Assembly: GCA_009887095.1 (NCBI GenBank)
Contig: QXYC01000019.1
Span: forward strand, 1 to 64,000
Direction of reading: 5' to 3'
DNA from: Candidatus Poseidoniales archaeon
Lineage (GTDB): Archaea; Thermoplasmatota; Poseidoniia; Poseidoniales; Poseidoniaceae
DNA: 64,000 nucleotides
Below the pieces are notes generated by a model, which saw only the letters and a list, made by a program, of their open reading frames with translations, did no database searches and was not told the DNA's origin. Position 1 is the first letter of the stretch, and each line of letters opens with the position of its first letter. Below are positions 1 to 64,000 of this stretch, in pieces. The translations under genes and the position numbers were made by a program.

Positions 1-1
1 C

Positions 2-241
2 CCGGCATCTCGACGTACTTCGATTCAAAGTACGAAATCACGGAGTGAATCAAACCTCTTTCATGACAACATCGTCGGCGGAGCAATCCAGTCGCCTCAC
101 CCAATCGGAGGGGTTGCTTCGTCGGCACTCTGGTGGCTTTCTATGACTCAAATTAGACATCATCACCGTGGCGGAGTGGCTGATACGGCCCAACCGTTTG
201 AAAAAGACCTGCTTGCACGGCTGGCTGAGGGGATGCTATGA
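2..241 (+). CDS. C-terminal part of an unrecognised protein (5' end outside window)
   Basis: This frame is open from the window edge to a TGA at 239-241. The stop overlaps the next start as ATGA, the same junction seen between the next two genes, so I read it as the upstream member of the ABC transporter operon. Visible residues include WWLSMTQIRHHHRGGVAD and a charged end with QPFEKDLLARLAEG. I recognise no family; a substrate-binding protein would be the usual partner of a PhnCE-type transporter, but nothing here proves it. The first 48 bases also read plausibly in frame 1 (STYFDSKYEI, then a stop at 46-48), so either a gene boundary or a frameshift near position 45 is possible. Confidence 0.45.
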   Translation, partial: PASRRTSIQSTKSRSESNLFHDNIVGGAIQSPHPIGGVASSALWWLSMTQIRHHHRGGVADTAQPFEKDLLARLAEGML

Positions 242-924
242 GCAACGAGGCCATCCTTTCATTGAACGACCTTGTCATCGGCTATGGTGATCCACTTTCG
301 GAGCCAATATCTCTCGAGGTGAAACCCGGAGAAATTATTGCGATCCTCGGTCCGTCTGGTATTGGAAAAACAACCCTCATACGAACCATAGCAGGTCTTG
401 TTCGACCCCTCAGTGGCTCCTTTGACCTACATTTAGAACGCCGAGGTGGTCTTGGTTATATTCCTCAAAGACTGGGTCTTGTTCGACATGCAACCGTTGC
501 GCACAATGTCTCGTTAGGGGCTCGTGTGAACATACCATGGTCGAAGAAGATGTTCCAAGAGCGCAAAGAACGGACGTATGAGGCCATTCGCACGCTTGGG
601 ATCGAAGACAAGGCCACCGAACCTGTCCGGAGATTGTCTGGCGGTCAGCAACGTCGCGTCGCAACCGCTCGAACCCTTGCTCAACGCCCTCAATTGATGC
701 TCGCTGATGAATTCCTTGGCGAACTTGATCAGACCAATGTGGACATTGTCCTTGGTGCCGTGGGGGAACTGGTCGAAAATGGCACGGCCATCGTCATGGT
801 TGAACACCATGAAGACAATGCGAAGAATTTCGCAACTCGCATTTGGGAAATTAAGGAAAAACAATTCTACGATCTGACCATCGAAGAATGGATTGAACAG
901 ACCTCCAAGGGGGAAGAGGAATGA
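238..924 (+). CDS. ABC transporter ATPase, phosphonate/phosphate-type (PhnC-like)
   Basis: This is a 228-residue nucleotide-binding subunit of an importer. The Walker A motif GPSGIGKTT lies near residue 38, the ABC signature LSGGQQRR near residue 133, and Walker B LMLADEF with the following Asp-rich D-loop near residue 153. A switch histidine follows in VEHHED. It overlaps the upstream frame and the downstream permease by ATGA at both ends, so the three are translationally coupled. The permease is of PhnE type, so the substrate is probably a phosphonate or another phosphorus oxyanion, though related systems carry other solutes. The protein would sit on the cytoplasmic face of the membrane. 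Confidence 0.85.
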   Translation: MSNEAILSLNDLVIGYGDPLSEPISLEVKPGEIIAILGPSGIGKTTLIRTIAGLVRPLSGSFDLHLERRGGLGYIPQRLGLVRHATVAHNVSLGARVNIPWSKKMFQERKERTYEAIRTLGIEDKATEPVRRLSGGQQRRVATARTLAQRPQLMLADEFLGELDQTNVDIVLGAVGELVENGTAIVMVEHHEDNAKNFATRIWEIKEKQFYDLTIEEWIEQTSKGEEE

Positions 925-1787
925 AGTACCGTTTGTTTGGTATCCTGGTTGTTCTCTTTTTCTTAGCATGGCGCACGCTTGACGGTCTTGTCGAAGGCGA
1001 CTGGGGTCGTCTTGAAGGGGGCTTGTCCAACCTCGGCGTGTTCTTCCGTGAAAGCATGTGGCCGCCGAATTGGAGCGTGCTCGAAGCCCGCTCCTACCCT
1101 GTATGTGAAGAGGACATTGAATTCTTTTGTTCGGTTGGCTATCTCGGCATGATGGAGACGCTGAAAATTGCGTTTGTGTCAACCATCCTCGGATTCGTGG
1201 GTGCAATCTCCCTCTCCTCCCTTGCTGCTCGCAACTTGATGCCAATATGGGTCGCTGTACCTGTCCGTATCTTCCTCTCCGCAGTACGCAGTTTACCGAG
1301 CCTCATCTGGGCCATCCTCTTCGTGATTGTCATCGGCTTTGGTCCCCTTTCTGGGGTGTTGGCGATGACCTTCTACACGGTTGGCTACCTCGGTAAATTG
1401 CAGTACGAAGTGTTCGAAGGCATGGCCAACGATCCGCTTGAAGCTGGGCGGGCAATGGGCTTGAGCCGCCCAAGTATTTTGTTGAACATCGTGATTCCAG
1501 AAAATGGAAATCATCTCTTGAGTCAATTGATGTTCATGTTCGAATACAACGTTCGACATGGAACCGTCATCGGAATTGTGGGCGCTGGTGGGATTGGTTA
1601 CTACATCAGCACGTACCTGAAATTTTTACAATACGACAAGGTGTTTGCCTTGCTCATCTTGATTTTCATCGTTGTCGTTCTGATCGATTTGTTATCACTT
1701 GCCGTTCGTTCCTTCGTCAATGAAGAAGGCGATGTGCGAAAACCAACATGGTTGAACATGCTCATCCAAGCACGAAAGCAAGATTGA
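921..1787 (+). CDS. ABC transporter permease, PhnE-like
   Basis: This 288-residue polytopic membrane protein is the permease partner of the preceding ATPase. It starts with a hydrophobic segment (LFGILVVLFFLAW), has a periplasm-side loop with two cysteines (PVCEEDIEFFC), and then the PhnE-type core. That core includes AVRSLPSLIWAILFV, GPLSGVLAMTFYTVGYLGK and the conserved EAGRAMGLSRPS coupling region, followed by GIVGAGGIGYYIS. About six membrane spans are visible. The order ATPase-permease with overlapping ATGA is typical of phosphonate-type importers. The binding protein would have to be the truncated upstream gene or lie elsewhere. The substrate is inferred from family resemblance only. 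Confidence 0.85.
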   Translation: MKYRLFGILVVLFFLAWRTLDGLVEGDWGRLEGGLSNLGVFFRESMWPPNWSVLEARSYPVCEEDIEFFCSVGYLGMMETLKIAFVSTILGFVGAISLSSLAARNLMPIWVAVPVRIFLSAVRSLPSLIWAILFVIVIGFGPLSGVLAMTFYTVGYLGKLQYEVFEGMANDPLEAGRAMGLSRPSILLNIVIPENGNHLLSQLMFMFEYNVRHGTVIGIVGAGGIGYYISTYLKFLQYDKVFALLILIFIVVVLIDLLSLAVRSFVNEEGDVRKPTWLNMLIQARKQD

Positions 1788-1804
1788 GATTCAGAAGGCT
1801 GGCT

Positions 1805-2020
1805 TCACTCAGCTGCGATGTGCAAAGAGCCATCTTTGTAGAACACTTGAATCCGATCCGGGACCTTTCGGGTGAGCGCAGCAACCGCTTCGTAGACTTC
1901 GTCTTGCTTAACCTTGAACGAGCGCGCAGCCTTTGCCGTCGACCATGGCACATTTTCAAAATCAGACTGGCGAATCCATTCGAAGATACGTGCTTCAAGC
2001 TCACTCAGTTCTTCCGCCAT
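1805..2020 (-). CDS. Small winged-helix-like protein, 71 aa
   Basis: The protein is short, charged and soluble, beginning MAEELSELEARIFEWIRQSD. The middle part, WSTAKAARSFKVKQDEVYEA, has the helix-turn-helix pattern of a winged-helix domain, and the end (DRIQVFYKDGSLHIA) could form the wing. Codon use and the clean start near the stop of gpsA support a real gene, probably co-transcribed downstream of gpsA with a gap of about 65 nt. I recognise no named family. A small DNA-binding protein or an RNA polymerase-associated wing domain is possible. Confidence 0.6.
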   Translation of the reverse strand: MAEELSELEARIFEWIRQSDFENVPWSTAKAARSFKVKQDEVYEAVAALTRKVPDRIQVFYKDGSLHIAAE

Positions 2021-2085
2021 GGTGCGACCAAGGGCCCATAGACGAAAAGAACACCGATGGTCTGATGCTGCAAAAAAGAACTACT

Positions 2086-3084
2086 TCAGTGCAAAGCGAC
2101 CATGCGTCGGCAGCATTCTTCTGCGTCGATGTAGCCATCCAACAGTGTGTTCAGCGCCTTTGTGAATGGGATTTGAATTTGCAGTGCCTCAGCTCTTTCG
2201 CCGAACATACGTGCGGCTCGGACGCCTTCGGCAACCATGTGCATTTCCTCAAGGGCTTGTTCAAGTGTGAGACCTGTGCCCAATTTTTCACCCATTGATC
2301 TGTTCCGCCCATGAGGCGATGTAGCCGTCACATAGAGGTCGCCCAAACCAGCGGGGCCAAACGCCACTTCTGCCCGTGCGCCAAGTTTTGGAAGAAGGAG
2401 GCACCCTTCTTTGAATCCAGCCATGAAAATAGCAGCCTTTAGGTTGTCACCGCCGAGGCTACCAACTTGTTTGAGGCCGTCAACCAAGCCGCAAGCAAGC
2501 GCTACGACATTTTTGAACGCCCCCCACAGTTCAGCACCCGCTGGATCTGCAGCAGGATGGAGGATGAAGGTTTGAGTGGTTAATGTGGAGGCAAGGTGTT
2601 GCGCAACAGACACATCCTCGCTGGCAACGAGCGCCGTTGTCATTACGCCACCTGCTGCCTCAGGTGCGATGGTTGGGCCGGTGACCACAGCAAGTGGGTT
2701 GTTTTTCTCAGCAGCCTTCAGTTTTTCATGAATTGCTTGAGAGATGAGTTGGCTTCCCGGTGCGAGCCCCTTTGCTAGGTCCAACAAAACATGACCAGGC
2801 CTGAGGTGCGGAATGATTTGTTCCACGACATCGAGAATAACAGAGGATGGGACAGCAAGAACAACGATTTCAACGCCGTCGAGGGCTTCTTCGACATGCA
2901 TGGTTGCTTCCATCCCCTCAACTGGATGATCTGGAAGGTATTTTTCGTTCACACCATTCATGGTGATTGACTCGTACACTTCCTGTTCGATGGTCCATCC
3001 TTTGACATGATGTCCATCCGCCAACCACATTCGTGCAATCGCAGTGCCCCAATTTCCAAGTCCGAGAATTGCAATGTGTGCCAT
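2086..3084 (-). CDS. gpsA: NAD(P)-dependent sn-glycerol-3-phosphate dehydrogenase
   Basis: The enzyme reduces dihydroxyacetone phosphate to sn-glycerol-3-phosphate, the backbone precursor of bacterial-type phospholipids. The N-terminal Rossmann motif ILGLGNWGTAIARM is followed by VVLAVPS and the family motif LAKGL. The catalytic region contains GAFKNVVALACGLVDGL, and the C-terminal domain has FGPAGLGDLYVTATSPHGRN. These are hallmark GpsA blocks and the 332-residue length is normal. I chose the ATG at 3084 (MAHIAILGLG). An ATG at 3114 or 3093 would add a few residues without family support. Most Archaea use the unrelated G1P dehydrogenase, so this gene bears directly on lipid stereochemistry in the host. 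Confidence 0.93.
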   Translation of the reverse strand: MAHIAILGLGNWGTAIARMWLADGHHVKGWTIEQEVYESITMNGVNEKYLPDHPVEGMEATMHVEEALDGVEIVVLAVPSSVILDVVEQIIPHLRPGHVLLDLAKGLAPGSQLISQAIHEKLKAAEKNNPLAVVTGPTIAPEAAGGVMTTALVASEDVSVAQHLASTLTTQTFILHPAADPAGAELWGAFKNVVALACGLVDGLKQVGSLGGDNLKAAIFMAGFKEGCLLLPKLGARAEVAFGPAGLGDLYVTATSPHGRNRSMGEKLGTGLTLEQALEEMHMVAEGVRAARMFGERAEALQIQIPFTKALNTLLDGYIDAEECCRRMVALH

Positions 3085-3184
3085 GGTGAACATACCCAAC
3101 GCGGTCCACTTCATTTATCTTGATTCCCTCGATATTTGAAGCCACGACTGTGGTTTCCGAGGGTTGTGCAGAACAGCCGTTGAA

Positions 3185-4393
3185 TCAGAACAAGTCATCG
3201 TCTTCTTCTTCGAAGTCGAACACATCATCGTTTTTCTCTACGGTCTTTGCTTTTGCCTTGGATGCCTTCTTTGTCTTTTTCTTCGCCGGCTTTTCTTCCT
3301 TGGCAGGTGCTTCCTCAGAGGCAGCTTCCTGTTCAGATGCAGGTTTTTCTTCGGTTGCAGTGTCTGCAGGTTTTGCAGTTGGTTGAGCGTTAGGTCGGAG
3401 GGCTGCTTGTTGTGCTTCCTTGGCGGCGAGTGCAGCCGGCGTGGTTCCTGTTTGAGCCGCCAAAGCACGTCGACGGTTCTCTCGGGCCTTGCGTTCGAGT
3501 TGACGATGTCGTGATTTTTCGATGCTTTGGAGCATGTACATGGCGTCGTGTTCAAGCAACGGCGAGTCGGAGATGAGGGTGATGTCCAACCATCCGCCGT
3601 CTTCAACAATGAATTCTGCCAGTGGTTCGAAGTTCAAATCCGATTTCTTGATCTGGGTGTAATGCATTGCGTTGCCAGTTCGGTGTTCCACACCGGAGAA
3701 GTGACAGTAGAATTCCTTGGTTCCAATTGTTTCTCGAACTTGATCAAACAATTCTCCGTAGTCTTCCGAGGTTCGCATTTTACCGTGGCCTCGTGCGTGG
3801 ATGTGAGCGATGTTGAGCACAGGGATGGTGCCTTCGACGTGGTTCACCACTTCGAGGACTTCTTCGAGGCTGCCCCACAATTCTTGGCGGCCAGATGTCT
3901 CGATACCAATCTTGGATGGTGTTCCATCTTTGATCCAAGGGAATACAGGGAATTCGTCTTCATCATCATGCCAAATCTCAGCAACTCGATCCACAACGCC
4001 TGCGAACACATTGGCCACTTGTTCATTCGCTGCCGAGCCTGGGCTCATGCCGCCGTAGTGTCCTGCGTGGAGGGTGATGTGGCGAGCATTGATGGTTCGA
4101 GCGGCTTGGAGCGTTGATTCGATCTTGGCAAGGGAGCGGCCTCGCTCAACTCGATTGCCGAGCAATTCAGAGTAGTAAGGACCGTGAATGTTCATTTCAA
4201 ATTCGGTCTTGTTGGCCAAGACACCTGCTTGCCAGTATTGTTCAAAGTGGTTTGGGGCCACCATGCGAACGGTTTGAACTTCCATTGTTTCAAGTCCAAG
4301 AGAGATGATGTCGTCCATTCCTTCGACGATTGTACGCCCTTTGCATGACAATGGCACGCCTGCGGGTCCGAGTTTTACTGGCATATTTGGCAT
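3185..4393 (-). CDS. Endonuclease IV-like TIM-barrel protein with a charged tail
   Basis: Residues 1 to about 290 form an AP-endonuclease-2 / xylose-isomerase-like barrel. Likely metal ligands are visible in EMNIHGPYY, ITLHAGHYGG, KIGIETSG, NIAHIHARGHG and YCHFSGVEH, as expected for a trinuclear zinc endonuclease IV acting on abasic sites. After about residue 300 comes a low-complexity tail rich in Ala, Lys and Glu, ending in the acidic run FDFEEEDDDLF. That tail is absent from ordinary endonuclease IV of about 280 residues. The start at 4393 has an alternative ATG three codons downstream. The gene is divergent from ribB across about 110 bp. Confidence 0.8.
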   Translation of the reverse strand: MPNMPVKLGPAGVPLSCKGRTIVEGMDDIISLGLETMEVQTVRMVAPNHFEQYWQAGVLANKTEFEMNIHGPYYSELLGNRVERGRSLAKIESTLQAARTINARHITLHAGHYGGMSPGSAANEQVANVFAGVVDRVAEIWHDDEDEFPVFPWIKDGTPSKIGIETSGRQELWGSLEEVLEVVNHVEGTIPVLNIAHIHARGHGKMRTSEDYGELFDQVRETIGTKEFYCHFSGVEHRTGNAMHYTQIKKSDLNFEPLAEFIVEDGGWLDITLISDSPLLEHDAMYMLQSIEKSRHRQLERKARENRRRALAAQTGTTPAALAAKEAQQAALRPNAQPTAKPADTATEEKPASEQEAASEEAPAKEEKPAKKKTKKASKAKAKTVEKNDDVFDFEEEDDDLF

Positions 4394-4449
4394 CCCCGCA
4401 GGTTCAAGCCAAGGGACATCCTATGATAATCCCTTTCCGTTGGCTGTCC

Positions 4450-4470
4450 GCAAAATCATGTGATTTTTGC
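4450..4470 (+). repeat. Imperfect inverted repeat upstream of ribB
   Basis: The arms GCAAAATCA and TGATTTTTGC pair around a two-base centre with one extra T. The element lies in the divergent spacer between the endonuclease IV-like gene and the riboflavin operon, about 34 nt before the ribB start. It could be an operator for a riboflavin-responsive regulator or a chance AT-rich palindrome. It does not look like an FMN riboswitch. Confidence 0.35.
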
Positions 4471-4503
4471 GCTTCTGCTAATGGTGAATGCATACGACCC
4501 TTC

Positions 4504-5238
4504 ATGAACTCCTCCCGTACGCCATCAACCATGGACAGCGGAGTGCAAGCTGCGGTAGATGCGTTCAAAAACGGTCGACCTGTCTGCCTTTTTGACTCAG
4601 AAAAGCGTGAAGGAGAAACCGATCTTTTATTTCCAGGTCAGTGCGCCGAGCCGAAAACTATGAGGCAACTCCGCTTGGACTGCGGTGGTTTGCTGTTTTT
4701 GGCAATTGGTCACGATGTTGGCGAGCGTTTTTCGCTCCCTTTCCTGCAAGATCTTCACACGCACCCAGCCCTTGTCCAAGAGCACAGCGTTCTCACTCAA
4801 CTCGTTACGAACGACCTACGCTATGATGCCCGCTCAGCCTTCACCCTCTCCCTCAACCATCGGGATACCTACACGGGCATTACCGACCATGACCGTGCCT
4901 TAACCACTCGGCGCTTTGCAGAACTCACGGAAGAATTGATTCAAGCAGAAATCAGTGGTGAGGTCGCTCAAATCGCCCTCGGTAAAGAATTCAGGACGCC
5001 AGGCCACATACCAGTGTGCAGAGAGACTGAAGGCGGCCTTGCTCGAAGGCAAGGGCACACAGAACTCGCAGTTGGACTCGCTCGACTCGCTGGCATGACC
5101 CCCGTTGTTATCGGCGCTGAGATGTTGCAACCAGATGGCGACCAAGCCCTGTCGGTCAGCGACGCTCGTGCGTGGGCGAAGGAGCGAGGCATTCCTTTCC
5201 TTGAAGGGGCCCAACTCATCGAAGCCTTGGAGATTTGA
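4504..5238 (+). CDS. ribB: 3,4-dihydroxy-2-butanone 4-phosphate synthase
   Basis: RibB converts ribulose 5-phosphate to formate and the four-carbon unit of riboflavin. Key blocks are present in order: SEKREGETDLLF (acidic metal-binding loop), YTGITDHDRALT (compare the usual TGIS-x-x-DRA-T), and PGHIPVCRETEGGLARRQGH with TELAVGLARLAGM. The length of 244 residues is normal. I used the ATG at 4504; an ATG at 4531 (MDSGVQAAV) is nearly as good. Longer upstream extensions run into the divergent neighbour and are unlikely. This is the first gene of a riboflavin/FAD operon with ribL, ribE and ribH. Confidence 0.9.
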   Translation: MNSSRTPSTMDSGVQAAVDAFKNGRPVCLFDSEKREGETDLLFPGQCAEPKTMRQLRLDCGGLLFLAIGHDVGERFSLPFLQDLHTHPALVQEHSVLTQLVTNDLRYDARSAFTLSLNHRDTYTGITDHDRALTTRRFAELTEELIQAEISGEVAQIALGKEFRTPGHIPVCRETEGGLARRQGHTELAVGLARLAGMTPVVIGAEMLQPDGDQALSVSDARAWAKERGIPFLEGAQLIEALEI

Positions 5239-5290
5239 AACGGCCGGTAGAACCTTGAGCAAGACCGGATTGTCAAGATTAGGTGGGGTT

Positions 5291-5731
5291 ATGAAGCGCG
5301 TGATGGCTGTTGGTGTGTTTGACCTCCTGCATGCGGGTCACCTGCATTACATGGAACAGGCCAAAGCCCTCGGCGACCATCTCACGGTTGTCGTGGCCCA
5401 CGACGATACGGTTCGCAAGCGAAAGCATGAGCCGGTTACCGGACAAGACCTCCGACTGCGCATGGTTCAAGGCCTGAAACCAGTTGACCACGCCGTGGTT
5501 GGAAACCCTCCTAATATGCCGATTTTCGACATTCTTCCAATCATCAATCCCGATATCATTGCGCTGGGCTATGATCAAGAACATGCAGAGGATCGAATTC
5601 GCATCCAGCTCAATGAACTTGGTTACGAACACATCGAGGTGACACGTGTCGAAGGCCTGTCTGAAGATTTGGACGGGACTCGCAAGATCATCGCTCGTAT
5701 ATTGGAACGGGCGGCAGGAAAGGAGGCTTGA
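5291..5731 (+). CDS. ribL: FAD synthetase, archaeal cytidylyltransferase-like (RibL)
   Basis: The protein of 146 residues begins MKRVMAVGVFDLLHAGHLHY. The HAGH sequence is the HxGH nucleotide-binding signature of the cytidylyltransferase fold, and GTRKII near the C terminus matches the second nucleotide-binding block. In archaea this family transfers AMP to FMN to make FAD. Its position between ribB and ribE supports that role over glycerol-3-phosphate cytidylyltransferase, which has similar motifs. The start at 5291 follows a GGTGG sequence. An upstream open stretch overlaps ribB and is not needed. The spacing to ribE is two bases. Confidence 0.85.
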   Translation: MKRVMAVGVFDLLHAGHLHYMEQAKALGDHLTVVVAHDDTVRKRKHEPVTGQDLRLRMVQGLKPVDHAVVGNPPNMPIFDILPIINPDIIALGYDQEHAEDRIRIQLNELGYEHIEVTRVEGLSEDLDGTRKIIARILERAAGKEA

Positions 5732-5733
5732 CC

Positions 5734-6336
5734 ATGTTTACCGGAATTGTGCAAGGCAAAGGGACGCTTGTCAACCTGGTAAAAGGTGAGCATGTTCATA
5801 CACTGACCGTGCAACTTCCGGATGCCTCTGGTTTGCTTCGAGGTGCAAGCGTGGCGCTCAATGGCGTGTGCTTGACCGCAACAGACATTTCCGAAACGGG
5901 GGTCGCTTTCGATGTCATTCCAGAAACCTTGCAACGAACCACCCTTGGAACCCTCGAAGTTGGCGACGAAGTCAATGTTGAACGCTCGCTAAAAATGGGT
6001 GATGAACTCGGTGGCCATCTTCTCTCAGGTCATATCATGGATGTGGCTTTAATTGAGGATGTTGCCCATGTTGGGGGTGGCGTCGACCTCAAATTCAATG
6101 CACCCGCTTCCTTGATGAAATACATCCACGAAAAGGGATACATCGGCTTGAACGGAGCTTCGCTTACCATCGGTGAAGTCAGCGGTCAATCGTTCAACAT
6201 TCATTTGATTCCTGAAACGCTTCGTTTGACGACGTTTGGCACTTCCTCCAAAGGGGATATTGTGAACGTCGAAATTGATTCAATGACGCAGACAGTGGTG
6301 GCCACTGTTGAGCGGATGATGGGGCAGAATACCTGA
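5734..6336 (+). CDS. ribE: Riboflavin synthase, bacterial alpha-chain type
   Basis: The start MFTGIVQGKG is the invariant N terminus of bacterial and eukaryotic riboflavin synthase. Two lumazine-binding barrels are visible as an internal duplication: LNGVCLTA with VIPETLQRTTLG in the first, and LNGASLTI with LIPETLRLTTFG in the second. The enzyme dismutates two lumazines into riboflavin. Its 200 residues are standard. The TTG at 5728 overlaps the ribL stop and would add only two residues, so the ATG at 5734 is preferred. Many archaea use an unrelated riboflavin synthase, so a bacterial-type enzyme beside archaeal RibL gives a mixed operon. Confidence 0.95.
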   Translation: MFTGIVQGKGTLVNLVKGEHVHTLTVQLPDASGLLRGASVALNGVCLTATDISETGVAFDVIPETLQRTTLGTLEVGDEVNVERSLKMGDELGGHLLSGHIMDVALIEDVAHVGGGVDLKFNAPASLMKYIHEKGYIGLNGASLTIGEVSGQSFNIHLIPETLRLTTFGTSSKGDIVNVEIDSMTQTVVATVERMMGQNT

Positions 6337-6341
6337 GGTGA
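6335..6341 (+). promoter_or_regulatory. Shine-Dalgarno sequence for ribH
   Basis: GAGGTGA overlaps the ribE stop codon and lies five bases ahead of a GTG at 6347. It argues for that GTG rather than the GTG at 6338, which sits inside the SD itself. The same GAGGTGA element precedes several other internal operon genes here, at 37631, 38957 and 63040. Confidence 0.6.
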
Positions 6342-6346
6342 CAAGA

Positions 6347-6736
6347 GTGGGAAAAAGCATAGGCATCGTATGTGGTTCATTTCACAAGACAGAAGTTGAG
6401 CAAATGCTTGCGTTCGCTACTGATGAAGCAACAAAACTTGGCATGAACATCGGTCCAGTGGTATGGGTTCCAGGGGCAATGGAGGTACCACTTGCAATCG
6501 ACCGACTTCTGTCAAACGAAGAAGTGGAGGGCGCTGCTTGCTTGGGGATCATCGAAAAAGGTCAAACTCAGCATGGACTTGCAATGGGACAAGCAGTCAT
6601 CAAAACCCTCATCGATTTACAACTCAAGTACAACAAACCAGTTGGCCTTGGGATCATCGGGCCTGGTGCAGAACCTCGCCACATCGCTCCTCGAATCGAA
6701 CCTCATGCACGAGCGGCCATTAGTGCCCTTGTTTGA
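6347..6736 (+). CDS. ribH: 6,7-dimethyl-8-ribityllumazine synthase
   Basis: RibH condenses the pyrimidine intermediate with dihydroxybutanone phosphate to make the lumazine used by RibE. The visible order is IGIVCGSFHKTEVEQML, WVPGAMEVPLAIDRLL, then LGIIEKGQTQHGLAMGQAV, where the histidine is the expected catalytic base, and VGLGIIGPGAEP. The 129-residue length suits the archaeal short form. I chose the GTG at 6347 because of the SD at 6335-6341; a GTG at 6338 would add three residues. It ends the ribB-ribL-ribE-ribH operon. Confidence 0.88.
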   Translation: MGKSIGIVCGSFHKTEVEQMLAFATDEATKLGMNIGPVVWVPGAMEVPLAIDRLLSNEEVEGAACLGIIEKGQTQHGLAMGQAVIKTLIDLQLKYNKPVGLGIIGPGAEPRHIAPRIEPHARAAISALV

Positions 6737-6808
6737 GTTGGATGCTGCCAAAGGTCACGGGCGAACCTTCAAACACCCCCTTGCGCCAAGGGTGAGATGG
6801 AGAAGACC

Positions 6809-7738
6809 ATGTCCGAAGTGCACAATGTCATCATCATCGGCTCAGGCCCAGCAGGATACACAGCAGGCCTTTACGCAGCCCGAGCCATGCTCAAACCACT
6901 CATGTTTGCAGGTTACTTATCCGGTGGTCAGTTGATGCTTACTTCCGACATTGAGAACTTCCCAGGCTACCCAAAGGGCATCGGAGGACCTGAGATGATG
7001 ATGGAACTTCGAGAACAAGCTGAGCGATTCGGTTTGGAAATTCATGACCAAAATGTGGAGTCTGTCGACCTTTCCGAACGGCCGTACAAAGTGGTTGTCG
7101 AGGGTGAAACATTCCTCGCTCACTCATTGATTGTCTGCACTGGTGCTGAATCCATTTGGCTCAACAAGCCTGGCGAAGAGGCACAAAAGGGCCGCGGCAT
7201 CTCGACTTGCGCCACATGCGATGGAGCTTTCTTCCGTGATGAAGAAGTCATGGTGGTCGGCGGCGGCGATTCCGCTTGTGAAGAGGCGACCTTCCTCACC
7301 CGGTTTGCTTCCAAAGTGACCCTTGTGCACCGAAGGGATGTGTTCAAAGCCTCCACGATTATGTACGAAAGGGCTGCAAACCACGAAAAAATCGAAATCA
7401 AAACCTTCCGTCAGGTGCAATCCTGGCTGTCGGATGAAAAAGGGTTGACCGGTGCAGTTCTCGAAGATCCACGTGATGGGAGTACCGAGACCATTTCAGT
7501 CACAGGTGCGTTCATTGCGATCGGCCACAAACCAATCACTGGCTTCCTCGGCGGTCAAGTCGAAACCGATGGCGAAGGATATATTGTCCACAAGCAGCAC
7601 ACGATGACTTCTGTTGAGGGTGTCTTTGCAGCAGGTGACGTGGTTGACACACGATACAAGCAAGCCATCACAGCAGCAGGTATGGGCTGCCAAGCCGCTA
7701 TGGATGTTGAGAAGTGGCTCGAAGACAACCATCTCTAA
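6809..7738 (+). CDS. trxB: Thioredoxin reductase-like flavoprotein
   Basis: This pyridine nucleotide-disulphide oxidoreductase would pass electrons from NAD(P)H through FAD to a CxxC pair and on to thioredoxin. The FAD-binding motif IIGSGPAGYTAGLYAA is at the N terminus. The redox-active pair is in STCATCDGAFF near residue 135. The NAD(P) site is MVVGGGDSACEEATFL and the second FAD motif is GVFAAGDVVDTRYKQAITAAG. Length 309 is typical of low-molecular-weight TrxB. I take the ATG at 6809, preceded by GGAG; the ATG at 6797 adds four residues. A flavoenzyme directly after the riboflavin operon may be coincidence. Confidence 0.92.
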   Translation: MSEVHNVIIIGSGPAGYTAGLYAARAMLKPLMFAGYLSGGQLMLTSDIENFPGYPKGIGGPEMMMELREQAERFGLEIHDQNVESVDLSERPYKVVVEGETFLAHSLIVCTGAESIWLNKPGEEAQKGRGISTCATCDGAFFRDEEVMVVGGGDSACEEATFLTRFASKVTLVHRRDVFKASTIMYERAANHEKIEIKTFRQVQSWLSDEKGLTGAVLEDPRDGSTETISVTGAFIAIGHKPITGFLGGQVETDGEGYIVHKQHTMTSVEGVFAAGDVVDTRYKQAITAAGMGCQAAMDVEKWLEDNHL

Positions 7739-7751
7739 AGTCGCAGTTCAA

Positions 7752-7758
7752 TTTATTG
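7752..7758 (+). promoter_or_regulatory. TATA box, predicted leaderless promoter
   Basis: TTTATTG is centred about 26 nt upstream of the ATG at 7781. This is the distance expected between an archaeal TATA box and a transcription start that coincides with the start codon. Confidence 0.45.
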
Positions 7759-7780
7759 CTTGTTACCCACTGCGAGGTGC

Positions 7781-8218
7781 ATGCAACCTGGTCAGCAACC
7801 TCCGCAAGGCTTCCAATGGGACTCGGCAGGTCAACAACAAACCGCCCCTGCTGAACAAATGTTGCAAGGATCTCCTAACATGTTGCAGGGTGCTCCACAA
7901 TCAATGATGGGGAACAACGCATACGGTCAACAGCAGATGATGATGCAACAACCATCGACCAACGCAACAGCCGCCCTTGTCATCTCGCTCTTATCTTTGG
8001 TAGGAGGGTTCGTGTTTTTCCTTCCATTTTTCCTTGCCCCTGTCTCCCTTCTTATGGCGAACAGTTCTTTGAAAACCACATCAATGCATCCCGGCCATTC
8101 AGACCATGGAATTGCACGGGCAGCTCAGATTATTTCTGGAATTATCACAGGATTTATGGCCGTCGGCTTGGTTATTTTCGCTCTGTTTATTGGTCTTTTA
8201 ATGACACAAGGCTTTTGA
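7781..8218 (+). CDS. Gln-rich two-span membrane protein (DUF4190-like)
   Basis: The first 60 residues are rich in Gln, Met, Pro and Asn and look disordered. Two hydrophobic segments follow: ALVISLLSLVGGFVFFLPFF and, after a short polar loop, IISGIITGFMAVGLVIFALF. This arrangement resembles small DUF4190-type membrane proteins with a low-complexity N terminus. No catalytic residues are visible. The ATG at 7781 is supported by the TATA box 26 nt upstream; a longer version from 7760 is less likely. Function unknown; it could be an adaptor whose Gln-rich tail faces the cytoplasm. Confidence 0.7.
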   Translation: MQPGQQPPQGFQWDSAGQQQTAPAEQMLQGSPNMLQGAPQSMMGNNAYGQQQMMMQQPSTNATAALVISLLSLVGGFVFFLPFFLAPVSLLMANSSLKTTSMHPGHSDHGIARAAQIISGIITGFMAVGLVIFALFIGLLMTQGF

Positions 8219-8228
8219 TGCGATTCTT

Positions 8229-9392
8229 ATGACCGCTGAAGATCGCTATGCCCGCCATTTGGCGCTTCCGGGCGTTGGGTCGGCTGGCCAGAAAAAGTTG
8301 GCAGAATCGAACGTATTAGTCATCGGTGCTGGCGGGCTTGGGAGTCCTGTGTTGCTCTATCTTGCTGCTGCGGGCGTCGGCCGAATCGGCATCGTGGATG
8401 ACGATATCGTTTCGCTCTCCAATCTTCAACGCCAAGTGATTCATTCGTCAGCCCATCTTGGTGAAAAGAAAGTTCACTCTGCCAAACGACGAATCAATGA
8501 ACTCAATGATGATGTGGATGTTGTTGTCTATGATGCGCGGTTCACGCCTAAAAACGCCCTTGAGATTTTGAATCAAGGGTGGGATGTTGTTGTTGATGGG
8601 TGCGATAATCTCCCGACACGTTATCTTGTTGACGATGCGTGTTCGCTGGTCGACTTGCCTTGGGTGTATGGTTCTATATATCGCTTTGAAGGCCAAGTAA
8701 GCGTCTTCAATTCCAATGGAGGTCCCTGCTACAGAGATCTTTTTCCAACAGCTCCGCCCGCAGAAAGCGTCCCTTCTTGTTCAGAAGGTGGCGTGCTTGG
8801 TGTTTTACCAGGTGTCATTGGCTCGCTTCAAGCCAATGAAGCATTGAAACTGATAATCGGCTTTGGCGAACCCTTAATCGGCCGATTGTTGCTGTACGAT
8901 GCTGAGTCCATGAAGTTCAATGAACTCACCTTTGGGCGAGACGAGGATCGAGCCCCCATCACATCGCTGAATGATGTTTCTGCAATGTTTGCAGAACCAC
9001 AATGGTGCATTGTCGCCGATCCCAGGCGCACAGTTGAAGAGGGAGATGCCCCCACCATCGGAACAATGTTCCAAAGCATCTCGATGGCTAACTTTATTTC
9101 GAAAAGAACGGATGGATGGTCTCCATTTATCCTCGATGTACGTTCGCTTATGGAGTTCCAGCAAGGGCATGTTGCTTCGTGCGATCATCAGGTGGCCCAT
9201 GATTCGGTGGTTTCTTCGATCGCCCAACTGCCAACAGACAACGATATTGTCGTGCACTGCAAGAGCGGCATGCGATCCCAAATCGCGGCCATGCTCTTGA
9301 TTCAAGCAGGTATGGATGGCTCCAAACTCTACAACCTCGAGGGCGGCATTCTCGCATGGCAATCTGCTCTACCTGAAGAAATCGTTCAATGA
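8229..9392 (+). CDS. E1-like adenylyltransferase with C-terminal rhodanese domain (MoeB/ThiF/Uba4 type)
   Basis: Residues 1 to about 250 form a ThiF/MoeB domain with GAGGLGSPVLLYLAAAGVG for ATP, the VDDDIVSLSNLQRQ loop, VVDGCDNLPTRY, and the cysteine-bearing ESVPSCSEGGVLGVLPG. Residues 280 to 387 form a rhodanese domain with active-site loop HCKSGMRS. This fusion, as in MoeZ/MOCS3/Uba4, adenylates the C-terminal Gly-Gly of a ubiquitin-fold sulphur carrier (MoaD, ThiS or SAMP) and then thiolates it. In this organism it could serve molybdopterin synthesis for the Mo hydroxylase at 29293-33679, tRNA thiolation, or protein sampylation. The sequence alone does not choose among these. Confidence 0.88.
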   Translation: MTAEDRYARHLALPGVGSAGQKKLAESNVLVIGAGGLGSPVLLYLAAAGVGRIGIVDDDIVSLSNLQRQVIHSSAHLGEKKVHSAKRRINELNDDVDVVVYDARFTPKNALEILNQGWDVVVDGCDNLPTRYLVDDACSLVDLPWVYGSIYRFEGQVSVFNSNGGPCYRDLFPTAPPAESVPSCSEGGVLGVLPGVIGSLQANEALKLIIGFGEPLIGRLLLYDAESMKFNELTFGRDEDRAPITSLNDVSAMFAEPQWCIVADPRRTVEEGDAPTIGTMFQSISMANFISKRTDGWSPFILDVRSLMEFQQGHVASCDHQVAHDSVVSSIAQLPTDNDIVVHCKSGMRSQIAAMLLIQAGMDGSKLYNLEGGILAWQSALPEEIVQ

Positions 9393-9473
9393 GTGGATGT
9401 TGCGTTTCTCTTCTTCTCGATGAACCAGCATTGCTTGGGTTGAATCAAGCGTGAGGTTCAAGACTCAATTGCG

Positions 9474-9495
9474 CCCCCTGTAAACGAAAGGGGGG
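9474..9495 (+). repeat. C5/G5 hairpin covering the Shine-Dalgarno of the receiver-domain gene
   Basis: CCCCC at 9474-9478 can pair with the G run at 9490-9495 around an 11-12 base loop. The G run is also the only purine-rich ribosome-binding sequence ahead of the ATG at 9501. A closed stem would hide it, so translation could be conditional if the transcript includes this leader. Confidence 0.4.
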
Positions 9496-9500
9496 AGAAC

Positions 9501-10553
9501 ATGGCCAAGGTAATCGTCGCAGATGAGAATGAAGGACGAAGGGGCCTTTTGGCTAACACCCTCGAACGCGAAGGTTTTGAAATCACCCGTGCGGGAACCC
9601 TGCGTCAAGCCGAAGGCACTGCTTTAGCCATCATGCCGGAAGTGGTGCTGATTGACAGTGAATGGAAAAACGGGGATGCAATTGACGCGTCTCAAAGGCT
9701 CATGTCTGACCCCGAATTTGCGTTCAAGTGCCGCATTGTCATTCTGTCGAGAAACACAAGCCAAGAGTACCTTGTTGGCGCAGCTCAAGCAGGTGTTGCT
9801 GAAGTAATGGGCAAGCCAATCGACATGTCTGCACTTGTGGACCAACTCCACCGCCACACTCGCAAGCAATTCGTTCCGCCTCCAGCAGAAGTCAACACTG
9901 GGGGTGGCACCGGCGGAACATTCGATGTATCCATGACCATGGGCGACAGCAAGTGGGCACTTCCCATGCTCAAAGGATTGGTTGGACCTGAGAAAATTGA
10001 CAGCGGATTCATCAATGAAATTCTGGGGCAGATGGGAGAAGAAGGCCTTGAAGTCAACGAGGAATTGGATCCCTCTACAATGTCTGCGATGCTCCGTCTC
10101 GCCCTCAACAAGTTAGTCGGTGAAACAGACGGGCAAGCAGATGCTACGCAAAAGGGACCATCTTTTTCAGACCTCAAACGCAGCGATTCACTTGGGAAAG
10201 GCAAAGCGAACGCCCCCCTTGCAGCGATGAACCAAGGATTCAAATCTTCGATGGAAGATATTTTGGAGGCGCAAGCCCAAGGGCTCGCTCAAGAAGTCGA
10301 AGATGCAATGGATGGTATCCTCGATGAATCTCCTGACCTGATTACGATTCATCAAGAAAGCACGATGACGCTGATTGATCCAGAAGTTCTCAAATTGACG
10401 CGGCTAACCACAGAGTTTGTTTCAGATCTCATGTGGAACCTTGGACGCCCTGGAGCCGTTTCTGACATCACGCTCATGACTCAGGTGGAAGATGCTGCCC
10501 AGATGCTCCAAGATGTCCTCGAGTCATTGCCTGCGGCGGAGGAAGAGGAATGA
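9501..10553 (+). CDS. Receiver-domain protein with an unrecognised C-terminal region
   Basis: Residues 1 to about 120 are a response-regulator receiver. They show the acidic pair in VADENEGRR (Asp8/Glu9), the phosphoacceptor Asp52 in VLIDSEWKNGD, Ser83 in VILSRN, and Lys105 in VMGKPIDM. A Gly/Thr-rich linker follows near residue 135. The remaining 210 residues are largely helical and acidic, with no DNA-binding or enzyme motif I recognise. The end LESLPAAEEEE overlaps the next start by ATGA, so it is coupled to a TVP38-type membrane protein. No histidine kinase is nearby, so the phosphodonor must be elsewhere. Confidence 0.8.
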   Translation: MAKVIVADENEGRRGLLANTLEREGFEITRAGTLRQAEGTALAIMPEVVLIDSEWKNGDAIDASQRLMSDPEFAFKCRIVILSRNTSQEYLVGAAQAGVAEVMGKPIDMSALVDQLHRHTRKQFVPPPAEVNTGGGTGGTFDVSMTMGDSKWALPMLKGLVGPEKIDSGFINEILGQMGEEGLEVNEELDPSTMSAMLRLALNKLVGETDGQADATQKGPSFSDLKRSDSLGKGKANAPLAAMNQGFKSSMEDILEAQAQGLAQEVEDAMDGILDESPDLITIHQESTMTLIDPEVLKLTRLTTEFVSDLMWNLGRPGAVSDITLMTQVEDAAQMLQDVLESLPAAEEEE

Positions 10554-11350
10554 AAACCCTCGCCTCAATACCAAAGCCTGCAGAGATGCAATTGATTGAC
10601 GGAAAGGACAGTTTACAACAAATGAGGGAACATCAACCGCTTCTGTACCGTTGGCGTGCATTATTTGGTGTTGTGATTTTGGTTTTGTGTGCGCTTGCTG
10701 GTTACCTTTTGTTTCAAGACGCTGTTTCGATCATTGGCTGGTTTGAGGACGTGGGTCCTATGGGGCCAGTTTTCTATGCATTGGCTGTCGCCTTGAGCAT
10801 TGTCTTGTTGATTCCTTCTCCCTTGCTCAAAGTTGCTTCAGGAGCCATCTTTCCATTCTGGATTGCAACCCTCGTCAATTATGCAGCCTCTTTAATTGGA
10901 GGCATGGTGGCATTTTTGCTTGGAAGGTGGTTGTTCCGAGATACCATCCAAGCGTCGATTTCCACTGATAAGAAGATGAAACGAGTTGAAAAGGCGTTGG
11001 CAGGTGATGCCATGCGAATCTCGATTTTGGTTCGGCTTTCTCCATTGATTCCAGATGAATGGCTGAACTACATGATGTCCGCAGGCCCAGTTTCGCTCCG
11101 AGTGTTCACACTTTCGAATGCAACGAGCATTGTGTATTCAATCGCTTATGCCTATTACGGCCATGTGCTCGGAAGTTTCGCCCTCAATCGAAGCGCGCTT
11201 CAAGAAGTTCAAACTTCGCCCACTGGAGGCGCTTTACTCGTCTTCGGTATCCTTGCCTCGGTCCTTGCAACGGTCTACATCACTCGAGCTTCAATGGCTG
11301 CTTTGAGCGGTGCTTTGGAGCAAGAAAGCGAAGAACCCAGTCAATTGTGA
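10550..11350 (+). CDS. TVP38/TMEM64 (SNARE-associated/DedA-like) membrane protein
   Basis: This 266-residue membrane protein has an N-terminal soluble 45 residues and then about five or six spans. The family core is clear: LLIPSPLLKVASGAIFPFW, followed by AASLIGGMVAFLLGRWLFRD, then ISILVRLSPLIPDEWLNYMM and a late hydrophobic pair ending ATVYITRA. Members of this superfamily are linked to lipid scrambling or flipping and membrane homeostasis in bacteria and eukaryotes. The ATGA overlap with the receiver-domain gene suggests joint function, perhaps a membrane-stress response, which is inference. Confidence 0.82.
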   Translation: MKTLASIPKPAEMQLIDGKDSLQQMREHQPLLYRWRALFGVVILVLCALAGYLLFQDAVSIIGWFEDVGPMGPVFYALAVALSIVLLIPSPLLKVASGAIFPFWIATLVNYAASLIGGMVAFLLGRWLFRDTIQASISTDKKMKRVEKALAGDAMRISILVRLSPLIPDEWLNYMMSAGPVSLRVFTLSNATSIVYSIAYAYYGHVLGSFALNRSALQEVQTSPTGGALLVFGILASVLATVYITRASMAALSGALEQESEEPSQL

Positions 11351-11371
11351 CCAGATAATCCGGCCGCTGGT

Positions 11372-11379
11372 TTTGTATT
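11372..11379 (+). promoter_or_regulatory. TATA-like box before the E1 gene
   Basis: TTTGTATT is centred about 25 nt before the ATG at 11401, which fits a leaderless archaeal transcript. No Shine-Dalgarno is seen ahead of that ATG. Confidence 0.4.
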
Positions 11380-11400
11380 CGTGTGTCGATTGGGCGATGC

Positions 11401-14004
11401 ATGAGCCAAGGGGACTTACCGGCGATACACGGTTCAGAATGGAGGGCAAGCGCACCGCTTACCTTTACGCAACCCCTGCTAGCCGACGCCGCAAGAACCG
11501 AGGTATTGCGCTTTGTTGCTCAACGTCACGACGGTCATTTATTCCTCGTTGCAAATGTGTGGGATGTCTTGGTTGAAAACGAACCTGCGCAGTTTGAGGG
11601 TGAGTCTTGGCACACGTTTACGACTCGCTTCATCGAGGCAGTCCACCGAGGGCTTCAGGCACAAATTCAGGCAAAAATGGGTCAGGATGAAGGCGTCGAG
11701 GTCATCCCTCGCCGAACCATGGATGTGTTCCTTGATCGCCGTGCTCAACACTTCCTTGTGGATTTACGTCTGACCTTCCGAAGGTTAGCGCATTACATGG
11801 CAGTGGGCATCGGCCAGCGTCTTGAATGGCAACGGACCATGACCCGCACCCGAAAACTCGATGCTCATCTCAAAACAATCTACGCAGAAGGCATGGCGAC
11901 CCCTGATGGGGGGTCCTTCGGAGGCAAAGGCTTCCGCTCCACATGGCAAGAGGGCGTTGTTGCTGTGGCAACAGCCCTTCACCGGCAGCCGGATGCTCCA
12001 CGAGACGCAATCCCAGGAAAAGGATACGACGGCGACTTAGTGGCGCCAATGATTCGGGACATTGGGCTCGGTCTTGCCATGGGCGACACGCCATTGGACG
12101 TCATGGCTGCGAACCTCGGAAAAGCCGGTTCAAATCAAAACGGTGGTTGGGACGGCGCAGGCGGTCGAGATTTGCACGTTGGTGCCTGGCACGTCGGGGT
12201 CTTACCACCCACTGCTCCTCTTCCGATTGCAAGCGTAACCATGACCGGACTTGCCTTCGCTGCTTGGCGCCAGAACCTTGACCGCTTCCATGTTGCTTGT
12301 ATTGGCGAAGGGACTTCTTCGTCTGGTGAATTTTGGGAAGCGATGAACCTCGCTGGAGCGCGTGGTTTGCCGATTTGTTACATCCTTCAAAACAATCAAA
12401 TCGCTCTTGATACCCCCCCAGCAAAACAATCTGGCGTAGAGGTATGGGCAGACAAAGCAGTCGCAATGGGCTTCCCAGCATGGACCATCGATGGTTCGGA
12501 CCCAGCCGCTTGGCATGCCAGCGCTGCTGTGGCTAGAGAGTTCGCAATGGAAGGAGGCGGTCCAACCCTCATTCACGTCGAGACAATGCGCGGCTGTGGC
12601 CACGCCCATCACCATGATGATCTCTATCTCGGGAACGCCTCTGGCACACCGCCAGGGTATGTGGACCGGGACCTGCTTGCGTACTGGGAGGCAAAAGATC
12701 CCATTCCAACCCACCGTCAACTCTTGCTTGACCTCGGTGTGGATGAAATCGCTTTGGCCAACATGGAAGAAGAGGAACAATCACTCGTCGATAAGGCACT
12801 CAAAGCGGTAACGGAGATGCCTTGGCCAGATCCTGAAACGGTTACGAAAGGCGTCACTACTCTCAACGATGCTGAAACGCATAAACAACGGTTTGACCGT
12901 CTTCAGACACCGTTTGAAGGCTCCGAAGCTCCAGCGCCACTGGCCGTTGGCGAAACAACGCTCGAATACGTCGAATCAGGCGGCTGGACGTACGCACGTG
13001 CGATTCAACAAGCCATGGCAGACATTGCAACTCGACACGGCGATCAATGTGTGTTCATCGGTGAAGACATGGAAGTGGCCGGTGCGTTTGGAATGAACAT
13101 GGCGCTCAAGAATGCCGGCCATGCAGACAAACTTGTGGATATGCCATTGTGTGAGGCTGTGATTGTTCACACCGGTACAGGAGCGGCCCTCTCCGGCATG
13201 CGACCGATGGTTGAAATTCAGTTCGGTGGCTTTGCTGCACTCGGTTACAATGCGCTGATCAACAACGCTGCAATGCTACGATGGCGCTGGGGTGCAGATT
13301 GCCCAATGACCATTCGTATACCGCTCGGAGCAAAAACGCGCTCTGGACCTTTCCATGCCAACATGATTGAATCATGGTTTGCGAATGACCCGGGCATGGT
13401 CGTCATCGCCCCAGGTTGCCCTCAAGACGCTTACGACCTTCTAATGGAAGCGGCTGAACTCAACGACCCAGTGATCATGCTCGAACACATTGGCTTGTAC
13501 GGGCTCGGTGGCGGATTGACAGGCTGGGGGCAAAACATCAACCAAAAGGTGGACACTTCTCCGGTGCAAACGGCCATTGCGGAAGGAAAGAGGCACAAAA
13601 TCGGCAAAGCTGCGGTCATACGAGGTGGTCGAGACATCACGCTGGTGACATGGGGTTCAATGATTCACATTGCAAAGCAAGCCGCTGAGGCGTTGTCATC
13701 TGAGGACATCGAAGTGGAAATTATCGATTTGCGTACCTTGCTACCATTTGATGCTCAAACTTGCATTGAATCTGTTTCAAGGACCGGACGGCTCGTGATT
13801 CTACAAGAGGGCCAATGGAACGGAGGACTCGGTCACACACTGCAAAGTCGAATTCTTGAATCAAGTTTCTATTCGCTCGAAGCAGCGCCGGTTGTCATCG
13901 GTGCCATCGATACGCCAGTTCCTTTCTCCCCGCCCTTGGAAGATTTCACCGTCCCCTCATTGGACCACGTGATCGAAGTCGTAAGGTTCAGCGCTCAATC
14001 CTGA
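11401..14004 (+). CDS. 2-oxoacid dehydrogenase E1, fused alpha and beta subunits
   Basis: This thiamine-diphosphate enzyme would decarboxylate branched-chain 2-oxoacids (or pyruvate) for an E2/E3 complex. After about 140 N-terminal residues of unknown type comes the alpha domain: GGRDLHVGAWHVG, the TPP/Mg motif from CIGEGTSSSGEFWEAM to ILQNNQIA, and HAHHHDDLY where the phosphorylation-loop region usually lies. From about residue 510 the beta domain follows: TYARAIQQAMADIA, FIGEDMEVAGAFG, MPLCEAVIVHTGTGAA and VEIQFGGF. Total length is 867 residues. The GTG at 11383 is an alternative start. No E2 or E3 gene is in the window. It converges with the aquaporin gene with a 10-base overlap. Confidence 0.88.
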   Translation: MSQGDLPAIHGSEWRASAPLTFTQPLLADAARTEVLRFVAQRHDGHLFLVANVWDVLVENEPAQFEGESWHTFTTRFIEAVHRGLQAQIQAKMGQDEGVEVIPRRTMDVFLDRRAQHFLVDLRLTFRRLAHYMAVGIGQRLEWQRTMTRTRKLDAHLKTIYAEGMATPDGGSFGGKGFRSTWQEGVVAVATALHRQPDAPRDAIPGKGYDGDLVAPMIRDIGLGLAMGDTPLDVMAANLGKAGSNQNGGWDGAGGRDLHVGAWHVGVLPPTAPLPIASVTMTGLAFAAWRQNLDRFHVACIGEGTSSSGEFWEAMNLAGARGLPICYILQNNQIALDTPPAKQSGVEVWADKAVAMGFPAWTIDGSDPAAWHASAAVAREFAMEGGGPTLIHVETMRGCGHAHHHDDLYLGNASGTPPGYVDRDLLAYWEAKDPIPTHRQLLLDLGVDEIALANMEEEEQSLVDKALKAVTEMPWPDPETVTKGVTTLNDAETHKQRFDRLQTPFEGSEAPAPLAVGETTLEYVESGGWTYARAIQQAMADIATRHGDQCVFIGEDMEVAGAFGMNMALKNAGHADKLVDMPLCEAVIVHTGTGAALSGMRPMVEIQFGGFAALGYNALINNAAMLRWRWGADCPMTIRIPLGAKTRSGPFHANMIESWFANDPGMVVIAPGCPQDAYDLLMEAAELNDPVIMLEHIGLYGLGGGLTGWGQNINQKVDTSPVQTAIAEGKRHKIGKAAVIRGGRDITLVTWGSMIHIAKQAAEALSSEDIEVEIIDLRTLLPFDAQTCIESVSRTGRLVILQEGQWNGGLGHTLQSRILESSFYSLEAAPVVIGAIDTPVPFSPPLEDFTVPSLDHVIEVVRFSAQS

Positions 14005-14618
14005 TCGCTTTTTGAGGCAAAAAGACGCACATAAATCTCTGCCGCAAGCAAAGCTCCTGCGACGGTTGTAAAACTATAGAACGGAAGGCTCGAGGCCATT
14101 CCGTTGACGAGGTTCGGCCCAAACGTCCGCGCCGGATTCATCGATGCTCCTGTGAGCGGGCCAAAGAAATAGGCCAACACAGCAACGGTAGCGCCTACAA
14201 AAAAAGCAATCGAAACATGCGTTTCAGATTTGACAACAATCCAGTAGATCGAGGCCATCAATACGAAGGTGATGAACACCTCAATGGCAGTTCCTTGGAG
14301 CATATTGACGTCATCAGCAAGCTGTGTCGGTCCGATACCATCCAACATCCAAGCAGCGGTCAAGGCCCCTGTAAGTTGAGCCGCAATGTAGGGTCCAAGG
14401 GCCGCTTTTTCGAGATGTCCGGAACGGGTGAAGGCAATGCTGACAGCTGGATTGATGTGAGCGCCGCTGATCGGTTGTAAGACGAGGATTGCCATGGTGA
14501 CGGCGGCACCAAAGGCAAGCGATACCAACCATCCCGGAGCGCCCAAGGCAATACTGCCACAGCCCACAGCGACCATGAACCATGTTCCAGCGAATTCCGA
14601 GAGAATCCGCCCCCGCAT
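13995..14618 (-). CDS. Aquaporin / MIP-family channel
   Basis: The two signature NPA boxes are present in GAHINPAVSIAF and GASMNPARTFGP. They lie in the two half-helices of an internally duplicated six-span fold of 207 residues, typical for water channels and glycerol facilitators. The start at 14618 (MRGRILSEFAGTW) matches the family N terminus; a longer frame to 14747 encodes unconvincing sequence. A TATA-like ACATAAT (complement of 14641-14647) lies 26 nt upstream, so the message may be leaderless. A perfect inverted repeat spans the start codon. Whether it carries water or glycerol cannot be judged safely. Confidence 0.9.
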   Translation of the reverse strand: MRGRILSEFAGTWFMVAVGCGSIALGAPGWLVSLAFGAAVTMAILVLQPISGAHINPAVSIAFTRSGHLEKAALGPYIAAQLTGALTAAWMLDGIGPTQLADDVNMLQGTAIEVFITFVLMASIYWIVVKSETHVSIAFFVGATVAVLAYFFGPLTGASMNPARTFGPNLVNGMASSLPFYSFTTVAGALLAAEIYVRLFASKSDQD

Positions 14619-14632
14619 GCTTTGGGGGCGGA
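14606..14632 (-). repeat. Perfect 9-bp inverted repeat across the aquaporin start codon
   Basis: TCCGCCCCC at 14606-14614 and GGGGGCGGA at 14624-14632 are perfect inverted arms. The nine-base centre contains the aquaporin ATG. If transcription starts at the ATG, as the TATA box position suggests, the element acts on DNA as an operator. If there is a leader, the start codon would sit in an RNA hairpin loop. Confidence 0.5.
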
Positions 14633-14640
14633 GTGCCCGG

Positions 14641-14647
14641 ATTATGT
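14641..14647 (-). promoter_or_regulatory. TATA box of the aquaporin gene
   Basis: On the minus strand this reads ACATAAT. Its centre is about 26 nt before the ATG at 14618, the spacing seen for other probable leaderless starts in the window. Confidence 0.45.
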
Positions 14648-14718
14648 GCCTTTTGAAGGGCCAGTGTGTATTTGTATCCCAAGAGAAGGGTGAAGAAGGA
14701 GAGCGCTCAGCGAAGGGC

Positions 14719-15849
14719 ATGGGGTCCGAACAGAAAGTGATGGGCATCCCTCAGTTGGTCCATTTTCAGACCCTTATCACCACCGGTGCTCTCTTTTTGG
14801 GCTTGATTAGTTTGAAATTCGTTTCAACAGAAGTCAGTGCGAACAACATTGCCATGACGGTAAGCATCGCTGTTCTTGCGCTCTTCTTACTCATCTTTTC
14901 TGCGGATTTCTTCATTGAGGGTGCAAAAGGCCTTGCTCGGAGGGGCGGTCTGCCAGAAGTGGTCATCGGCTTAACGATTGTTTCAATCGGAACTTCTTTG
15001 CCAGAAATTTTGGTGACAAGTTCAGCGGCGAGCACGATTGGGGATGACCCGGCGTTAGCAGATTTCGCCATCGGCGGCATTCTTGGTTCAGTCTTTGTTC
15101 AAATTACGTTGATCATGGGCATTGTCGTTGTCAATAGAGGTTTGAAGATTCGAGAGTCGTGGTTAAAACGCGATGGCCAGATCATGCTCTTATCTGTTCT
15201 AATTCTCAGTTTCTTTTTGATTACAGAAGGAACGCTCGAACAATGGGAAGCGGGTATTTTAGTGACGTTGTATGTGGTGTACATCACCTGGTTGCTGACC
15301 AACAGAAAAGAGATTCAAGCAGAGGAATTGGAAGACGCTGTTCCAACCGAAACTCAGGGGTCCAACTGGACCACAGCAGCTTACATTGTGATGGTTGTTT
15401 TGGGACTTGCTTTTGCAGTGTTTGCAGCAGAACAACTTGTCCATTACGCTCAAGCGCTTGCCTCCGAGTTGGGGGTTCCTGAAGCAGTTGTTGGGACGAC
15501 AGTGTCTGGAATAGGTACTTCCTTACCTGAGTTGACAATTGCAATTATGGCTGCTAAGCGAAGTCAAGGTGTTGCGATCGGTACCCTCATTGGTTCAAAC
15601 ATCACTGACCCATTGCTGTCCATTGGTATTGCGGGCCTCATTCACCCTCTCGCCATCACTGAGGGTGGGCATGACCTCATCATCTACATCATCATGCCTT
15701 TCACCATCATCGGTTGTCTGTCAGCGTTGCTCATGATGAGGACTGCGTACGAGTTTAGGAAATGGGAAGGTTGGGTCATGATCAGCATTTATGGTGCCTT
15801 CCTTTTGACCCTTGAAGCCTATCGACGAGGATTCATCACATTTTCCTGA
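14719..15849 (+). CDS. Cation/Ca2+ exchanger family antiporter
   Basis: This 376-residue membrane protein of the CaCA superfamily carries two alpha-repeats of opposite topology. The first has VVIGLTIVSIGTSLPE and the second VVGTTVSGIGTSLPE; the GTSLPE acidic residues bind the cation. A charged cytoplasmic loop (TNRKEIQAEELEDA) separates the halves, and about ten spans are visible. It probably extrudes Ca2+ in exchange for Na+ or H+. The ATG at 14719 is preferred over 14740. It is divergent from the aquaporin, and a spacer of 100 bp holds both promoters. Confidence 0.87.
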   Translation: MGSEQKVMGIPQLVHFQTLITTGALFLGLISLKFVSTEVSANNIAMTVSIAVLALFLLIFSADFFIEGAKGLARRGGLPEVVIGLTIVSIGTSLPEILVTSSAASTIGDDPALADFAIGGILGSVFVQITLIMGIVVVNRGLKIRESWLKRDGQIMLLSVLILSFFLITEGTLEQWEAGILVTLYVVYITWLLTNRKEIQAEELEDAVPTETQGSNWTTAAYIVMVVLGLAFAVFAAEQLVHYAQALASELGVPEAVVGTTVSGIGTSLPELTIAIMAAKRSQGVAIGTLIGSNITDPLLSIGIAGLIHPLAITEGGHDLIIYIIMPFTIIGCLSALLMMRTAYEFRKWEGWVMISIYGAFLLTLEAYRRGFITFS

Positions 15850-15861
15850 ATCAATGGAGAC

Positions 15862-15867
15862 ATAAAG
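15862..15867 (+). promoter_or_regulatory. TATA-like box before the acyl-CoA dehydrogenase gene
   Basis: ATAAAG lies about 24 nt upstream of the ATG at 15888. The adjacent 15868-15880 segment is a GGAGG/CCTCC palindrome that may act at the promoter. Confidence 0.4.
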
Positions 15868-15887
15868 GGAGGCCTCCTCCCATAAGC

Positions 15888-17036
15888 ATGGTCAACTTCC
15901 AACTTGATGAAATGCAGGAAATGCTCAAGGAACTTGCTCACGAGTTTGCAGTGGATGAAATCCGCCCTCATTCAGAACATTGGGATGCAACATCCACCTA
16001 CCCAAAGGAAACCATTCAAGCAGCCCATGAGATGGGTTTGCTCAACCTCCATATACCGGAAAAATACGGTGGACCGGGCCTCGGTTCAATGGAAGATGTC
16101 ATCGTGAATGAAGAACTCGCATGGGGCGACCCAGGCTTTGCCACAGCTGCCTATGCAACGGCGTTGGCATGCGCTCCGATCATTACGGGCGCTACGGATG
16201 AACAAAAGGACATCTGGCTCCGTAAGGTGGCTGAAGAAGGTGCGCTCGCATCGTATGCAGTCACAGAACCAGGTGCTGGCTCCGACCTTGCGGCTTGCAA
16301 GACCCATGCTGTGCGCGACGGTGATGATTATGTCATCAACGGTGCAAAAATGTGGATTACCGGTGCAGGCCATGCTGATTTCTTCTTTGTGCTTGCCAAA
16401 ACGGACATTGATGCAGGTTACAATGGCATGTCGGGCTTTATTGTCGAAAGCGATGCTGATGGCTTTAGCCTCGGAAAGAAAGAAACGAACATGGGGCAAC
16501 GATGCTCTGATACACGCTCAATGAACTTCGATGACGTCCGAGTCCCAGCGGAAAACCTCATCGGCGGTTCAGAATCTGGTGGCTGGATGAACGCCATGAA
16601 AGCCTTCGACATGTCAAGGCCAAACATAGCAGCACATGCAACAGGATTGGCGAGGGCTGCCTACGAACATGCCCTGCAGTACTCCGGAGAGCGAATGAGT
16701 TTCGGTAAACCTCTTCACAGGCACCAAGCCATCCAATTCATGCTCGCAGACATGAAGACGAAAATCGAAGCATCGAGAATGCTCACATGGAAATCCGCTG
16801 CTGAATCTGATGCGGGTCTTCGCAACACAGAATCAGCAGCCCACGCAAAGCGATTTGCTGCGGACACTGCAATGGAAGTTGCAACCGATGCCGTGCAGGT
16901 GTTTGGCGGCTATGGGTACTCCGAAGAATATCCAGTCGCTCGATTGATGAGAGCAGCAAAGGTGATGCAAATTTACGAGGGTTCTTCCCAAGTCCAGCGG
17001 ATGATCATCGGCCGTGAAATCACGAAAGACCTGTGA
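15888..17036 (+). CDS. Acyl-CoA dehydrogenase
   Basis: The 382-residue flavoprotein introduces a trans double bond into acyl-CoA. It shows SYAVTEPGAGSDLAACKT (FAD-binding signature 1), KMWITGAGHADFFFV, and the C-terminal signature QVFGGYGYSEEYPVARLMR. The catalytic glutamate is in IYEGSSQVQRMIIGR. The position of the glutamate fits short-chain, butyryl- or 2-methylbutyryl-type enzymes rather than isovaleryl-CoA dehydrogenase, where the base is elsewhere, but the substrate is not certain. The nearby E1 gene suggests a role in branched-chain amino acid breakdown. Confidence 0.92.
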   Translation: MVNFQLDEMQEMLKELAHEFAVDEIRPHSEHWDATSTYPKETIQAAHEMGLLNLHIPEKYGGPGLGSMEDVIVNEELAWGDPGFATAAYATALACAPIITGATDEQKDIWLRKVAEEGALASYAVTEPGAGSDLAACKTHAVRDGDDYVINGAKMWITGAGHADFFFVLAKTDIDAGYNGMSGFIVESDADGFSLGKKETNMGQRCSDTRSMNFDDVRVPAENLIGGSESGGWMNAMKAFDMSRPNIAAHATGLARAAYEHALQYSGERMSFGKPLHRHQAIQFMLADMKTKIEASRMLTWKSAAESDAGLRNTESAAHAKRFAADTAMEVATDAVQVFGGYGYSEEYPVARLMRAAKVMQIYEGSSQVQRMIIGREITKDL

Positions 17037-17037
17037 T

Positions 17038-17778
17038 TCAACGCCTGTTCTCCTCGGGTCGATTGTCCCATTCATCTTGTCTGGCTAGGTCCTCCATGTG
17101 CTGTTCATATGCATCCCATAGCCGCATTTCCTCAAGTTCTTCGTCGGTCAATGAAGGCGGTTCAGGTTGGGAGAACTCTTCTTCTGGTGGTTGTCCCGTT
17201 GGCGATTCTTGTGCGGTGTGACCGAAGTCAGAACCTCCAAACAGCGGTTCATTGCCTTCTTCGAAATCCATGAAAGGAGGATTGTGATCGATTCCGTCAT
17301 CAAACATGGAGTGATACACCACCATTTCATCCTGAAACACCATAATTTTCGCCAATTCATCTCGCGGGCACACAATAAACTGAGCCAAAAGGGGGATGGT
17401 CATCGCTGTGATGAGATCGTTGTGCAATGACAGGCACAAAGCGGCTACTTTGTCTCCAAAAGGCATGGTTGACGATTGTCGTGTGTTCAAACAAAGTTGA
17501 GCCGTGTAGCGATTCGTATGGACAACATCCCGGCGTCTCGCACCTCCAGTGACCACATACTGCCATCGCTGGTGTTGAAAGAGGGCTTCGTGTGGTGCAG
17601 GTCCACGCAAGCGTGCTTCAATCAAATACCAGCGGAGTGACTGTCCTTTGACTCGAATGCGAACCAAGGAGTTGCTCTTAAGGACAAATTCGGCCCAAGG
17701 GTTCGCCTCGACAATGCTTCTCACCAGCTCGAGTGAGCGCCGTTCTGGTGCCGTCAATTCCACTCCTTTCCCAGTCAT
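17038..17778 (-). CDS. Hypothetical protein with acidic, Pro-rich C terminus
   Basis: I do not recognise this 246-residue protein. The first 170 residues look like a folded alpha/beta domain with RIRVKGQSLRWYLIEARLRG and QYVVTGGARRRDVVHTNRY. From about residue 175 it becomes acidic and Pro/Glu-rich (SPTGQPPEEEFSQPEPP) and ends with a charged helix. There is no signal peptide. The ATG at 17778 is favoured: longer versions run into the divergent mocA-like gene. It converges with the acyl-CoA dehydrogenase with a one-base gap. A weak TATA-like AAATACA lies about 23 nt upstream on the minus strand. Confidence 0.65.
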   Translation of the reverse strand: MTGKGVELTAPERRSLELVRSIVEANPWAEFVLKSNSLVRIRVKGQSLRWYLIEARLRGPAPHEALFQHQRWQYVVTGGARRRDVVHTNRYTAQLCLNTRQSSTMPFGDKVAALCLSLHNDLITAMTIPLLAQFIVCPRDELAKIMVFQDEMVVYHSMFDDGIDHNPPFMDFEEGNEPLFGGSDFGHTAQESPTGQPPEEEFSQPEPPSLTDEELEEMRLWDAYEQHMEDLARQDEWDNRPEENRR

Positions 17779-17848
17779 GTGTGGGAAACCATTCAGTGTA
17801 TTTGAAGAACGAAGCAAACTAGAATGACCAGCGGCCAAAACGGACATT

Positions 17849-18439
17849 ATGGCCAGAGGTTGTCCAGCGCTCGTTTTGGCGGCAGGCGCGAGCAAACGCC
17901 TTGGTCATCCAAAGGCTTTGGTGGAAGTTGGGACGACAACATTGGTCGGTCTTGCAGTGAGGCGTCTCCTTGCGGCCGGATGTGAACCAGTTGTGGTTGT
18001 CACACGCCAATCGCTTCAATTCGATGTTATGACACAAGCTCTGAACGCAACAGTGATCGTCAATCCCGACCCCGAAGCAGGGCGGACAGGTTCTGTGCAA
18101 CGTGGTTTACTCGCACTTATGGGTGACAAAGGGCGCACGCCGCGAAAAGTCATCATCGCACCCGTGGACCGACCGGGTTGGTCGACAGAGCATGCCGTTC
18201 AATTGATGCAACACGAGGTGACGGCTAACCTCTCATGCGGCGGGAAAAAGGGCCACCCCCTGCTTCTTCATGACCCCGATATTGAACGAATTCTTGCAGC
18301 CAACCCTACGACGCCGTTGAGGGATCTCATTCGACCTCAGGCGTGTGATGTTAATGCCCCTCACCTCTCGCTCAACATCGACACTCCACATGATTTGGAA
18401 ATGTTGGCTGCAGTTCAACACGCTCTCCTTGATGGATGA
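17849..18439 (+). CDS. MobA/MocA-like nucleotidyltransferase
   Basis: This is a GT-A fold NTP transferase of 196 residues starting with the nucleotide-binding loop ALVLAAGASKRLGHPKALV. An acidic metal site in IIAPVDRPG and the late NIDTPHDLE complete the family pattern. MocA-type enzymes attach CMP (and MobA GMP) to molybdopterin to give the dinucleotide cofactor used by xanthine dehydrogenase-type enzymes. The next gene encodes an XdhC-like factor, which makes MocA (cytidylyl) the better reading. The probable client is the three-subunit molybdenum hydroxylase at 29293-33679, about 10 kb away. Confidence 0.8.
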   Translation: MARGCPALVLAAGASKRLGHPKALVEVGTTTLVGLAVRRLLAAGCEPVVVVTRQSLQFDVMTQALNATVIVNPDPEAGRTGSVQRGLLALMGDKGRTPRKVIIAPVDRPGWSTEHAVQLMQHEVTANLSCGGKKGHPLLLHDPDIERILAANPTTPLRDLIRPQACDVNAPHLSLNIDTPHDLEMLAAVQHALLDG

Positions 18440-18486
18440 TACGATTTGGGCGCAAATGGTATGTGTAAGCATCGAGAGGCAACACC

Positions 18487-19353
18487 ATGACAGCCGCTGT
18501 GCTTGCTTGGGCCTTGACCCAGCTCGAACACGGTGCGCGTGTCGTGCTTGCGAGCGTGGTTACAACCTCAGGAAGTGTACCGGGCAAGACCGGAGCGAGG
18601 CTTGCCATGCGCTCGGGTGATGAACACTGGGTCGGCACAGTTGGCGGTGCTGGCCTTGAAATGATGGTCCTTAACGAATGTAAATCGATGCTTGGACAAC
18701 ATGCTCGGCCTGCTGGAAAGGTGCTTACCTATGGGTTGAATAAAGGGGCGAAGGGCTATGAAGTGACAGCGTTGGATTCACTGTGTGGGGGTCGCGTGAC
18801 CCTCAGTTTGGAGGTTCTGATTCCGATGCCACATGTCTTGCTGATTGGAGGTGGCCATTGTGCACAGGCCATCGCACCCGCCCTTGATGCATTGGGATGG
18901 GACCATTCCATCCATGACACGAGGGCAGACTTTTGCGATGCTGTGACATTCCCGAATGCCAGGCATCATCTCCACATGGACGCATCAACATTTGTGAACA
19001 CACACGATGGTGATGAATTGTCGAAGTATTCAGATGTGCTTTTGCTTGGACATGATTGGTCAGAAGACCAACTCCGTTTGCTTGGAATGCTTTCCACGCT
19101 CCAATCAGAATCGGCTCGACTCGACGGTCAGGATGGCCCAAGAATCGGGGTTATTGGCAGCCGCTCGAAGTGGCAAGCATTCGAGAAGGCAGCACTTCAA
19201 GAGGGTATTTCTCAAGACATGCTCGACCAGGTCACCTGCCCGATTGGCATTCCAATCGGTGCAGAATCGCCGGAAGAAATCGCTGTGGCGGTCGTTGCTC
19301 AAATTATGGCTGCCCACAAAGGCGTGAACCCAACTGAACCGTCTTGGCGGTAA
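18487..19353 (+). CDS. XdhC-family molybdenum hydroxylase maturation factor
   Basis: The protein has an N-terminal XdhC/CoxI domain with VVTTSGSVPGKTGARLAM and GTVGGAGLE, then a Rossmann domain with VLLIGGGHCAQAIAPALDAL. It ends with IGVIGSRSKWQAF and CPIGIPIGAESPEEIAVAV, which are conserved in XdhC. In bacteria XdhC binds and sulphurates the molybdenum cofactor and hands it to the large subunit of xanthine dehydrogenase-type enzymes. It follows the MocA-like gene by 47 nt. Length 288 is normal. The client enzyme is inferred to be at 29892-32705. Confidence 0.88.
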   Translation: MTAAVLAWALTQLEHGARVVLASVVTTSGSVPGKTGARLAMRSGDEHWVGTVGGAGLEMMVLNECKSMLGQHARPAGKVLTYGLNKGAKGYEVTALDSLCGGRVTLSLEVLIPMPHVLLIGGGHCAQAIAPALDALGWDHSIHDTRADFCDAVTFPNARHHLHMDASTFVNTHDGDELSKYSDVLLLGHDWSEDQLRLLGMLSTLQSESARLDGQDGPRIGVIGSRSKWQAFEKAALQEGISQDMLDQVTCPIGIPIGAESPEEIAVAVVAQIMAAHKGVNPTEPSWR

Positions 19354-19362
19354 GATGCGCCA

Positions 19363-19905
19363 TCAATTTTGGAACACACGTGTTCTGAAATGCTTGAGTT
19401 CTTCGATGGATTCTAAGATATCGTCGAGGGCCAAGTGTGCCCCTTTCTTCTCGTACCTTTCCACATGAGGGTACCATCGTCGAGCGAGTTCTTTGACAGT
19501 GGAGACATCGATCATGCGATAATGGAGGTAGTCGACAAGATTTGGCATTTCCTTTTCCATGAACTTTTTATCGTTCCAAACACTGTTTCCACACAACGGT
19601 GCCTTGCCTTTAGGGACCCACTTTTTCAGAAATTCCAAAGTTTGGGCTTCCGCTTCTGCCACAGAGACGCTTTCGTGTTTCACTCGTTCAACGAGACCAC
19701 TTGCTGTATGGTGGCTCGTGTTCCATTCATCCATGTTGTTCAACAACTCATCAGAAACATGAACGGCGAGGTTTGGGCCCTGTGCGAGGATGTTCAACTC
19801 TCCATCTGTGACCACTGTGGCAATCTCAATAATGGATTCCTTCGTGATGTCAAGACCTGTCATCTCAAGGTCAATCCATACCAATCGCTCATCTGCTCCG
19901 GTCAT
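19363..19905 (-). CDS. orn: Oligoribonuclease (DEDDh 3'-5' exoribonuclease)
   Basis: Orn degrades short RNA oligonucleotides to mononucleotides. All DEDDh elements are visible: Asp and Glu in [10 protein letters not shown], Asp in [17 protein letters not shown], and His and Asp in [16 protein letters not shown]. The family-specific [18 protein letters not shown] is also present. At 180 residues it matches the bacterial and eukaryal enzyme closely. Orn is uncommon in Archaea, so horizontal origin is likely. The gene converges with xdhC and is divergent from the subtilase at 20028. Confidence 0.93.
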
Positions 19906-19921
19906 GCCTCTAGCACAGAGA

Positions 19922-19940
19922 GCCGGTTTTTCAAACCGGC
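19922..19940 (+). repeat. Perfect 8-bp inverted repeat in the orn/subtilase spacer
   Basis: GCCGGTTT and AAACCGGC flank a three-base centre. A second ACCGGC occurs shortly after, within 19956-19963. The repeat lies 17 bp from the orn start and about 90 bp from the subtilase start, in a divergent intergenic region. It could be an operator or the base of a leader hairpin. Confidence 0.45.
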
Positions 19941-20011
19941 GTAGGGTTCATTTGCAACCGGCCGGGACGCTACGGCATGGCAGATGCGATGGATGCGATT
20001 TTCATTGTTGA

Positions 20012-20019
20012 GGAGGTGA
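20012..20019 (+). promoter_or_regulatory. Strong Shine-Dalgarno that fixes the subtilase start
   Basis: GGAGGTGA lies eight bases before the ATG at 20028. It supports that start over the upstream ATG at 19977, whose extra 17 residues do not look like a signal peptide. Confidence 0.65.
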
Positions 20020-20027
20020 CCGATCGT

Positions 20028-21341
20028 ATGACACGGAAACAACTGATTGCGGTCCTCCTCGTTACGCTTCTCGTGGTGTCAATTGTGGCAGGTTTGTCCT
20101 TCTTTAGCTCCGATTCATCTGAAACAAAGAGCAGTGCCGTCTTTGGTGGCGAAGATGGCTGGCGGGCCCATTCTGTCGTCGCTCCAATCGATACTGGAAT
20201 CAATGTCTATCATGATCATTTTCGAACCAATGAGACCTATCCTCAGTGGTTATTGGATGGTTTGGGCGTCAACAAAGTCTGCGATTTAACCTTTGAAGGC
20301 AGTTGGCAGGAACGCTATGACTCAGACAAGGAGGCATGTTGGGACACCCTCACAGCCAGCGATATTGTCTATTTCCCTGGGACCAAAATCATTGGCAGTT
20401 CTCCTGACGGGGGAAGTGATATTCTGATTCTTGATGACCCATCTGATGGCCACGGTTCAGCCGTTACAGGTGCGGTTTTAGACGCAAACCCGAACGCCGT
20501 GATTTACTTCGTTGAAGGCTTTTCGAGCGAGGCAGTGCAATCCGCTGCTGACCAACCTCTTGTTGACGTCATTACGACTTCATTTGGCGCGCCGGGGTCA
20601 CTCCCAGTTCCTGGGATTGAGCGAGCGACTGAGTCGGCGGTCATCGAATTCGGAAAAATACACACGGGTGCAGCAGACAACAGTCCATCGCCTGCAGTGC
20701 AAGATGCTACAGCCGGGCCTCCATGGTCCATTGGTATTGCAGGTTATGCAGAAGAAGGCGATGATCAGAAAGAAATCATGTCGGGTTCTTACCCTGATAT
20801 TTCAGCAGATTGGACCCAAGTGTTGCCAAACCACGATGACATCGATGGCTATCATGAAACTTCAGGAACTTCGTTTGCAACACCTCGGACGGCAGGTATT
20901 CTGTCCTTTGTTCTCGAGTCCTTGCGAGATGAATTCCAAGATCCTTCTTCGGGAGCCTCCCCCACGTCCCGTTCTAAGCAACTTGTCAACGGCACACAGG
21001 CTGATGGGACTTCCTTTTCGGTTGATAATGCACAAATTCGCGAAGCGCTCAACCTTTCTGCATGGTACCCTGACCTCGGCTGGGACCCAACTTCAGGGAC
21101 CATGCCCATTTCTCCCGTAGCACCTTGCACACAAACGGGTTGGGGCCTCGTTAACCTCTCAAACATTCAACCGATTATCAAACATCTAAACGGTACAGAA
21201 TCACTGGGTGAACGCCCTGGTGATGTCGTGGCTTGCATGGACTTGAATCAAGCAGCGAGAGAAGCCTACTGGGGTGCATACCCCTCCTCACCGACACCAA
21301 TCACGGTTGCTGGCGATGAAGGCGTCAGAACCCGTGACTGA
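20028..21341 (+). CDS. Secreted or membrane-anchored subtilisin-like serine protease (S8)
   Basis: The protein of 437 residues begins MTRKQLIAVLLVTLLVVSIV, a signal peptide or N-terminal anchor. The catalytic triad is visible: Asp55 in APIDTGINVYHDHFR, His142 in SDGHGSAVTGAV and Ser282 in ETSGTSFATPRTAG. The probable oxyanion Asn is in TGAADNSPSP. There is no obvious propeptide before the catalytic Asp. It ends without a membrane anchor. It abuts the convergent giant membrane-protein gene with no gap, and a second S8 protease lies beyond that. Extracellular protein digestion is the likely role; processing of surface proteins is an alternative. Confidence 0.88.
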   Translation: MTRKQLIAVLLVTLLVVSIVAGLSFFSSDSSETKSSAVFGGEDGWRAHSVVAPIDTGINVYHDHFRTNETYPQWLLDGLGVNKVCDLTFEGSWQERYDSDKEACWDTLTASDIVYFPGTKIIGSSPDGGSDILILDDPSDGHGSAVTGAVLDANPNAVIYFVEGFSSEAVQSAADQPLVDVITTSFGAPGSLPVPGIERATESAVIEFGKIHTGAADNSPSPAVQDATAGPPWSIGIAGYAEEGDDQKEIMSGSYPDISADWTQVLPNHDDIDGYHETSGTSFATPRTAGILSFVLESLRDEFQDPSSGASPTSRSKQLVNGTQADGTSFSVDNAQIREALNLSAWYPDLGWDPTSGTMPISPVAPCTQTGWGLVNLSNIQPIIKHLNGTESLGERPGDVVACMDLNQAAREAYWGAYPSSPTPITVAGDEGVRTRD

Positions 21342-24300
21342 TCAATTGGCTTCAAAGTTGAGCATGATTTCGCCGCGTGGCCCAAATGAAACAACTGGCT
21401 TGAACCCTTCATGAGGCGTCATATCAATTGATGTCATGATGTTTTCAAACATGTTCGGAGGGAGTTCAATCTCAAATCCGTGGCGTGTCTTCACACGTGA
21501 ACTTGGCATGGATAACACAGGTGCTGGAATCGCAAGTGCAGGCGCAGCAACTGGGCTGGCATTCGCCGTGGTTTTTGGTGTGGCCTTTGGAGTTGCTTTT
21601 TGTGCGACAACAGGCTGTTCATCCACTTCGATGGCTTCATTCTCTTCTGCTTTGTCATCTGCGGCAGGTTGCGCTTGAGCTTCGACTGATGCTTGCATGT
21701 GTCCTTCCTCATAGAGTTGATTCGAATCGCCCAGCAAATTACCACTCATGAAAATCCAACCGATGGTGACGATTGCTCCGAGCATGAATCCAATGTTTTG
21801 CATGATGCCTTCCGGGTCAAGCGTCAGTGCGGTGATGAAGGTGCACACAATTGAGCCGTAGCCACCGACCACACGGCGCCAGCGTGCTTCGAAATCCGGA
21901 CTGTAGCCTTGGATGCCGACGCCGATCAGGACAAGGGTCGTGAGGGCGAAGGCGAGGGTGTCCAACCCTGAGTTATTGAAGACCATGAAAATTCCAATGA
22001 TGGTTGTGGCCACACCCATCAGGCCAATTTGGTCGAGGAATTCGAAGAACGATTCATCGCTCTCCCAATCGAATCCAGGGTAGTCATAGACGACATCGTT
22101 CTTGATCGAGGCCACGGTCAAACCAATTCCTTCAACCAATAGCAGCAATCCGACCGCAGTGAAATGAAACTCATCTGAGATTTCTGCTTGCACCATCATG
22201 TTATAGAGCGCAATGCTGTGAGCCAGCGGGGCCAAGTAGATCATTTTGTAAAGCCCGCCAACCAAAATTTTACGGGTCAGCATGATTGCACCAATCATGG
22301 TGCCAATTCCCCAGAGAACAGTAAATGCACCTGCCAATCCGAGGTAACCAACCAACTCGAACTGGTCGTTGAGTTCTGCTTGTGCTTCTTCAGTTGAGGG
22401 GTTTTTCAACATCATTGAATCTGCTTCAGAAGTCTTTTTCTCGGTATTGGAATACAAGAAGCCGTTTTCATGCAACGCCGACCATGCCATTGCAGTGATA
22501 CCAGTGATGAGGGCGCTGTATGAGAACATGTCAAGCGGATCCATGCTGTTGGGGAGTGCACTCAAAGCAAGCAACAACGAGAAGAATTGCGCCAAACCGA
22601 GCAGAGGTAAATACTGGACTTGGCCATTCGCCCAGGAGTTAAACATCAAGCCAATCGTGAACACGAGCGGCATCCATTGGAACCAGTCAAGGTCTGGGAA
22701 CGCAGCAATTAATCCAACAGCCAGCCACACCCAGGCGCCAATCCAAGGAAGGGGTTTGGTCCCCAATGGGTGGTCCTTTCGTAGTTGGGCAGCCAGGACA
22801 TACCCCATCTGAGCGATGATTAAGACGCCGCTGATGCGGGACAAACCGAACGCCCATGAACGCTCGGCTAAGTTCTCAATTCCAAAGACTTGAACGGCTT
22901 TCCATCCGAGGCCCTGGAACTCAAGCCAGATGTTTTGTGTGAAAATGAAGGCTAACGGGGCGACCATCAACGGAAGACTGTGTCGATAACGCACCGATTG
23001 GAAGGTCGCTAGGCCAATGATCGGGAGGAGCAACAATCCACCCGAGGAATCGAGGCATGCCAATGCCACAAGTCCCATCATGGCGGCAGCATCGGCCTGT
23101 GGAGAAATACCTGCTTTGTCGATGCCTCGCTTGCCAATCGCCCATGCAACAACGAGCGGTGCAGCAACGAGCAGTGCATCGAGAAGAAGGGCTGCTGGCA
23201 GCAAGAACTTGTCCTCATACCCGGCCATATCGCCTAATTCAGAGCGTAATGCATTGATGAATAAGGCTGGGCCGAGGCCCATTCCAAACAAGACCCACAC
23301 CGCTGTTGAACGTGCTCGTGATGTGATTGTTTCAAGGCCAAGAATCTCCCAAACCAAGAGGCCAATTGGTACGGAAAGCAAGAGAATGCCGATGGGCTTT
23401 GTTACAAAATTCTCAATCTGATCATCCGAAGTGATGCCATTTGCGATAAAAATCCCTGCTGTCATCATGATGAACGGTATGATCAACGAACTTCGACCGA
23501 GTGCGCTCCACGAATGCTTTGCTGTCCATTCATCGGCTTCCAATGAGGTGGGCTCGCTCTTTTGCCAGGTGTTTGTCGCTGGATCGTATCGTGGGGCGCC
23601 ACTTACTGCGCTTCCAGCCCATCCAAGGATCATGCCAACATCGAATTCTTTTTTGTGGCCAGAGCGAAGAATGACGTATGAGAGAAGGCCGATGGCAAAG
23701 ACTTGCAATCTGTATCCACCAAGTTCGCTGGAGAAAAAGTCGGGTACATCCAATCTACCAGTAATTACAAGCGCCATCATCACGACGTTTGCGAGCAACG
23801 CAGCAAGGGTTGCCTTCCACCTTTCAGCGAGTTCAGCGCCTTCTCCAATCTCGTCAAAACCCCGTCGAGCGAGGTACAGGAGGTAGGTCACGAACACCCA
23901 AGGCATGTACCATTCCTCTGCGAATAAAACGGCTCGAGACAAGGCGACAGCACCAATCACAAGCATGTGAACTTGAATGTCAATCTTTGACGCCCGCAGC
24001 GCAAATTCAGAAACGGTAACGAGGGCGATTGGTATGATGAGGTGAAGGCCAATGGTGCCGTAGGTGTCAACTTGGCTGACATCGTTGACTTGGGCGATGA
24101 AATCAACCAAAATGAACGAAGAAGCCGTCATTGCAAGTGTTGAATTCGCAACCCATCGTCGAGTTACCTTCGAAATCAAAAGCAAGTATGGGAGGATGGC
24201 CACCGTGATCAACCAAGGAAGGGTGGATTCATCTGTCGGAATGACCATCAACGCAAACGCAAGGCCAATTGGAATCCATGGGAGGCGTTGCTGCAGCATT

Positions 24301-25391
24301 GCAGGGAAGTAAAACACCAACACAGCGACCCAAAGCATGACTGTGAGGGAGAAGTAGCCGCCGAGTCCACCCAAGGTTTCTGTCGTGAGGGGGCCAAGCA
24401 CAAGATTGAGTTCGCTGCTTCTCGCATAGAGCATGGCAAGGATGATTTCCCCTATGAGGACGAGGGAAGCTCGTTGCATAATATCGGAGCGAAGCTCCTC
24501 TTTTGAGGCATAGTACCCTTGAATGGCAATGATGAACACAAGCAAAGAAAGGGCCCCACCAGACTGTTCAGGGCTGACCTCGTGGGCGGCCTCAAACAGG
24601 AACGGGGCAATGCCTGATGCGATGACAACGACGATCATATTGATTGAATTGTTTGACTTTAGGGCCATCTGCATTCCAGCGATGCTGAGTACAATGGTGG
24701 AGATTCCTATCCCATAACTGACGACACCGTCCGACCAGTTGAGCCAGATGTTCATCCCTGCAGCGATCAACACAATCATTGGGGCGTAGGATGCAACTGC
24801 CCAACCGAATTTGGTCTCGCCCTTGAAACGATGAAGAAGTGCGTATTGAGCCGCCATCATGCCAAGCATGGCTATTGTTTGGACGTAGATTCCATTCTCG
24901 TTAGGCGCCCATTCCCCGGCGCCAGCACTGTTTCCGAAGAAATCGCCACCTTCGAATAAGCCGATGACAAACCGAGCACCCCATACCACGCCAACAGTTG
25001 CGAAAAAGAAACCAACGCCAAGCATGTAATCTTGCACGTCCCTCAATTGGTGGTCATTACCACGGCTTTGGACTTCAATCCACCCAATGGCCAGTCCGGC
25101 TGAAAGCAAACCACCGAAGGCGAGAACGGCGAAATCGGCGTTTGTTGCCGAATCGTCGAACGCGATGCCGATGATGCTGATCCATATCGCACCGATGGCA
25201 ATGGCGAGCATGATCAATTGTGAGAAGCGAACAAGCGAACGCTCGCTTTCATCAATGCGAACACCGGGTGCCGCCACTGTCATTGGCCGAACGGTTGCTT
25301 GACCATTTGCCAACAGTGATGTGCCGGAGTTTACGGTGTTTTGAATGACGCTCGTTTGAACTGCGGGTGGTTTTCTACGTGGTGCTGCCAT
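21342..25391 (-). CDS. Giant polytopic membrane protein, 1349 aa, with soluble C-terminal domain
   Basis: The first 60 residues are polar. Then come roughly 30 or more hydrophobic segments, such as LIMLAIAIGAIWISIIGIAF, repeated up to about residue 1230 with short loops. The architecture recalls the DUF2339 class of very large membrane proteins, but I cannot assign it. A linker rich in Ala, Pro, Thr and Lys (ATPKATPKTTANASP) leads to a final 55-residue module with HGFEIELPPNMFENIMTS and FGPRGEIMLNFEAN. No transport motif or catalytic site stands out. The start at 25391 is backed by a TATA-like box 26 nt upstream. Confidence 0.8.
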   Translation of the reverse strand: MAAPRRKPPAVQTSVIQNTVNSGTSLLANGQATVRPMTVAAPGVRIDESERSLVRFSQLIMLAIAIGAIWISIIGIAFDDSATNADFAVLAFGGLLSAGLAIGWIEVQSRGNDHQLRDVQDYMLGVGFFFATVGVVWGARFVIGLFEGGDFFGNSAGAGEWAPNENGIYVQTIAMLGMMAAQYALLHRFKGETKFGWAVASYAPMIVLIAAGMNIWLNWSDGVVSYGIGISTIVLSIAGMQMALKSNNSINMIVVVIASGIAPFLFEAAHEVSPEQSGGALSLLVFIIAIQGYYASKEELRSDIMQRASLVLIGEIILAMLYARSSELNLVLGPLTTETLGGLGGYFSLTVMLWVAVLVFYFPAMLQQRLPWIPIGLAFALMVIPTDESTLPWLITVAILPYLLLISKVTRRWVANSTLAMTASSFILVDFIAQVNDVSQVDTYGTIGLHLIIPIALVTVSEFALRASKIDIQVHMLVIGAVALSRAVLFAEEWYMPWVFVTYLLYLARRGFDEIGEGAELAERWKATLAALLANVVMMALVITGRLDVPDFFSSELGGYRLQVFAIGLLSYVILRSGHKKEFDVGMILGWAGSAVSGAPRYDPATNTWQKSEPTSLEADEWTAKHSWSALGRSSLIIPFIMMTAGIFIANGITSDDQIENFVTKPIGILLLSVPIGLLVWEILGLETITSRARSTAVWVLFGMGLGPALFINALRSELGDMAGYEDKFLLPAALLLDALLVAAPLVVAWAIGKRGIDKAGISPQADAAAMMGLVALACLDSSGGLLLLPIIGLATFQSVRYRHSLPLMVAPLAFIFTQNIWLEFQGLGWKAVQVFGIENLAERSWAFGLSRISGVLIIAQMGYVLAAQLRKDHPLGTKPLPWIGAWVWLAVGLIAAFPDLDWFQWMPLVFTIGLMFNSWANGQVQYLPLLGLAQFFSLLLALSALPNSMDPLDMFSYSALITGITAMAWSALHENGFLYSNTEKKTSEADSMMLKNPSTEEAQAELNDQFELVGYLGLAGAFTVLWGIGTMIGAIMLTRKILVGGLYKMIYLAPLAHSIALYNMMVQAEISDEFHFTAVGLLLLVEGIGLTVASIKNDVVYDYPGFDWESDESFFEFLDQIGLMGVATTIIGIFMVFNNSGLDTLAFALTTLVLIGVGIQGYSPDFEARWRRVVGGYGSIVCTFITALTLDPEGIMQNIGFMLGAIVTIGWIFMSGNLLGDSNQLYEEGHMQASVEAQAQPAADDKAEENEAIEVDEQPVVAQKATPKATPKTTANASPVAAPALAIPAPVLSMPSSRVKTRHGFEIELPPNMFENIMTSIDMTPHEGFKPVVSFGPRGEIMLNFEAN

Positions 25392-25413
25392 GAAAATATA
25401 TCCTCTGTTTGGG

Positions 25414-25421
25414 CATAAAAG
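25414..25421 (-). promoter_or_regulatory. TATA box of the giant membrane-protein gene
   Basis: The minus strand reads CTTTTATG, centred about 26 nt before the ATG at 25391. The surrounding 25392-25510 stretch is the most AT-rich spacer in this part of the window. Confidence 0.5.
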
Positions 25422-25525
25422 GATTCACCCGTATGATAAATTTAGACAACGAATTCTAAACAGTCTCGCTGAGGCCATATGGGCTGATTTAGACATTCGT
25501 TCAATGGTTTCAAAAACTGTACCTA

Positions 25526-25543
25526 CCTCGTGTGGTCACGAGG
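25526..25543 (+). repeat. 7-bp inverted repeat at the ribosome-binding region of the second subtilase
   Basis: CCTCGTG (25526-25532) and CACGAGG (25537-25543) pair around TGGT, ending seven bases before the ATG at 25551. The 3' arm holds the only purine-rich sequence ahead of the start, so the hairpin could mask it. A DNA operator is the other reading. Confidence 0.45.
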
Positions 25544-25550
25544 CGTTGAA

Positions 25551-27533
25551 ATGTCCAAAGTCCAAACCACCCTTTCGCTGCTCTGTTTGAGTTTGTTGTT
25601 GCTCCCAGCAATGGCCATGGCAATGCCAGTTTCAGTCGAGACAGCAGCCGATGAAACCGAGGGCTGGTGGGTCGAAACCACCGTCGATCGGGACGCAAAT
25701 GGAATCGGTGATATGGTTGAACTCCACAAAGACAACCCTCTCTTCTTGGATGAGGCCGGTACCTTGCCTCTGATTGTGGATTTCGATCACACGCCTACTG
25801 CTGATGACATTTCGCTTTTGGAGCGAGAGGTCGGCTATGAGCACCAGTGGACCCTCAAGCACATCGACGCGCTCGCAGGGCGCATTCACGTCGACCAAAT
25901 CCTCGAAACTACGACGCTTCCGGGTGTTGTGATGCTCGAACTCGATGGAATTCTTTCGATACAAAATGGCGACGCTGCAGTCCTCCACGGCGTCGATACT
26001 GTATGGGCCGATACCGGCTATGACGGCGCTGGTGCAACGGTTGCAATCATCGACACAGGGATTGACGGTGCTCATGCAAGTCTTGACGATTTGGACGATG
26101 ACGATGCCACCTATGATCCAAAAGTCATTGGCTTCTATGACCCAGTGAATAACCCAAGCCTCACCAACGGGACCGAAGTGTTCCCTTACGATGATCAAGG
26201 CCACGGCTCGCACTGTGCAGGAACCACCGCCGGAACCGGCGCTCCAACATACGAGCACATCGGTATGGCGCCACAAGCCAATCTTGTGGGTGTCAAGGTG
26301 CTTGATGCAGGTGGCTCAGGTTCCTTTGCTACGGTTATGGCAGGTATGCAATGGACCGTCGATAACCGATACCAATTCAACATTCGAGCCGCATCAATGA
26401 GCCTCGGTGGACCCGGTGCAATTGAATGGACTTCATCAGAAGAGGACAGCGTCAACCGCTACGGGAACGAAATGGTACGAGCTGGTATCGCCTTGTTCAT
26501 CGCTGCAGGAAACAACTTTGTTTCCGGACAAATCGGAACGCCTGGTTCTGCTGAAGATGTCATCACCGTGGGTGCACTCGACAAGAACTCTGCCATCGCA
26601 GTTTACTCCAGCCAAGGTCCGACTGAAGAAGGTCGAGTCAAGCCAAACGTTGCGTACGTTGGCTCGAATGTGATGTCTGTTGCCTTCAACACTGGTGATC
26701 AATACACCGACATGTCAGGTACTTCGATGGCAACCCCTGGCGCTGCTGGAGTGGCAGCCTTGATGGTGCAAGCCAACCCTGATTTGAGTCCATTTGATGT
26801 TCGAAACATCATGCAAGAAACCTCGACATATCGGATGTGCAATTACATGTTCGCCAACGAACCATGCGCAGAAGATTTGATTCCAAAGAACCGCCAAAAC
26901 AATGTCTATGGCCATGGCGAAGTCCGTGCCCTTGACGCAGTAATGGAAGCTGCTCAACAAGATTATGAATTCGATTCAATGATTCAAGTGACGATTGAAA
27001 CCGAGGTTGGTGCAGACAACCGAATTCACATGTATCCCTTTGATGAGGTCGAATTCCTCGCCACTGAAGGCATCGAAACCATGCAATGGCGAAGCAACCA
27101 CTTGCGTGATGATTGGTCAAACATTCACACGTTCGATTATGGCACATCAGGTTCATTGACTGCAATTGACATCATTCACCAACTTGAACACCTTCCCGGC
27201 ACCACGCTTGAAGGGAATCACACCATCTCATTGCGAGGCATCAAGGCAAACGACTCTGGCGGATATGCTTCAACACCACTCATGACCATTGACATTATGC
27301 TCATGGACACCGAAAATGCATTCATCGATCAGGCAGAATCTTCTGAAGGTCTTTCGACCTCAACACTGGCCTTTGCAGCGGTTGGTCTTGTGGCGCTTTT
27401 CTTCGTCGTCCTCATGCTTGTTGGCGCAATTAGCAACAAAGAAGAAGGCACCCTCGCAGGTGTTGACTTCAAAGCACTCGCAGATGATGCGTCAGCGACA
27501 TCGCCCGAAGATGGCTCGAGCGTTTGGGATTGA
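25551..27533 (+). CDS. Subtilisin-like serine protease with C-terminal membrane anchor (S8)
   Basis: A signal peptide (VQTTLSLLCLSLLLLPAMAM) opens this 660-residue protein. An N-terminal propeptide-like region runs to about residue 140. The catalytic domain shows Asp168 in VAIIDTGIDGAH, His218 in DDQGHGSHCAGTTAG, the oxyanion Asn321 in FIAAGNNF and Ser392 in DMSGTSMATPGAAG. A beta-rich region of 200 residues follows. A C-terminal span, FAAVGLVALFFVVLMLVGAI, with a cytoplasmic tail ends the protein, so the protease is held outside the cell at the membrane. No PGF-type sorting motif is seen. It is transcribed divergently from the giant membrane protein. Confidence 0.92.
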   Translation: MSKVQTTLSLLCLSLLLLPAMAMAMPVSVETAADETEGWWVETTVDRDANGIGDMVELHKDNPLFLDEAGTLPLIVDFDHTPTADDISLLEREVGYEHQWTLKHIDALAGRIHVDQILETTTLPGVVMLELDGILSIQNGDAAVLHGVDTVWADTGYDGAGATVAIIDTGIDGAHASLDDLDDDDATYDPKVIGFYDPVNNPSLTNGTEVFPYDDQGHGSHCAGTTAGTGAPTYEHIGMAPQANLVGVKVLDAGGSGSFATVMAGMQWTVDNRYQFNIRAASMSLGGPGAIEWTSSEEDSVNRYGNEMVRAGIALFIAAGNNFVSGQIGTPGSAEDVITVGALDKNSAIAVYSSQGPTEEGRVKPNVAYVGSNVMSVAFNTGDQYTDMSGTSMATPGAAGVAALMVQANPDLSPFDVRNIMQETSTYRMCNYMFANEPCAEDLIPKNRQNNVYGHGEVRALDAVMEAAQQDYEFDSMIQVTIETEVGADNRIHMYPFDEVEFLATEGIETMQWRSNHLRDDWSNIHTFDYGTSGSLTAIDIIHQLEHLPGTTLEGNHTISLRGIKANDSGGYASTPLMTIDIMLMDTENAFIDQAESSEGLSTSTLAFAAVGLVALFFVVLMLVGAISNKEEGTLAGVDFKALADDASATSPEDGSSVWD

Positions 27534-27556
27534 GCAGGCTTGGAGCATTGGGATTC

Positions 27557-27578
27557 CGGTTAGAAACCGTTTCCTTTT
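27557..27578 (+). terminator. Possible terminator after the second subtilase
   Basis: CGGTT and AACCG form a short stem with an AGA loop, followed by a pyrimidine run TTTCCTTTT. It lies 24 nt after the stop at 27533 and before the next promoter. Confidence 0.4.
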
Positions 27579-27599
27579 CGCTGGTTGGCCGGAGATGAT

Positions 27600-27606
27600 G
27601 ATAAAA
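27600..27606 (+). promoter_or_regulatory. TATA box of the acyltransferase gene
   Basis: GATAAAAG-like sequence centred 26 nt before the ATG at 27629. No Shine-Dalgarno precedes the ATG, consistent with a leaderless message. Confidence 0.5.
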
Positions 27607-27628
27607 GCAAGGGTGTTATCTTCCGTCC

Positions 27629-29230
27629 ATGCGCTGGCCAAAAGACCCCTCTGGTCCTGGTAGGGCAAAGGTGAATCGCGGGTACCGCCTTGTGCGTCGA
27701 TTGTTCCGTTCTTTGGTCGCCGTTTGGTTCCGTGAAATTAACATCGTTGACGACGAAAACATACCTCCTGAAGGCGGTGTCATTTTCATTGCATGGCACC
27801 CCAGTGGTCTGATTGACCCCATGCTCCTGAACGCCTCTTTACCCGGTAAGATTTCCATTATTGCCAAACACACACTGTTCAAACTTCCACTCATTGGACG
27901 CATTCTTCGCTCTGCGGGTGGCGTTCCAGTTGAACGGGCGCAAGACAGCGACGACAAGGCCGGAGCAAGCGCTCGAAATGCGAAAATGCTCGGTGAAGTT
28001 TCATCGGTTGTCGCAAATGGAGGCCGTTTGATGATTTTCCCTGAAGGGACGACTCATGCGGATGCCAGTGTGAAGAAAATACGATCAGGAGCAGGACGAA
28101 TTCTTCTTGCAGCCCGAAGAGAGGCTGTGTCAAAGGGCTTGCCAGAACCTCAATTGGTTCCGATTGGTTTGCATTATTCAAACTCCCAACGGTTCCGAGA
28201 ACGTGCGGCGGTTGTCATCGAACGTTCGATGATGTTTGATCCAATCCCCGATCTCGTCGAAGACGAAGTGGTTCAAGATCAAAACGACCGTGCATGGGTT
28301 GGCCATGTGACAGAAGCAATCGGAACAGAACTGCAGCGAGCAAGTCTGTCAAAGACAAGTTGGCGAGAACGGACCTTGATTTGGAAAGGTCGAAGCCTTG
28401 CTTATGCCGAACGATCACGTATGAGTGAGGGAAAAATGCAGAAACCAACCTATGCTGAAGCAGTGCTTGGTGCACGTAGAGTGCGGGCTGGATGGGATTT
28501 CATGGCCACACACCGGCCAGAAACGGCAGCGGCCATCGTCGAAGAGGCAGAAGCCCATTTCGAGGCGCTCGAACACAGAGACATCACACCGTTTGATGTT
28601 GATGCACGACCTGAACGCTTGTCAACTGGAGGGTTTGTCAAAGCCTTCTTCTCATGGGCTTGGGCTGGTGCATGGATGTTCGGCCTCATCTCATGGGGCG
28701 CAATGCTTGGCAACATCGTCCCATACAAGGCAAATGCGCTCCTCGTCAGGAAAATGGAAGGGAAAGGCGCCGGCAAGTCAATCATCGGTACAATCAAAAT
28801 TCTTTCAGCCATAGTGTTCTTTCCGATATGGTGGATTATTGCTTCCCTGGGTGCGACATGGCTGCTTCTCAACAATGCCAGTCCAATCAATGAATTATTG
28901 CAGATGCATTGGTTGCTCGAGCCGTTAGCCAACCTACCTTTCTACTTGGTATTCTGTGTCTTTTTCGTGTGGTGGCCAACTTCTGCCAAAGCGCATCTCA
29001 AGCTCTTCGCGAAAGTCGTCGTCAGTTGGCGAGCTCTCAAGCGGTGGCAATCATGGCGAAGTGATGAAGTGGATTGGGAGCAATTGGTCGCTCGTCAACG
29101 CAGTTTAGCAGGTCGCCTCGTCGGTGTTGGGGAAGGCTTGGTTTTGCCGGGCGATCCCGATTGGGTTGACCCTCCGGCGGGCCAAGACGATGTCGTGTCA
29201 GTACGCCTTAGGGCCACGACGGCAGCATGA
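27629..29230 (+). CDS. PlsC-like glycerolipid acyltransferase with C-terminal membrane domain
   Basis: Residues 30 to 240 form an LPLAT domain. Its block 1 is AWHPSGLIDPML, with H and D separated by five residues as in the yeast Gat1/Gat2-like branch rather than the usual HX4D. Block 3 is IFPEGTTHADAS. LVPIGLHYSNSQRF is probably block 4. The second half has about three or four membrane spans near residues 345-460. The length of 533 residues is roughly twice a simple PlsC. It would transfer an acyl group to glycerol-3-phosphate or lysophosphatidate. With GpsA at 2086-3084 it suggests G3P-based ester lipids. Confidence 0.82.
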   Translation: MRWPKDPSGPGRAKVNRGYRLVRRLFRSLVAVWFREINIVDDENIPPEGGVIFIAWHPSGLIDPMLLNASLPGKISIIAKHTLFKLPLIGRILRSAGGVPVERAQDSDDKAGASARNAKMLGEVSSVVANGGRLMIFPEGTTHADASVKKIRSGAGRILLAARREAVSKGLPEPQLVPIGLHYSNSQRFRERAAVVIERSMMFDPIPDLVEDEVVQDQNDRAWVGHVTEAIGTELQRASLSKTSWRERTLIWKGRSLAYAERSRMSEGKMQKPTYAEAVLGARRVRAGWDFMATHRPETAAAIVEEAEAHFEALEHRDITPFDVDARPERLSTGGFVKAFFSWAWAGAWMFGLISWGAMLGNIVPYKANALLVRKMEGKGAGKSIIGTIKILSAIVFFPIWWIIASLGATWLLLNNASPINELLQMHWLLEPLANLPFYLVFCVFFVWWPTSAKAHLKLFAKVVVSWRALKRWQSWRSDEVDWEQLVARQRSLAGRLVGVGEGLVLPGDPDWVDPPAGQDDVVSVRLRATTAA

Positions 29231-29292
29231 GTGAAAAATATCCTACCTTAGGTTGATATGCAGTGTTCCCCACGTCGCCGTAGGCGACAGAC

Positions 29293-29895
29293 ATGGTAGG
29301 CACCGAACACGTTGATATGATTCCTGTTGCGAAGAAGGAAATTTGGTCCGCTGAGGTCAATGGAAGGGCTGTTGAAGTTCTCGCTCCATCCAACGCTGTG
29401 TTGCTTGATGTCTTGCGAGACAAGGTCGGCACCCTCGGCGTGAAGCGTGGGTGCGATTTGGGCACCTGTGGGTGTTGTACCGTCATGATTGACGGCACAC
29501 CTCGCCTCTCCTGCCTCTGTCTTGCTGGTCAGGTTGAGGGCTCGACTATTTTGACCGTCGAAGGATTGGCGGATGGAGCTCATCTCGCCCCAATTCAATC
29601 TTGCTTCGCTGAACATGGTGGCTCCCAGTGTGGTTTCTGCACACCTGGTTTCCTCGTGACAGCACAAGCTCTGCTCAATGAGAACGATTCACCAACCGAT
29701 CAAGAAGTGGCATGCGCCATCGAGGGCAACCTCTGCCGATGCACTGGCTACCAACAAATCGTCGATTCGATTCAAGCCGCCGCAGCCATTCACCGTGGTG
29801 AAGCAGAACCTGCTGCACCTGCAAGCGATCCACATCCAGACCCACATCCGAGCGGGCCAGAAGAACCACAGATGCCTCCGGGCCATGCAAGGTGA
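29293..29895 (+). CDS. Molybdenum hydroxylase small subunit, [2Fe-2S] protein
   Basis: The N-terminal plant-type ferredoxin domain has the cluster motif KRGCDLGTCGCCTVMIDG plus a later Cys in RLSCL. The helical domain has the second cluster in SQCGFCTPGFL and NLCRCTGYQQ. This is the electron-transfer subunit of a xanthine dehydrogenase / 4-hydroxybenzoyl-CoA reductase-type enzyme. The C terminus carries an extra tail of about 30 residues rich in Pro, His and Asp. It overlaps the large-subunit start by ATGA. The first 10 residues may be an overextension, since an in-frame ATG lies at 29317. Confidence 0.92.
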   Translation: MVGTEHVDMIPVAKKEIWSAEVNGRAVEVLAPSNAVLLDVLRDKVGTLGVKRGCDLGTCGCCTVMIDGTPRLSCLCLAGQVEGSTILTVEGLADGAHLAPIQSCFAEHGGSQCGFCTPGFLVTAQALLNENDSPTDQEVACAIEGNLCRCTGYQQIVDSIQAAAAIHRGEAEPAAPASDPHPDPHPSGPEEPQMPPGHAR

Positions 29896-32705
29896 TGAAG
29901 ATGTCAGGAGGATACCGTCAACAACCCGGAGGTGCGGGAAAAATCACCCGGAAGGATGGCAAGCGAGTTGCTGGTAAGCAAGCGTTCCCGCCGCCTGGCT
30001 CTGGTGGCTCAAACCCGACCATGGGACCTCGTGATCTTGACTTCATTCCTGAAATGGTTGGAGGCAAAGAAGCGCAACCTGCGGGCGCCCATGTTCACGA
30101 CCGTGCACGAACTGGCACTTCAGTCGGAAAGCCAACAGCTTTGGTTGATTCAAATGCAAAAGTGACTGGGCAAGCATGGTACGGAGACGATGTTCGACTC
30201 GCCAACGAAGCGATTGGGAAAATCCTTCGCTCCCCGCACCACTATGCGAAAATTAAGTCCATTGATACTTCGAAGGTTGAAGCCCTACCCGGCGTTCTTG
30301 CCGTTGCAACGGGGGCAGACTCACCTCACCAATTCGGCGTGCTTCCTGTTACAAAAGACGAGCACGCAATGGCTGTTGAGAAGGTCCGTCACGTTGGTGA
30401 CCTCGTGGCATGCGTCGCAGCCGTCGATGAAGCAACTGCCATGGAAGCACTCAACCTTTTCGAGGTCGAATACGAAGTGCTTGAGCCAGTGTTCGATCCC
30501 AAGAAAGGTCTCGAAGATGCTGACGAACCGATTCACTGGCGAGGCAAGTATCACTTGGCTCGAACAAACGTGCAAAAGCGAGTTTTCCAAGAATTCGGTG
30601 ATCGTTCGCTTGTGGCAACCCCATTGGCTTCATCTCACGGTAAGTGGAACATGGCGGGTGTTCACCACGGGTTCACCGAACCTCACGCTGTTGTCGCTCA
30701 TTGGGATCCGAATGGCCGACTGCAATTATACACGCCTCAGCAAGTACCGCATTACACGCACAGAGCTCTGGCCACCGTTTTGGATGTCCCAATGCATCAA
30801 ATCAACGTCATTCGTACCTTTGTTGGCGGTGGTTTCGGAGGAAAATCCGATCCCTTCCCTCATGAAATGTGTGCAGCCATTCTCGCTCGCAAATCAGGTC
30901 GCCCTGTTCGCATTACTTTTGACCGTGAAGAAGTGTACTGGATCAACCGAGGCCGTCACCCAAGCCACATCGAAGTCAAGATGACCGCCGACGAAGAGGC
31001 GCGTATTTCTGGGTTCGATATCGATGCGCTGATTGACGGCGGCGGTTTCGCTTCCTTCGGTCACGTGACTTCATACTACAACGGCGTCTTAGCCACTGCA
31101 CCGTATGAACTCGGATCGTTCCATTACACTGGCGCACGTGTTTGGACCAATAAACCAGCATCGGGTGCAATGCGCGGCCACGGGGCTGTCAACACTCGGT
31201 GTGCAGTGGAAGTGGGTCTCGATGAGATGTCGGAACAACTGAAGGTCGACCCAATCGATCTCCGACTTGCAAACCTTTTGCCGCCCCACAGCCGCACCAT
31301 TAGCGGCTTCCGAATCACCTCGAACGGCATGCGAGAAGCCCTCGAAAAGGTCCGAGAGGGCTCTGAATGGGACTCAAAATTCCGACAAATGCCGCTTGGC
31401 AAAGGCATCGGCATCGGGTGTGGTTTCTTCATCTCAGGTTCAGGGTTGCCGATTCACTGGGATCCGAACCGGTTCCCACACGCAACCGTTCACATGCAGG
31501 TCGACATGGATGGAGGCGTCACCGTCCATACTGGCGCTGCGGATATTGGACAAGGTTCCACAACCGCAGTCGCCCAGGTGGTTTCCGAAGTGCTTGCGCT
31601 TCCCCTTGCAATGATTCATGTCAGAAGCCATGAAAGCGATACTTCGCCAGTCGATCTTGGTTCGTATTCGAGCAGGGTCACGTTCATGAACGCCAATGCT
31701 GCCATCCGGGCCGCTCTCGAAATCCGTGAGCAACTCCTCAACGCAGCCTGGGAAATCTTGGGCTATCATCCAAATAATTTGGTGCTCAACGACCGTCGAA
31801 TCTACTACAAGCACGATCCTGCAATTGGTGTCTCTTATCTCAAAGCCTTGCACAAGGCTCAGGAAGACAAGGGTGCGCTGATTGCAAGCGGTGCCTACCG
31901 ATCACCTCCAATGGGTGGCGTTCACAAGGGTGCTGCGGCAGGTCTTGCCCCAGCATATTCGTTCTCCGCCTACGTGGCTGAAGTCGATGTTGATGTTGAA
32001 ACTGGAATGATCAAGTGCACCAATGTGTGGGCTGCTCACGATTGTGGAAAAGCGCTCAACCCGATGGCTGTGAAAGGTCAAATCATTGGTTCATGTCACA
32101 TGGGTCTGGGCCAAGTGTTGTCTGAAAAGATGGTCTATGGCCGAACAGGGCATCTGCAAAATCCAAACCTCCTTGAGTACAAGATTCCATCTGTCCACGA
32201 AATGCCTCATGTCGAGCCGATCATCATCGAGTCATGTGATCCTGAAGGCCCATTTGGCGCAAAGGAAGCCGGCGAAGGGCCACTCCTTCCAGTGCTTCCA
32301 GCCGTGGTCAACGCGGTGTACGACGCCATTGGCATCCGCTTGAGGGACTTGCCTCTCACGCCCGATGTGGTCTTCAAAGGCATCGAAAAAGGCATGAAGG
32401 CTGCCGGTGTCGACGATCCATTGGATTTGACATCACCCCGCGTCGAACACGGGCCACTGCAACCCCTTCTTGTAAAGCGAGCAGCCGAGCATAAGGTCCG
32501 AGATCGAGCTCGACAGCGCTCGGAGGACACCAATCCATACGTGAACGGCGTGCTGTTTGGATTTGATCCAAACCTTCCACTGGAAGACCAAGTCGAAGGG
32601 TGGCGAACCGCAACTGAGCCGGATCCGGAGCAACTTGCAGAACTTGGGCTGGCTGGGAAAGCTTGGCTCAAGAAGGAACAACGACACATGGGCGGTGATG
32701 AATGA
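29892..32705 (+). CDS. Molybdenum hydroxylase large subunit, 4-hydroxybenzoyl-CoA reductase-like
   Basis: The 937-residue subunit holds the molybdenum cofactor. Motifs in order are FVGGGFGGKSDPFPHE, ASGAMRGHGAVNTRCAVE, GAADIGQGSTTAVAQ, PVDLGSYSSRVTFMNANAA and GAKEAGEG, whose Glu is the catalytic base. GAMRGHG and PVDLGSYSSRVT resemble the alpha subunit of 4-hydroxybenzoyl-CoA reductase more than CO dehydrogenase, whose AYRCSFR loop is absent. An N-terminal Gly/Pro-rich extension of about 75 residues is unusual. It lies between the [2Fe-2S] and FAD subunits, joined to both by ATGA overlaps. The true substrate is unknown; an aromatic or N-heterocyclic compound is likely. Confidence 0.88.
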   Translation: MMKMSGGYRQQPGGAGKITRKDGKRVAGKQAFPPPGSGGSNPTMGPRDLDFIPEMVGGKEAQPAGAHVHDRARTGTSVGKPTALVDSNAKVTGQAWYGDDVRLANEAIGKILRSPHHYAKIKSIDTSKVEALPGVLAVATGADSPHQFGVLPVTKDEHAMAVEKVRHVGDLVACVAAVDEATAMEALNLFEVEYEVLEPVFDPKKGLEDADEPIHWRGKYHLARTNVQKRVFQEFGDRSLVATPLASSHGKWNMAGVHHGFTEPHAVVAHWDPNGRLQLYTPQQVPHYTHRALATVLDVPMHQINVIRTFVGGGFGGKSDPFPHEMCAAILARKSGRPVRITFDREEVYWINRGRHPSHIEVKMTADEEARISGFDIDALIDGGGFASFGHVTSYYNGVLATAPYELGSFHYTGARVWTNKPASGAMRGHGAVNTRCAVEVGLDEMSEQLKVDPIDLRLANLLPPHSRTISGFRITSNGMREALEKVREGSEWDSKFRQMPLGKGIGIGCGFFISGSGLPIHWDPNRFPHATVHMQVDMDGGVTVHTGAADIGQGSTTAVAQVVSEVLALPLAMIHVRSHESDTSPVDLGSYSSRVTFMNANAAIRAALEIREQLLNAAWEILGYHPNNLVLNDRRIYYKHDPAIGVSYLKALHKAQEDKGALIASGAYRSPPMGGVHKGAAAGLAPAYSFSAYVAEVDVDVETGMIKCTNVWAAHDCGKALNPMAVKGQIIGSCHMGLGQVLSEKMVYGRTGHLQNPNLLEYKIPSVHEMPHVEPIIIESCDPEGPFGAKEAGEGPLLPVLPAVVNAVYDAIGIRLRDLPLTPDVVFKGIEKGMKAAGVDDPLDLTSPRVEHGPLQPLLVKRAAEHKVRDRARQRSEDTNPYVNGVLFGFDPNLPLEDQVEGWRTATEPDPEQLAELGLAGKAWLKKEQRHMGGDE

Positions 32706-33679
32706 TGCTCATGCCTCCATTTACCCTTCATCACCCCACCACTGTTGACGAAGCATGCGAACTCGCTGCAACGTTGATGGCTGCTGGAGAAAGCTTCGAT
32801 TGGGTTGCTGGTGGAACCGATTTGGTTCCCAATTACAAGTGGCACATCAACACGAAGCCGCATGTAATTTCACTCGCGAAGATCCAGGGAACCGCTTCCA
32901 TCTCTTCCAATGAACTTGGATGCATGGTGAGGCTCGCCGACCTGACGGAAGAAAATGGCGTACACCCGGTGGTTGTTCAAGCAGCATCGAAGGTTGCCTC
33001 TTCATTGATTCGAACAAATGCCACCTTGGGCGGAAACCTATGCCTTGATACTCGGTGCTTCTGGTACAATCAAGGAGAAGACTGGCGTCGTTCCATCGAT
33101 TGGTGTCACAAAGCTGATTGCGGAACTGGTGCCGATTGCCGTGTGATTCCAAATCAAAACACCCTCTGTGTTGCAACATACCAGGGTGACATCGCTCCAA
33201 CGCTCATGGTGCTTGGCGCAAGCGTGCATTTGATTGGTCCAAATGGAGCAAGAACCATCCCAATCGATTCCTTTTACCAACTTGACGGCATGAAGAAGAA
33301 CGTCCTTGAAGAAGGCGAATTCTTGCTAAAGGTTACCTTACCTGAAGATGCAAACAGGCGAACTGGATCGTATCAGAAACTCAGAGTCCGAGACTCCTGG
33401 GACTTCCCTGAAGCCGGTGTCGCAGCTTCGTGGGTTGAAGGCGATCCAACCTCGCTTGTCGTAGCAACCACCGCACTGGAATCAATTCCTCGAACTCACC
33501 CCGAAGAAGTCGCTTCTGTTTTAGAGGCTGGCTGGAATGGAAATGCATCGGTGAAAGCCCTCTCGACAGCGGTGCAAAAGAGCGTGAAGCCCGTGAACAA
33601 CACGGCCCTCCCGCCACGGTACCGCCGCTCGATGGTTCGAGTGCTCACAAAGCGGGCTGTTCAGGGTTTATTGGAGTGA
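32702..33679 (+). CDS. Molybdenum hydroxylase FAD subunit with extra Fe-S cysteine loop (HcrB-like)
   Basis: The FAD domain is recognised by VAGGTDLVPNYKW and by ATLGGNLCLDTRC. Between residues 114 and 156 lie six cysteines at 114, 119, 135, 140, 146 and 156. This matches in position the loop that binds an additional [4Fe-4S] cluster in the beta subunit of 4-hydroxybenzoyl-CoA reductase, and it is absent from ordinary xanthine and CO dehydrogenases. The C-terminal CO-dehydrogenase-flavoprotein domain follows, with SYQKLRVRDSWDFPEAG. Length is 325 residues. The start at 32702 overlaps the large-subunit stop. Confidence 0.9.
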   Translation: MMLMPPFTLHHPTTVDEACELAATLMAAGESFDWVAGGTDLVPNYKWHINTKPHVISLAKIQGTASISSNELGCMVRLADLTEENGVHPVVVQAASKVASSLIRTNATLGGNLCLDTRCFWYNQGEDWRRSIDWCHKADCGTGADCRVIPNQNTLCVATYQGDIAPTLMVLGASVHLIGPNGARTIPIDSFYQLDGMKKNVLEEGEFLLKVTLPEDANRRTGSYQKLRVRDSWDFPEAGVAASWVEGDPTSLVVATTALESIPRTHPEEVASVLEAGWNGNASVKALSTAVQKSVKPVNNTALPPRYRRSMVRVLTKRAVQGLLE

Positions 33680-33683
33680 TGAT

Positions 33684-34667
33684 ATGATCCGAAACCAATC
33701 CGTTTTGCTTTGCCTTGCGCTCCTCCTCATCGGCATGACGTTTCCTCCTTCGGCGGCGGCACAAGACCAGTTTGAAGCCCCGAGTTGGACCCTTGGTTGG
33801 TCCACAGACATGGATGGTGGGTTCACCATCGAAATGGATGATGATTGGGACATCGACGGGGAAATTATCGCCTACATTGAAAACACCCGTATGAGCCAAG
33901 TGGAATTGGAGTTGACGTACGATGTTAACACTTGGACGCCTTATACCTATGATGGCCCAGAAAGCATTACTGTGGCGGCAGGTGAAAACAAAACCTTCGC
34001 CATCACGCTCTCAAATGATAACGACATTGATGCTCGGGAATACAACCCGGACAACACATCGACCTTGACAGTAACGGCGGACGAAAAAGTCGGTGACACC
34101 TCAACGGGCAACCAAGAGATTGAGGGGACCATCCGAGTGCCGAAAGTGTTCAACCTCAAGCCAGAAGTGACGCTCTCGGAAGACGACCTCTACGCGGGTT
34201 CAACAGTCGATATCTCGATTCAATTGATGAACCTCGGGAACGCCAAAGACGCTGTCAAGGAGGTGTCAGCTGAAGTCAGGAGTTGTCCCCACCTCACAGT
34301 AGAAGGATTGGAGGCCCTGGAAGGCACTGTTGTTGATCCTACTGGCGCACAAAACGGGAAAGAAACCTCTGCAATTCTGACATTGGTTGCTTCGGAAAGC
34401 CAGCCACGTCGAACGTGTGAAGTGACAATTTCCTTGGTTTCCGAGGGTGATGAGACTGCCCGTAGCGACACCTTTGAAGTCGAGGTCTTTGCATATGAGG
34501 GAGGAACAACACCCTCAAACGACGGGGACAATGATGATGATGATTCGAGCGCCTCAGATGACGGTCTGAGCATGGAGTCAAACACCGTCCCCGGCTTCGC
34601 AGCGATTGAAGCAATAATGGTCGTGGCAATGGTGGGCCTCCTTCGCCGAAAAAAGACATTCAACTGA
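33684..34667 (+). CDS. Secreted surface protein with PGF-CTERM-like sorting tail
   Basis: A signal peptide (LLCLALLLIGMTFPPSAAA) precedes beta-rich domains of the kind found in CARDB/NEW3-like surface proteins (NKTFAITLSNDNDID, STVDISIQLMNLGNAKDA). An acidic low-complexity stretch (GDNDDDDSSASDDG) then leads to SNTVPGFAAIEAIMV, a hydrophobic span and a final RRKK. This PGF plus span plus Arg/Lys order is the archaeosortase substrate signature PGF-CTERM. It follows the Mo-hydroxylase FAD gene by only four nt but looks functionally unrelated; it may be read through from that operon. Confidence 0.82.
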   Translation: MIRNQSVLLCLALLLIGMTFPPSAAAQDQFEAPSWTLGWSTDMDGGFTIEMDDDWDIDGEIIAYIENTRMSQVELELTYDVNTWTPYTYDGPESITVAAGENKTFAITLSNDNDIDAREYNPDNTSTLTVTADEKVGDTSTGNQEIEGTIRVPKVFNLKPEVTLSEDDLYAGSTVDISIQLMNLGNAKDAVKEVSAEVRSCPHLTVEGLEALEGTVVDPTGAQNGKETSAILTLVASESQPRRTCEVTISLVSEGDETARSDTFEVEVFAYEGGTTPSNDGDNDDDDSSASDDGLSMESNTVPGFAAIEAIMVVAMVGLLRRKKTFN

Positions 34668-34671
34668 ACGA

Positions 34672-34690
34672 AATGTAGTTTTCTTACATT
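34672..34690 (+). terminator. Hairpin just after the PGF-CTERM-like gene
   Basis: AATGTA and TACATT pair around a T-rich loop four bases after the stop at 34667, followed by a short pyrimidine run. It may terminate the 29293-34667 transcript. Confidence 0.35.
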
Positions 34691-34752
34691 CTTCTGCCGA
34701 ATTCAATCAAAAAATTGTTCACAGGAGGTATATCAACCTCTTCATCTCTCGA

Positions 34753-34760
34753 TTTTTATT
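34753..34760 (+). promoter_or_regulatory. TATA box of the DUF4350/MoxR/DUF58 operon
   Basis: TTTTTATT is centred 26 nt before the ATG of the small leader ORF at 34783. A second candidate, TATAT, lies near 34730. Confidence 0.5.
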
Positions 34761-34782
34761 GGAGCACCCATGGAGAACCATT

Positions 34783-34854
34783 ATGAGTGGAGCGAAGTTC
34801 CGACGAATGTCTTTACGAGTAGATGCAACGCGAGATGAAGAAAAGGAGGGATAA
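34783..34854 (+). CDS. Possible 23-residue leader peptide ahead of the DUF4350 gene
   Basis: The small frame encodes MSGAKFRRMSLRVDATRDEE followed by KEG. It starts where a leaderless transcript from the TATA box at 34753-34760 would begin. It ends with TAA two bases before the TTG start at 34857, and its last codons contain the GGAGGG ribosome-binding site of that gene. This layout suggests translational coupling. It is too short to exclude chance, and no homolog is known to me. Confidence 0.35.
   Translation: MSGAKFRRMSLRVDATRDEEKEG
34844..34850 (+). promoter_or_regulatory. Shine-Dalgarno supporting a TTG start at 34857
   Basis: AGGAGGG lies six bases ahead of TTG. No ATG with equal support is present near the N terminus of the downstream protein. 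Confidence 0.6.
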
Positions 34855-34856
34855 AA

Positions 34857-36443
34857 TTGGCAGAAACAGAAGCAAAGAAACTCTCCGTCGAATCCTGGCT
34901 CAAAGTTGGGCTTATGGCTTCCCTCGTCGTCTCCGTCGCTTTGATCGGATTGGTCAGCCTCAACAAGCAGACCGTTCTGTCCCCCTATTCAACTTCGGAT
35001 GATGCTTATTCCAACCAGCAACTAACTTCCATGCGGGAGGATTTCGCTAGCAATGATTTCACCATCGCTAACACAATGTCTACGCCAATGCTTGTCAACG
35101 ATTGGCAAGACCCCCACCGTACTATGCTGGTGATTGCTGGCCCCGAGAAGCCATTCGATGCTGCGGAAGCTTCTGCCATGTATGACTTCGTTACGAAGAA
35201 AGGCGGAAAAGTCATTCTAGCAGCCAACTCAGCCAACGCTCAACTTGTTGCCGACCAATTTGGCGTCAAGTACTTCGGAGACATGGTTCTCGACGATCAA
35301 CGGTACTACGAGATGACCAACGAACTTGATGAAGTCCAACCTGGCGATTACCGCCGATTGTGGGCTGCCGCAAGCCTCCGCGCAAATGTGACTGAAATGG
35401 GTGATGAGCGATTGATTCCTTGCTCTCAAGGAAACCTCGACATCGGTGTCTACGATAACTGCCGATTGCCAGTCCTTTTCCACCGCCCAACCGCTATCCA
35501 AGTCCTCGATGACCAAACAGACACGAACCGAGACGTCAATGTGCTCGCTGCAGCGTCCACCTCTGCAGTGATTGTGACCGACTCCAGCAACCTCGACATT
35601 AACAGCGACAAGAACCCAACGCTTGGTGAAGGAAAGACCGGACTCATTGTTCGTATTGACTATCCAGGCATTACAGTCCTTGATGAAACCACGACTGAAG
35701 GGCAGGGCGAAGTGTCTGTCACCGGATCGATTGTCTTTGTCGCCGACCACTCCGTTCTTGCCAACCACCTGTGGGACAAAGACATCGCAGAAGAGGTCGG
35801 TTACCAACAATGCAGTTCACCTTACTATGTGCAACAAGGGCACAACTGCTGGAACTCCGATTCCAACGGCCTCTCCGATGCACAAGGCGACACCACATGG
35901 AACGGGAATGGGCAGTACTTCCAAGCCCTCATGCAAGACATGATGGAAAAGGACAACAATGAAATTTCGAGCCAGGTGAGGCTCTTCAATGACAACTTCG
36001 TAATCGTGTTCGACGAAAGCCGTCACGTTGTCAGCGCACTTTCCTCCCCGTTCACTGAAGCAATGGGCGCCATCGTCCTCCTAACCAGCGATGTCGTTCT
36101 CAAGTGGCTCATCATTCTCAACCTGTTTGCGTTGCTCGCCATCGCCATCATGGTGGTTCCAGAAAAGGAAAACTGGCGTCACGTCTTCGATTTGACACGG
36201 TTCAGAGAGCGCCCGACGAAGGTCGATGCTGCTCAGTACCAAATGCGCACACGGGAAGCTTTGCTCTCGAAGGTGCGCCAGTTCAACGATTTGACGCGTG
36301 ATGAATTCATGCGCAAAAGCCCAGCGGAAATCATGCAGATGGTGCGTGATCCGCGACTGGTGGAACTCATTAGTTCGACCCGTATCTACTCCAACGACGA
36401 ATTGCGAGAGTTAATCCCGCATATTAGGCGTTGGGGAAATTGA
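34857..36443 (+). CDS. DUF4350-like membrane protein of a MoxR/DUF58 operon
   Basis: The protein has an N-terminal span (GLMASLVVSVALIGLVSL), a large extracytoplasmic region, a second span near residue 410 (WLIILNLFALLAIAIMVVP) and a cytoplasmic tail of about 100 residues. The exterior part includes MLVIAGPEKPFDAAEASAMY and GGKVILAANSANAQLVADQF, the Rossmann-like core of DUF4350 proteins, which commonly neighbour MoxR ATPases and DUF58 proteins. The four cysteines in the exterior domain could form disulphides. It uses a TTG start at 34857. Likely role: membrane partner of the MoxR chaperone system; not proven. Confidence 0.75.
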   Translation: MAETEAKKLSVESWLKVGLMASLVVSVALIGLVSLNKQTVLSPYSTSDDAYSNQQLTSMREDFASNDFTIANTMSTPMLVNDWQDPHRTMLVIAGPEKPFDAAEASAMYDFVTKKGGKVILAANSANAQLVADQFGVKYFGDMVLDDQRYYEMTNELDEVQPGDYRRLWAAASLRANVTEMGDERLIPCSQGNLDIGVYDNCRLPVLFHRPTAIQVLDDQTDTNRDVNVLAAASTSAVIVTDSSNLDINSDKNPTLGEGKTGLIVRIDYPGITVLDETTTEGQGEVSVTGSIVFVADHSVLANHLWDKDIAEEVGYQQCSSPYYVQQGHNCWNSDSNGLSDAQGDTTWNGNGQYFQALMQDMMEKDNNEISSQVRLFNDNFVIVFDESRHVVSALSSPFTEAMGAIVLLTSDVVLKWLIILNLFALLAIAIMVVPEKENWRHVFDLTRFRERPTKVDAAQYQMRTREALLSKVRQFNDLTRDEFMRKSPAEIMQMVRDPRLVELISSTRIYSNDELRELIPHIRRWGN

Positions 36444-36462
36444 AATTTGGAGGAATATAGAC

Positions 36463-37608
36463 ATGCAACCCCCTACCCCACCCGCAGCCCCGCCCGCGCC
36501 AGCGCCGCCTATGCCTGTGGCTCCAGCCGCCCCCGCCGCACCAGCAGCGCCAGCACCACCAATGCCGGCTGCTCCAGCAGCACCAGCGGCTCCAGCCCCT
36601 GCACCAGCAGCACCGGCCGCTCCGGCCCAGCCGAAGCACCAAGCCAGCCCCGAGGTCAAAGCCCGCTTGACCCACGTCGGCGCAATCTCTCAAGCGATTG
36701 CTGCTGAAGTGCAGAAAGTGATTATCGGTAAGCCTCACGTCATCGACAATGTGTTGATCAACATCTTGTCGAACGGTAACCTTCTCTTCGAAGATTACCC
36801 TGGTTTGGCAAAGACACTGATGACCAACACCTTCGCTGATGCGCTTGGTTGTGACTTCAAGCGTGTTCAATTCACGCCTGACTTGCTCCCTGCTGACATC
36901 ACAGGGACCAACATCTACGACGCAAAGAAAGGGGAGTTTACCTTCAAGCCAGGACCTTTGTTCTGTAACCTTCTCCTTGCTGACGAGATTAACCGTGCTC
37001 CTCCAAAGACCCAAGCTGCTTTGCTTGAGGCTATGCAAGAGAAGCAGGTGACCATTGGTACGGTGACCCACAAACTCCCAGCTCCATTCATTGTTATGGC
37101 CACACAAAACCCGGTCGAGCAAGAAGGTACCTACCCGCTTCCTGAAGCACAACTTGACCGTTTCATGTTCAAGATGTCCGTAGGTTACCCTGACCGTGCT
37201 GACGAAGACGAAATTCTGCGCCGACGTATCTCACGTGGTAAGGACGCAGTCGATGTCGATGTCATCACTGACCCACAACGTGTGATCGCTATGCAGCAGG
37301 CCTGTGAAGACGTGTACGTCGACCCAGCGCTCCGTATGTACATGGTCGAAATCGTGTCCCGAACCCGTGAAGATCCTCGTGTTCTTGTCGGTGCTTCGCC
37401 TCGTGGTTCCCAAGCTTTGCTCAAGACTTCCCGTGCAGCAGCAGCCCTTCGTGGTCGTGACTTCGTCACGCCTGACGATATCAAGGCTGTCTCTGAACTT
37501 GCTATTGCGCACAGAATCATCCTCAAGCCTGAACATCAAATCAAGGGCCTTGAAGCTGGTGAAGTGATTCAAGCAATCCTACGAGAAGTTCCTGTGCCAA
37601 CCGTTTGA
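36463..37608 (+). CDS. MoxR-family AAA+ ATPase with Pro/Ala-rich N-terminal extension
   Basis: Residues 1-58 are an extreme low-complexity run of Ala and Pro with a few Met. The ATPase core follows: Walker A in FEDYPGLAKTLM (the PGLAKT variant common in MoxR), Walker B in LLADEINRAPPKTQAALLEAM, sensor 1 in VMATQNPVEQEGTYPLPEAQ and an arginine finger region in LDRFMF. The C-terminal lid (ASPRGSQALLKTSRAAA) is typical of MoxR. MoxR proteins act as chaperones that load metals or assemble complexes, usually with DUF58/vWA partners, as the next gene suggests. SD GGAGGAAT precedes the ATG. Confidence 0.93.
   Translation: MQPPTPPAAPPAPAPPMPVAPAAPAAPAAPAPPMPAAPAAPAAPAPAPAAPAAPAQPKHQASPEVKARLTHVGAISQAIAAEVQKVIIGKPHVIDNVLINILSNGNLLFEDYPGLAKTLMTNTFADALGCDFKRVQFTPDLLPADITGTNIYDAKKGEFTFKPGPLFCNLLLADEINRAPPKTQAALLEAMQEKQVTIGTVTHKLPAPFIVMATQNPVEQEGTYPLPEAQLDRFMFKMSVGYPDRADEDEILRRRISRGKDAVDVDVITDPQRVIAMQQACEDVYVDPALRMYMVEIVSRTREDPRVLVGASPRGSQALLKTSRAAAALRGRDFVTPDDIKAVSELAIAHRIILKPEHQIKGLEAGEVIQAILREVPVPTV
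36475..36640 (+). repeat. GC-rich low-complexity tract encoding the Pro/Ala extension of MoxR
   Basis: The tract consists of irregular repeats of CCAGC, GCACC and GCCCC-type units. It encodes the Ala-Pro linker and is likely prone to length variation by slippage. Base composition differs strongly from the flanking sequence. Confidence 0.7.
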
Positions 37609-37643
37609 GTTGACCAACGTTACTTGAATTGAGGTGATGATTG

Positions 37644-38957
37644 ATGTGGAGCCGTAAATCTGCTATGCTGGGAAGTTTGGCTGTTGCCATGTATTTGCTT
37701 GGGTTAACCTTGCGAAACTCCCAACTCGTTACAATTGCGGTTGTCATCTTCGTGTTCCTCACCTGGGCTGCCTTGTTTGGCGGTCACGCAGACGTCGCTT
37801 CAAGCGGCCGTCGCGCAGATGAATGGACGGGTGAAGAGGGAGTGGCCCTTGGCAGCGTGACTGCCATGCGTAAACTCTCAAGCGCCCGGATTTTCGAAGA
37901 TGGTGAGTTAAACATCACGCTGAGAATGCAAAATCATTCATCACTCGCCAAAATTTTGGAAGTACGCGACCGTGTTCCTGAGGTCATGCGCATCAAAGAT
38001 GGTGCGAATTACATCTTGATGGAACTCGGACCTCGCCGTGAAACCCTCATCGAATACACCGTCGAATGCCCTCTACGAGGCTTCTACAGCGTGGGTCCTG
38101 TGGCTGTCAGGATCCAAGACCCGTTTGGTCTGTTCCACAAGGAAAAGGAATTGCATGTCTACAATGATTTCCTTGTGTTCCCAAAGATGGAAGACCTCAA
38201 AGAAACGTTCGTCAAATCCCGTGTTCCGAAGATTTTCACTGGTGCGGTCAACATCCGTCAACCCGGTCCTGGTTCAGAATTTTACTCCCTTCGTGAGTAC
38301 TTCGAAGGTGATTCCTTCCGAGCCATCAACTGGTCTGCATACGCACGATCTGGTAAACTCATGGTCAACGAGCGTGAGCGTGACGCTGTATCGGACATCA
38401 TCATCATTGTTGATTCCCGCTCAGTCGCAGAAACCGGGCCTGTGTCTCGAAATGCACTCGTGTATTCCACTCGAGCAGCTGCTTCGCTTGCCAAGTACTT
38501 CCTTGGCCGCCGTGACAGCGTCGGTGTGATCGTCTACGGTGACGAAGTGGTCAGCGTTGACCGTGATACGGGCAAGAAACAACTCTATGTCATCCTGACC
38601 AAACTTGCTGGGGCCGTTGCCCGCGGTAACATTCCACTGCAAGTGGTTGTGAACCGTATTCTACCACACATCAACAAGGGAAGCCCAATCATCTTCCTTT
38701 CCAATCTTGAGGACGATCCAACCATCGTCAACGCGCTCAGGGATTTCCGAGCACGTGACTTTGATGTGACCGTCCTTACCCCCTCATCGCTTGAGTTCGA
38801 GTTTGATGCACGCCGTATCGACCGCACCGGGTATGAGGTCATGAAGACCGAGCGAGACGTACTCATCAGTGAGTTGCGTGGACTCGGTGTGAACATCATG
38901 GACTGGGAGCCAGATATGCTCCTTTCAACCGCTCTTGCTGGAGCACGAGGATTCTGA
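37644..38957 (+). CDS. DUF58 (vWA-like) protein
   Basis: Two N-terminal hydrophobic segments (MLGSLAVAMYLLGLTL and LVTIAVVIFVFLTWAALFG) are followed by a beta-rich part. The DUF58 signature GSEFYSLREYFEGDSFRAIN with WSAYARSGKL comes next, and then a vWA-like fold with IIIIVDSRSV, a degenerate metal site. The C terminus has TVLTPSSLEFEFDARR. DUF58 proteins are standard partners of MoxR ATPases. The ATG at 37644 follows GAGGTGA by six nt; a TTG at 37641 is directly adjacent. It is the third gene of a four-gene operon. Confidence 0.9.
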   Translation: MWSRKSAMLGSLAVAMYLLGLTLRNSQLVTIAVVIFVFLTWAALFGGHADVASSGRRADEWTGEEGVALGSVTAMRKLSSARIFEDGELNITLRMQNHSSLAKILEVRDRVPEVMRIKDGANYILMELGPRRETLIEYTVECPLRGFYSVGPVAVRIQDPFGLFHKEKELHVYNDFLVFPKMEDLKETFVKSRVPKIFTGAVNIRQPGPGSEFYSLREYFEGDSFRAINWSAYARSGKLMVNERERDAVSDIIIIVDSRSVAETGPVSRNALVYSTRAAASLAKYFLGRRDSVGVIVYGDEVVSVDRDTGKKQLYVILTKLAGAVARGNIPLQVVVNRILPHINKGSPIIFLSNLEDDPTIVNALRDFRARDFDVTVLTPSSLEFEFDARRIDRTGYEVMKTERDVLISELRGLGVNIMDWEPDMLLSTALAGARGF

Positions 38958-38966
38958 GGTGATACG

Positions 38967-39890
38967 ATGACTGTAAGCAAGCCATCCAGCGATACTGCCC
39001 ACCTTTACGATGGAAAAACCGTTCGATCATCCGCACCTTCCCGAAAGAAGGCAGCAGGTCAAATTGGTGCAGGTAGTGACATCCCTAAGGATGCCATTCC
39101 GACCGTCGAGATTCCATCTTTCATCGAAAGCCTGCTCGGCGGACCACTTGTCCCAAAGGCGAAGTTCCTTCCACCCGCAAAGTGGGTTCAAACCTTACAA
39201 TTGGTCGTCTATGGGGTGCTCGTTGCACTTGCTATGTTGACCTACATGATTTCGCCACCTGAAGGCACAATCTGGTACATGATTACTGGAAGCCTTGGTA
39301 TTGCGACTGTTCTTCAATTGATTCTCATCGTGGCTGCAACAGGCACTGGCTTCTGGGGTACCTTCCAACGCGATGGAAGGTTTACGCTGGTGAGCAACCT
39401 CATGTTCATCCTCGCCATTCTCCGTTTTGCGTCCTCCAAGGTGACCCTTTCGAGTGACATGTTTGGCTTGCAAGACAAACCATTCCTCCTTTCGGGACTC
39501 GTGGTCGTCTATGCTGTTCTTTTGATCATGTACTTCGAACTCAGCAACGGTGTTCTTCGGTATTCAATGCTCGATACGAGCATTCGCACCAACGAAGTTT
39601 ATGTGATGAACCCTCAGAAAATCGTTGGTAAATACCATCGTTCCCTCATCATCAACCCAATCATTGCCGTTGTCCTTGCGACAGTTGTGCTTTCCGCAAA
39701 CACCATTCTCCCGTTCTTTGTTGGCATCTTCTCAAAAGACACCGCCCTTCGAATGGAAGAGTCAGTTGAACTCATCTCCGTGTACGGTGTGGCACTCGGG
39801 ACCTTCTTCGTGTTCTGTGTGGTCGGTGGATTGTTCGCTCTAAACCTTCCAACTCACTTGCAGAACTTCCGTGAAAAGCGAGCAGAGTGA
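38967..39890 (+). CDS. Polytopic membrane protein closing the MoxR/DUF58 operon
   Basis: About 80 polar residues (Ser/Lys-rich) lead into six or seven membrane spans, beginning LQLVVYGVLVALAMLTYMI and ending with VALGTFFVFCVVGGLFAL. A cytoplasmic loop with TNEVYVMNPQKIVGKYHRS separates the two halves. I recognise no family. GAGGTGA lies four bases before the ATG, and the gene follows DUF58 by nine nt, so it is part of the operon. A role as the membrane client or anchor of the MoxR system is inference. Confidence 0.75.
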   Translation: MTVSKPSSDTAHLYDGKTVRSSAPSRKKAAGQIGAGSDIPKDAIPTVEIPSFIESLLGGPLVPKAKFLPPAKWVQTLQLVVYGVLVALAMLTYMISPPEGTIWYMITGSLGIATVLQLILIVAATGTGFWGTFQRDGRFTLVSNLMFILAILRFASSKVTLSSDMFGLQDKPFLLSGLVVVYAVLLIMYFELSNGVLRYSMLDTSIRTNEVYVMNPQKIVGKYHRSLIINPIIAVVLATVVLSANTILPFFVGIFSKDTALRMEESVELISVYGVALGTFFVFCVVGGLFALNLPTHLQNFREKRAE

Positions 39891-39893
39891 AGT

Positions 39894-41222
39894 TCACTTT
39901 CGTGTCTGCACGGTGTGCTTCAAGCCACACAGTTGACTTAATTCCTTGAGCAACATGGCCATGTCAGTTGTTTGTGTAAGCATGCGAACTGCATGGCCAG
40001 TATCGGAAAGGATCTCAATGCCCATGGCGTTCGCTCTTTCTTCATCTAATGCCTCTTGAGCTTCTTCACGGTTCCCAACAAGCGAAAGGATTGCTGTGTG
40101 GGTTTCGAGGTCTGCAGGACCAAATTGAGATTCAATCAACCTCGTTGCAACCAACGAGTCATGTTGGGATACAATCCAGCGAATGTCTCCTGGCTGGCTG
40201 TCGAGGTGCCAACAGGCGATTCCTTCCTCATCGAACTGGAGCAACACCTCACCGAGGCGCCGGCTTTGTTGTTCCAAGGATTTACTCTGACAGCGTATGG
40301 AAACAACGCTTGGCATGCACCCGATGGCTTTGATGGCGTTTTCTTGGTATAAGTCGGGGCCAACAACGGTTGAGGTGCTCGTGTCGAATGCGCCGTGGAG
40401 GTGGCGTACTTCGAGTGGGATCCCTGTATCAGTCAACGGTTCGACAGTGGCAGGATGAAGAATGGGCGTATCAAGCCGAGAAAGTTCCAATGCCTCTCCG
40501 TACCCGAGGTAGGCGAGTGGTTCAGTTTTGATGCCCCACCTTGGGTTCAGTGGCATAATCCCGGCTACGTCTTTCCACAGGATTACTCTGTGAGCATCAA
40601 CAATTCGAGCAATCGAAGTGGCAGTGTGGTCGGAGCCGCCTCGACTGAGCAGTGCCAGTTCGCCGTCCTTTCCTTCACCGAACCAGCCAGTGATGACAGG
40701 CGTTCCCTGCAATGAAGTTCGATCGAGTAACTTCATCGACGCCTCAAGGTCTACGGTTGGTGCCCGGTTGATTCCATTCAGCCGAAGGCCAATATCCTCA
40801 GCACCGACCGGATGGGCATCGATTCCATATTGTTTGAGTCGATGAGCCACAACCAAGGCAGAGAGTCGTTCTCCAGCGGCAAGCAGTCGGTTGACTGCTA
40901 TTCTGTCGCTTGGATGGCTTGCCAGTTCGACGAGGGATTGTTCTATGCCGTTCAGAACCTTCGTGAACAATGGTCCCAGTTCACTGGTGAGCAACCCAGA
41001 AGCAAATCGAAGGTGTTGACTGGACAAATCGTTGACCAATCGGCTTGCATACCTTGGTTCCTTACTTGCCCGCATGAGGCGGTCTGTTGTACCCCAAAGA
41101 GCAGAGACAACGACCACTGCGCGACCATCCCAATCACCAACAACCTCAGCAATTCGATCAAGGTCGGAAGAATCACGAAGGCACGAGCCTCCGAATTTGT
41201 GAACCGTAATGGTTTCACTCAT
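39894..41222 (-). CDS. lysC: Aspartate kinase
   Basis: LysC phosphorylates aspartate, the first step toward aspartate semialdehyde. It starts ETITVHKFGGSCLRD (KFGG nucleotide site) and has ALLSRGGSDHTATSIAR and AYLGYGEALELSRLDTPIL in the kinase domain. The C-terminal 140 residues form ACT-like regulatory repeats (SVVSIRCQSKS and ILSLVGNREEA). Length 442. It overlaps chorismate synthase by eight bases as the last gene of the aromatic operon. Aspartate semialdehyde is a substrate of the archaeal ADH synthase encoded at the head of that operon, which explains the linkage. Confidence 0.93.
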   Translation of the reverse strand: MSETITVHKFGGSCLRDSSDLDRIAEVVGDWDGRAVVVVSALWGTTDRLMRASKEPRYASRLVNDLSSQHLRFASGLLTSELGPLFTKVLNGIEQSLVELASHPSDRIAVNRLLAAGERLSALVVAHRLKQYGIDAHPVGAEDIGLRLNGINRAPTVDLEASMKLLDRTSLQGTPVITGWFGEGKDGELALLSRGGSDHTATSIARIVDAHRVILWKDVAGIMPLNPRWGIKTEPLAYLGYGEALELSRLDTPILHPATVEPLTDTGIPLEVRHLHGAFDTSTSTVVGPDLYQENAIKAIGCMPSVVSIRCQSKSLEQQSRRLGEVLLQFDEEGIACWHLDSQPGDIRWIVSQHDSLVATRLIESQFGPADLETHTAILSLVGNREEAQEALDEERANAMGIEILSDTGHAVRMLTQTTDMAMLLKELSQLCGLKHTVQTRK

Positions 41223-42297
41223 CGAGGAAGCCCCCTCGTAATGCTAAATCGGTCAAGACAAGAATGGCCATTGCTTCAACTACAGCAACAGCCCTCGGGC
41301 CCAAAACAGGGTCGTGACGTCCCTTGACGGTCAACGGCTCAATGACCCCGCTCTCAAGGTGGAGGGTCTTTTGTTCAGAGGCAATGCTTGAGGGCGGCTT
41401 GAACGCAACAGAGCAACGAATAGGGGCGCTTGTTGCAAGCCCTGCCAGCACCCCATCAGGTCGATCTCCCATCGGTGTTGGCGATTCGGGAGTGCCCCCC
41501 CATGCATCGTTATGTTCCAACCCCGTCATGTTCACGACGTCGAATCCACGACCAAACGTAACTCCACGGGCGGCGGGGATCGACATCATGGCTCGAGCCA
41601 TGGCAGGTTCGATTCCATCGAACCATGGTTCGCCAAGGCCGAGCGGCGTCCCTGTGACCACAAGGTCGACCCTTGATCCAATTGAATTGAGGCTCATGCG
41701 TTGAGACTCAACGAGGATGACCATCGCTTCAGCAGCCTCAGGATCTCTACAGCGCATTTCTTTGCAGGCATCGGTGGACCATCGTGCTGGTTGGAGCTCC
41801 ATTTCACCAGCCTCCACGTTTCCGATGGCACCAACCTGTGCCTCGGCTTTGATTCCTAGCGGGGTCAGCAACGGGGCTACAAATGCGGCAGCAGCAACGA
41901 GAGGGGCGGTAAGCCTTGCAGAGGACATCCCTCCGCCCCTGAGGTCGGCTTCACCGTTTGTTCGCTTGTGCATCACCATGTCTTGATGCCCTGGCCGTGG
42001 ATGATGAGGGAGGAAATTGTAATCTTTTGACTTGGCGTCTTGATTTTGGATTGAGATTTCAATGGGCCCGCCAGTGGTTTTTCCCTCAACGACGCCGCTT
42101 AGGAACTCGACGCGATCTTGTTCCTTGCGTTTGCTTGCATAGCGCCCACCCGGCCTACGGGTGGCCATGGCTTCTGCAATGCCTGCATCATCAACAAGGA
42201 GTCCATTTGGAACGCCTTCGAGAATCGCCCCAACGCGGGCCCCATGGCTTGTCCCAAACAGGGTCAAGCGAAGGTGTTCACCCAGCGTCATTTGCAT
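41215..42297 (-). CDS. aroC: Chorismate synthase
   Basis: The enzyme converts EPSP to chorismate using reduced FMN. Family signatures are present: LFGTSHGARVGAILEGVPNG at the start, MATRRPGGRYASKRKEQDRV, PRPGHQDMV, RGGGMSSARLTA, GVTFGRGFDVVNMTGLEHND and VKGRHDPVLGPRAVAVVEAM. Length 360 is normal. I use the ATG at 42297; the ATG at 42291 is equivalent, and a TTG at 42330 extends without family support. It is the fourth gene of the operon, overlapping lysC. Confidence 0.95.
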   Translation of the reverse strand: MQMTLGEHLRLTLFGTSHGARVGAILEGVPNGLLVDDAGIAEAMATRRPGGRYASKRKEQDRVEFLSGVVEGKTTGGPIEISIQNQDAKSKDYNFLPHHPRPGHQDMVMHKRTNGEADLRGGGMSSARLTAPLVAAAAFVAPLLTPLGIKAEAQVGAIGNVEAGEMELQPARWSTDACKEMRCRDPEAAEAMVILVESQRMSLNSIGSRVDLVVTGTPLGLGEPWFDGIEPAMARAMMSIPAARGVTFGRGFDVVNMTGLEHNDAWGGTPESPTPMGDRPDGVLAGLATSAPIRCSVAFKPPSSIASEQKTLHLESGVIEPLTVKGRHDPVLGPRAVAVVEAMAILVLTDLALRGGFLDE

Positions 42298-42356
42298 GTG
42301 ACTCAATTGTTCCAACGGCGCTTCCTTCAAGAAGGTGCGTGCTTCTCCATGCTGTT

Positions 42357-43244
42357 TTACTCGACAGACTCACCGTTTAGGAAAGAGGCTTCAATCACCG
42401 TCACGCCCTTGACCCTTGTCTCAAAGAAGTTTTTCAGTCGCTCACAGGTTGGTTTGCTAACCTTTGGCGTAACGACCACAAGGGCAGTTCCTGAGCCGGA
42501 GATTCCTGCAGCACGCGCCCCATTCAGCAAGGAGTCATTGGTGATTTTTCTGCCTGTAACATCGCCAAGGACGCCGAGCATCGCCCGACCATTCCAAGTC
42601 AACGCCACGAGTTCCCTTCCTTCCTGGAGGGCGCTCAAGGCTTGTCGGAAAGTGTCTTGATGGGGTACGAACTCCTCCAAAGTGGGCTTATGTCCACGAT
42701 CGCCTCTGCATACAATCAACAGGTACCAATCTTCGGCGTTCGGGCCACTGCTCTCCATGAGGACGCCATCCTCAATGCTTTCCGCCTGCGGATCGATGAG
42801 TTTCCACCCGGGCGTTGCACACGCCCATGCATCATCAACTGAGCCCGTGAGGGTCACACCTGCGAGGATTTGTGATTGGACGGAAAGTCCGACGATGTCT
42901 GCATCAGAAAGTTCGGTCGAGGTTGCTCCTGCGAGGGCACGGAGCGCAGCAATCGAGGTTGCAGCGCTGGATTTGAGGCCCTGACGAGGTGGTATTTTCG
43001 AAGCGACCGCCCAGTGGAGGTCTTCTGCTGTTTTCCCTTCGGGAAGTGAATGGCCAGCATCGGTCCATGCCTTTAGAACACCATCGAGAAGACCATCAGG
43101 GTCATCGAGTGCTCGTTTGCTGGGTGAATCGAGGAGGCGAACTGCCACTGGGAGGTCCAAGGCCATGCTTGCGCCATAGCCTAATCCTGCCGCGTGAAGA
43201 AGACTGCAGGCACCATGTGCCTTGCCGTTTCCAAGTACCGCCAA
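42357..43244 (-). CDS. aroK: Shikimate kinase, archaeal GHMP type
   Basis: Archaea use a GHMP-fold shikimate kinase unrelated to bacterial AroK. Here NGKAHGACSLLHAAGLGYGA opens the protein, the ATP-binding loop is PPRQGLKSSAATSIAAL, and the third GHMP motif is GISGSGTALVVVT. The best start is TTG at 43244, four bases after AGGTGA, where the SD overlaps the stop of the upstream gene. An open extension to 43328 overlaps that gene and lacks family support. Length 295. Confidence 0.9.
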   Translation of the reverse strand: MAVLGNGKAHGACSLLHAAGLGYGASMALDLPVAVRLLDSPSKRALDDPDGLLDGVLKAWTDAGHSLPEGKTAEDLHWAVASKIPPRQGLKSSAATSIAALRALAGATSTELSDADIVGLSVQSQILAGVTLTGSVDDAWACATPGWKLIDPQAESIEDGVLMESSGPNAEDWYLLIVCRGDRGHKPTLEEFVPHQDTFRQALSALQEGRELVALTWNGRAMLGVLGDVTGRKITNDSLLNGARAAGISGSGTALVVVTPKVSKPTCERLKNFFETRVKGVTVIEASFLNGESVE

Positions 43245-43248
43245 ATCA

Positions 43249-44259
43249 TCACCTCTCAGAGACGAGGCTCGAGATGGTGACGCCGATATGGCGAGCACCG
43301 TCGTCGTCCCAACCAAGAATCTCGTCATCAGTTCGTAACGATGTTACTGACACTGGATTCCCGATTGTATCGACTGCCCGGACTGTCTCTGCTTGCTGTA
43401 GGAACATGTGCCCCTCTTTATCGTTTTCATCCACCCACCTGAATAATAAAAGGGGGCGTTGTTCAATCTTGAGTCGACCGATGACCAATTGGCGAGTCAT
43501 GCCTTGTTTACTGGCGATGGTGACACAATCACCAGAGTTTAGTTCTGCCAAATATTTGGTCGTTCCATCTGCCATCAATGCATACGATTGGGGTGAGCCC
43601 GCATTCACTCTGAACGGCCTTGATGGAACGAATTCAGAAGGGACAGTTTCTCCGTGGACGAGCATGAAACTGGAAGCATTTGAGCCAACGAGCATCCCTT
43701 CGCCAAGTTCCAGCATGGAAGTGAAATCAATACAGTAGCGTTCTCCGATGCCACCTTCTTCGACTGACTTGATCTTCAGTTTAGAGAGGGACAATGTCGT
43801 TGCGTTGTGTTCTGGAGCGCCGGCAACTTCGCCGTGCAGTTCGAGGCGCTGAGCTTTTGCAATACAGGCTGCTTCGAGCATGGACTGCTCGTCAGGGATG
43901 ACGATTGCGTCAACACCTTGTTGAAGCGCAAAAGCTGCTCCTTGAATCTGTGCAGGGGTTGTCATTACAGCAGCAATCCTTGTTGGTGTGCCTTCGTTTG
44001 CTGCGATGAGATTTTCAAGAGGAATCATCGACCAAGACTCAAACGATACCATGAGCCACCCAACGCTACCAATCAGTGATTTTGCCTTTTCTTGATCCCG
44101 ACTGTCTGTTACGTGGACGGCAGCTCCGACCATGTTCTTGTCAAGGTAGAGTTTGCTGCCCTCCACATAGGATTCCGTACCGTCAATGAGGCGATTTACG
44201 CCCTCGTGAACGGGCCCATCCCCGCTGCTGTGGGTTCGGACATCGAGCCAAATCTCCAT
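43249..44259 (-). CDS. 3-dehydroquinate synthase II (archaeal AroB')
   Basis: This enzyme oxidatively deaminates and cyclises the ADH product to 3-dehydroquinate with NAD. The start MEIWLDVRTHS is followed by VGWLMVSFESWSMIPLENLIA, AVMTTPAQIQGAAFALQQGV and GERYCIDFTSMLELGEGMLV. Then SSFMLVHGETVPSEFVPSRP and FRVNAGSPQSYALMADGTTK appear, all conserved in the family. Length 336 is normal. It follows ADH synthase by nine nt. Together the two replace DAHP synthase and classical AroB. Confidence 0.94.
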   Translation of the reverse strand: MEIWLDVRTHSSGDGPVHEGVNRLIDGTESYVEGSKLYLDKNMVGAAVHVTDSRDQEKAKSLIGSVGWLMVSFESWSMIPLENLIAANEGTPTRIAAVMTTPAQIQGAAFALQQGVDAIVIPDEQSMLEAACIAKAQRLELHGEVAGAPEHNATTLSLSKLKIKSVEEGGIGERYCIDFTSMLELGEGMLVGSNASSFMLVHGETVPSEFVPSRPFRVNAGSPQSYALMADGTTKYLAELNSGDCVTIASKQGMTRQLVIGRLKIEQRPLLLFRWVDENDKEGHMFLQQAETVRAVDTIGNPVSVTSLRTDDEILGWDDDGARHIGVTISSLVSER

Positions 44260-44268
44260 GTTCTCGCC

Positions 44269-45066
44269 TCATAGGTTGCAAGCCTTCATCGCATCGGCGA
44301 CCGATGCATCTTGGTGGACCAGCATGACAAGTGCTTTTGCAATCCCTTCCACATTTTCATGAGCAAAGACCTGCCTTCCCATGCAGATGCCTGATGCTCC
44401 AGCATCAAGCGCCGAGCGAACCATCGTGAGGATGCCTTCACTGTCACCTGTTGAAGGTCCCCCTGCGACCAGAACTGGAATTGGTACGGCATTGGCAATC
44501 TGACTGAACGACTCAGCATCACCCGTCCACACGGTCTTTGCAGCATCACAGCCTAATTCGAAAGCCAGACGCACCGCGTGAGCATTGCAGTGTGTGATAT
44601 CGCCTTGAATTGGATTCAAGTGTTCACCACGGGCGTACACCATGCCAAACATGGGTAGGTTGTGGTGCAGCGCCTCTCTGCTCAATTGGCCCATGCGCTC
44701 GATCATGGAGGCTTCATTTGGGCTCCCCATGTTGACTTGGCACGATACCCCCATGCCGCCTCTTGGAACGACTTCGTCTGCGTGACCGACGATGACTTTG
44801 TTTGCAGCATCGGATCCTGCATGTCGGGTGGAGACTGAAAAGTGAATGACCATCGAAGTGGATGTCCCCTCACAGAGGTGGTTGTAGTGATTCACGACGC
44901 CCTTTTGAGCCACAATGCCGTCAACACCTGCAGCAACAAGCGATCTGATGACGCCCTCTGTGTCGGTCAGCCCAGGGATTGGAAAGTCAGAGGCTCCGTG
45001 GTCGATTGGAATCCACACACCGCGCCCGTTGGGCAACAGGCGTTCGAGCCGTTCTGCTTTGTCCAT
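44269..45066 (-). CDS. 2-amino-3,7-dideoxy-D-threo-hept-6-ulosonate synthase (ADH synthase, AroA')
   Basis: This class I aldolase condenses 6-deoxy-5-ketofructose 1-phosphate with aspartate semialdehyde, opening the archaeal aromatic route. It has GVWIPIDHGASDFPIPGL, a conserved VAGGPSTGDSEGILTMV phosphate-binding loop and GICMGRQVFAHENV near the end. The Schiff-base lysine is probably in CDAAKTVWTGD. At 265 residues it fits the FbaB-like ADH synthase family. A plain fructose-bisphosphate aldolase is excluded mainly by the adjacent dehydroquinate synthase II. It heads the operon that runs to lysC. Confidence 0.92.
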   Translation of the reverse strand: MDKAERLERLLPNGRGVWIPIDHGASDFPIPGLTDTEGVIRSLVAAGVDGIVAQKGVVNHYNHLCEGTSTSMVIHFSVSTRHAGSDAANKVIVGHADEVVPRGGMGVSCQVNMGSPNEASMIERMGQLSREALHHNLPMFGMVYARGEHLNPIQGDITHCNAHAVRLAFELGCDAAKTVWTGDAESFSQIANAVPIPVLVAGGPSTGDSEGILTMVRSALDAGASGICMGRQVFAHENVEGIAKALVMLVHQDASVADAMKACNL

Positions 45067-45114
45067 GCTTTCTCCAAACGGTCCCTATTCTCAAGGTTTC
45101 GCACCCAGAGGCGT

Positions 45115-45750
45115 TCAGTTGGATTGCTCGGAACCCCAGTGCATGAGAGCGATTTCGGCCCTGCTGAGGTGTTCTTGGAGGGTTGAACGCGGCGTGTCCA
45201 TCAACTCTGCAAGTTCACGGAGGTTGATTTTCTTAGGGTGCTCGTAATACCCCGATGAAACGGCGACTTTCATGCATTCAATTTGACGTTCTGTTAACAA
45301 CGTCTCGACAATGCTCTTGCTGCTTTCCATCTCAACAACCTTTACCACATCTGGAGGTAGGAGTTTTCTCGCAATTTTCAAGAAACTCGAGATCCCACTT
45401 GGGACGCCTCGAACTTTGATTGAAATCCCTTCACCACCGTAGGTGTAAGGCGGAAGGATGTGGATGTTTTCGAACTTGATAGCGGCGATGGAAAGTGGAT
45501 GTGAGTTCCACACCACGATGTGCCCGCCGTCGCCTACGCCGAGCACGCTTTCAACCTTGAGAAACGGGACTGCATCGAGGTCTTCCGGGCCGCGACCTTC
45601 GCAAAAAGAGGCGTGGATCAATTGTCGAATACCGTCTTCTCCGATGTCCAAGTGGCCAACGACCTCCAAGGAATGCGCAATTTTGGCGATTGGAGCGTAC
45701 TCGGAATTGGCAACGGTCTCGGCCGTCCATCGCAGATGGATTTCTCTCAT
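45115..45750 (-). CDS. HTH-10 (bacterio-opsin activator-type) transcription regulator
   Basis: The C-terminal domain carries the HTH-10 pattern LTERQIECMKVAVSSGYYEH with PKKINLRELAELMDTPRSTL and QEHLSRAEIAL. The first 150 residues are an unassigned sensory-type domain as in haloarchaeal relatives. I chose the ATG at 45750 (MREIHLRWTAE) because a TATA box lies 27 nt upstream; earlier ATGs at 45759, 45768 and 45792 would place the TATA inside or too near the gene. It is divergent from the TetR operon. Confidence 0.88.
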   Translation of the reverse strand: MREIHLRWTAETVANSEYAPIAKIAHSLEVVGHLDIGEDGIRQLIHASFCEGRGPEDLDAVPFLKVESVLGVGDGGHIVVWNSHPLSIAAIKFENIHILPPYTYGGEGISIKVRGVPSGISSFLKIARKLLPPDVVKVVEMESSKSIVETLLTERQIECMKVAVSSGYYEHPKKINLRELAELMDTPRSTLQEHLSRAEIALMHWGSEQSN

Positions 45751-45773
45751 ACGGCAGGCCATAGGGCGCATGG

Positions 45774-45780
45774 TATATTT
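45774..45780 (-). promoter_or_regulatory. TATA box of the HTH-10 regulator gene
   Basis: AAATATA on the minus strand, centred 27 nt upstream of the ATG at 45750, indicates a leaderless transcript. Confidence 0.6.
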
Positions 45781-45850
45781 GCTTGCCTTCATGAGGGGGC
45801 GTTTCCAGAGGTTGTTTCAGTCTTCTGTGGCCTTTTTTTCTTGGGTCGGA

Positions 45851-45858
45851 TTTATATT
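45851..45858 (+). promoter_or_regulatory. TATA box of the TetR-ABC operon
   Basis: TTTATATT is centred about 32 nt before the ATG at 45887. The predicted transcription start, near 45880, falls inside the operator that follows. Confidence 0.65.
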
Positions 45859-45888
45859 CGACCGGCTGGTCGGACCGATTGGTCGAAT
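45856..45888 (+). promoter_or_regulatory. Tandem palindromic operator for the TetR-family regulator
   Basis: Two GACC-N4-GGTC palindromes occur in tandem at 45860-45871 and 45873-45884, with a 13-bp period. They lie within a larger 33-bp dyad whose ends are ATTCGACC and GGTCGAAT, centred on 45872. Twelve of 16 base pairs of the dyad match. The site lies between the TATA box and the start codon, so bound repressor would block transcription. The two-dimer layout resembles QacR-type operators, which is a comparison only. Confidence 0.7.
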
Positions 45889-46513
45889 GCCTCTCGCACG
45901 CTATGAATCCATTGAAGAATCGCTCAAAACGAGGATTCTTGATGTTTCTAAGGAAGAATTCTCTGCTCACGGCTTCGAAGGCGCTTCGTACAACAAAATC
46001 ATACAAAAAATTGGCATCTCGAAAGGTTCGATGTACTATTACTTCGAAAACAAGGAAGACCTGTTCATCACGTGTTTTCTGGATGCCTTTGCTCATGCAA
46101 CAGGACGATTTGGTTTTGACTATACCACATTCCCAGTGGGGGATGACGTGCAAACCTATTGGAATTCAATCAAGATGATTTCATCAAAGCAGTGGAATGA
46201 TGTTCTTCGGCATCCACTGCTCATGTCCCTCATGCGTCAATTGGTTTTGCTGGGTACCGATCACCCCATTTTCCGCAAGTTGAACGCTGTATGTGAGGGT
46301 TTGAGCGAGTATGGAGACCTTATGGCCATTCTCGAACATGGGGTGGAAATCGGAGCGATCCGTGATGATGTACCCCTCAATGTGCTCGTTCGGATGAACA
46401 CCGAATATGAGGTGTGGCTAATGCAAGAAATGCAAGAAAAGCGTTTAGGTGAGCAACAGGTGGTTGAGAAATTCTTTGAGATGTTTAAGCAACTCTTTGA
46501 AACAAAAAGGTGA
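45887..46513 (+). CDS. TetR-family transcriptional repressor
   Basis: The N-terminal DNA-binding domain reads TRILDVSKEEFSAHGFEGAS and then YNKIIQKIGISKGSMYYYFE with NKEDLF, a textbook TetR helix-turn-helix. The remaining 150 residues would form the ligand-binding and dimer domain; the inducer is unknown. The ATG at 45887 begins inside the operator. The longer open frame upstream is antisense to the HTH-10 gene and is not used. The repressor is followed within four nt by the ABC ATPase, so it probably controls export by that system and its own expression. Confidence 0.92.
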   Translation: MPLARYESIEESLKTRILDVSKEEFSAHGFEGASYNKIIQKIGISKGSMYYYFENKEDLFITCFLDAFAHATGRFGFDYTTFPVGDDVQTYWNSIKMISSKQWNDVLRHPLLMSLMRQLVLLGTDHPIFRKLNAVCEGLSEYGDLMAILEHGVEIGAIRDDVPLNVLVRMNTEYEVWLMQEMQEKRLGEQQVVEKFFEMFKQLFETKR

Positions 46514-46517
46514 ACAA

Positions 46518-47228
46518 ATGAACAAATTATTGCAAATGGAAAACCTAGAACGACATTATGACACACCTGCTGGCGTTGTCAAAGCGCTTGATGGCGTGAG
46601 CTTCGAAATCCATGAAGGCGAACGTGTCATTCTTCTGGGCCCATCTGGTTCTGGAAAAACAACGCTTCTGAATTGTCTTTCAGCTCTCGACAGCCCAACT
46701 GGCGGCGAATACACGTTCACATCCGGGAAATCGGAAGTCATGGATTCAGTGCCACGGAACAATTCTGAGAAAATGACCTCCTTCCGTAGGGAAAATATCG
46801 GTTATGTGTTCCAATTTTTCAATCTCTTGCAAGACCTCACTGTTCTTGAGAATATCCTTCTGATCCAAGAATTGGCTGGTAAAAAAGACCCTGCTCGAGC
46901 CAAGGAATTGTTGAAACTCGTTGGTCTAGAAGCCGAAGTCGACCGCTTCCCTGGTGAAATCAGCGGAGGACAACAACAGAGAGTAGCGATTGCACGGAGC
47001 ATTGCTAAGCGTCCAACCCTTTTACTCGGTGATGAACTCACAGGTAACCTTGACACCGAGACTTCGAACAAAGTTATGGAAGCCCTGGTGAGTGCATGCA
47101 AGCAAGAAAACATCACCTCTGTGTTCGTCACCCACGACGAAGGATTGGTCAAGTATGCGACCAGGGTGATCCGAATTGACAGTGGAAAGATTGTCTCAGA
47201 CGAACAAACCAACAACGATTCTGAGTGA
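46518..47228 (+). CDS. ABC transporter ATPase, MacB/LolD type
   Basis: Walker A LLGPSGSGKTTLLNCLS, the Q-loop in GYVFQFFNLLQDLTVLEN, the signature EISGGQQQRVAIARSIA and Walker B LLLGDELTGNLD are all present. The switch histidine is in VTHDE. This ATPase type pairs with FtsX-like permeases in mechanotransmission systems rather than classical import. AAGGTGA lies four bases before the ATG at 46518. It is the second gene of a tetR-ABC-permease operon. The cargo may be a drug, lipid or peptide. Confidence 0.93.
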   Translation: MNKLLQMENLERHYDTPAGVVKALDGVSFEIHEGERVILLGPSGSGKTTLLNCLSALDSPTGGEYTFTSGKSEVMDSVPRNNSEKMTSFRRENIGYVFQFFNLLQDLTVLENILLIQELAGKKDPARAKELLKLVGLEAEVDRFPGEISGGQQQRVAIARSIAKRPTLLLGDELTGNLDTETSNKVMEALVSACKQENITSVFVTHDEGLVKYATRVIRIDSGKIVSDEQTNNDSE

Positions 47229-47237
47229 GGGTTTACC

Positions 47238-49685
47238 ATGTCTGCTCTCTTGAACAAGCGCTTGGCTCGAAGCCTATGGCGAACCAAACTGCGGCTTTTG
47301 GCCGTCGTTTTGATGGTGTTTGTCGGTGTCTTTGCTGGCATTACCTTTGGTGGTTATGCTCACAACCTCGGTGGCATGTACGATACCATGCAAGCCGATG
47401 ATGAAAGTGGTACGAATCTTGCCGACCTTTGGATTGACAATCGCAGTGCTGCATGGACCTCGGAACAAGTCAATGCCTTCTGTGCAGCATTGGGAACTGC
47501 TTGGGATTCCTCAACGGTTTCTCAGTCTCTTGATTCATGTGAAGGCCGTACCGTTGCCCAAGGCGCGATGTTCCACACCAACGACACCGGTGAACACATC
47601 ATCAATTCTCTATGGCACGGCATTCCTGATGGTGCTAATGCTGACCGTGTATGGATGCCTGAAGGGCATTCCGAAGGCAGAACGGCAGTTGCTGCTGATG
47701 AAATTGTCATCGATGCTCACGTCACAGAGGCGCTTGAACTCAGTCTTGGAGATACGGTGAGCATTGGTGCAGGAAATGCAACCGCAGATTTCACCCTCGT
47801 CGGAATGGGGTACCATCCTCTGCATGTGATCATGGCACCTGAGGGGACGCTGTTCCCTCCTGAATCAGGCGAATACGTGGTGGGCTACCTCTCCGATGCT
47901 GGAATGGCTCGATTGACCGGCGAAGCCGTCGGTATGAGCAACATCATCATGCTGGATGTCGAGGGAACCCCTTCGTTTGACCTTCCAGACACAAGCGAAT
48001 ATGAGGGTGAGGAAATTGATGCTGTGAAGCTGTTGGTCGATACAGCACTTGTCGAATCAGAACTCGATGCTCGAGTGCGTGACCGCGGACAGAACGAACC
48101 CGTTGAAGTCATGCGCCAAGATCTCGAAGGAACCGAGCGAACAACCGTCCCGTTCACCGTGATGATTGCATCAATCGCAGCAATCACGATTGTGTTGAGT
48201 CTGCAGCGCTTGGTGCAAAGCCAAGCAAAGGAGATCGCAGTGCTGCGAACATTGGGTGTCAAACGCTCATCGCTTATGACCGGCTATCTCGCTGCGCCAC
48301 TGGTGATTGGCGGCATCGGTTGTGCACTTGGAGCGTTGGCTGGGCCTGTGGGCATGAATGGAATGTTGGATTTCTACCAAGACTTGGTTGGCGTACCGAT
48401 TGTCGAGCGAACAGTCCCCTCCTCAGTGATTCTAACGGTCATTGGCTCGACGATGCTTGTTGTGTTTTTGTCGGGAGCATTCCCTGCGTGGAAGGCAAGC
48501 CGCCTTGATCCGTTAGCGGTTCTTAGCGGTCAAAGTGATATGAGGGTGGGCTCAAACCTCCTTCGAAAATTGACATCATGGATGCCAACAACGCTCGGAC
48601 TTTCGATTCGTTCAAGCATGCGCAAACCGATCCGGCTCACGATGACTTTTGTCGCTGTAGGGATCTCTTTGATGCTTTTCGGCTCGATTCAAATGATGTC
48701 TGCCGGACTCCAAGATACGATGGTTGGAGGTCTCGAAGACGATCAGACATGGGATGCACAAGTCTACATTATGCCAGAGGCGGAAGGTCCTGTTGTTGAT
48801 TGGGCAAACAACAATTCAGCATCGTATGAGATGATCATTGAGATGCCACTTGGTTCGGTTGAAGATGGTGATGGAATCGACCGAGTGTTCACCCTTGTTG
48901 GCCTCGATTCATTTGATGAAGGCATGCGTTCTGTTTCTGTTCTTGAAGGCAATACCCCCGCTGCAAACGCTGCAATTATACAAGTTATGATGGATGAAGG
49001 GAGCATGAATTTCCTTGACTGGGAAGTCGGTGAACAGCACACAGTGGACGTCAACGGAGCGGAACTGGATGTGGAAATTGTTGGAACTTCAGCAGCAGAA
49101 TTAGCCCGTACCATGTATTTCATTCGAGATGATTTGAGTGGTATCCTTGGTGTCAACGCGACTTCGATTTATCTTGAATTCCCGTCCGGGGTTACAGTCG
49201 ATTCTGCTTTAGGTGAAGTTTCAGCAGGCATTGTTGAGCGGCAAACGCTCCTCAATGGCATTAACAGCTTGCTCGATCAACAGACTCAAATCTTCCAGAC
49301 AATGATGTACTTGGGACTTCTTTTCACGGTCGTTGTCATGTTCAATACCATGATCATGAACGTGGCAGAGCGGGACTTTGAATTGGCAACACTTCGGGTT
49401 CTTGGTGCGTCGACACGCAGTCTCGGAACGATGCTTTTGTTTGAAAGCCTCTTGATTGGTATCATCGGTGGAATTGTCGGCGTCCTGTTCGCATACGGTG
49501 GAGCTGTTGGTCTTGCGGCCTCGTTTTCTTCGTGGCAGTTCTTCGTTCCTGTGACAATTGTACCGAGTGTGGCATGGCAACTAATGTCTGGAGTTATTCT
49601 CATCGCTGTAGCAATGACACCATTCGGCGTGTGGCGTCTTCGCAGGATGGACTTGGTGGAAAAAGTCAAGGATTTGTCTGCTTGA
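47238..49685 (+). CDS. FtsX/MacB-like ABC permease
   Basis: The 815-residue permease has an N-terminal span (LLAVVLMVFVGVFAGITFGG) followed by a large extracytoplasmic domain. Two FtsX core blocks follow: one near residues 310-420 with SQAKEIAVLRTLGVKRSSL, and one at the C terminus with ERDFELATLRVLGASTRSL. The duplication gives about eight to ten spans, as in the large two-domain DevC/LolC-like permeases. It follows the ATPase by nine nt. No membrane fusion protein is visible, as expected for a cell with one membrane. Confidence 0.9.
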   Translation: MSALLNKRLARSLWRTKLRLLAVVLMVFVGVFAGITFGGYAHNLGGMYDTMQADDESGTNLADLWIDNRSAAWTSEQVNAFCAALGTAWDSSTVSQSLDSCEGRTVAQGAMFHTNDTGEHIINSLWHGIPDGANADRVWMPEGHSEGRTAVAADEIVIDAHVTEALELSLGDTVSIGAGNATADFTLVGMGYHPLHVIMAPEGTLFPPESGEYVVGYLSDAGMARLTGEAVGMSNIIMLDVEGTPSFDLPDTSEYEGEEIDAVKLLVDTALVESELDARVRDRGQNEPVEVMRQDLEGTERTTVPFTVMIASIAAITIVLSLQRLVQSQAKEIAVLRTLGVKRSSLMTGYLAAPLVIGGIGCALGALAGPVGMNGMLDFYQDLVGVPIVERTVPSSVILTVIGSTMLVVFLSGAFPAWKASRLDPLAVLSGQSDMRVGSNLLRKLTSWMPTTLGLSIRSSMRKPIRLTMTFVAVGISLMLFGSIQMMSAGLQDTMVGGLEDDQTWDAQVYIMPEAEGPVVDWANNNSASYEMIIEMPLGSVEDGDGIDRVFTLVGLDSFDEGMRSVSVLEGNTPAANAAIIQVMMDEGSMNFLDWEVGEQHTVDVNGAELDVEIVGTSAAELARTMYFIRDDLSGILGVNATSIYLEFPSGVTVDSALGEVSAGIVERQTLLNGINSLLDQQTQIFQTMMYLGLLFTVVVMFNTMIMNVAERDFELATLRVLGASTRSLGTMLLFESLLIGIIGGIVGVLFAYGGAVGLAASFSSWQFFVPVTIVPSVAWQLMSGVILIAVAMTPFGVWRLRRMDLVEKVKDLSA

Positions 49686-49739
49686 AACGTTTCCATCCAA
49701 CCGATGCTACAATAGATGAGTTCTGCTTAGGCTCTTCCA

Positions 49740-50996
49740 ATGGACCCTCAATCAATTGGAATGTTGGCTGTGTTCGGCGGTGGCTTTACCATTGGTCTTT
49801 GGTACATTGCAACTCGGAATGAAGCCCAATTGAACATGCGTCATGGGATGAGTCCAGAAGGACTCCGGTACAACAGCGGTCAACCTGGTTTTGGCAACGC
49901 GAAGCAACAACTCAATGCCAAGTTGGCCGTCGTCGAAGAACGCCGAAGAGCACGAGAACTCGCTCGAGGTCGGCTTGCACAATTGGAAGCAGAACAGAAC
50001 GTCAAGAAGCAGGCTGCCGAGCGCGCAGCCCGCCAAACTGCAGAGCAGGCGCGGGAAGCTGAACGCCTCCGTCTTGCTGCAATTGCAGACGCACAAGCTG
50101 AGGCAGAAGCAGCAGCCCGTCAAGCAGAAGATGAAGCCGAACGAAGGCGAAGAGAGCGCGAAGAAGCCCGTCTTGCCGAAGCTCGAAACGCTCAATTGGC
50201 CGAACTTGAAGCACAACGCCAATCCGAACTCGAGGCTGCTGAAGCGGCACGACTCGCTGAAATCGATGCAGCAAGGGAAGCAGAAGCCATTCAGTCCAAG
50301 CAAGCAGCAAAGGCTGCTATGAAGGAACTCAAGGAGCGACTTGAGCGTGAGGGTGCCCGATCATCTGACGTTCAAGTTTCGTTGATGTGGAACAACTTCA
50401 ATGATTTGGACTTGCACATTGTTTGTCCTTCAGGTGAGCGAATTCACGGTGGAAATAAAATCTCGAAATGCGGTGGCGAACTCGACGTTGACGCAAACGT
50501 TCGTCCAGAGAGCAAGAAACCTGTTGAGAACGTATACTGGCCGGAAGGGACTGCTCCTGCTGGACAATACCAAGTGTATGTTCACCACTACAAGAAGCAC
50601 AAGAAGCGACGCTCCAAGGACCCAACAAAATTCCAACTCATTGTGAATTCAGTTGGTGATGTCATGGAATACAAAGCAGCTCTCACTCATGGCGACCCAA
50701 TCATGCTGGTTGCTACCTTTGAGGTGCCGAGCATGGCTGAACGACGTCGTGCCAAGAAGGAACTCGAAGACCGTCTTGCGGCACTTGAACGGGGCGAAGA
50801 TCCCGATTCTATGACAGAACTTCCTCCTGAGGACACTTCCACCGCCACACAGGACACGAGTGGCTTGATCGATGAACTGAATGACCGACTTGAGCGCGAA
50901 GGCGCTGAATCAACCTTTGAGGGCTCGGATGCCGCAGAACTCCCGAGTGCACCAGACTTGGATGAATTGAGTGAAAACCAATCCAGCACTGATTAA
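49740..50996 (+). CDS. Membrane-anchored coiled-coil protein with DUF2135-like domain
   Basis: An N-terminal span (IGMLAVFGGGFTIGLWYIA) is followed by a long Ala/Glu/Arg coiled coil from about residue 55 to 200. A beta domain near 205-325 contains SLMWNNFNDLDLHIVCPSGE, KCGGELDVDANV and AGQYQVYVHHYKKHKKR, the pattern of DUF2135/YfaP-like domains. The tail has two matched units, LKERLEREGA before the domain and LNDRLEREGA after it. I cannot assign a function. Two cysteines in the beta domain might bind metal or form a disulphide. Confidence 0.75.
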   Translation: MDPQSIGMLAVFGGGFTIGLWYIATRNEAQLNMRHGMSPEGLRYNSGQPGFGNAKQQLNAKLAVVEERRRARELARGRLAQLEAEQNVKKQAAERAARQTAEQAREAERLRLAAIADAQAEAEAAARQAEDEAERRRREREEARLAEARNAQLAELEAQRQSELEAAEAARLAEIDAAREAEAIQSKQAAKAAMKELKERLEREGARSSDVQVSLMWNNFNDLDLHIVCPSGERIHGGNKISKCGGELDVDANVRPESKKPVENVYWPEGTAPAGQYQVYVHHYKKHKKRRSKDPTKFQLIVNSVGDVMEYKAALTHGDPIMLVATFEVPSMAERRRAKKELEDRLAALERGEDPDSMTELPPEDTSTATQDTSGLIDELNDRLEREGAESTFEGSDAAELPSAPDLDELSENQSSTD

Positions 50997-51089
50997 GCAA
51001 AACGCACCGATGCCAGAGCAAACTTTCCAGGGCGGGTCGGTCAAAACGAGGTCAACCTATGTGCGTTTAGCACGTGGATTGTTGTTTGC

Positions 51090-52202
51090 TCAAGACAGAA
51101 TGTCATGCAGCCGATTGGTGTCAGCCGCCTTTCGAATCGAGCGGGCAATGCGCCGGCCTGTTGACATTCGTGTTTCGTTGAGGTCGGAATAAGGAGAGCC
51201 GCCAACAAACGGATTTGAGCCTGCCACAATTCGAGCACTGATCTCAAAGACCTTGAACTCAAGTTGGTCGGTGACGATCGTTTCAAGACAAAATGGGCCA
51301 AGCATGCCTCTGCTGTCTTCTTCCAGTTCAAACGAAGCAGCAACGGTTCCTTCCGCCATCTCAAAGGCCCTTGGTAGCAATGATTCACGAATCACAACCG
51401 GTTGGTTCCCTGTGACCACAAAGGAAGGCTCTAAGGCCATTTCACGGAGGTCACGCAGCGAACCAAGTTTGTAGAATTCGTCGACATTTGATTCGTCACG
51501 GCGGTCCATTGACATCAATTCTAGACGGCCAAGGTTCTTCCCAGCGTTCTTTCCTCTTCCTTGCACTTGGTAGCCATCTTCTGCCGTTGGGTCAAAGAAA
51601 AAGTGGAGGTAGTACCGGCATCCAAGTACATATTCCTGAATTGTGAATTCCTCTTCAATGTCGACATTGCGCCTAAAGTCACGGTAATCCCTTGCGATGA
51701 AGTAACCGCGCCCACCTTTGGCTCCAGCGTACTTGACGATGACAGGCCCATCGATATCGTGAGGGTCCTCGAGAACTCGGGGCATTGTGCAGCCACCGCT
51801 TTCAAGCCACTGTCGTTGCCGTGCCCTGCTGCTTTCCCAGTGGAGAATACCACGGTTTCCGAATGTGGGTACCTCCAATGCTCTGAAGTTAGAGGACCCC
51901 AAATATTCGACGAGCGAACCGTGTGGAATGATGACGACATTGCGCTCTCTGAACCATTCTGCGTGATCGAGCATCTCTCTGTAATTTTCCAGCATGAGCC
52001 ATTCGTCTGGTTCAGCACCGGGGAATGCTTTGTAGAAGCGTCGTCGGTTTTCTCCAACAGCAATTCCGAGAGTTTTGAATCCCTCCATTCGAGCGCCATG
52101 GAGAATTTGAAGCGATGAGTGGGAGGCAACCACACCGATGACAATGTTGTCTGCATCATAGTCTGCGAGCCAATGCTTCAGTGTTTCAGCGTCTACGACC
52201 AT
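51090..52202 (-). CDS. purP: 5-formaminoimidazole-4-carboxamide ribonucleotide synthetase (PurP)
   Basis: PurP is the archaeal, formate- and ATP-dependent replacement for the folate-dependent AICAR transformylase step of purine synthesis. Visible ATP-grasp features are GVVASHSSLQILHGARMEGF, PVIVKYAGAKGGRGYFIA, FTIQEYVLGCRYYLHFF and VFEISARIVAGSNPF near the end. The ATG at 52202 (MVVDAETLKHWL) is chosen; the longer frame to 52307 has a non-family N terminus. Length 370 is in the family range. Confidence 0.9.
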   Translation of the reverse strand: MVVDAETLKHWLADYDADNIVIGVVASHSSLQILHGARMEGFKTLGIAVGENRRRFYKAFPGAEPDEWLMLENYREMLDHAEWFRERNVVIIPHGSLVEYLGSSNFRALEVPTFGNRGILHWESSRARQRQWLESGGCTMPRVLEDPHDIDGPVIVKYAGAKGGRGYFIARDYRDFRRNVDIEEEFTIQEYVLGCRYYLHFFFDPTAEDGYQVQGRGKNAGKNLGRLELMSMDRRDESNVDEFYKLGSLRDLREMALEPSFVVTGNQPVVIRESLLPRAFEMAEGTVAASFELEEDSRGMLGPFCLETIVTDQLEFKVFEISARIVAGSNPFVGGSPYSDLNETRMSTGRRIARSIRKAADTNRLHDILS

Positions 52203-52452
52203 GTCGAGGGGTTCCGTATTTGCTCTATGAGGGTTATGATGAAACACCTTGATTCTAAGCAGAAAAAAACCGAATTCTTTTCGCCGAGGATGCCGCAACA
52301 ACGACAAACCCTCTGCCTAAGGGTCGACCAATGATTTGGTACCAGGTTTCGTTTCGAATTCTTCTTTCCGGAGGGGTGGTGGTGGCAGCGAGTGAACTTG
52401 CAAAACGTAGCAGCGTCGTAGGTGCTTTGCTCATCTCACTCCCTTGGCTTCG

Positions 52453-52686
52453 ATGATGACTCTGATTTGGTTGTACCATGACGGACAGGATGCAGAACAG
52501 ATTGCGTTGTTTTCAAAGGAAGTGCTATGGCTCGTGATTCCATCGCTTGCCTTCTTCTTGACCCTACCCTTATTTTTGAAGAACGATGTGGATTTCATCC
52601 CTTCATTCTTCCTTTCGTCCATCCTGACTGCTGCTTGTTACGCTGCAAGTCTGTATGCCCTCTCCGATGGTTTGGCAACTGGCTGA
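52453..52686 (+). CDS. Small two- or three-span membrane protein
   Basis: The product of 77 residues has hydrophobic segments EVLWLVIPSLAFFLTLPLFL and PSFFLSSILTAACYAASLYA, and a short polar start with YHDGQDAEQIAL. Codon use looks like real coding sequence and no other frame explains it. ATGs at 52453 and 52456 are both possible. No family is recognised. The 250 bp between it and the purP start hold the purP promoter; I see nothing else there. Confidence 0.55.
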   Translation: MMTLIWLYHDGQDAEQIALFSKEVLWLVIPSLAFFLTLPLFLKNDVDFIPSFFLSSILTAACYAASLYALSDGLATG

Positions 52687-52757
52687 TGGCAAGAAACCGA
52701 TGGTGATTTCACGCTGATGCAGTGAAGGCTTCAAGGGCTTGATTTGAATGTCGAACC

Positions 52758-53852
52758 ATGTCCGAAGAAACACCCTCGCATCGAATGACCTACGGTGGCT
52801 ACTTGCGATTGGATGAACTTCTCGAACTTCAAGACGGGCCGGAGGGCTACTCGCCAGCCCCATGCAATGATGAACAACACTTTGTCATCACTCACCAAGC
52901 CTTTGAACTGTGGTTCAAAATGATCCTAAGAGAACTCAAGGAAGTTCATGCGCTCCTCAATGTAGGGCGCGTCGAAGAAAAATCACTGCCAATTCTGGTC
53001 CACCATCTGGATCGTGTGACCGAAATTTTCCGCCTTCTTTCCAATCAGTGGAAGGTGATGGAAACTCTTTCTCCTCAAGATTTCCTTGCGTTTAGGGATA
53101 AACTGGGCACCTCTTCGGGCTTTGAATCGTGGCAAATGAGGGAACTTGAAGTTCTCTTGGGCCTTGCGAATGAGCAACGAATGGGTGGAATGGACCCGCT
53201 CGAACACATGAGGAAACTCGCTCGAGAAGGAAAGATCAGCCAAAAGGTTCTCTCAAACTTTGAAGCCACTTCACAAGCCCCCTCTCTCAATGATGCGTTG
53301 ATGTCGTGGCTTGAGAGGACACCAATCAACGGGTCGCTTCAAGGCAGCGATGGCGATGAAAAGGTCATCGCCGAGTTTGTCGAAGGGCATCTTGGTGCAA
53401 TGAAAAGACACGGCGAGAAAGTCATTGCTCACATCGTCGCCATCGGACACGGGCAAGAAGAGCAAGTGCGTCCTCGAATCGAGGGCGCCTATCACCAGGC
53501 AGAAACCTTCCTCAAGCCAGACGGTGCTGTTTCACGCGCCCGAGCAGGACTCCTGTACATCGAATCATACCCGGAATTGCCTCTGCTTGCTTGGCCAAGG
53601 CGCCTCATTGACTCATTTGTTGGACTTGAGCAGAGCATGATTTTGTTCCGCTCAGCCCACGCTCGCATGGTTGAGCGTATGATTGGCCGGCGTATGGGGA
53701 CTGGAGGTTCAAGCGGTGTCGATTATCTTGATGCAACCACCAAATACCGAATTTTTGTTGACCTGTGGGCTGTTCGCACGATGCTCGTTAAGCGGGATGC
53801 CCTTGATGATGTGAAACAACCCGATTTCTACGGGTTTGCAATCGATGACTGA
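52758..53852 (+). CDS. kynA: Tryptophan 2,3-dioxygenase
   Basis: The heme enzyme opens the indole ring of tryptophan to N-formylkynurenine, the first step of the kynurenine route. It has MTYGGYLRLDELLELQDGPE, CNDEQHFVITHQAFELWFKM with the substrate-binding HQ-ELW-K motif, and FRDKLGTSSGFESWQMRELE. The late RMGTGGSSGVDYLDATTKY also matches, including the proximal region. Length 364. No other kynurenine genes are in the window. The enzyme requires O2, in line with the heme A genes nearby. Confidence 0.93.
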   Translation: MSEETPSHRMTYGGYLRLDELLELQDGPEGYSPAPCNDEQHFVITHQAFELWFKMILRELKEVHALLNVGRVEEKSLPILVHHLDRVTEIFRLLSNQWKVMETLSPQDFLAFRDKLGTSSGFESWQMRELEVLLGLANEQRMGGMDPLEHMRKLAREGKISQKVLSNFEATSQAPSLNDALMSWLERTPINGSLQGSDGDEKVIAEFVEGHLGAMKRHGEKVIAHIVAIGHGQEEQVRPRIEGAYHQAETFLKPDGAVSRARAGLLYIESYPELPLLAWPRRLIDSFVGLEQSMILFRSAHARMVERMIGRRMGTGGSSGVDYLDATTKYRIFVDLWAVRTMLVKRDALDDVKQPDFYGFAIDD

Positions 53853-53854
53853 AT

Positions 53855-54109
53855 TCAATCCAAGTGTGGATCGATGTCGATTGGGATCAACTCGTGCTCG
53901 TATTCATAGAGAGCAATCTTGAGTGGATCGAGGACGAAGCGAACGGACGCTTCTTCAAGACCGTAAAGGGAGACAAGTTCTTCCATGAATGCTTCGCGAA
54001 GAACTTCTTCGTTTGCGTAAAGGGGGGCACCCATTCCAATTTGGAGTGCTCGCGCACCGATAATTCGAGCTCGTTCGAAGCGGGTATGGAGTCGTGCTGG
54101 CTTGACCAT
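53855..54109 (-). CDS. rpoK: DNA-directed RNA polymerase subunit K (Rpb6/omega-like)
   Basis: The motif HTRFERARIIGARALQIGMG followed by AP is the invariant core of archaeal RpoK and eukaryotic Rpb6. The protein has 84 residues. The C-terminal part (VRFVLDPLKIALYEYEHELI) departs from the usual arginine- and proline-containing end. It converges with kynA two bases apart. This is one of the clearest archaeal or eukaryotic-type markers in the window. Confidence 0.9.
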   Translation of the reverse strand: MVKPARLHTRFERARIIGARALQIGMGAPLYANEEVLREAFMEELVSLYGLEEASVRFVLDPLKIALYEYEHELIPIDIDPHLD

Positions 54110-54190
54110 AGGAGATGCACCTGCGACAGTGTCGCATTCTGCCGACTTGCCTACTGTTCTTGAAAGTAACCCAAGCCGTGGCCCGCGGAA

Positions 54191-55090
54191 TCAGGCCTCT
54201 TCATCCTTGCCGGACGGGGTTGATTGTTGGCCAACGGCGTCCTTCCACATCGCAAATGCTGGAAGTAAAAGGAAGACGAGAACGATGGTCACGCCCACGA
54301 CGAGCATTTCACTCGAGTCGCCCTTGATGGTGGACAGAATCCCATCGTCCACGTTCTCGTTCAAGTCAAGACCAACGGCAGGCGTTTCTGACTTGACCGT
54401 CAAATTACGAACACCCTCTCGTTCGAGCATAACCACGAAACCGGTGCCGTTCATCTCAACCAAGTCTGTAATGTTCCCTTGCTCGTCTGTGGCGTTGAAA
54501 TGGAGGGCTGCAATCACCATGTTGCTGTGGTTGTAGGGTTCGGTTTCATGAGCGACGGCGTCGAGCCTCCAAACCGTCACAGTTCCTTGTTCAGTGGTGT
54601 TCCACGACAACGTTCCGTTCGAATAGGATGTGTTGGTGAGCCCCTGGAACACAGTGGTGCTGTTGCTCATGACCTCGCCTAAATCTTGAGCCTGGCTCGT
54701 TCCAGTTAGAAGGCCATCCCCGTTGTGGATGAGGCTCGGAAGGAACAACAATCTGTAAAGAGCATTAAATCGCAGGTTGGAAACCGAGTTGTAGGTGAGA
54801 TCCTGAGGCGATGGATGATGCCGCATAACAAAGGTGTCATTTTCCACAAGGTCATCTAAATCTTGATCCAACACTTTGCAAGGCTCGCACCAATCTGCCC
54901 CAAAGTATTCCACCAAATGCGAGGGCCGGAATGGGTCACAATCGGTCTGTATGAGGCATTCATCATCGATCACGAGCACATCAAGTGTGGCTCCATTTTC
55001 TTCAGTCGTTGGCTCTTCGGCTTGCAAATTTCCTGAGACCGTGCTACTGAGCGCAACCAAGAGGAAGACGACCAGAACACCCCGCTTCAA
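54191..55090 (-). CDS. Secreted thioredoxin-fold protein with C-terminal membrane anchor
   Basis: A signal peptide (GVLVVFLLVALSSTVSG) precedes a thioredoxin-like region with the redox motif GADWCEPCKVLDQDL. A beta-rich region with many N-glycosylation-type sequons follows, then a span near residue 260 (MLVVGVTIVLVFLLLPAFAM) and a short tail. An additional Cys pair (DDECLIQTDCDP) lies before the CxxC. The divergent neighbours ctaA and ctaB make heme A, so a role in oxidase assembly or copper/thiol handling outside the cell is conceivable, but direct evidence is lacking. Confidence 0.78.
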   Translation of the reverse strand: MKRGVLVVFLLVALSSTVSGNLQAEEPTTEENGATLDVLVIDDECLIQTDCDPFRPSHLVEYFGADWCEPCKVLDQDLDDLVENDTFVMRHHPSPQDLTYNSVSNLRFNALYRLLFLPSLIHNGDGLLTGTSQAQDLGEVMSNSTTVFQGLTNTSYSNGTLSWNTTEQGTVTVWRLDAVAHETEPYNHSNMVIAALHFNATDEQGNITDLVEMNGTGFVVMLEREGVRNLTVKSETPAVGLDLNENVDDGILSTIKGDSSEMLVVGVTIVLVFLLLPAFAMWKDAVGQQSTPSGKDEEA

Positions 55091-55157
55091 TTCCTGTGCC
55101 TCCTCGGTGTGATGCTATAGGAATGTGTTCAAAAGGGGTCTCCTCTCACCTTCACCC

Positions 55158-56225
55158 ATGGAGGCTGTATGGTGGCGTCGCCCGTCGACCCTACCCATCG
55201 TCCTGCTGGTGATGGCCCTCGTCATCATCGTCGCAGGTGGTACGATTCGCATTAACGATGCAGGGGAATCTTGCCCAGATTGGCCCCAGTGTTTTGGAAC
55301 GTGGGGTTTCGACATCTCGACGGATGAACAAACGGCGTATTGGGAGGCTAACCCAGACGAGATTGATTCTCGCGGCGAGGACCATCGTTACACAACGTTC
55401 GAAATTTTCACAGAATGGATTCACCGAGCCTTGGCTGCGGTCATTGCCTTACCTGTTCTGCTCAATGCGTTGCTCCTGAGATCGAAGCGAGCGTTCTACG
55501 GTCAGCGTGCCTACAACCTCTCTGTTTTTGCAGGTATCATGCTCATCATGCAAGCCACTGCAGGGGCCGTTACCGTGTTCTATGACAACGCCGATTGGTC
55601 GGTTGCCCTTCACCTTTCGATGGCGTGTGTGTTCTCTGCGACCTTCATTTTCCAACACATGGAGATGAGGTCGAAAGAAGGGTCGCTTCATCCCTTGTTC
55701 TCTCTGCCTCAACCTTTCATTGAAGCCAACAAGCGGCGAGTCAACGCCATGGTTGGCGCAGTCTTTACGCTGCTAATCCTCGGTGCTTGGGTCTCCTCCA
55801 CTGCAGGCGGACAGTACAATCAAGGCTGCTCGGTTGGGTTCCCGACTGGATGGCCAAAATGTAACGGAAGCGTTCTTCCTTCGTTTAATGGACCGGGTGT
55901 GCTCGTTCAAATGGTTCACAGATTCGGTGCTTTGGTAGTCGGGCTGGTCCTCGTTGCCGGTTCTGCGCGCATTCGCTCGGAAGCTCGCACCCATGATGCC
56001 ACACCGGCGTTTGGCCGCATCACTGATATCACCGCAGGCTTTTGGATGTTGAATGTCATGATTGGTGGCTCGTACATCATCGCTGCAAAGGTGGGTAACT
56101 TTCCGGAATGGGTTTCTCTTCTTCACTTGGTTGTAGGGGTAACTGGTTTACTTATCGCCAGCACAGCTCTGTTTTCGATGTACATCTCTGATTCCAAGAT
56201 GGCCGACCATAGCGAGGAGGCTTGA
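55158..56225 (+). CDS. ctaA: Heme A synthase (CtaA/COX15)
   Basis: CtaA oxidises heme O to heme A for aa3-type oxidases. The first loop has GESCPDWPQCFGTWGF, and the second half repeats it as QGCSVGFPTGWPKCNG, giving paired Cys loops. About eight spans are seen, with conserved histidines in EWIHRALAA, VALHLSMA, QMVHRFGAL and LLHLVVGV as heme ligands. The ATG at 55158 (MEAVWWRRP) is preferred over the GTG at 55125. The next gene is ctaB with a three-nt gap. It implies aerobic respiration. Confidence 0.9.
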   Translation: MEAVWWRRPSTLPIVLLVMALVIIVAGGTIRINDAGESCPDWPQCFGTWGFDISTDEQTAYWEANPDEIDSRGEDHRYTTFEIFTEWIHRALAAVIALPVLLNALLLRSKRAFYGQRAYNLSVFAGIMLIMQATAGAVTVFYDNADWSVALHLSMACVFSATFIFQHMEMRSKEGSLHPLFSLPQPFIEANKRRVNAMVGAVFTLLILGAWVSSTAGGQYNQGCSVGFPTGWPKCNGSVLPSFNGPGVLVQMVHRFGALVVGLVLVAGSARIRSEARTHDATPAFGRITDITAGFWMLNVMIGGSYIIAAKVGNFPEWVSLLHLVVGVTGLLIASTALFSMYISDSKMADHSEEA

Positions 56226-56227
56226 GT

Positions 56228-57232
56228 GTGGATTACGGTACTGGCGATGTGGTCCAAGAACCCCATCCCGGCTGGGTCTCTGTGTTCCTCAAATTGATGA
56301 AATTGAGGGTAATTATTCTCCTCCAAGTCACTGCAGTGTGCGCAATTCTCGTTCACGACCTCGTCATTGACCTTGATCGCACGTGGATGGACACCCTTCT
56401 CACCGTTGGCATCACAGTTGTCGGGGGTACGCTTTCCGCTGGTGGCTCGAATGCAATCAACATGTGGTATGATGCCGACATTGACCCGTTGATGAGGCGG
56501 ACCAAAAACCGCCCAATCCCTCAAGGGCACATCTCCGGAGGTGGGGCGCTTCTCTTCGGCCTCATTATCGCAGTGCTTGGTTCCTCACTCTTCCTCCTTG
56601 TGAGCTGGAAGGCAGCCTTTTGGTCGTTCTTTTCTGTTCTCTTTTACGTCCTCATTTATTCAATATGGCTCAAGCGGCGAACGCCGCAAAACATCGTCAT
56701 CGGCGGGATTGCTGGATCGACCCCTCCCCTCATCGGCTGGGCAGCAGCAGCAGGGGACTCAATTCTTGAATCGGTCAATCCCATGGCGCTTGGTTCACCG
56801 GTTCCTTGGTTGTTCTTTGGCTTGATTTTCTTTTGGACTCCCCCGCACTTCTGGGCCCTGGCTCTGTACCGCTCGGGTGAATATGCCAAGGCAGAGGTCC
56901 CCATGATGAACGAGGTGAGGGGGCCGGAACACACGGTTTTGCTTTCAAAGATCTACTGCGTGCTCTTACTCATGCTTTGCAGCATTCCGTTCTTCTGGCC
57001 GAACTCAGGTCTTCCTCTTCTTTGGGTGTTTATTGCAGGTGGCCTTACGATTTGGTACGGGAAATCTGTTTGGGACATTGATCCGTTGGAAGAACTTGAT
57101 GAAAACGGTCGAATGCCAATGGCTGCCAAATCGTTCTTCCGCTCGTTGTACTATCTCGGTTGGATGCATCTCGCTTTGGTCTTGGTGTGCGTCCCTCCGA
57201 CCTCTTGGCTTGGTCCTCTTGGCCCACTATGA
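56228..57232 (+). CDS. ctaB: Protoheme IX farnesyltransferase (heme O synthase, CtaB/COX10)
   Basis: CtaB attaches a farnesyl group to heme b. The prenyltransferase Asp motif is NMWYDADIDPLMRRTKNRPI, and the second conserved stretch is FFWTPPHFWALALYRSGEYA, with VPMMNEVRG. It has about nine spans and 334 residues. The best start is GTG at 56228, seven nt after GAGGAGG; the TTG at 56222 is too close to that SD. It forms an operon with ctaA, giving heme B to O to A. Confidence 0.93.
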   Translation: MDYGTGDVVQEPHPGWVSVFLKLMKLRVIILLQVTAVCAILVHDLVIDLDRTWMDTLLTVGITVVGGTLSAGGSNAINMWYDADIDPLMRRTKNRPIPQGHISGGGALLFGLIIAVLGSSLFLLVSWKAAFWSFFSVLFYVLIYSIWLKRRTPQNIVIGGIAGSTPPLIGWAAAAGDSILESVNPMALGSPVPWLFFGLIFFWTPPHFWALALYRSGEYAKAEVPMMNEVRGPEHTVLLSKIYCVLLLMLCSIPFFWPNSGLPLLWVFIAGGLTIWYGKSVWDIDPLEELDENGRMPMAAKSFFRSLYYLGWMHLALVLVCVPPTSWLGPLGPL

Positions 57233-57320
57233 GACTCCAGTGGTCCGTTTTTCCTCGATACGACCTCTACGCTCTTGACCGTCATGTTCATGACTGCTTC
57301 ATTGGTCGGCGGCTTTGTCT

Positions 57321-57407
57321 GCGGCAGTCGCATAGCCTGGCCATTGCGCTGGATTGCTAATCCAGTGGTGTCTCACCTCGGGAGTTCGAATCTCCCCTGC
57401 CGCGCCA
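57321..57407 (+). tRNA. tRNA-Ser(GCT)
   Basis: The acceptor GCGGCAG pairs with CTGCCGC at 57397-57403, followed by discriminator G and an encoded CCA. The anticodon stem CTGGA/TCCAG encloses TTGCTAA, so the anticodon GCT is at 57356-57358. The long variable arm with stem GGTG/CACC is typical of tRNA-Ser, and the T-arm GGGAG-TTCGAAT-CTCCC is perfect. The D-stem has three pairs (GCA/TGC). No intron is seen. It lies ten nt from the stop of the convergent surface-protein gene. Confidence 0.95.
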
Positions 57408-57416
57408 TCTGTGACT

Positions 57417-60374
57417 TCAGTCAAAGAAATCGTCGAACTCATCGGCTGTGTTTTTGGCACTAGATCTTCTGTTTCGTGCAGCCATGACTCGCTTCAACCT
57501 CTTTCGCTTTTGGAGAAGCAACGGGAGTGAGATGATTGAGATCACGAGCATTGCAATGGTTGCGATGCCAGTTGTAGTGAACTCGTCTTCCTGCATGTAA
57601 TCATTGAGCGTCCCGAGCCATTCAACACCGAGAGGCGGCTCTGGTTCAGGCTCCGGTTCAGGGATGAGGTGTTGGTAGTAGTTCCACCACTGGTCTTCAA
57701 TGACAACTCGCTCTACATTCGGAGATGGATAATTGGCAACGGTCTGCTCGTTCCCGACGCTATCTATCGGTGCGAGAATGAAGTAGTAGGTTCTGAGCGG
57801 GCGGATGTTCGAGTCCTCGATGCCAGATGTGTTGTACGTACCTTGCTCACCGGGGGTTGAAGGCATGTTGGTTGCAATCGGAGTCAAGAAACGGAGGTCG
57901 ATGTCGACAGGCTTTTGTTCGATCATGTAGAGATTCCAGTACAATTGACCGTCTGCCTCTTCAGCTGGCCACATCCATGTCAGGTTCAAATCGTAACACA
58001 TGTTCCAGTCATTGATGATTTTGTAGCACTCGGTATCGTTCGTGAAGGTGGATGTGTGTTGGAAGTTTGTGATGCTTGAGACAGGAGGGACAGCGTCGCC
58101 ACAGAAAGCGGTTGCTTGGCCGTTTTCATCAAGACTCACGTTGATGTGTTCAAAATCAGGCTCTCCTTCTCGGTTGGCAGGCATGACTGCATACGATGCA
58201 CAATCGCCAGTTGCAAGTGAGACAGGGTCGATCCATGTGTTCTCTGATGGGTCGATGGATGCAACGAGGGATTCTGCAGTCAATTCGTTCCAGATGAATT
58301 CATTGACACCATTGCTTGGATCTGGGAACAGGGTGCCGGCTTGTTGAATCACAAGAAGTTTGTAGATGTTCCATCCTCCGACATACGGGTTGGTTTCATC
58401 ACCAGATGCCGTCCAGTTAAGTTGCAATTGCCCACCTTCGAGTTGGGTGCTCGAAATCGGTCCTGCGCTAAGGTTGACAGCAGGTGAGTCACCGATGATC
58501 AGGATGACACCGTTGGTGGCCAATCGGACATCAAAGGTCCCGTCTTCATTGGCTGTGTAGTCATCCAAGTAACTCCAGATGTAATCTTCCATGGTCGGGA
58601 GGTAGCGTATATCAACCGTTTCCAGTGGAATGTTTTCTGGCAACAACTCGCTCATGTTGAGTTGGATGTCCATCCAATCCATGCCCACTTCTGCAGAGTC
58701 GTCGACGGTTGATAGAATCTCGAAGGAGAGCAAGAAGAGCGGTTCTTTTCCTTCTCCAATTCCGTACGAGGTGCCGAGGACTGGGAGTGAGGACTCGAAC
58801 TGTAAGTAAGCCGAAGACCGGGTCACCGCTTGTCCTGAGAACAAGTCGCCATTATCAAGCGAGATGTAATTGAAGACAGTAATATCTTCGTGAGCTGATT
58901 CGAGTTCACCAAAGTAATCGGTCACTCGGAGGGTGATAGTGTGGTCGCCGAGGCCCAGGTCGCCCCCTGAGACATTCAATTGAGAACCGTAACCAACATT
59001 GATGATTCCAGAAACCCACCATGAATAGTTGAGCGGTCCCGCAGCGGTCGAGGAGGTCCGTGCATTCATCAAAATGTACTCGCCTGTTGTGTAGGTGCCT
59101 GTTGAACTCGTTTGGTCGATGTTGGCATTGATTGATCCTGCAACAAGATCGGCTATTTCAGTCAAGGCATTGTTGGTGAACTTGCCTTCAGAACCTTCAT
59201 CGTGAGTCGATGGCACTTGAATTGTAAGCGTTCGTCCGTCGCCAACGGTTGTGATGTCGAAGGTGCATGTCCGGGACTCTCCCGGGCTGAATACGGTCAG
59301 CACGCATGTTGTTTCATATTCCACTTCCCCAATTGGGTCGTAGACTTGGAAAGCCACCGATACCATGTCAATCGTCATGTTGCCAACGTTGGAGATGGTC
59401 GCCGTCACCATTTCATCGCCGAAGTAGTAGTCCTGTGAAGTGATGTCGTGAGAAGGAAGCATCGATGTGGCTTGCAAATCGATGGTGTCGTCGAAGACAA
59501 CGGATGTGGATGTGATATCGTTGCTTGAATCAAGGTCGCCATACGGTGTGCCTGTGCTATTAAAGAGGCCCCATGTGAGTATGAAGTGTCCTTGGTTCAC
59601 GCTGCTCAGAGGCGGTAAGGCTCGGGTGAATGCAGATTCTCCACCCCATGAGGGAAGGTTTTCTACGACTGTGTAGGCCTCGTCGATGAGGATTGGAGGG
59701 TTTTCGAGGTTGTGCAGTTGCCAGCCGAGAGTCGCCTCAAGATTGCAGGTGCCGCATGCATTGACTGTTCCTTTTGCATCAATTGTGTAATCTGTGTTTG
59801 AGTTAAGAACTGTTTGTCCGTCGTACGTGGCGACGCCTTGGATATCTTCCAAGGGGTTGTATGCTTCGTTTACACTCACATCAACATACGACCGTGTGAG
59901 GTTGATGTTGAATACTAGCATGTCATCACTGGCGTCTTGGTCGTTCAATGTGAACGCATAGACAATGGTGAATGTGCCTTCATCGCCAGAAGGATTCCAT
60001 GCAGAATCGGCGGTTACATTCACAACGTTACCGGGATAAATGGTTGTACTTGTGAATGATCCAGAAGCATCGGGTGATGATTTGCAGATGGGCCCAGTCA
60101 TGACACCTTCACACGCATACCACTTGAGAGCACGGTTCGTACTGGTCCCAAGGCCTTGATTTTCAAGCGTGGCTGTGAAATCAATTGGAGTCCATGATGA
60201 GGCCCATGTGTCGGAGATTGGATGTTGAGACTCCACAACAGCAAGGTCGCCAGATTCAGCGGCTGATGCTGCAGGGATGGTTAGCAATCCTGCAAAAGAA
60301 GCCAACAGGAGCACGGCCACCATTGAGAGAGAGCCTGTTTTTTGGCCGCCTTGAGGTCGCGTCCGCTTCGACAT
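57417..60374 (-). CDS. Large membrane-anchored surface protein
   Basis: A signal peptide (SLSMVAVLLLASFAGLLTIP) opens a protein of 985 residues. The exterior is mainly beta-rich, with Ig/CARDB-like stretches such as SWTPIDFTATLENQGLGTST and VTATISNVGNMTIDMVSVAF, and a fibronectin-like part (GGQLQLNWTASGDETNPYVG). Asn-rich sequons are frequent. A C-terminal span (GIATIAMLVISIISLPLLL) is followed by a strongly basic tail and the acidic end DEFDDFFD. An S-layer or adhesin role is plausible. There is no PGF motif, so it is held by the span itself. Confidence 0.8.
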   Translation of the reverse strand: MSKRTRPQGGQKTGSLSMVAVLLLASFAGLLTIPAASAAESGDLAVVESQHPISDTWASSWTPIDFTATLENQGLGTSTNRALKWYACEGVMTGPICKSSPDASGSFTSTTIYPGNVVNVTADSAWNPSGDEGTFTIVYAFTLNDQDASDDMLVFNINLTRSYVDVSVNEAYNPLEDIQGVATYDGQTVLNSNTDYTIDAKGTVNACGTCNLEATLGWQLHNLENPPILIDEAYTVVENLPSWGGESAFTRALPPLSSVNQGHFILTWGLFNSTGTPYGDLDSSNDITSTSVVFDDTIDLQATSMLPSHDITSQDYYFGDEMVTATISNVGNMTIDMVSVAFQVYDPIGEVEYETTCVLTVFSPGESRTCTFDITTVGDGRTLTIQVPSTHDEGSEGKFTNNALTEIADLVAGSINANIDQTSSTGTYTTGEYILMNARTSSTAAGPLNYSWWVSGIINVGYGSQLNVSGGDLGLGDHTITLRVTDYFGELESAHEDITVFNYISLDNGDLFSGQAVTRSSAYLQFESSLPVLGTSYGIGEGKEPLFLLSFEILSTVDDSAEVGMDWMDIQLNMSELLPENIPLETVDIRYLPTMEDYIWSYLDDYTANEDGTFDVRLATNGVILIIGDSPAVNLSAGPISSTQLEGGQLQLNWTASGDETNPYVGGWNIYKLLVIQQAGTLFPDPSNGVNEFIWNELTAESLVASIDPSENTWIDPVSLATGDCASYAVMPANREGEPDFEHINVSLDENGQATAFCGDAVPPVSSITNFQHTSTFTNDTECYKIINDWNMCYDLNLTWMWPAEEADGQLYWNLYMIEQKPVDIDLRFLTPIATNMPSTPGEQGTYNTSGIEDSNIRPLRTYYFILAPIDSVGNEQTVANYPSPNVERVVIEDQWWNYYQHLIPEPEPEPEPPLGVEWLGTLNDYMQEDEFTTTGIATIAMLVISIISLPLLLQKRKRLKRVMAARNRRSSAKNTADEFDDFFD

Positions 60375-60501
60375 TGACCAGTGCCTCGCAGGGGGGATTC
60401 AAAGACTCATCGCCCCCGAAGGGGGTTGTGACCCCCGAATTTGACATTCCTTGCCCCCTCCATCCGGCAACCTCTTGAAGCGCCGAACACCACGGACATC
60501 C

Positions 60502-61590
60502 ATGCGCAGGAGGCAGGTTCGTTCGCTTGAACGGGATGAAACCGCTCTGACCGCCGTGATTGAATTCTTGTCGGCATTTGCTCTGTTCCTGATGATCCTC
60601 ACCGCCTTTTTGGCGCTTGCCCAACTCCAGATGGGTTCGAATGACCCAGCGGTTGACCGATTGGACCGTTCTGCGGTGCAAGGTCTCGATCGCCTCACTT
60701 CTGACGGGGGTTGGTTTGTTCCTGGGAACGAATCGGCAATGGATTATGGCAATGCCACCGCAGATTGGCATCTTCAAGACGCTGAAGCCCTCGATGAAGG
60801 GCGTGTTCAAGCCGGTCTTGTCGTCGATGGGGCATTGAGCATGGCAAAGATCAACGCTATTCAAAACATCACCGAGGGTGATTTAATCGATGGACTTGGG
60901 CTCGATGAGGGCTTTTCCATTCATCTTTCAATCGAAGTGATTGCAAGCAACGCCAGCAGCCGGGTGGGCGCACTTTTGTTTGACAGTGGTACGGAACGAC
61001 GCACTGCTTCTGCTTCTTCAACAGCAAATCGACAATTCATACAGGATGGAGAAACTTGGCAAGTTGTTCTTGAAGTTCACAAGGGTGGGCGCCTCAGCAA
61101 TGACCTCCACCTTGCCGAGGTTATGGCCCGCCCTGCAAACGGTGGGCCCGAGTGGATTGAAATCTATAATCCGAATGACTTCGCCATTGCCCTACGCGGT
61201 TGGTCGCTGAATCATACCGGTTCCACAATGAACTCCGACTACCTGTTCAAATCCGGTGTAATCGCTGGAAAAACAACCCTCCTTCTCACAGGAGACGCGA
61301 CCTCTCAAGCGACTGGAAACGCATCCCAAGTGATTGACCTAGGCCTCCTAGGTTTCCTTGGCGTCGGCATGTTCAACGGGCTGGAAGACGGTACCGGGGA
61401 ACTGAGGCTTCGATACACTCAGTTAGACGAAGCACGACCGTATGATGTATCCAAAACTGGATGGGGCGGCGATACTCAATTGTTCATGATCGTGGGCCAA
61501 TCGCTGGCATGGGATGGAAATTCGAGCGCAATGACCTCTTGGTACATCGATGATACGCCGACACCAGGCGACCCAAACGACGCTGTTTGA
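60502..61590 (+). CDS. Pilin-like protein with lamin-tail domain
   Basis: The N terminus RDETALTAVIEFLSAFALFL followed by MILTAFLALAQLQ resembles an archaeal type IV pilin or prepilin segment: a charged residue pair before a long hydrophobic helix. The middle part is unassigned. From about residue 205 a lamin-tail domain is seen (DLHLAEVMARPANGGPEWIE, IYNPNDFAIALRGWSLN, ATSWYIDD-type end). LTD domains occur in secreted, DNA- or surface-associated proteins. I take the ATG at 60502; the frame is open to 60451 but that part looks non-coding. It is followed 71 nt later by the KaiC-like operon. Confidence 0.72.
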   Translation: MRRRQVRSLERDETALTAVIEFLSAFALFLMILTAFLALAQLQMGSNDPAVDRLDRSAVQGLDRLTSDGGWFVPGNESAMDYGNATADWHLQDAEALDEGRVQAGLVVDGALSMAKINAIQNITEGDLIDGLGLDEGFSIHLSIEVIASNASSRVGALLFDSGTERRTASASSTANRQFIQDGETWQVVLEVHKGGRLSNDLHLAEVMARPANGGPEWIEIYNPNDFAIALRGWSLNHTGSTMNSDYLFKSGVIAGKTTLLLTGDATSQATGNASQVIDLGLLGFLGVGMFNGLEDGTGELRLRYTQLDEARPYDVSKTGWGGDTQLFMIVGQSLAWDGNSSAMTSWYIDDTPTPGDPNDAV

Positions 61591-61661
61591 TTCATTCCTC
61601 AATCGGTGGCTCCATTCCCCCGGGGGCGATTGCTTGATGAACCCGGCCCGATTGGTTGAGC

Positions 61662-62453
61662 ATGTTTCCCATGCAGCCAGCCGCAGTTTACACCCGAGAC
61701 CGATGCGTCACAGGTATTCACGGGTTGGATGAAATTCTGCGCGGTGGTATCCCCTATGGTTCAACAGTGCTTGCTGCAGGTACGTGTGGTTCTGGAAAGA
61801 CCACGCTGGGTATGGAATTCTTAGTTCGAGGCGCACTTGCTGGCGAAGCGTGCGCTCACTTTACGGCAACAGAACCTTCGGTGAAGCTTCTTGAAAACAT
61901 CCGTCAATACGCGTTTTTCGACATGAACATGGTCGATTCCGGGCTGATCAATGTCTTCGATATGGACGTTCTGTATTCATGGCTTGGTCTCGAGAAGGCC
62001 TCGTTTGAACTCGACGACGTCCACGCTCTCATCAAGGCCATTGTGGACATTGTCAACACCATCGGTGTGACACGCTTGGTCATCGATTCGGTGACCACTC
62101 TCTGTTACAAAATCAAGTCCGAGCAGTTGATTCGTGACTTCCTGTTCACGCTTGGTAAGAAACTCGCAACCCTCGGTTGCACAACCATCCTCATTTCGGA
62201 GATTACCTCTGCCACTGAAAATGCGCACTGGTCCTCGTTTGGTGTTGAAGAAGCAATCGCAGATGGCATCATTGTCATGGGTGACGTGGAACGAATGGGT
62301 CACCTGCTTCGCTTCTTACAAGTGGTCAAGATGCGAGGTACTCACCACAGCCGTGCAAAACACGCCATCGAACTTACGCCCCTTGGCGTCATGTTGACGC
62401 CAATGCTGAAGTGGGGCGCACAAAGCGACAAAACAGCTCGTTGGGGGTCATGA
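61662..62453 (+). CDS. KaiC/RadA-like ATPase, intact P-loop
   Basis: The RecA-fold protein of 263 residues opens with VTGIHGLDEILRGGIPYGST, a KaiC signature. Walker A is AAGTCGSGKTTLGMEF and Walker B is TRLVIDSVTTLCYK. Further along, TTILISEITSATENAHWSSFG and EEAIADGIIVMG match KaiC C-terminal elements. It has one RecA domain, so it is not a full cyanobacterial KaiC. The ATG at 61662 is used; the one at 61671 is equally possible. It overlaps the next gene by ATGA. Archaeal KaiC-like ATPases include ArlH of the archaellum and light- or signal-linked proteins; the role here is unknown. Confidence 0.85.
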   Translation: MFPMQPAAVYTRDRCVTGIHGLDEILRGGIPYGSTVLAAGTCGSGKTTLGMEFLVRGALAGEACAHFTATEPSVKLLENIRQYAFFDMNMVDSGLINVFDMDVLYSWLGLEKASFELDDVHALIKAIVDIVNTIGVTRLVIDSVTTLCYKIKSEQLIRDFLFTLGKKLATLGCTTILISEITSATENAHWSSFGVEEAIADGIIVMGDVERMGHLLRFLQVVKMRGTHHSRAKHAIELTPLGVMLTPMLKWGAQSDKTARWGS

Positions 62454-63040
62454 TGATGTTCGAATTAGATCAAAGAATTGCGGAACAACTCACAGAAGTC
62501 GCTCTGAACAGCGCAGTTCAAGTCCGATGTGGCAACTCAAACGCCTTCATGGTCACAGCAAGCACCATTATTCCACTCATGCAAATGTTCGAAATGGGTG
62601 GCGTCTACATCAGCGCCAATCGTGGTGCTGTGGAAATCATTCAAGCGTTCGAGTCAATCGGCATGGATGTTTCTAACATCCAATTCATCGATCTCGTTTC
62701 TTCCGGAATTTTGGGAGGTACCGATGTGCCATACTCCAACATCCACTTTGTAGACAGCCCAATCATGCTTGAATCAGTCTTGCTACGAACGCTTTACATT
62801 CTCCGCACAACGACTTCAGTGCGCAACTTTGTGTTCCTCGACAGTGTCAACGCCCTCGCAATCTACAACGAAGACCGCATCTTAGCAGAATACCTTCACA
62901 CCTTCATCAACACCTTCCGCCAGCGAGAAATCCTCTCGGTTGTGCTCAATGTACCAGACCAAACCCCTCCATTGGTGCTGTCGAACTTAGATTTGTACTG
63001 CACTGACTTAATCGATCGAGGTCAGGTCGTTATCCACTGA
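62450..63040 (+). CDS. RecA-fold protein lacking a P-loop (KaiC-like paralog 2)
   Basis: The protein of 196 residues resembles the RecA core of its neighbour but has no Walker A: the region around CGNSNAFMVTASTIIPLM replaces it. A Walker-B-like strand VRNFVFLDSVNALAIYN and a C-terminal strand set (ILSVVLNVPDQTPPLVLSN) keep the fold pattern. It is likely not an ATPase and may be a regulatory or structural partner of the first protein. It starts at 62450, overlapping the upstream stop by ATGA. The next gene follows after 11 nt with a GAGGTGA SD. Confidence 0.75.
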   Translation: MMMFELDQRIAEQLTEVALNSAVQVRCGNSNAFMVTASTIIPLMQMFEMGGVYISANRGAVEIIQAFESIGMDVSNIQFIDLVSSGILGGTDVPYSNIHFVDSPIMLESVLLRTLYILRTTTSVRNFVFLDSVNALAIYNEDRILAEYLHTFINTFRQREILSVVLNVPDQTPPLVLSNLDLYCTDLIDRGQVVIH

Positions 63041-63051
63041 GGTGAACAGGC

Positions 63052-63855
63052 ATGGCACGAAAGTTTGATTTTGATCCCGAGGATGAGGAGTTCTTCAGCA
63101 AGGTTGGTTCTTTTGGCGTGCCAAAGTTCGACAATGAAATGCGGGGGGGCATTCCTCGTGGATTCACCCTTATTGCGTTCACAGACACAGGTTCTGGAAG
63201 TGAATTGTTTGCAAAGCAGTTCACTTCGCCCGCAGAAGAGTCAGAAAACACCCTCTACATTTCCACAAATGAAGGACAGGCAGAAATCGTCCGTATTTTC
63301 CAGAAGTACAGTTGGCCAATGGACATCAACGTACGAACCATCGGTGAAGAGTACAACTCGACGGTCTTGGAGCGTGAACTTCTTGCCAGCCGATATCGGC
63401 TCGAAGGCTTTCAACTCGCTGACATTCAACGACTCGCACAAACTCGGTTTGTCGACGACACAAACCAAGATTTTTTGACCGAAGTAACCAATGAAATCAT
63501 GGCACTCGGGCCTTATTTCCGTGCTGTGGTTGACAGCCTCGACTTTTTCCTACAGCGTGAGGATCCCGCACGTGTGGTGGCGATGGTCCGCATGCTCCAA
63601 GCTCACGCACAACTCCATCGCGGTCTTCTGCTCATCTCCGTTTCAACCAACGGTCTGGACCCTGCTATCAAGCAAGAACTGTCGACCATTGCTGACATGG
63701 TGCTCTCGTTCAAAGTACGAACCATCGGTACGGATTTCGAAACTTCGATGATTGTTTCTAAGTTCCGAAACGCGCCTGAAAACTTGAAGATTCTTGTTTT
63801 CCGTGTGACACCAGAGGAAGGAATTACTCCGGAAACCGTCGAGCGTATCGCTTGA
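63052..63855 (+). CDS. KaiC-like paralog 3 with degenerate P-loop
   Basis: Residues 15-35 match the KaiC start (FGVPKFDNEMRGGIPRGFTL), but where the P-loop should read GSGKTT it reads TDTGSGSELFAKQF, so the catalytic lysine and Thr are lost. A Walker-B-like strand YFRAVVDSLDFFL and LHRGLLLISVSTNGLDP follow. Length 267. ATG at 63052, with GAGGTGA six nt upstream. It forms an operon with the two preceding genes, and a further gene starts seven nt after its stop. Confidence 0.8.
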   Translation: MARKFDFDPEDEEFFSKVGSFGVPKFDNEMRGGIPRGFTLIAFTDTGSGSELFAKQFTSPAEESENTLYISTNEGQAEIVRIFQKYSWPMDINVRTIGEEYNSTVLERELLASRYRLEGFQLADIQRLAQTRFVDDTNQDFLTEVTNEIMALGPYFRAVVDSLDFFLQREDPARVVAMVRMLQAHAQLHRGLLLISVSTNGLDPAIKQELSTIADMVLSFKVRTIGTDFETSMIVSKFRNAPENLKILVFRVTPEEGITPETVERIA

Positions 63856-63861
63856 TGGTCG

Positions 63862-64000
63862 ATGGAGCGCACCGCTGTTGGTGTCCTTTTTCACAGCGAC
63901 ATGTCCAAAGAGGTCGGCACGCGCCACATCCCCATGGGAGCCCGTGATGCAACAGGTGGATACGACCCCTCCGGCATTGATTTGGAAGCATGGACAATTC
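63862..64000 (+). CDS. N-terminal fragment of an unrecognised protein (3' end outside window)
   Basis: The frame reads MERTAVGVLFHSDMSKEVGT onward with DATGGYDPSGIDLEAWTI and stays open to the window edge. It starts seven nt after the KaiC-like paralog 3, in the same direction, so it is probably part of that operon. No family can be named from 46 residues. Confidence 0.5.
   Translation, partial: MERTAVGVLFHSDMSKEVGTRHIPMGARDATGGYDPSGIDLEAWTI

Follow-up and report, generated by a model that had tools for sequence, protein, structure and literature searches.

What could be the role of three consecutive KaiC-like genes, only the first of which appears to code for a working ATPase? The question is raised by a 64,000-nucleotide stretch of DNA, referred to as the window, which belongs to contig C11 (ending at position 64723) of a Poseidoniales genome from family f1 that is 68% complete. 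Hereafter f1 and f2 are two families of Marine Group II (MGII), other f-codes are Thermoplasmatota families, g-codes are Poseidoniales genera, and G-, L- and C-codes are genomes, loci and contigs, respectively. The MGII locus set contained 80 named loci, every one from Poseidoniales or Euryarchaeota records. The phylum was sampled partially, with one genome per species, and the motif table derived from this sample covers 50 P1, 49 P2 and 54 P3 proteins, as the products of the three genes are designated here.

An earlier note on this DNA had described three adjacent genes on the same strand, sharing the RecA/KaiC fold and including a single intact GSGKTT in the first of them. All of this was borne out (Table 1), with the fold being assigned to P1 by its PF06745 match and to P2 and P3 by predicted structures.

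Table 1 Features of the KaiC-like locus in the window (the curated cut-off of PF06745, the KaiC family, is 26.6 bits).
Feature	Position	Strand	Basis and remarks
P4, pilin-like membrane protein with lamin-tail (LTD) domain	60451..61590	+	PF00932, 42.5 bits
P1, single-domain KaiC ATPase	61662..62453	+	PF06745, 176.8 bits (above cut-off)
P1 Walker A GSGKTT	61788..61805	+	sequence; GxGKTT in 50/50 P1 proteins
P1 K223-M-R225	62328..62336	+	HMMER alignment onto KaiC CI pair K224/R226; kept in 50/50
ATGA overlap, P1 stop/P2 start	62450..62453	+	sequence; alternative P2 start 62456
P2, KaiC-fold pseudo-ATPase (predicted)	62450..63040	+	PF06745, 20.9 bits (under cut-off); AlphaFold2 model and Foldseek
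Shine-Dalgarno (SD)-like TGAGGTGA for P3	63038..63045	+	sequence; overlaps P2 stop codon
P3, KaiC/ArlH-like protein with degenerate P-loop	63052..63855	+	PF06745, 57.2 bits (above cut-off); model and Foldseek
P3 degenerate Walker A GSGSEL (S for Lys, E for Thr)	63190..63207	+	sequence, alignments
P3 E74	63271..63273	+	aligns with second Glu of the KaiC EE pair; kept in 54/54
P3 K237-F-R239	63760..63768	+	HMMER alignment onto the matching KaiC CII K-x-R motif
UbiE/MenG-like methyltransferase, start	63862..64000	+	runs on to contig position 64680; outside the conserved module

Judging by its motifs, P1 is an intact KaiC ATPase. Every element expected of such an enzyme, namely a Walker A of the GxGK[T/S] type, the catalytic Glu, the Walker B Asp and the trans-acting K-x-R, is found in all 50 proteins of the phylum motif table as GxGKTT, T-E, D-S and K-x-RG, and residues K46, T47, E71, D142, K223 and R225 are invariant in the phylum sample. 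The NCBIfam ArlH model scores 34.6 bits with P1, below its equivalog cut-off of 215.

P2 is predicted to be a KaiC/RecA-fold pseudo-ATPase. Its PF06745 score lies under the cut-off, and the KaiC assignment was made by predicted fold: the AlphaFold2 model obtained from the MGII alignment (pLDDT 74) has PH0284 and the CI domain of KaiC as its best PDB matches in Foldseek (E-values of 2e-6 to 4e-6). None of the 49 P2 proteins in the phylum sample has a P-loop, the catalytic Glu or K-x-R, and the C-terminus is short; the Walker B-like Asp (D-S) is retained by all of them. The claim that P2 had lost the whole Walker A region thus holds for the P-loop but goes too far, as the first core strand and helix remain and what is absent is the P-loop between them together with the N-terminal KaiC signature. 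In L043, the MG-II chromosome record CM001443.1, the P2 gene contains ambiguous bases, which read as XXXXX.

P3 is likewise predicted to be a KaiC/RecA-fold protein, its AlphaFold2 model from the MGII alignment (pLDDT 77.5) matching KaiC at 8e-13 and FlaH (4yds) at 1e-11 in Foldseek. It possesses the KaiC-type Glu and K-x-R but not the Walker A motif: the Glu and a downstream K-Q are present in 54/54 proteins of the motif table, and K237 is invariant in a 25-member phylum alignment. In the MGII proteins examined, the Lys position of the P-loop is occupied by S, A, M, C or I and followed by E or D, and is never Lys. Throughout the phylum sample the Lys is absent in 43 of the 54 proteins and present in the other 11 (10 from MGIII and one from f19), three changes being counted at this position on a tree with an outgroup, and an acid stands at the Thr position in 52/54. 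Describing this as a K-to-S change, as was done earlier, is incomplete because MGIII and f19 proteins have the Lys, and the constant feature is the acid. Solitary P3 proteins of f8 and f18 (L212 9066-10013 and L215 8475-9452) carry a charged N-terminal extension of about 60 residues.

In KaiC, the K-x-R motif reaches over the subunit interface to the ATP of the neighboring subunit. Read against this arrangement, the motifs indicate that P3 has lost the cis half of the ATP site and kept the trans half, and that P2 has lost both. Both proteins combine a KaiC fold with lost ATPase motifs, as do inactivated KaiC proteins (iKaiC), their inactivity being predicted from the sequences and models.

The genes are tightly spaced. 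The ATGA overlap between P1 and P2, noticed earlier, holds only if P2 starts at the first of three in-frame ATGs, and the spaced start of P3 is indeed preceded by a ribosome-binding-like signal, with the qualification that it runs into the P2 stop codon. In a set of 89 related loci, the spacing is mostly -4 or +1 to +3 nt between P1 and P2, and mostly 9 to 13 nt between P2 and P3. The gene cut by the window edge had been taken for the fourth member of the operon; when the sequence beyond position 64000 was read, it turned out to encode the methyltransferase, which was rejected as a module member since other genes replace it in f2, f3 and genus g9 of f1. It is the upstream gene P4 that is conserved as the fourth one, lying before P1 at loci from both MGII families.

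P4 has an alternative ATG start at 60502 and an N-terminal segment, ALTAVIEFLSAF, resembling the N-termini of archaeal pilins, which are recognized by a hydrophobic stretch and a leader that is short, polar and contains a prepilin-peptidase site. In a motif scan, many MGII P4 proteins showed segments of the type [AG][LMV]TAVIEFLSAF and f20 showed KKG-ISRIVEF, and no match of P4 to the Pfam pilin families was found. Divergent from P4, a gene for a large CARDB-type surface protein (57417-60374, minus strand) is found in 14 of 16 trio loci and is replaced in genus g16.

The same gene order was found in other Poseidoniales, as had been suggested, in both MGII families: P4-P1-P2-P3 is invariant in 16 representative loci, with varying flanking genes. 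P3 is encoded by 114 of 194 Poseidoniales genomes, the carriers being nearly all f1 genomes and 19 of f2, in genera g14, g16, g18 and g21. MGIII relatives, detected with the P2 profile, have P1-P2-P3 in the same order, and so do seven further families (f26, f20, f13, f24, f35, f6 and f16), one of the f24 genomes being a single contig of 1,486,778 bases. The P3 profile matches 110/243 Thermoplasmatota genomes at E<=1e-10. P2 and P3 are separated by one gene in f20 and f13 and by a different one in two f16 loci (L221 and L226), where a gene of about 190 codons unlike MetOD1 occupies the interval; in f20 (L209 8284-9396) and f13 (L210 3751-4872) the intervening gene codes for the signalling output domain MetOD1 (PF18546). 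P3 occurs without adjacent P1 or P2 in f8, f18 and f19, P1 and P3 without P2 in f39, and P1 and P2 without P3 in f38, f30 and f37, so an obligate trimer of strictly fixed composition cannot hold for every family.

An 84-protein tree, built by a quick method and containing some long branches, places each paralogue on one side of a branch (96 for P3, 99 for P2 and 89 for P1). The degenerate partners P2 and P3 are ancient and conserved across Thermoplasmatota, and a trio that is both ancient and under constraint implies that the two degenerate proteins have functions. As the set of one active and two inactive proteins has been kept across the phylum, a functional heteromer of P1, P2 and P3 is plausible, judging from the sequences.

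The gene neighborhood offers indications of what such a unit might act upon. In f20 (L209), a distant P4 homologue lies upstream of the trio (78.7 bits with the P4 profile, LTD 44.3 bits), and in f2 (L121) an archaeal pilin gene of the PF07790 family directly follows P3. The genome search also located PF07790 pilins adjoining P3 in G017, G044, G130 and genus g9 of f1 (G147) and adjoining P2 in G247 of f7, while in G373 of f38 P1 and P2 are followed by a pilin gene which is the sole PF07790 match of that genome. Each of the 14 genomes checked has only 1-8 such matches and, by informal judgement, the repeated adjacency of module and pilin is therefore unlikely to be due to chance. The same search found no pilin neighbor of the trio in MGIII and most other families. 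Other neighbors are an EarA-like regulator (PF07381), which immediately follows P3 at two loci of f16 (L219 4479-4829 and L220 8835-9170), and transporters near the trio in f24 and MGIII. A conserved gene of about 141 codons without a Pfam family lies directly upstream of P1 in MGIII (for instance L193 8588-9010) and is itself preceded by an OPT-type transporter gene.

Within Poseidoniales the distribution of the trio matches that of a secretion ATPase of about 413 aa (f1, g14, g16, g18 and g21) and not that of archaellin, a match behind which there may be few evolutionary events. At the phylum scale such co-occurrence says little, as the T2SSE family is present in 205/243 Thermoplasmatota genomes. 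A Tad-like secretion locus adjoining RPA-like genes (L153 7808-10751 on G000:C27, L154 and L155) shares its Poseidoniales genera with the trio and includes two small platform-type genes (one of which matches T2SSF), a T2SSE ATPase gene (412 aa), TadC-like genes and a conserved gene of about 125 codons without a family.

Taken together, the reading we favor, to which we give about an even chance, is that P1, P2 and P3 make up a heteromeric unit with P1 as the sole ATPase, switching a type IV pilus; we infer the complex, the action of P3 on P1 in trans and the pilus as the target. The three proteins would function as one unit, most probably a hetero-oligomer whose subunits have the KaiC fold, within which ATP would be hydrolysed by P1. 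The pocket of P3 is lost (no Lys, and an acid at the Mg-binding Thr position) but its K-x-R is kept, so through this face P3 could cap, or complete, the site where a neighboring P1 binds ATP. P2, having neither P-loop nor K-x-R, may serve as a structural or adaptor subunit which breaks the symmetry of the ring or provides a docking point for partners. The pilin-like P4 would work together with the unit in MGII. Pilin neighbors favor type IV pili as the target of the switch, and the unit probably switches pilus assembly or activity, or else pilus gene expression, in response to the ATP state of P1. This would resemble the way in which the archaellum motor is controlled by ArlH, a KaiC-like protein that regulates the motor ATPase ArlI.

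The trio might instead be a general signal-transduction hub in which KaiC proteins, both active and inactive, pass signals on to a range of outputs, pilins being one of them, an idea reportedly put forward by Makarova, Galperin and Koonin in mBio in 2017. We consider this possible but rather unlikely. The contexts do vary as such a hub would have it, with MetOD1 in f20 and f13, the EarA-like regulator in f16 and transporters in f24 and MGIII, and members of P2 and P3 match the uncharacterised haloarchaeal Pfam families DUF7090, DUF7504 and DUF7125, the first of which is present in Haloferax volcanii; a search for haloarchaeal relatives in a plasmid collection gave no match for P2 and generic KaiC only for P3. 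A category of iKaiC is, moreover, named in PMC5847659. Left unexplained are the repeated adjacency of pilins, given how few pilin genes a genome has, and the coupling to P4 in MGII. A smaller probability is assigned to P2 and P3 being independent of P1 and merely co-expressed with it for separate jobs, for example as DNA-repair mediators like RadA/RadB paralogues: although P3 is solitary in three families and the MGIII trio lies near RadA and RPA genes, RadA neighbors the trio elsewhere in one f16 locus only, the order and near-overlap of the genes are preserved phylum-wide, and P2 and P3 each retain family-specific invariant residues, which makes this improbable.

That P3 is a diverged ArlH working in an archaellum with P1 and P2 is suggested by its best NCBIfam match, which is ArlH, and by the structural match to FlaH. 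The score of 56.7 bits is, however, far from the equivalog cut-off of 215, the ArlH branch lies outside P1 and P3 in the 84-protein tree, and a separate ArlH-like gene with an intact GGGKS adjoins an archaellum-type ATPase gene in the same genome (G000:C31). Besides, g16 has the trio without archaellin, and g13 and g20 have archaellin without the trio. The role of an archaellum component was rejected on the strength of the genome's own ArlH and this phylogenetic profile, and we regard it as largely refuted and very unlikely. As for recent decay or an assembly error, two outcomes that the earlier note had named as objections did not occur, Foldseek having placed both P2 and P3 in the RecA/KaiC fold and no MGII P3 examined having a normal P-loop, which excludes recent decay; identical motif states are shared by tens of MAGs, the single-contig genome G002 and several families, and this explanation was rejected as having next to no probability.

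KaiC-type proteins have mostly been studied as homo-hexamers, such as those of the cyanobacterial clock and ArlH, and a set of one active member and two degenerate ones, passed down vertically, would mean that mixed KaiC assemblies are built in archaea too. Residues K46 of P1 and E51, E74, K237 and R239 of P3 would be handles on the control of an active neighbor by a pseudo-ATPase, and the unit would be a candidate for regulating the surface filaments of marine archaea that are abundant but uncultured. Relatives within this phylum whose genomes are closed or nearly so also carry the module, which makes experiments possible.

Several known systems resemble the trio in part. ArlH (FlaH) has a single KaiC domain, is the closest NCBIfam model of P3 and acts on a type IV filament machine, but it binds ATP, whereas MGII P3 has lost the P-loop Lys and Thr, is not its orthologue according to the tree, and neighbors an active paralogue and a second pseudo-ATPase. 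The cyanobacterial clock protein KaiC differs in having two domains (CI and CII) where P1, P2 and P3 have one each, and the circ_KaiC model reached 96.5 bits, its cut-off being 546. In Elongator, Elp4, Elp5 and Elp6 are three different RecA-like proteins forming a hetero-hexameric ring, and Pfam weakly links P3 to Elp4 (PAXNEB; L214 9884-10627 scores 28.2 bits where the cut-off is 28, and other P3 also match weakly) and P2 to Elp5 (Iki1). These matches are partly common to ordinary KaiC and possibly reflect shared RecA ancestry only, and PDB profile searches found no Elp4 or Elp5 chains, so Elongator ancestry was rejected and the likeness is an analogy. A further parallel is the A-type ATP synthase, where a subunit without its own P-loop lends a trans-acting residue to its active neighbor; it belongs to another ATPase family, and the corresponding role of P3 toward P1 is predicted from sequence.

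Closer to the KaiC family, inactivated KaiC domains are termed iKaiC in PMC5847659, which cites Makarova et al. 2017. They have degenerate ATPase sites in KaiC-fold domains and proposed signalling roles, as well as the DUF matches mentioned above, but in the trio one active KaiC is accompanied phylum-wide by two distinct degenerate types, and the order of the genes is fixed. KaiC ATPases (arCOG01171, 01174 and 01175) are encoded near archaeal type IV pilus loci according to the portion of PMC4858521 consulted, the KaiC gene adjoining pilus genes as in the trio; that portion describes KaiC ATPases, some with DEATH-like or KaiB-like partners, and no trio with two pseudo-ATPases. In Haloferax, CirA and CirD affect motility and cell shape (PMC13286277) and have intact Walker motifs (PMC3941300). 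No description of the P1-P2-P3 trio was found in the literature searched, an earlier mention being possible in Makarova et al. 2017. Inactivated KaiC proteins and links between KaiC and pili are thus already known in general, and the fixed trio adds to them. Tentatively, and with the odds somewhat against it, one may go further and see here a phylum-old heteromeric KaiC machine, an ATP-dependent switch of type IV pili made of one catalytic subunit and two pseudo-ATPases, one donating trans-acting residues and the other breaking symmetry; if so, it would be the KaiC-family counterpart of Elp456 or of the A and B subunits of ATP synthase.
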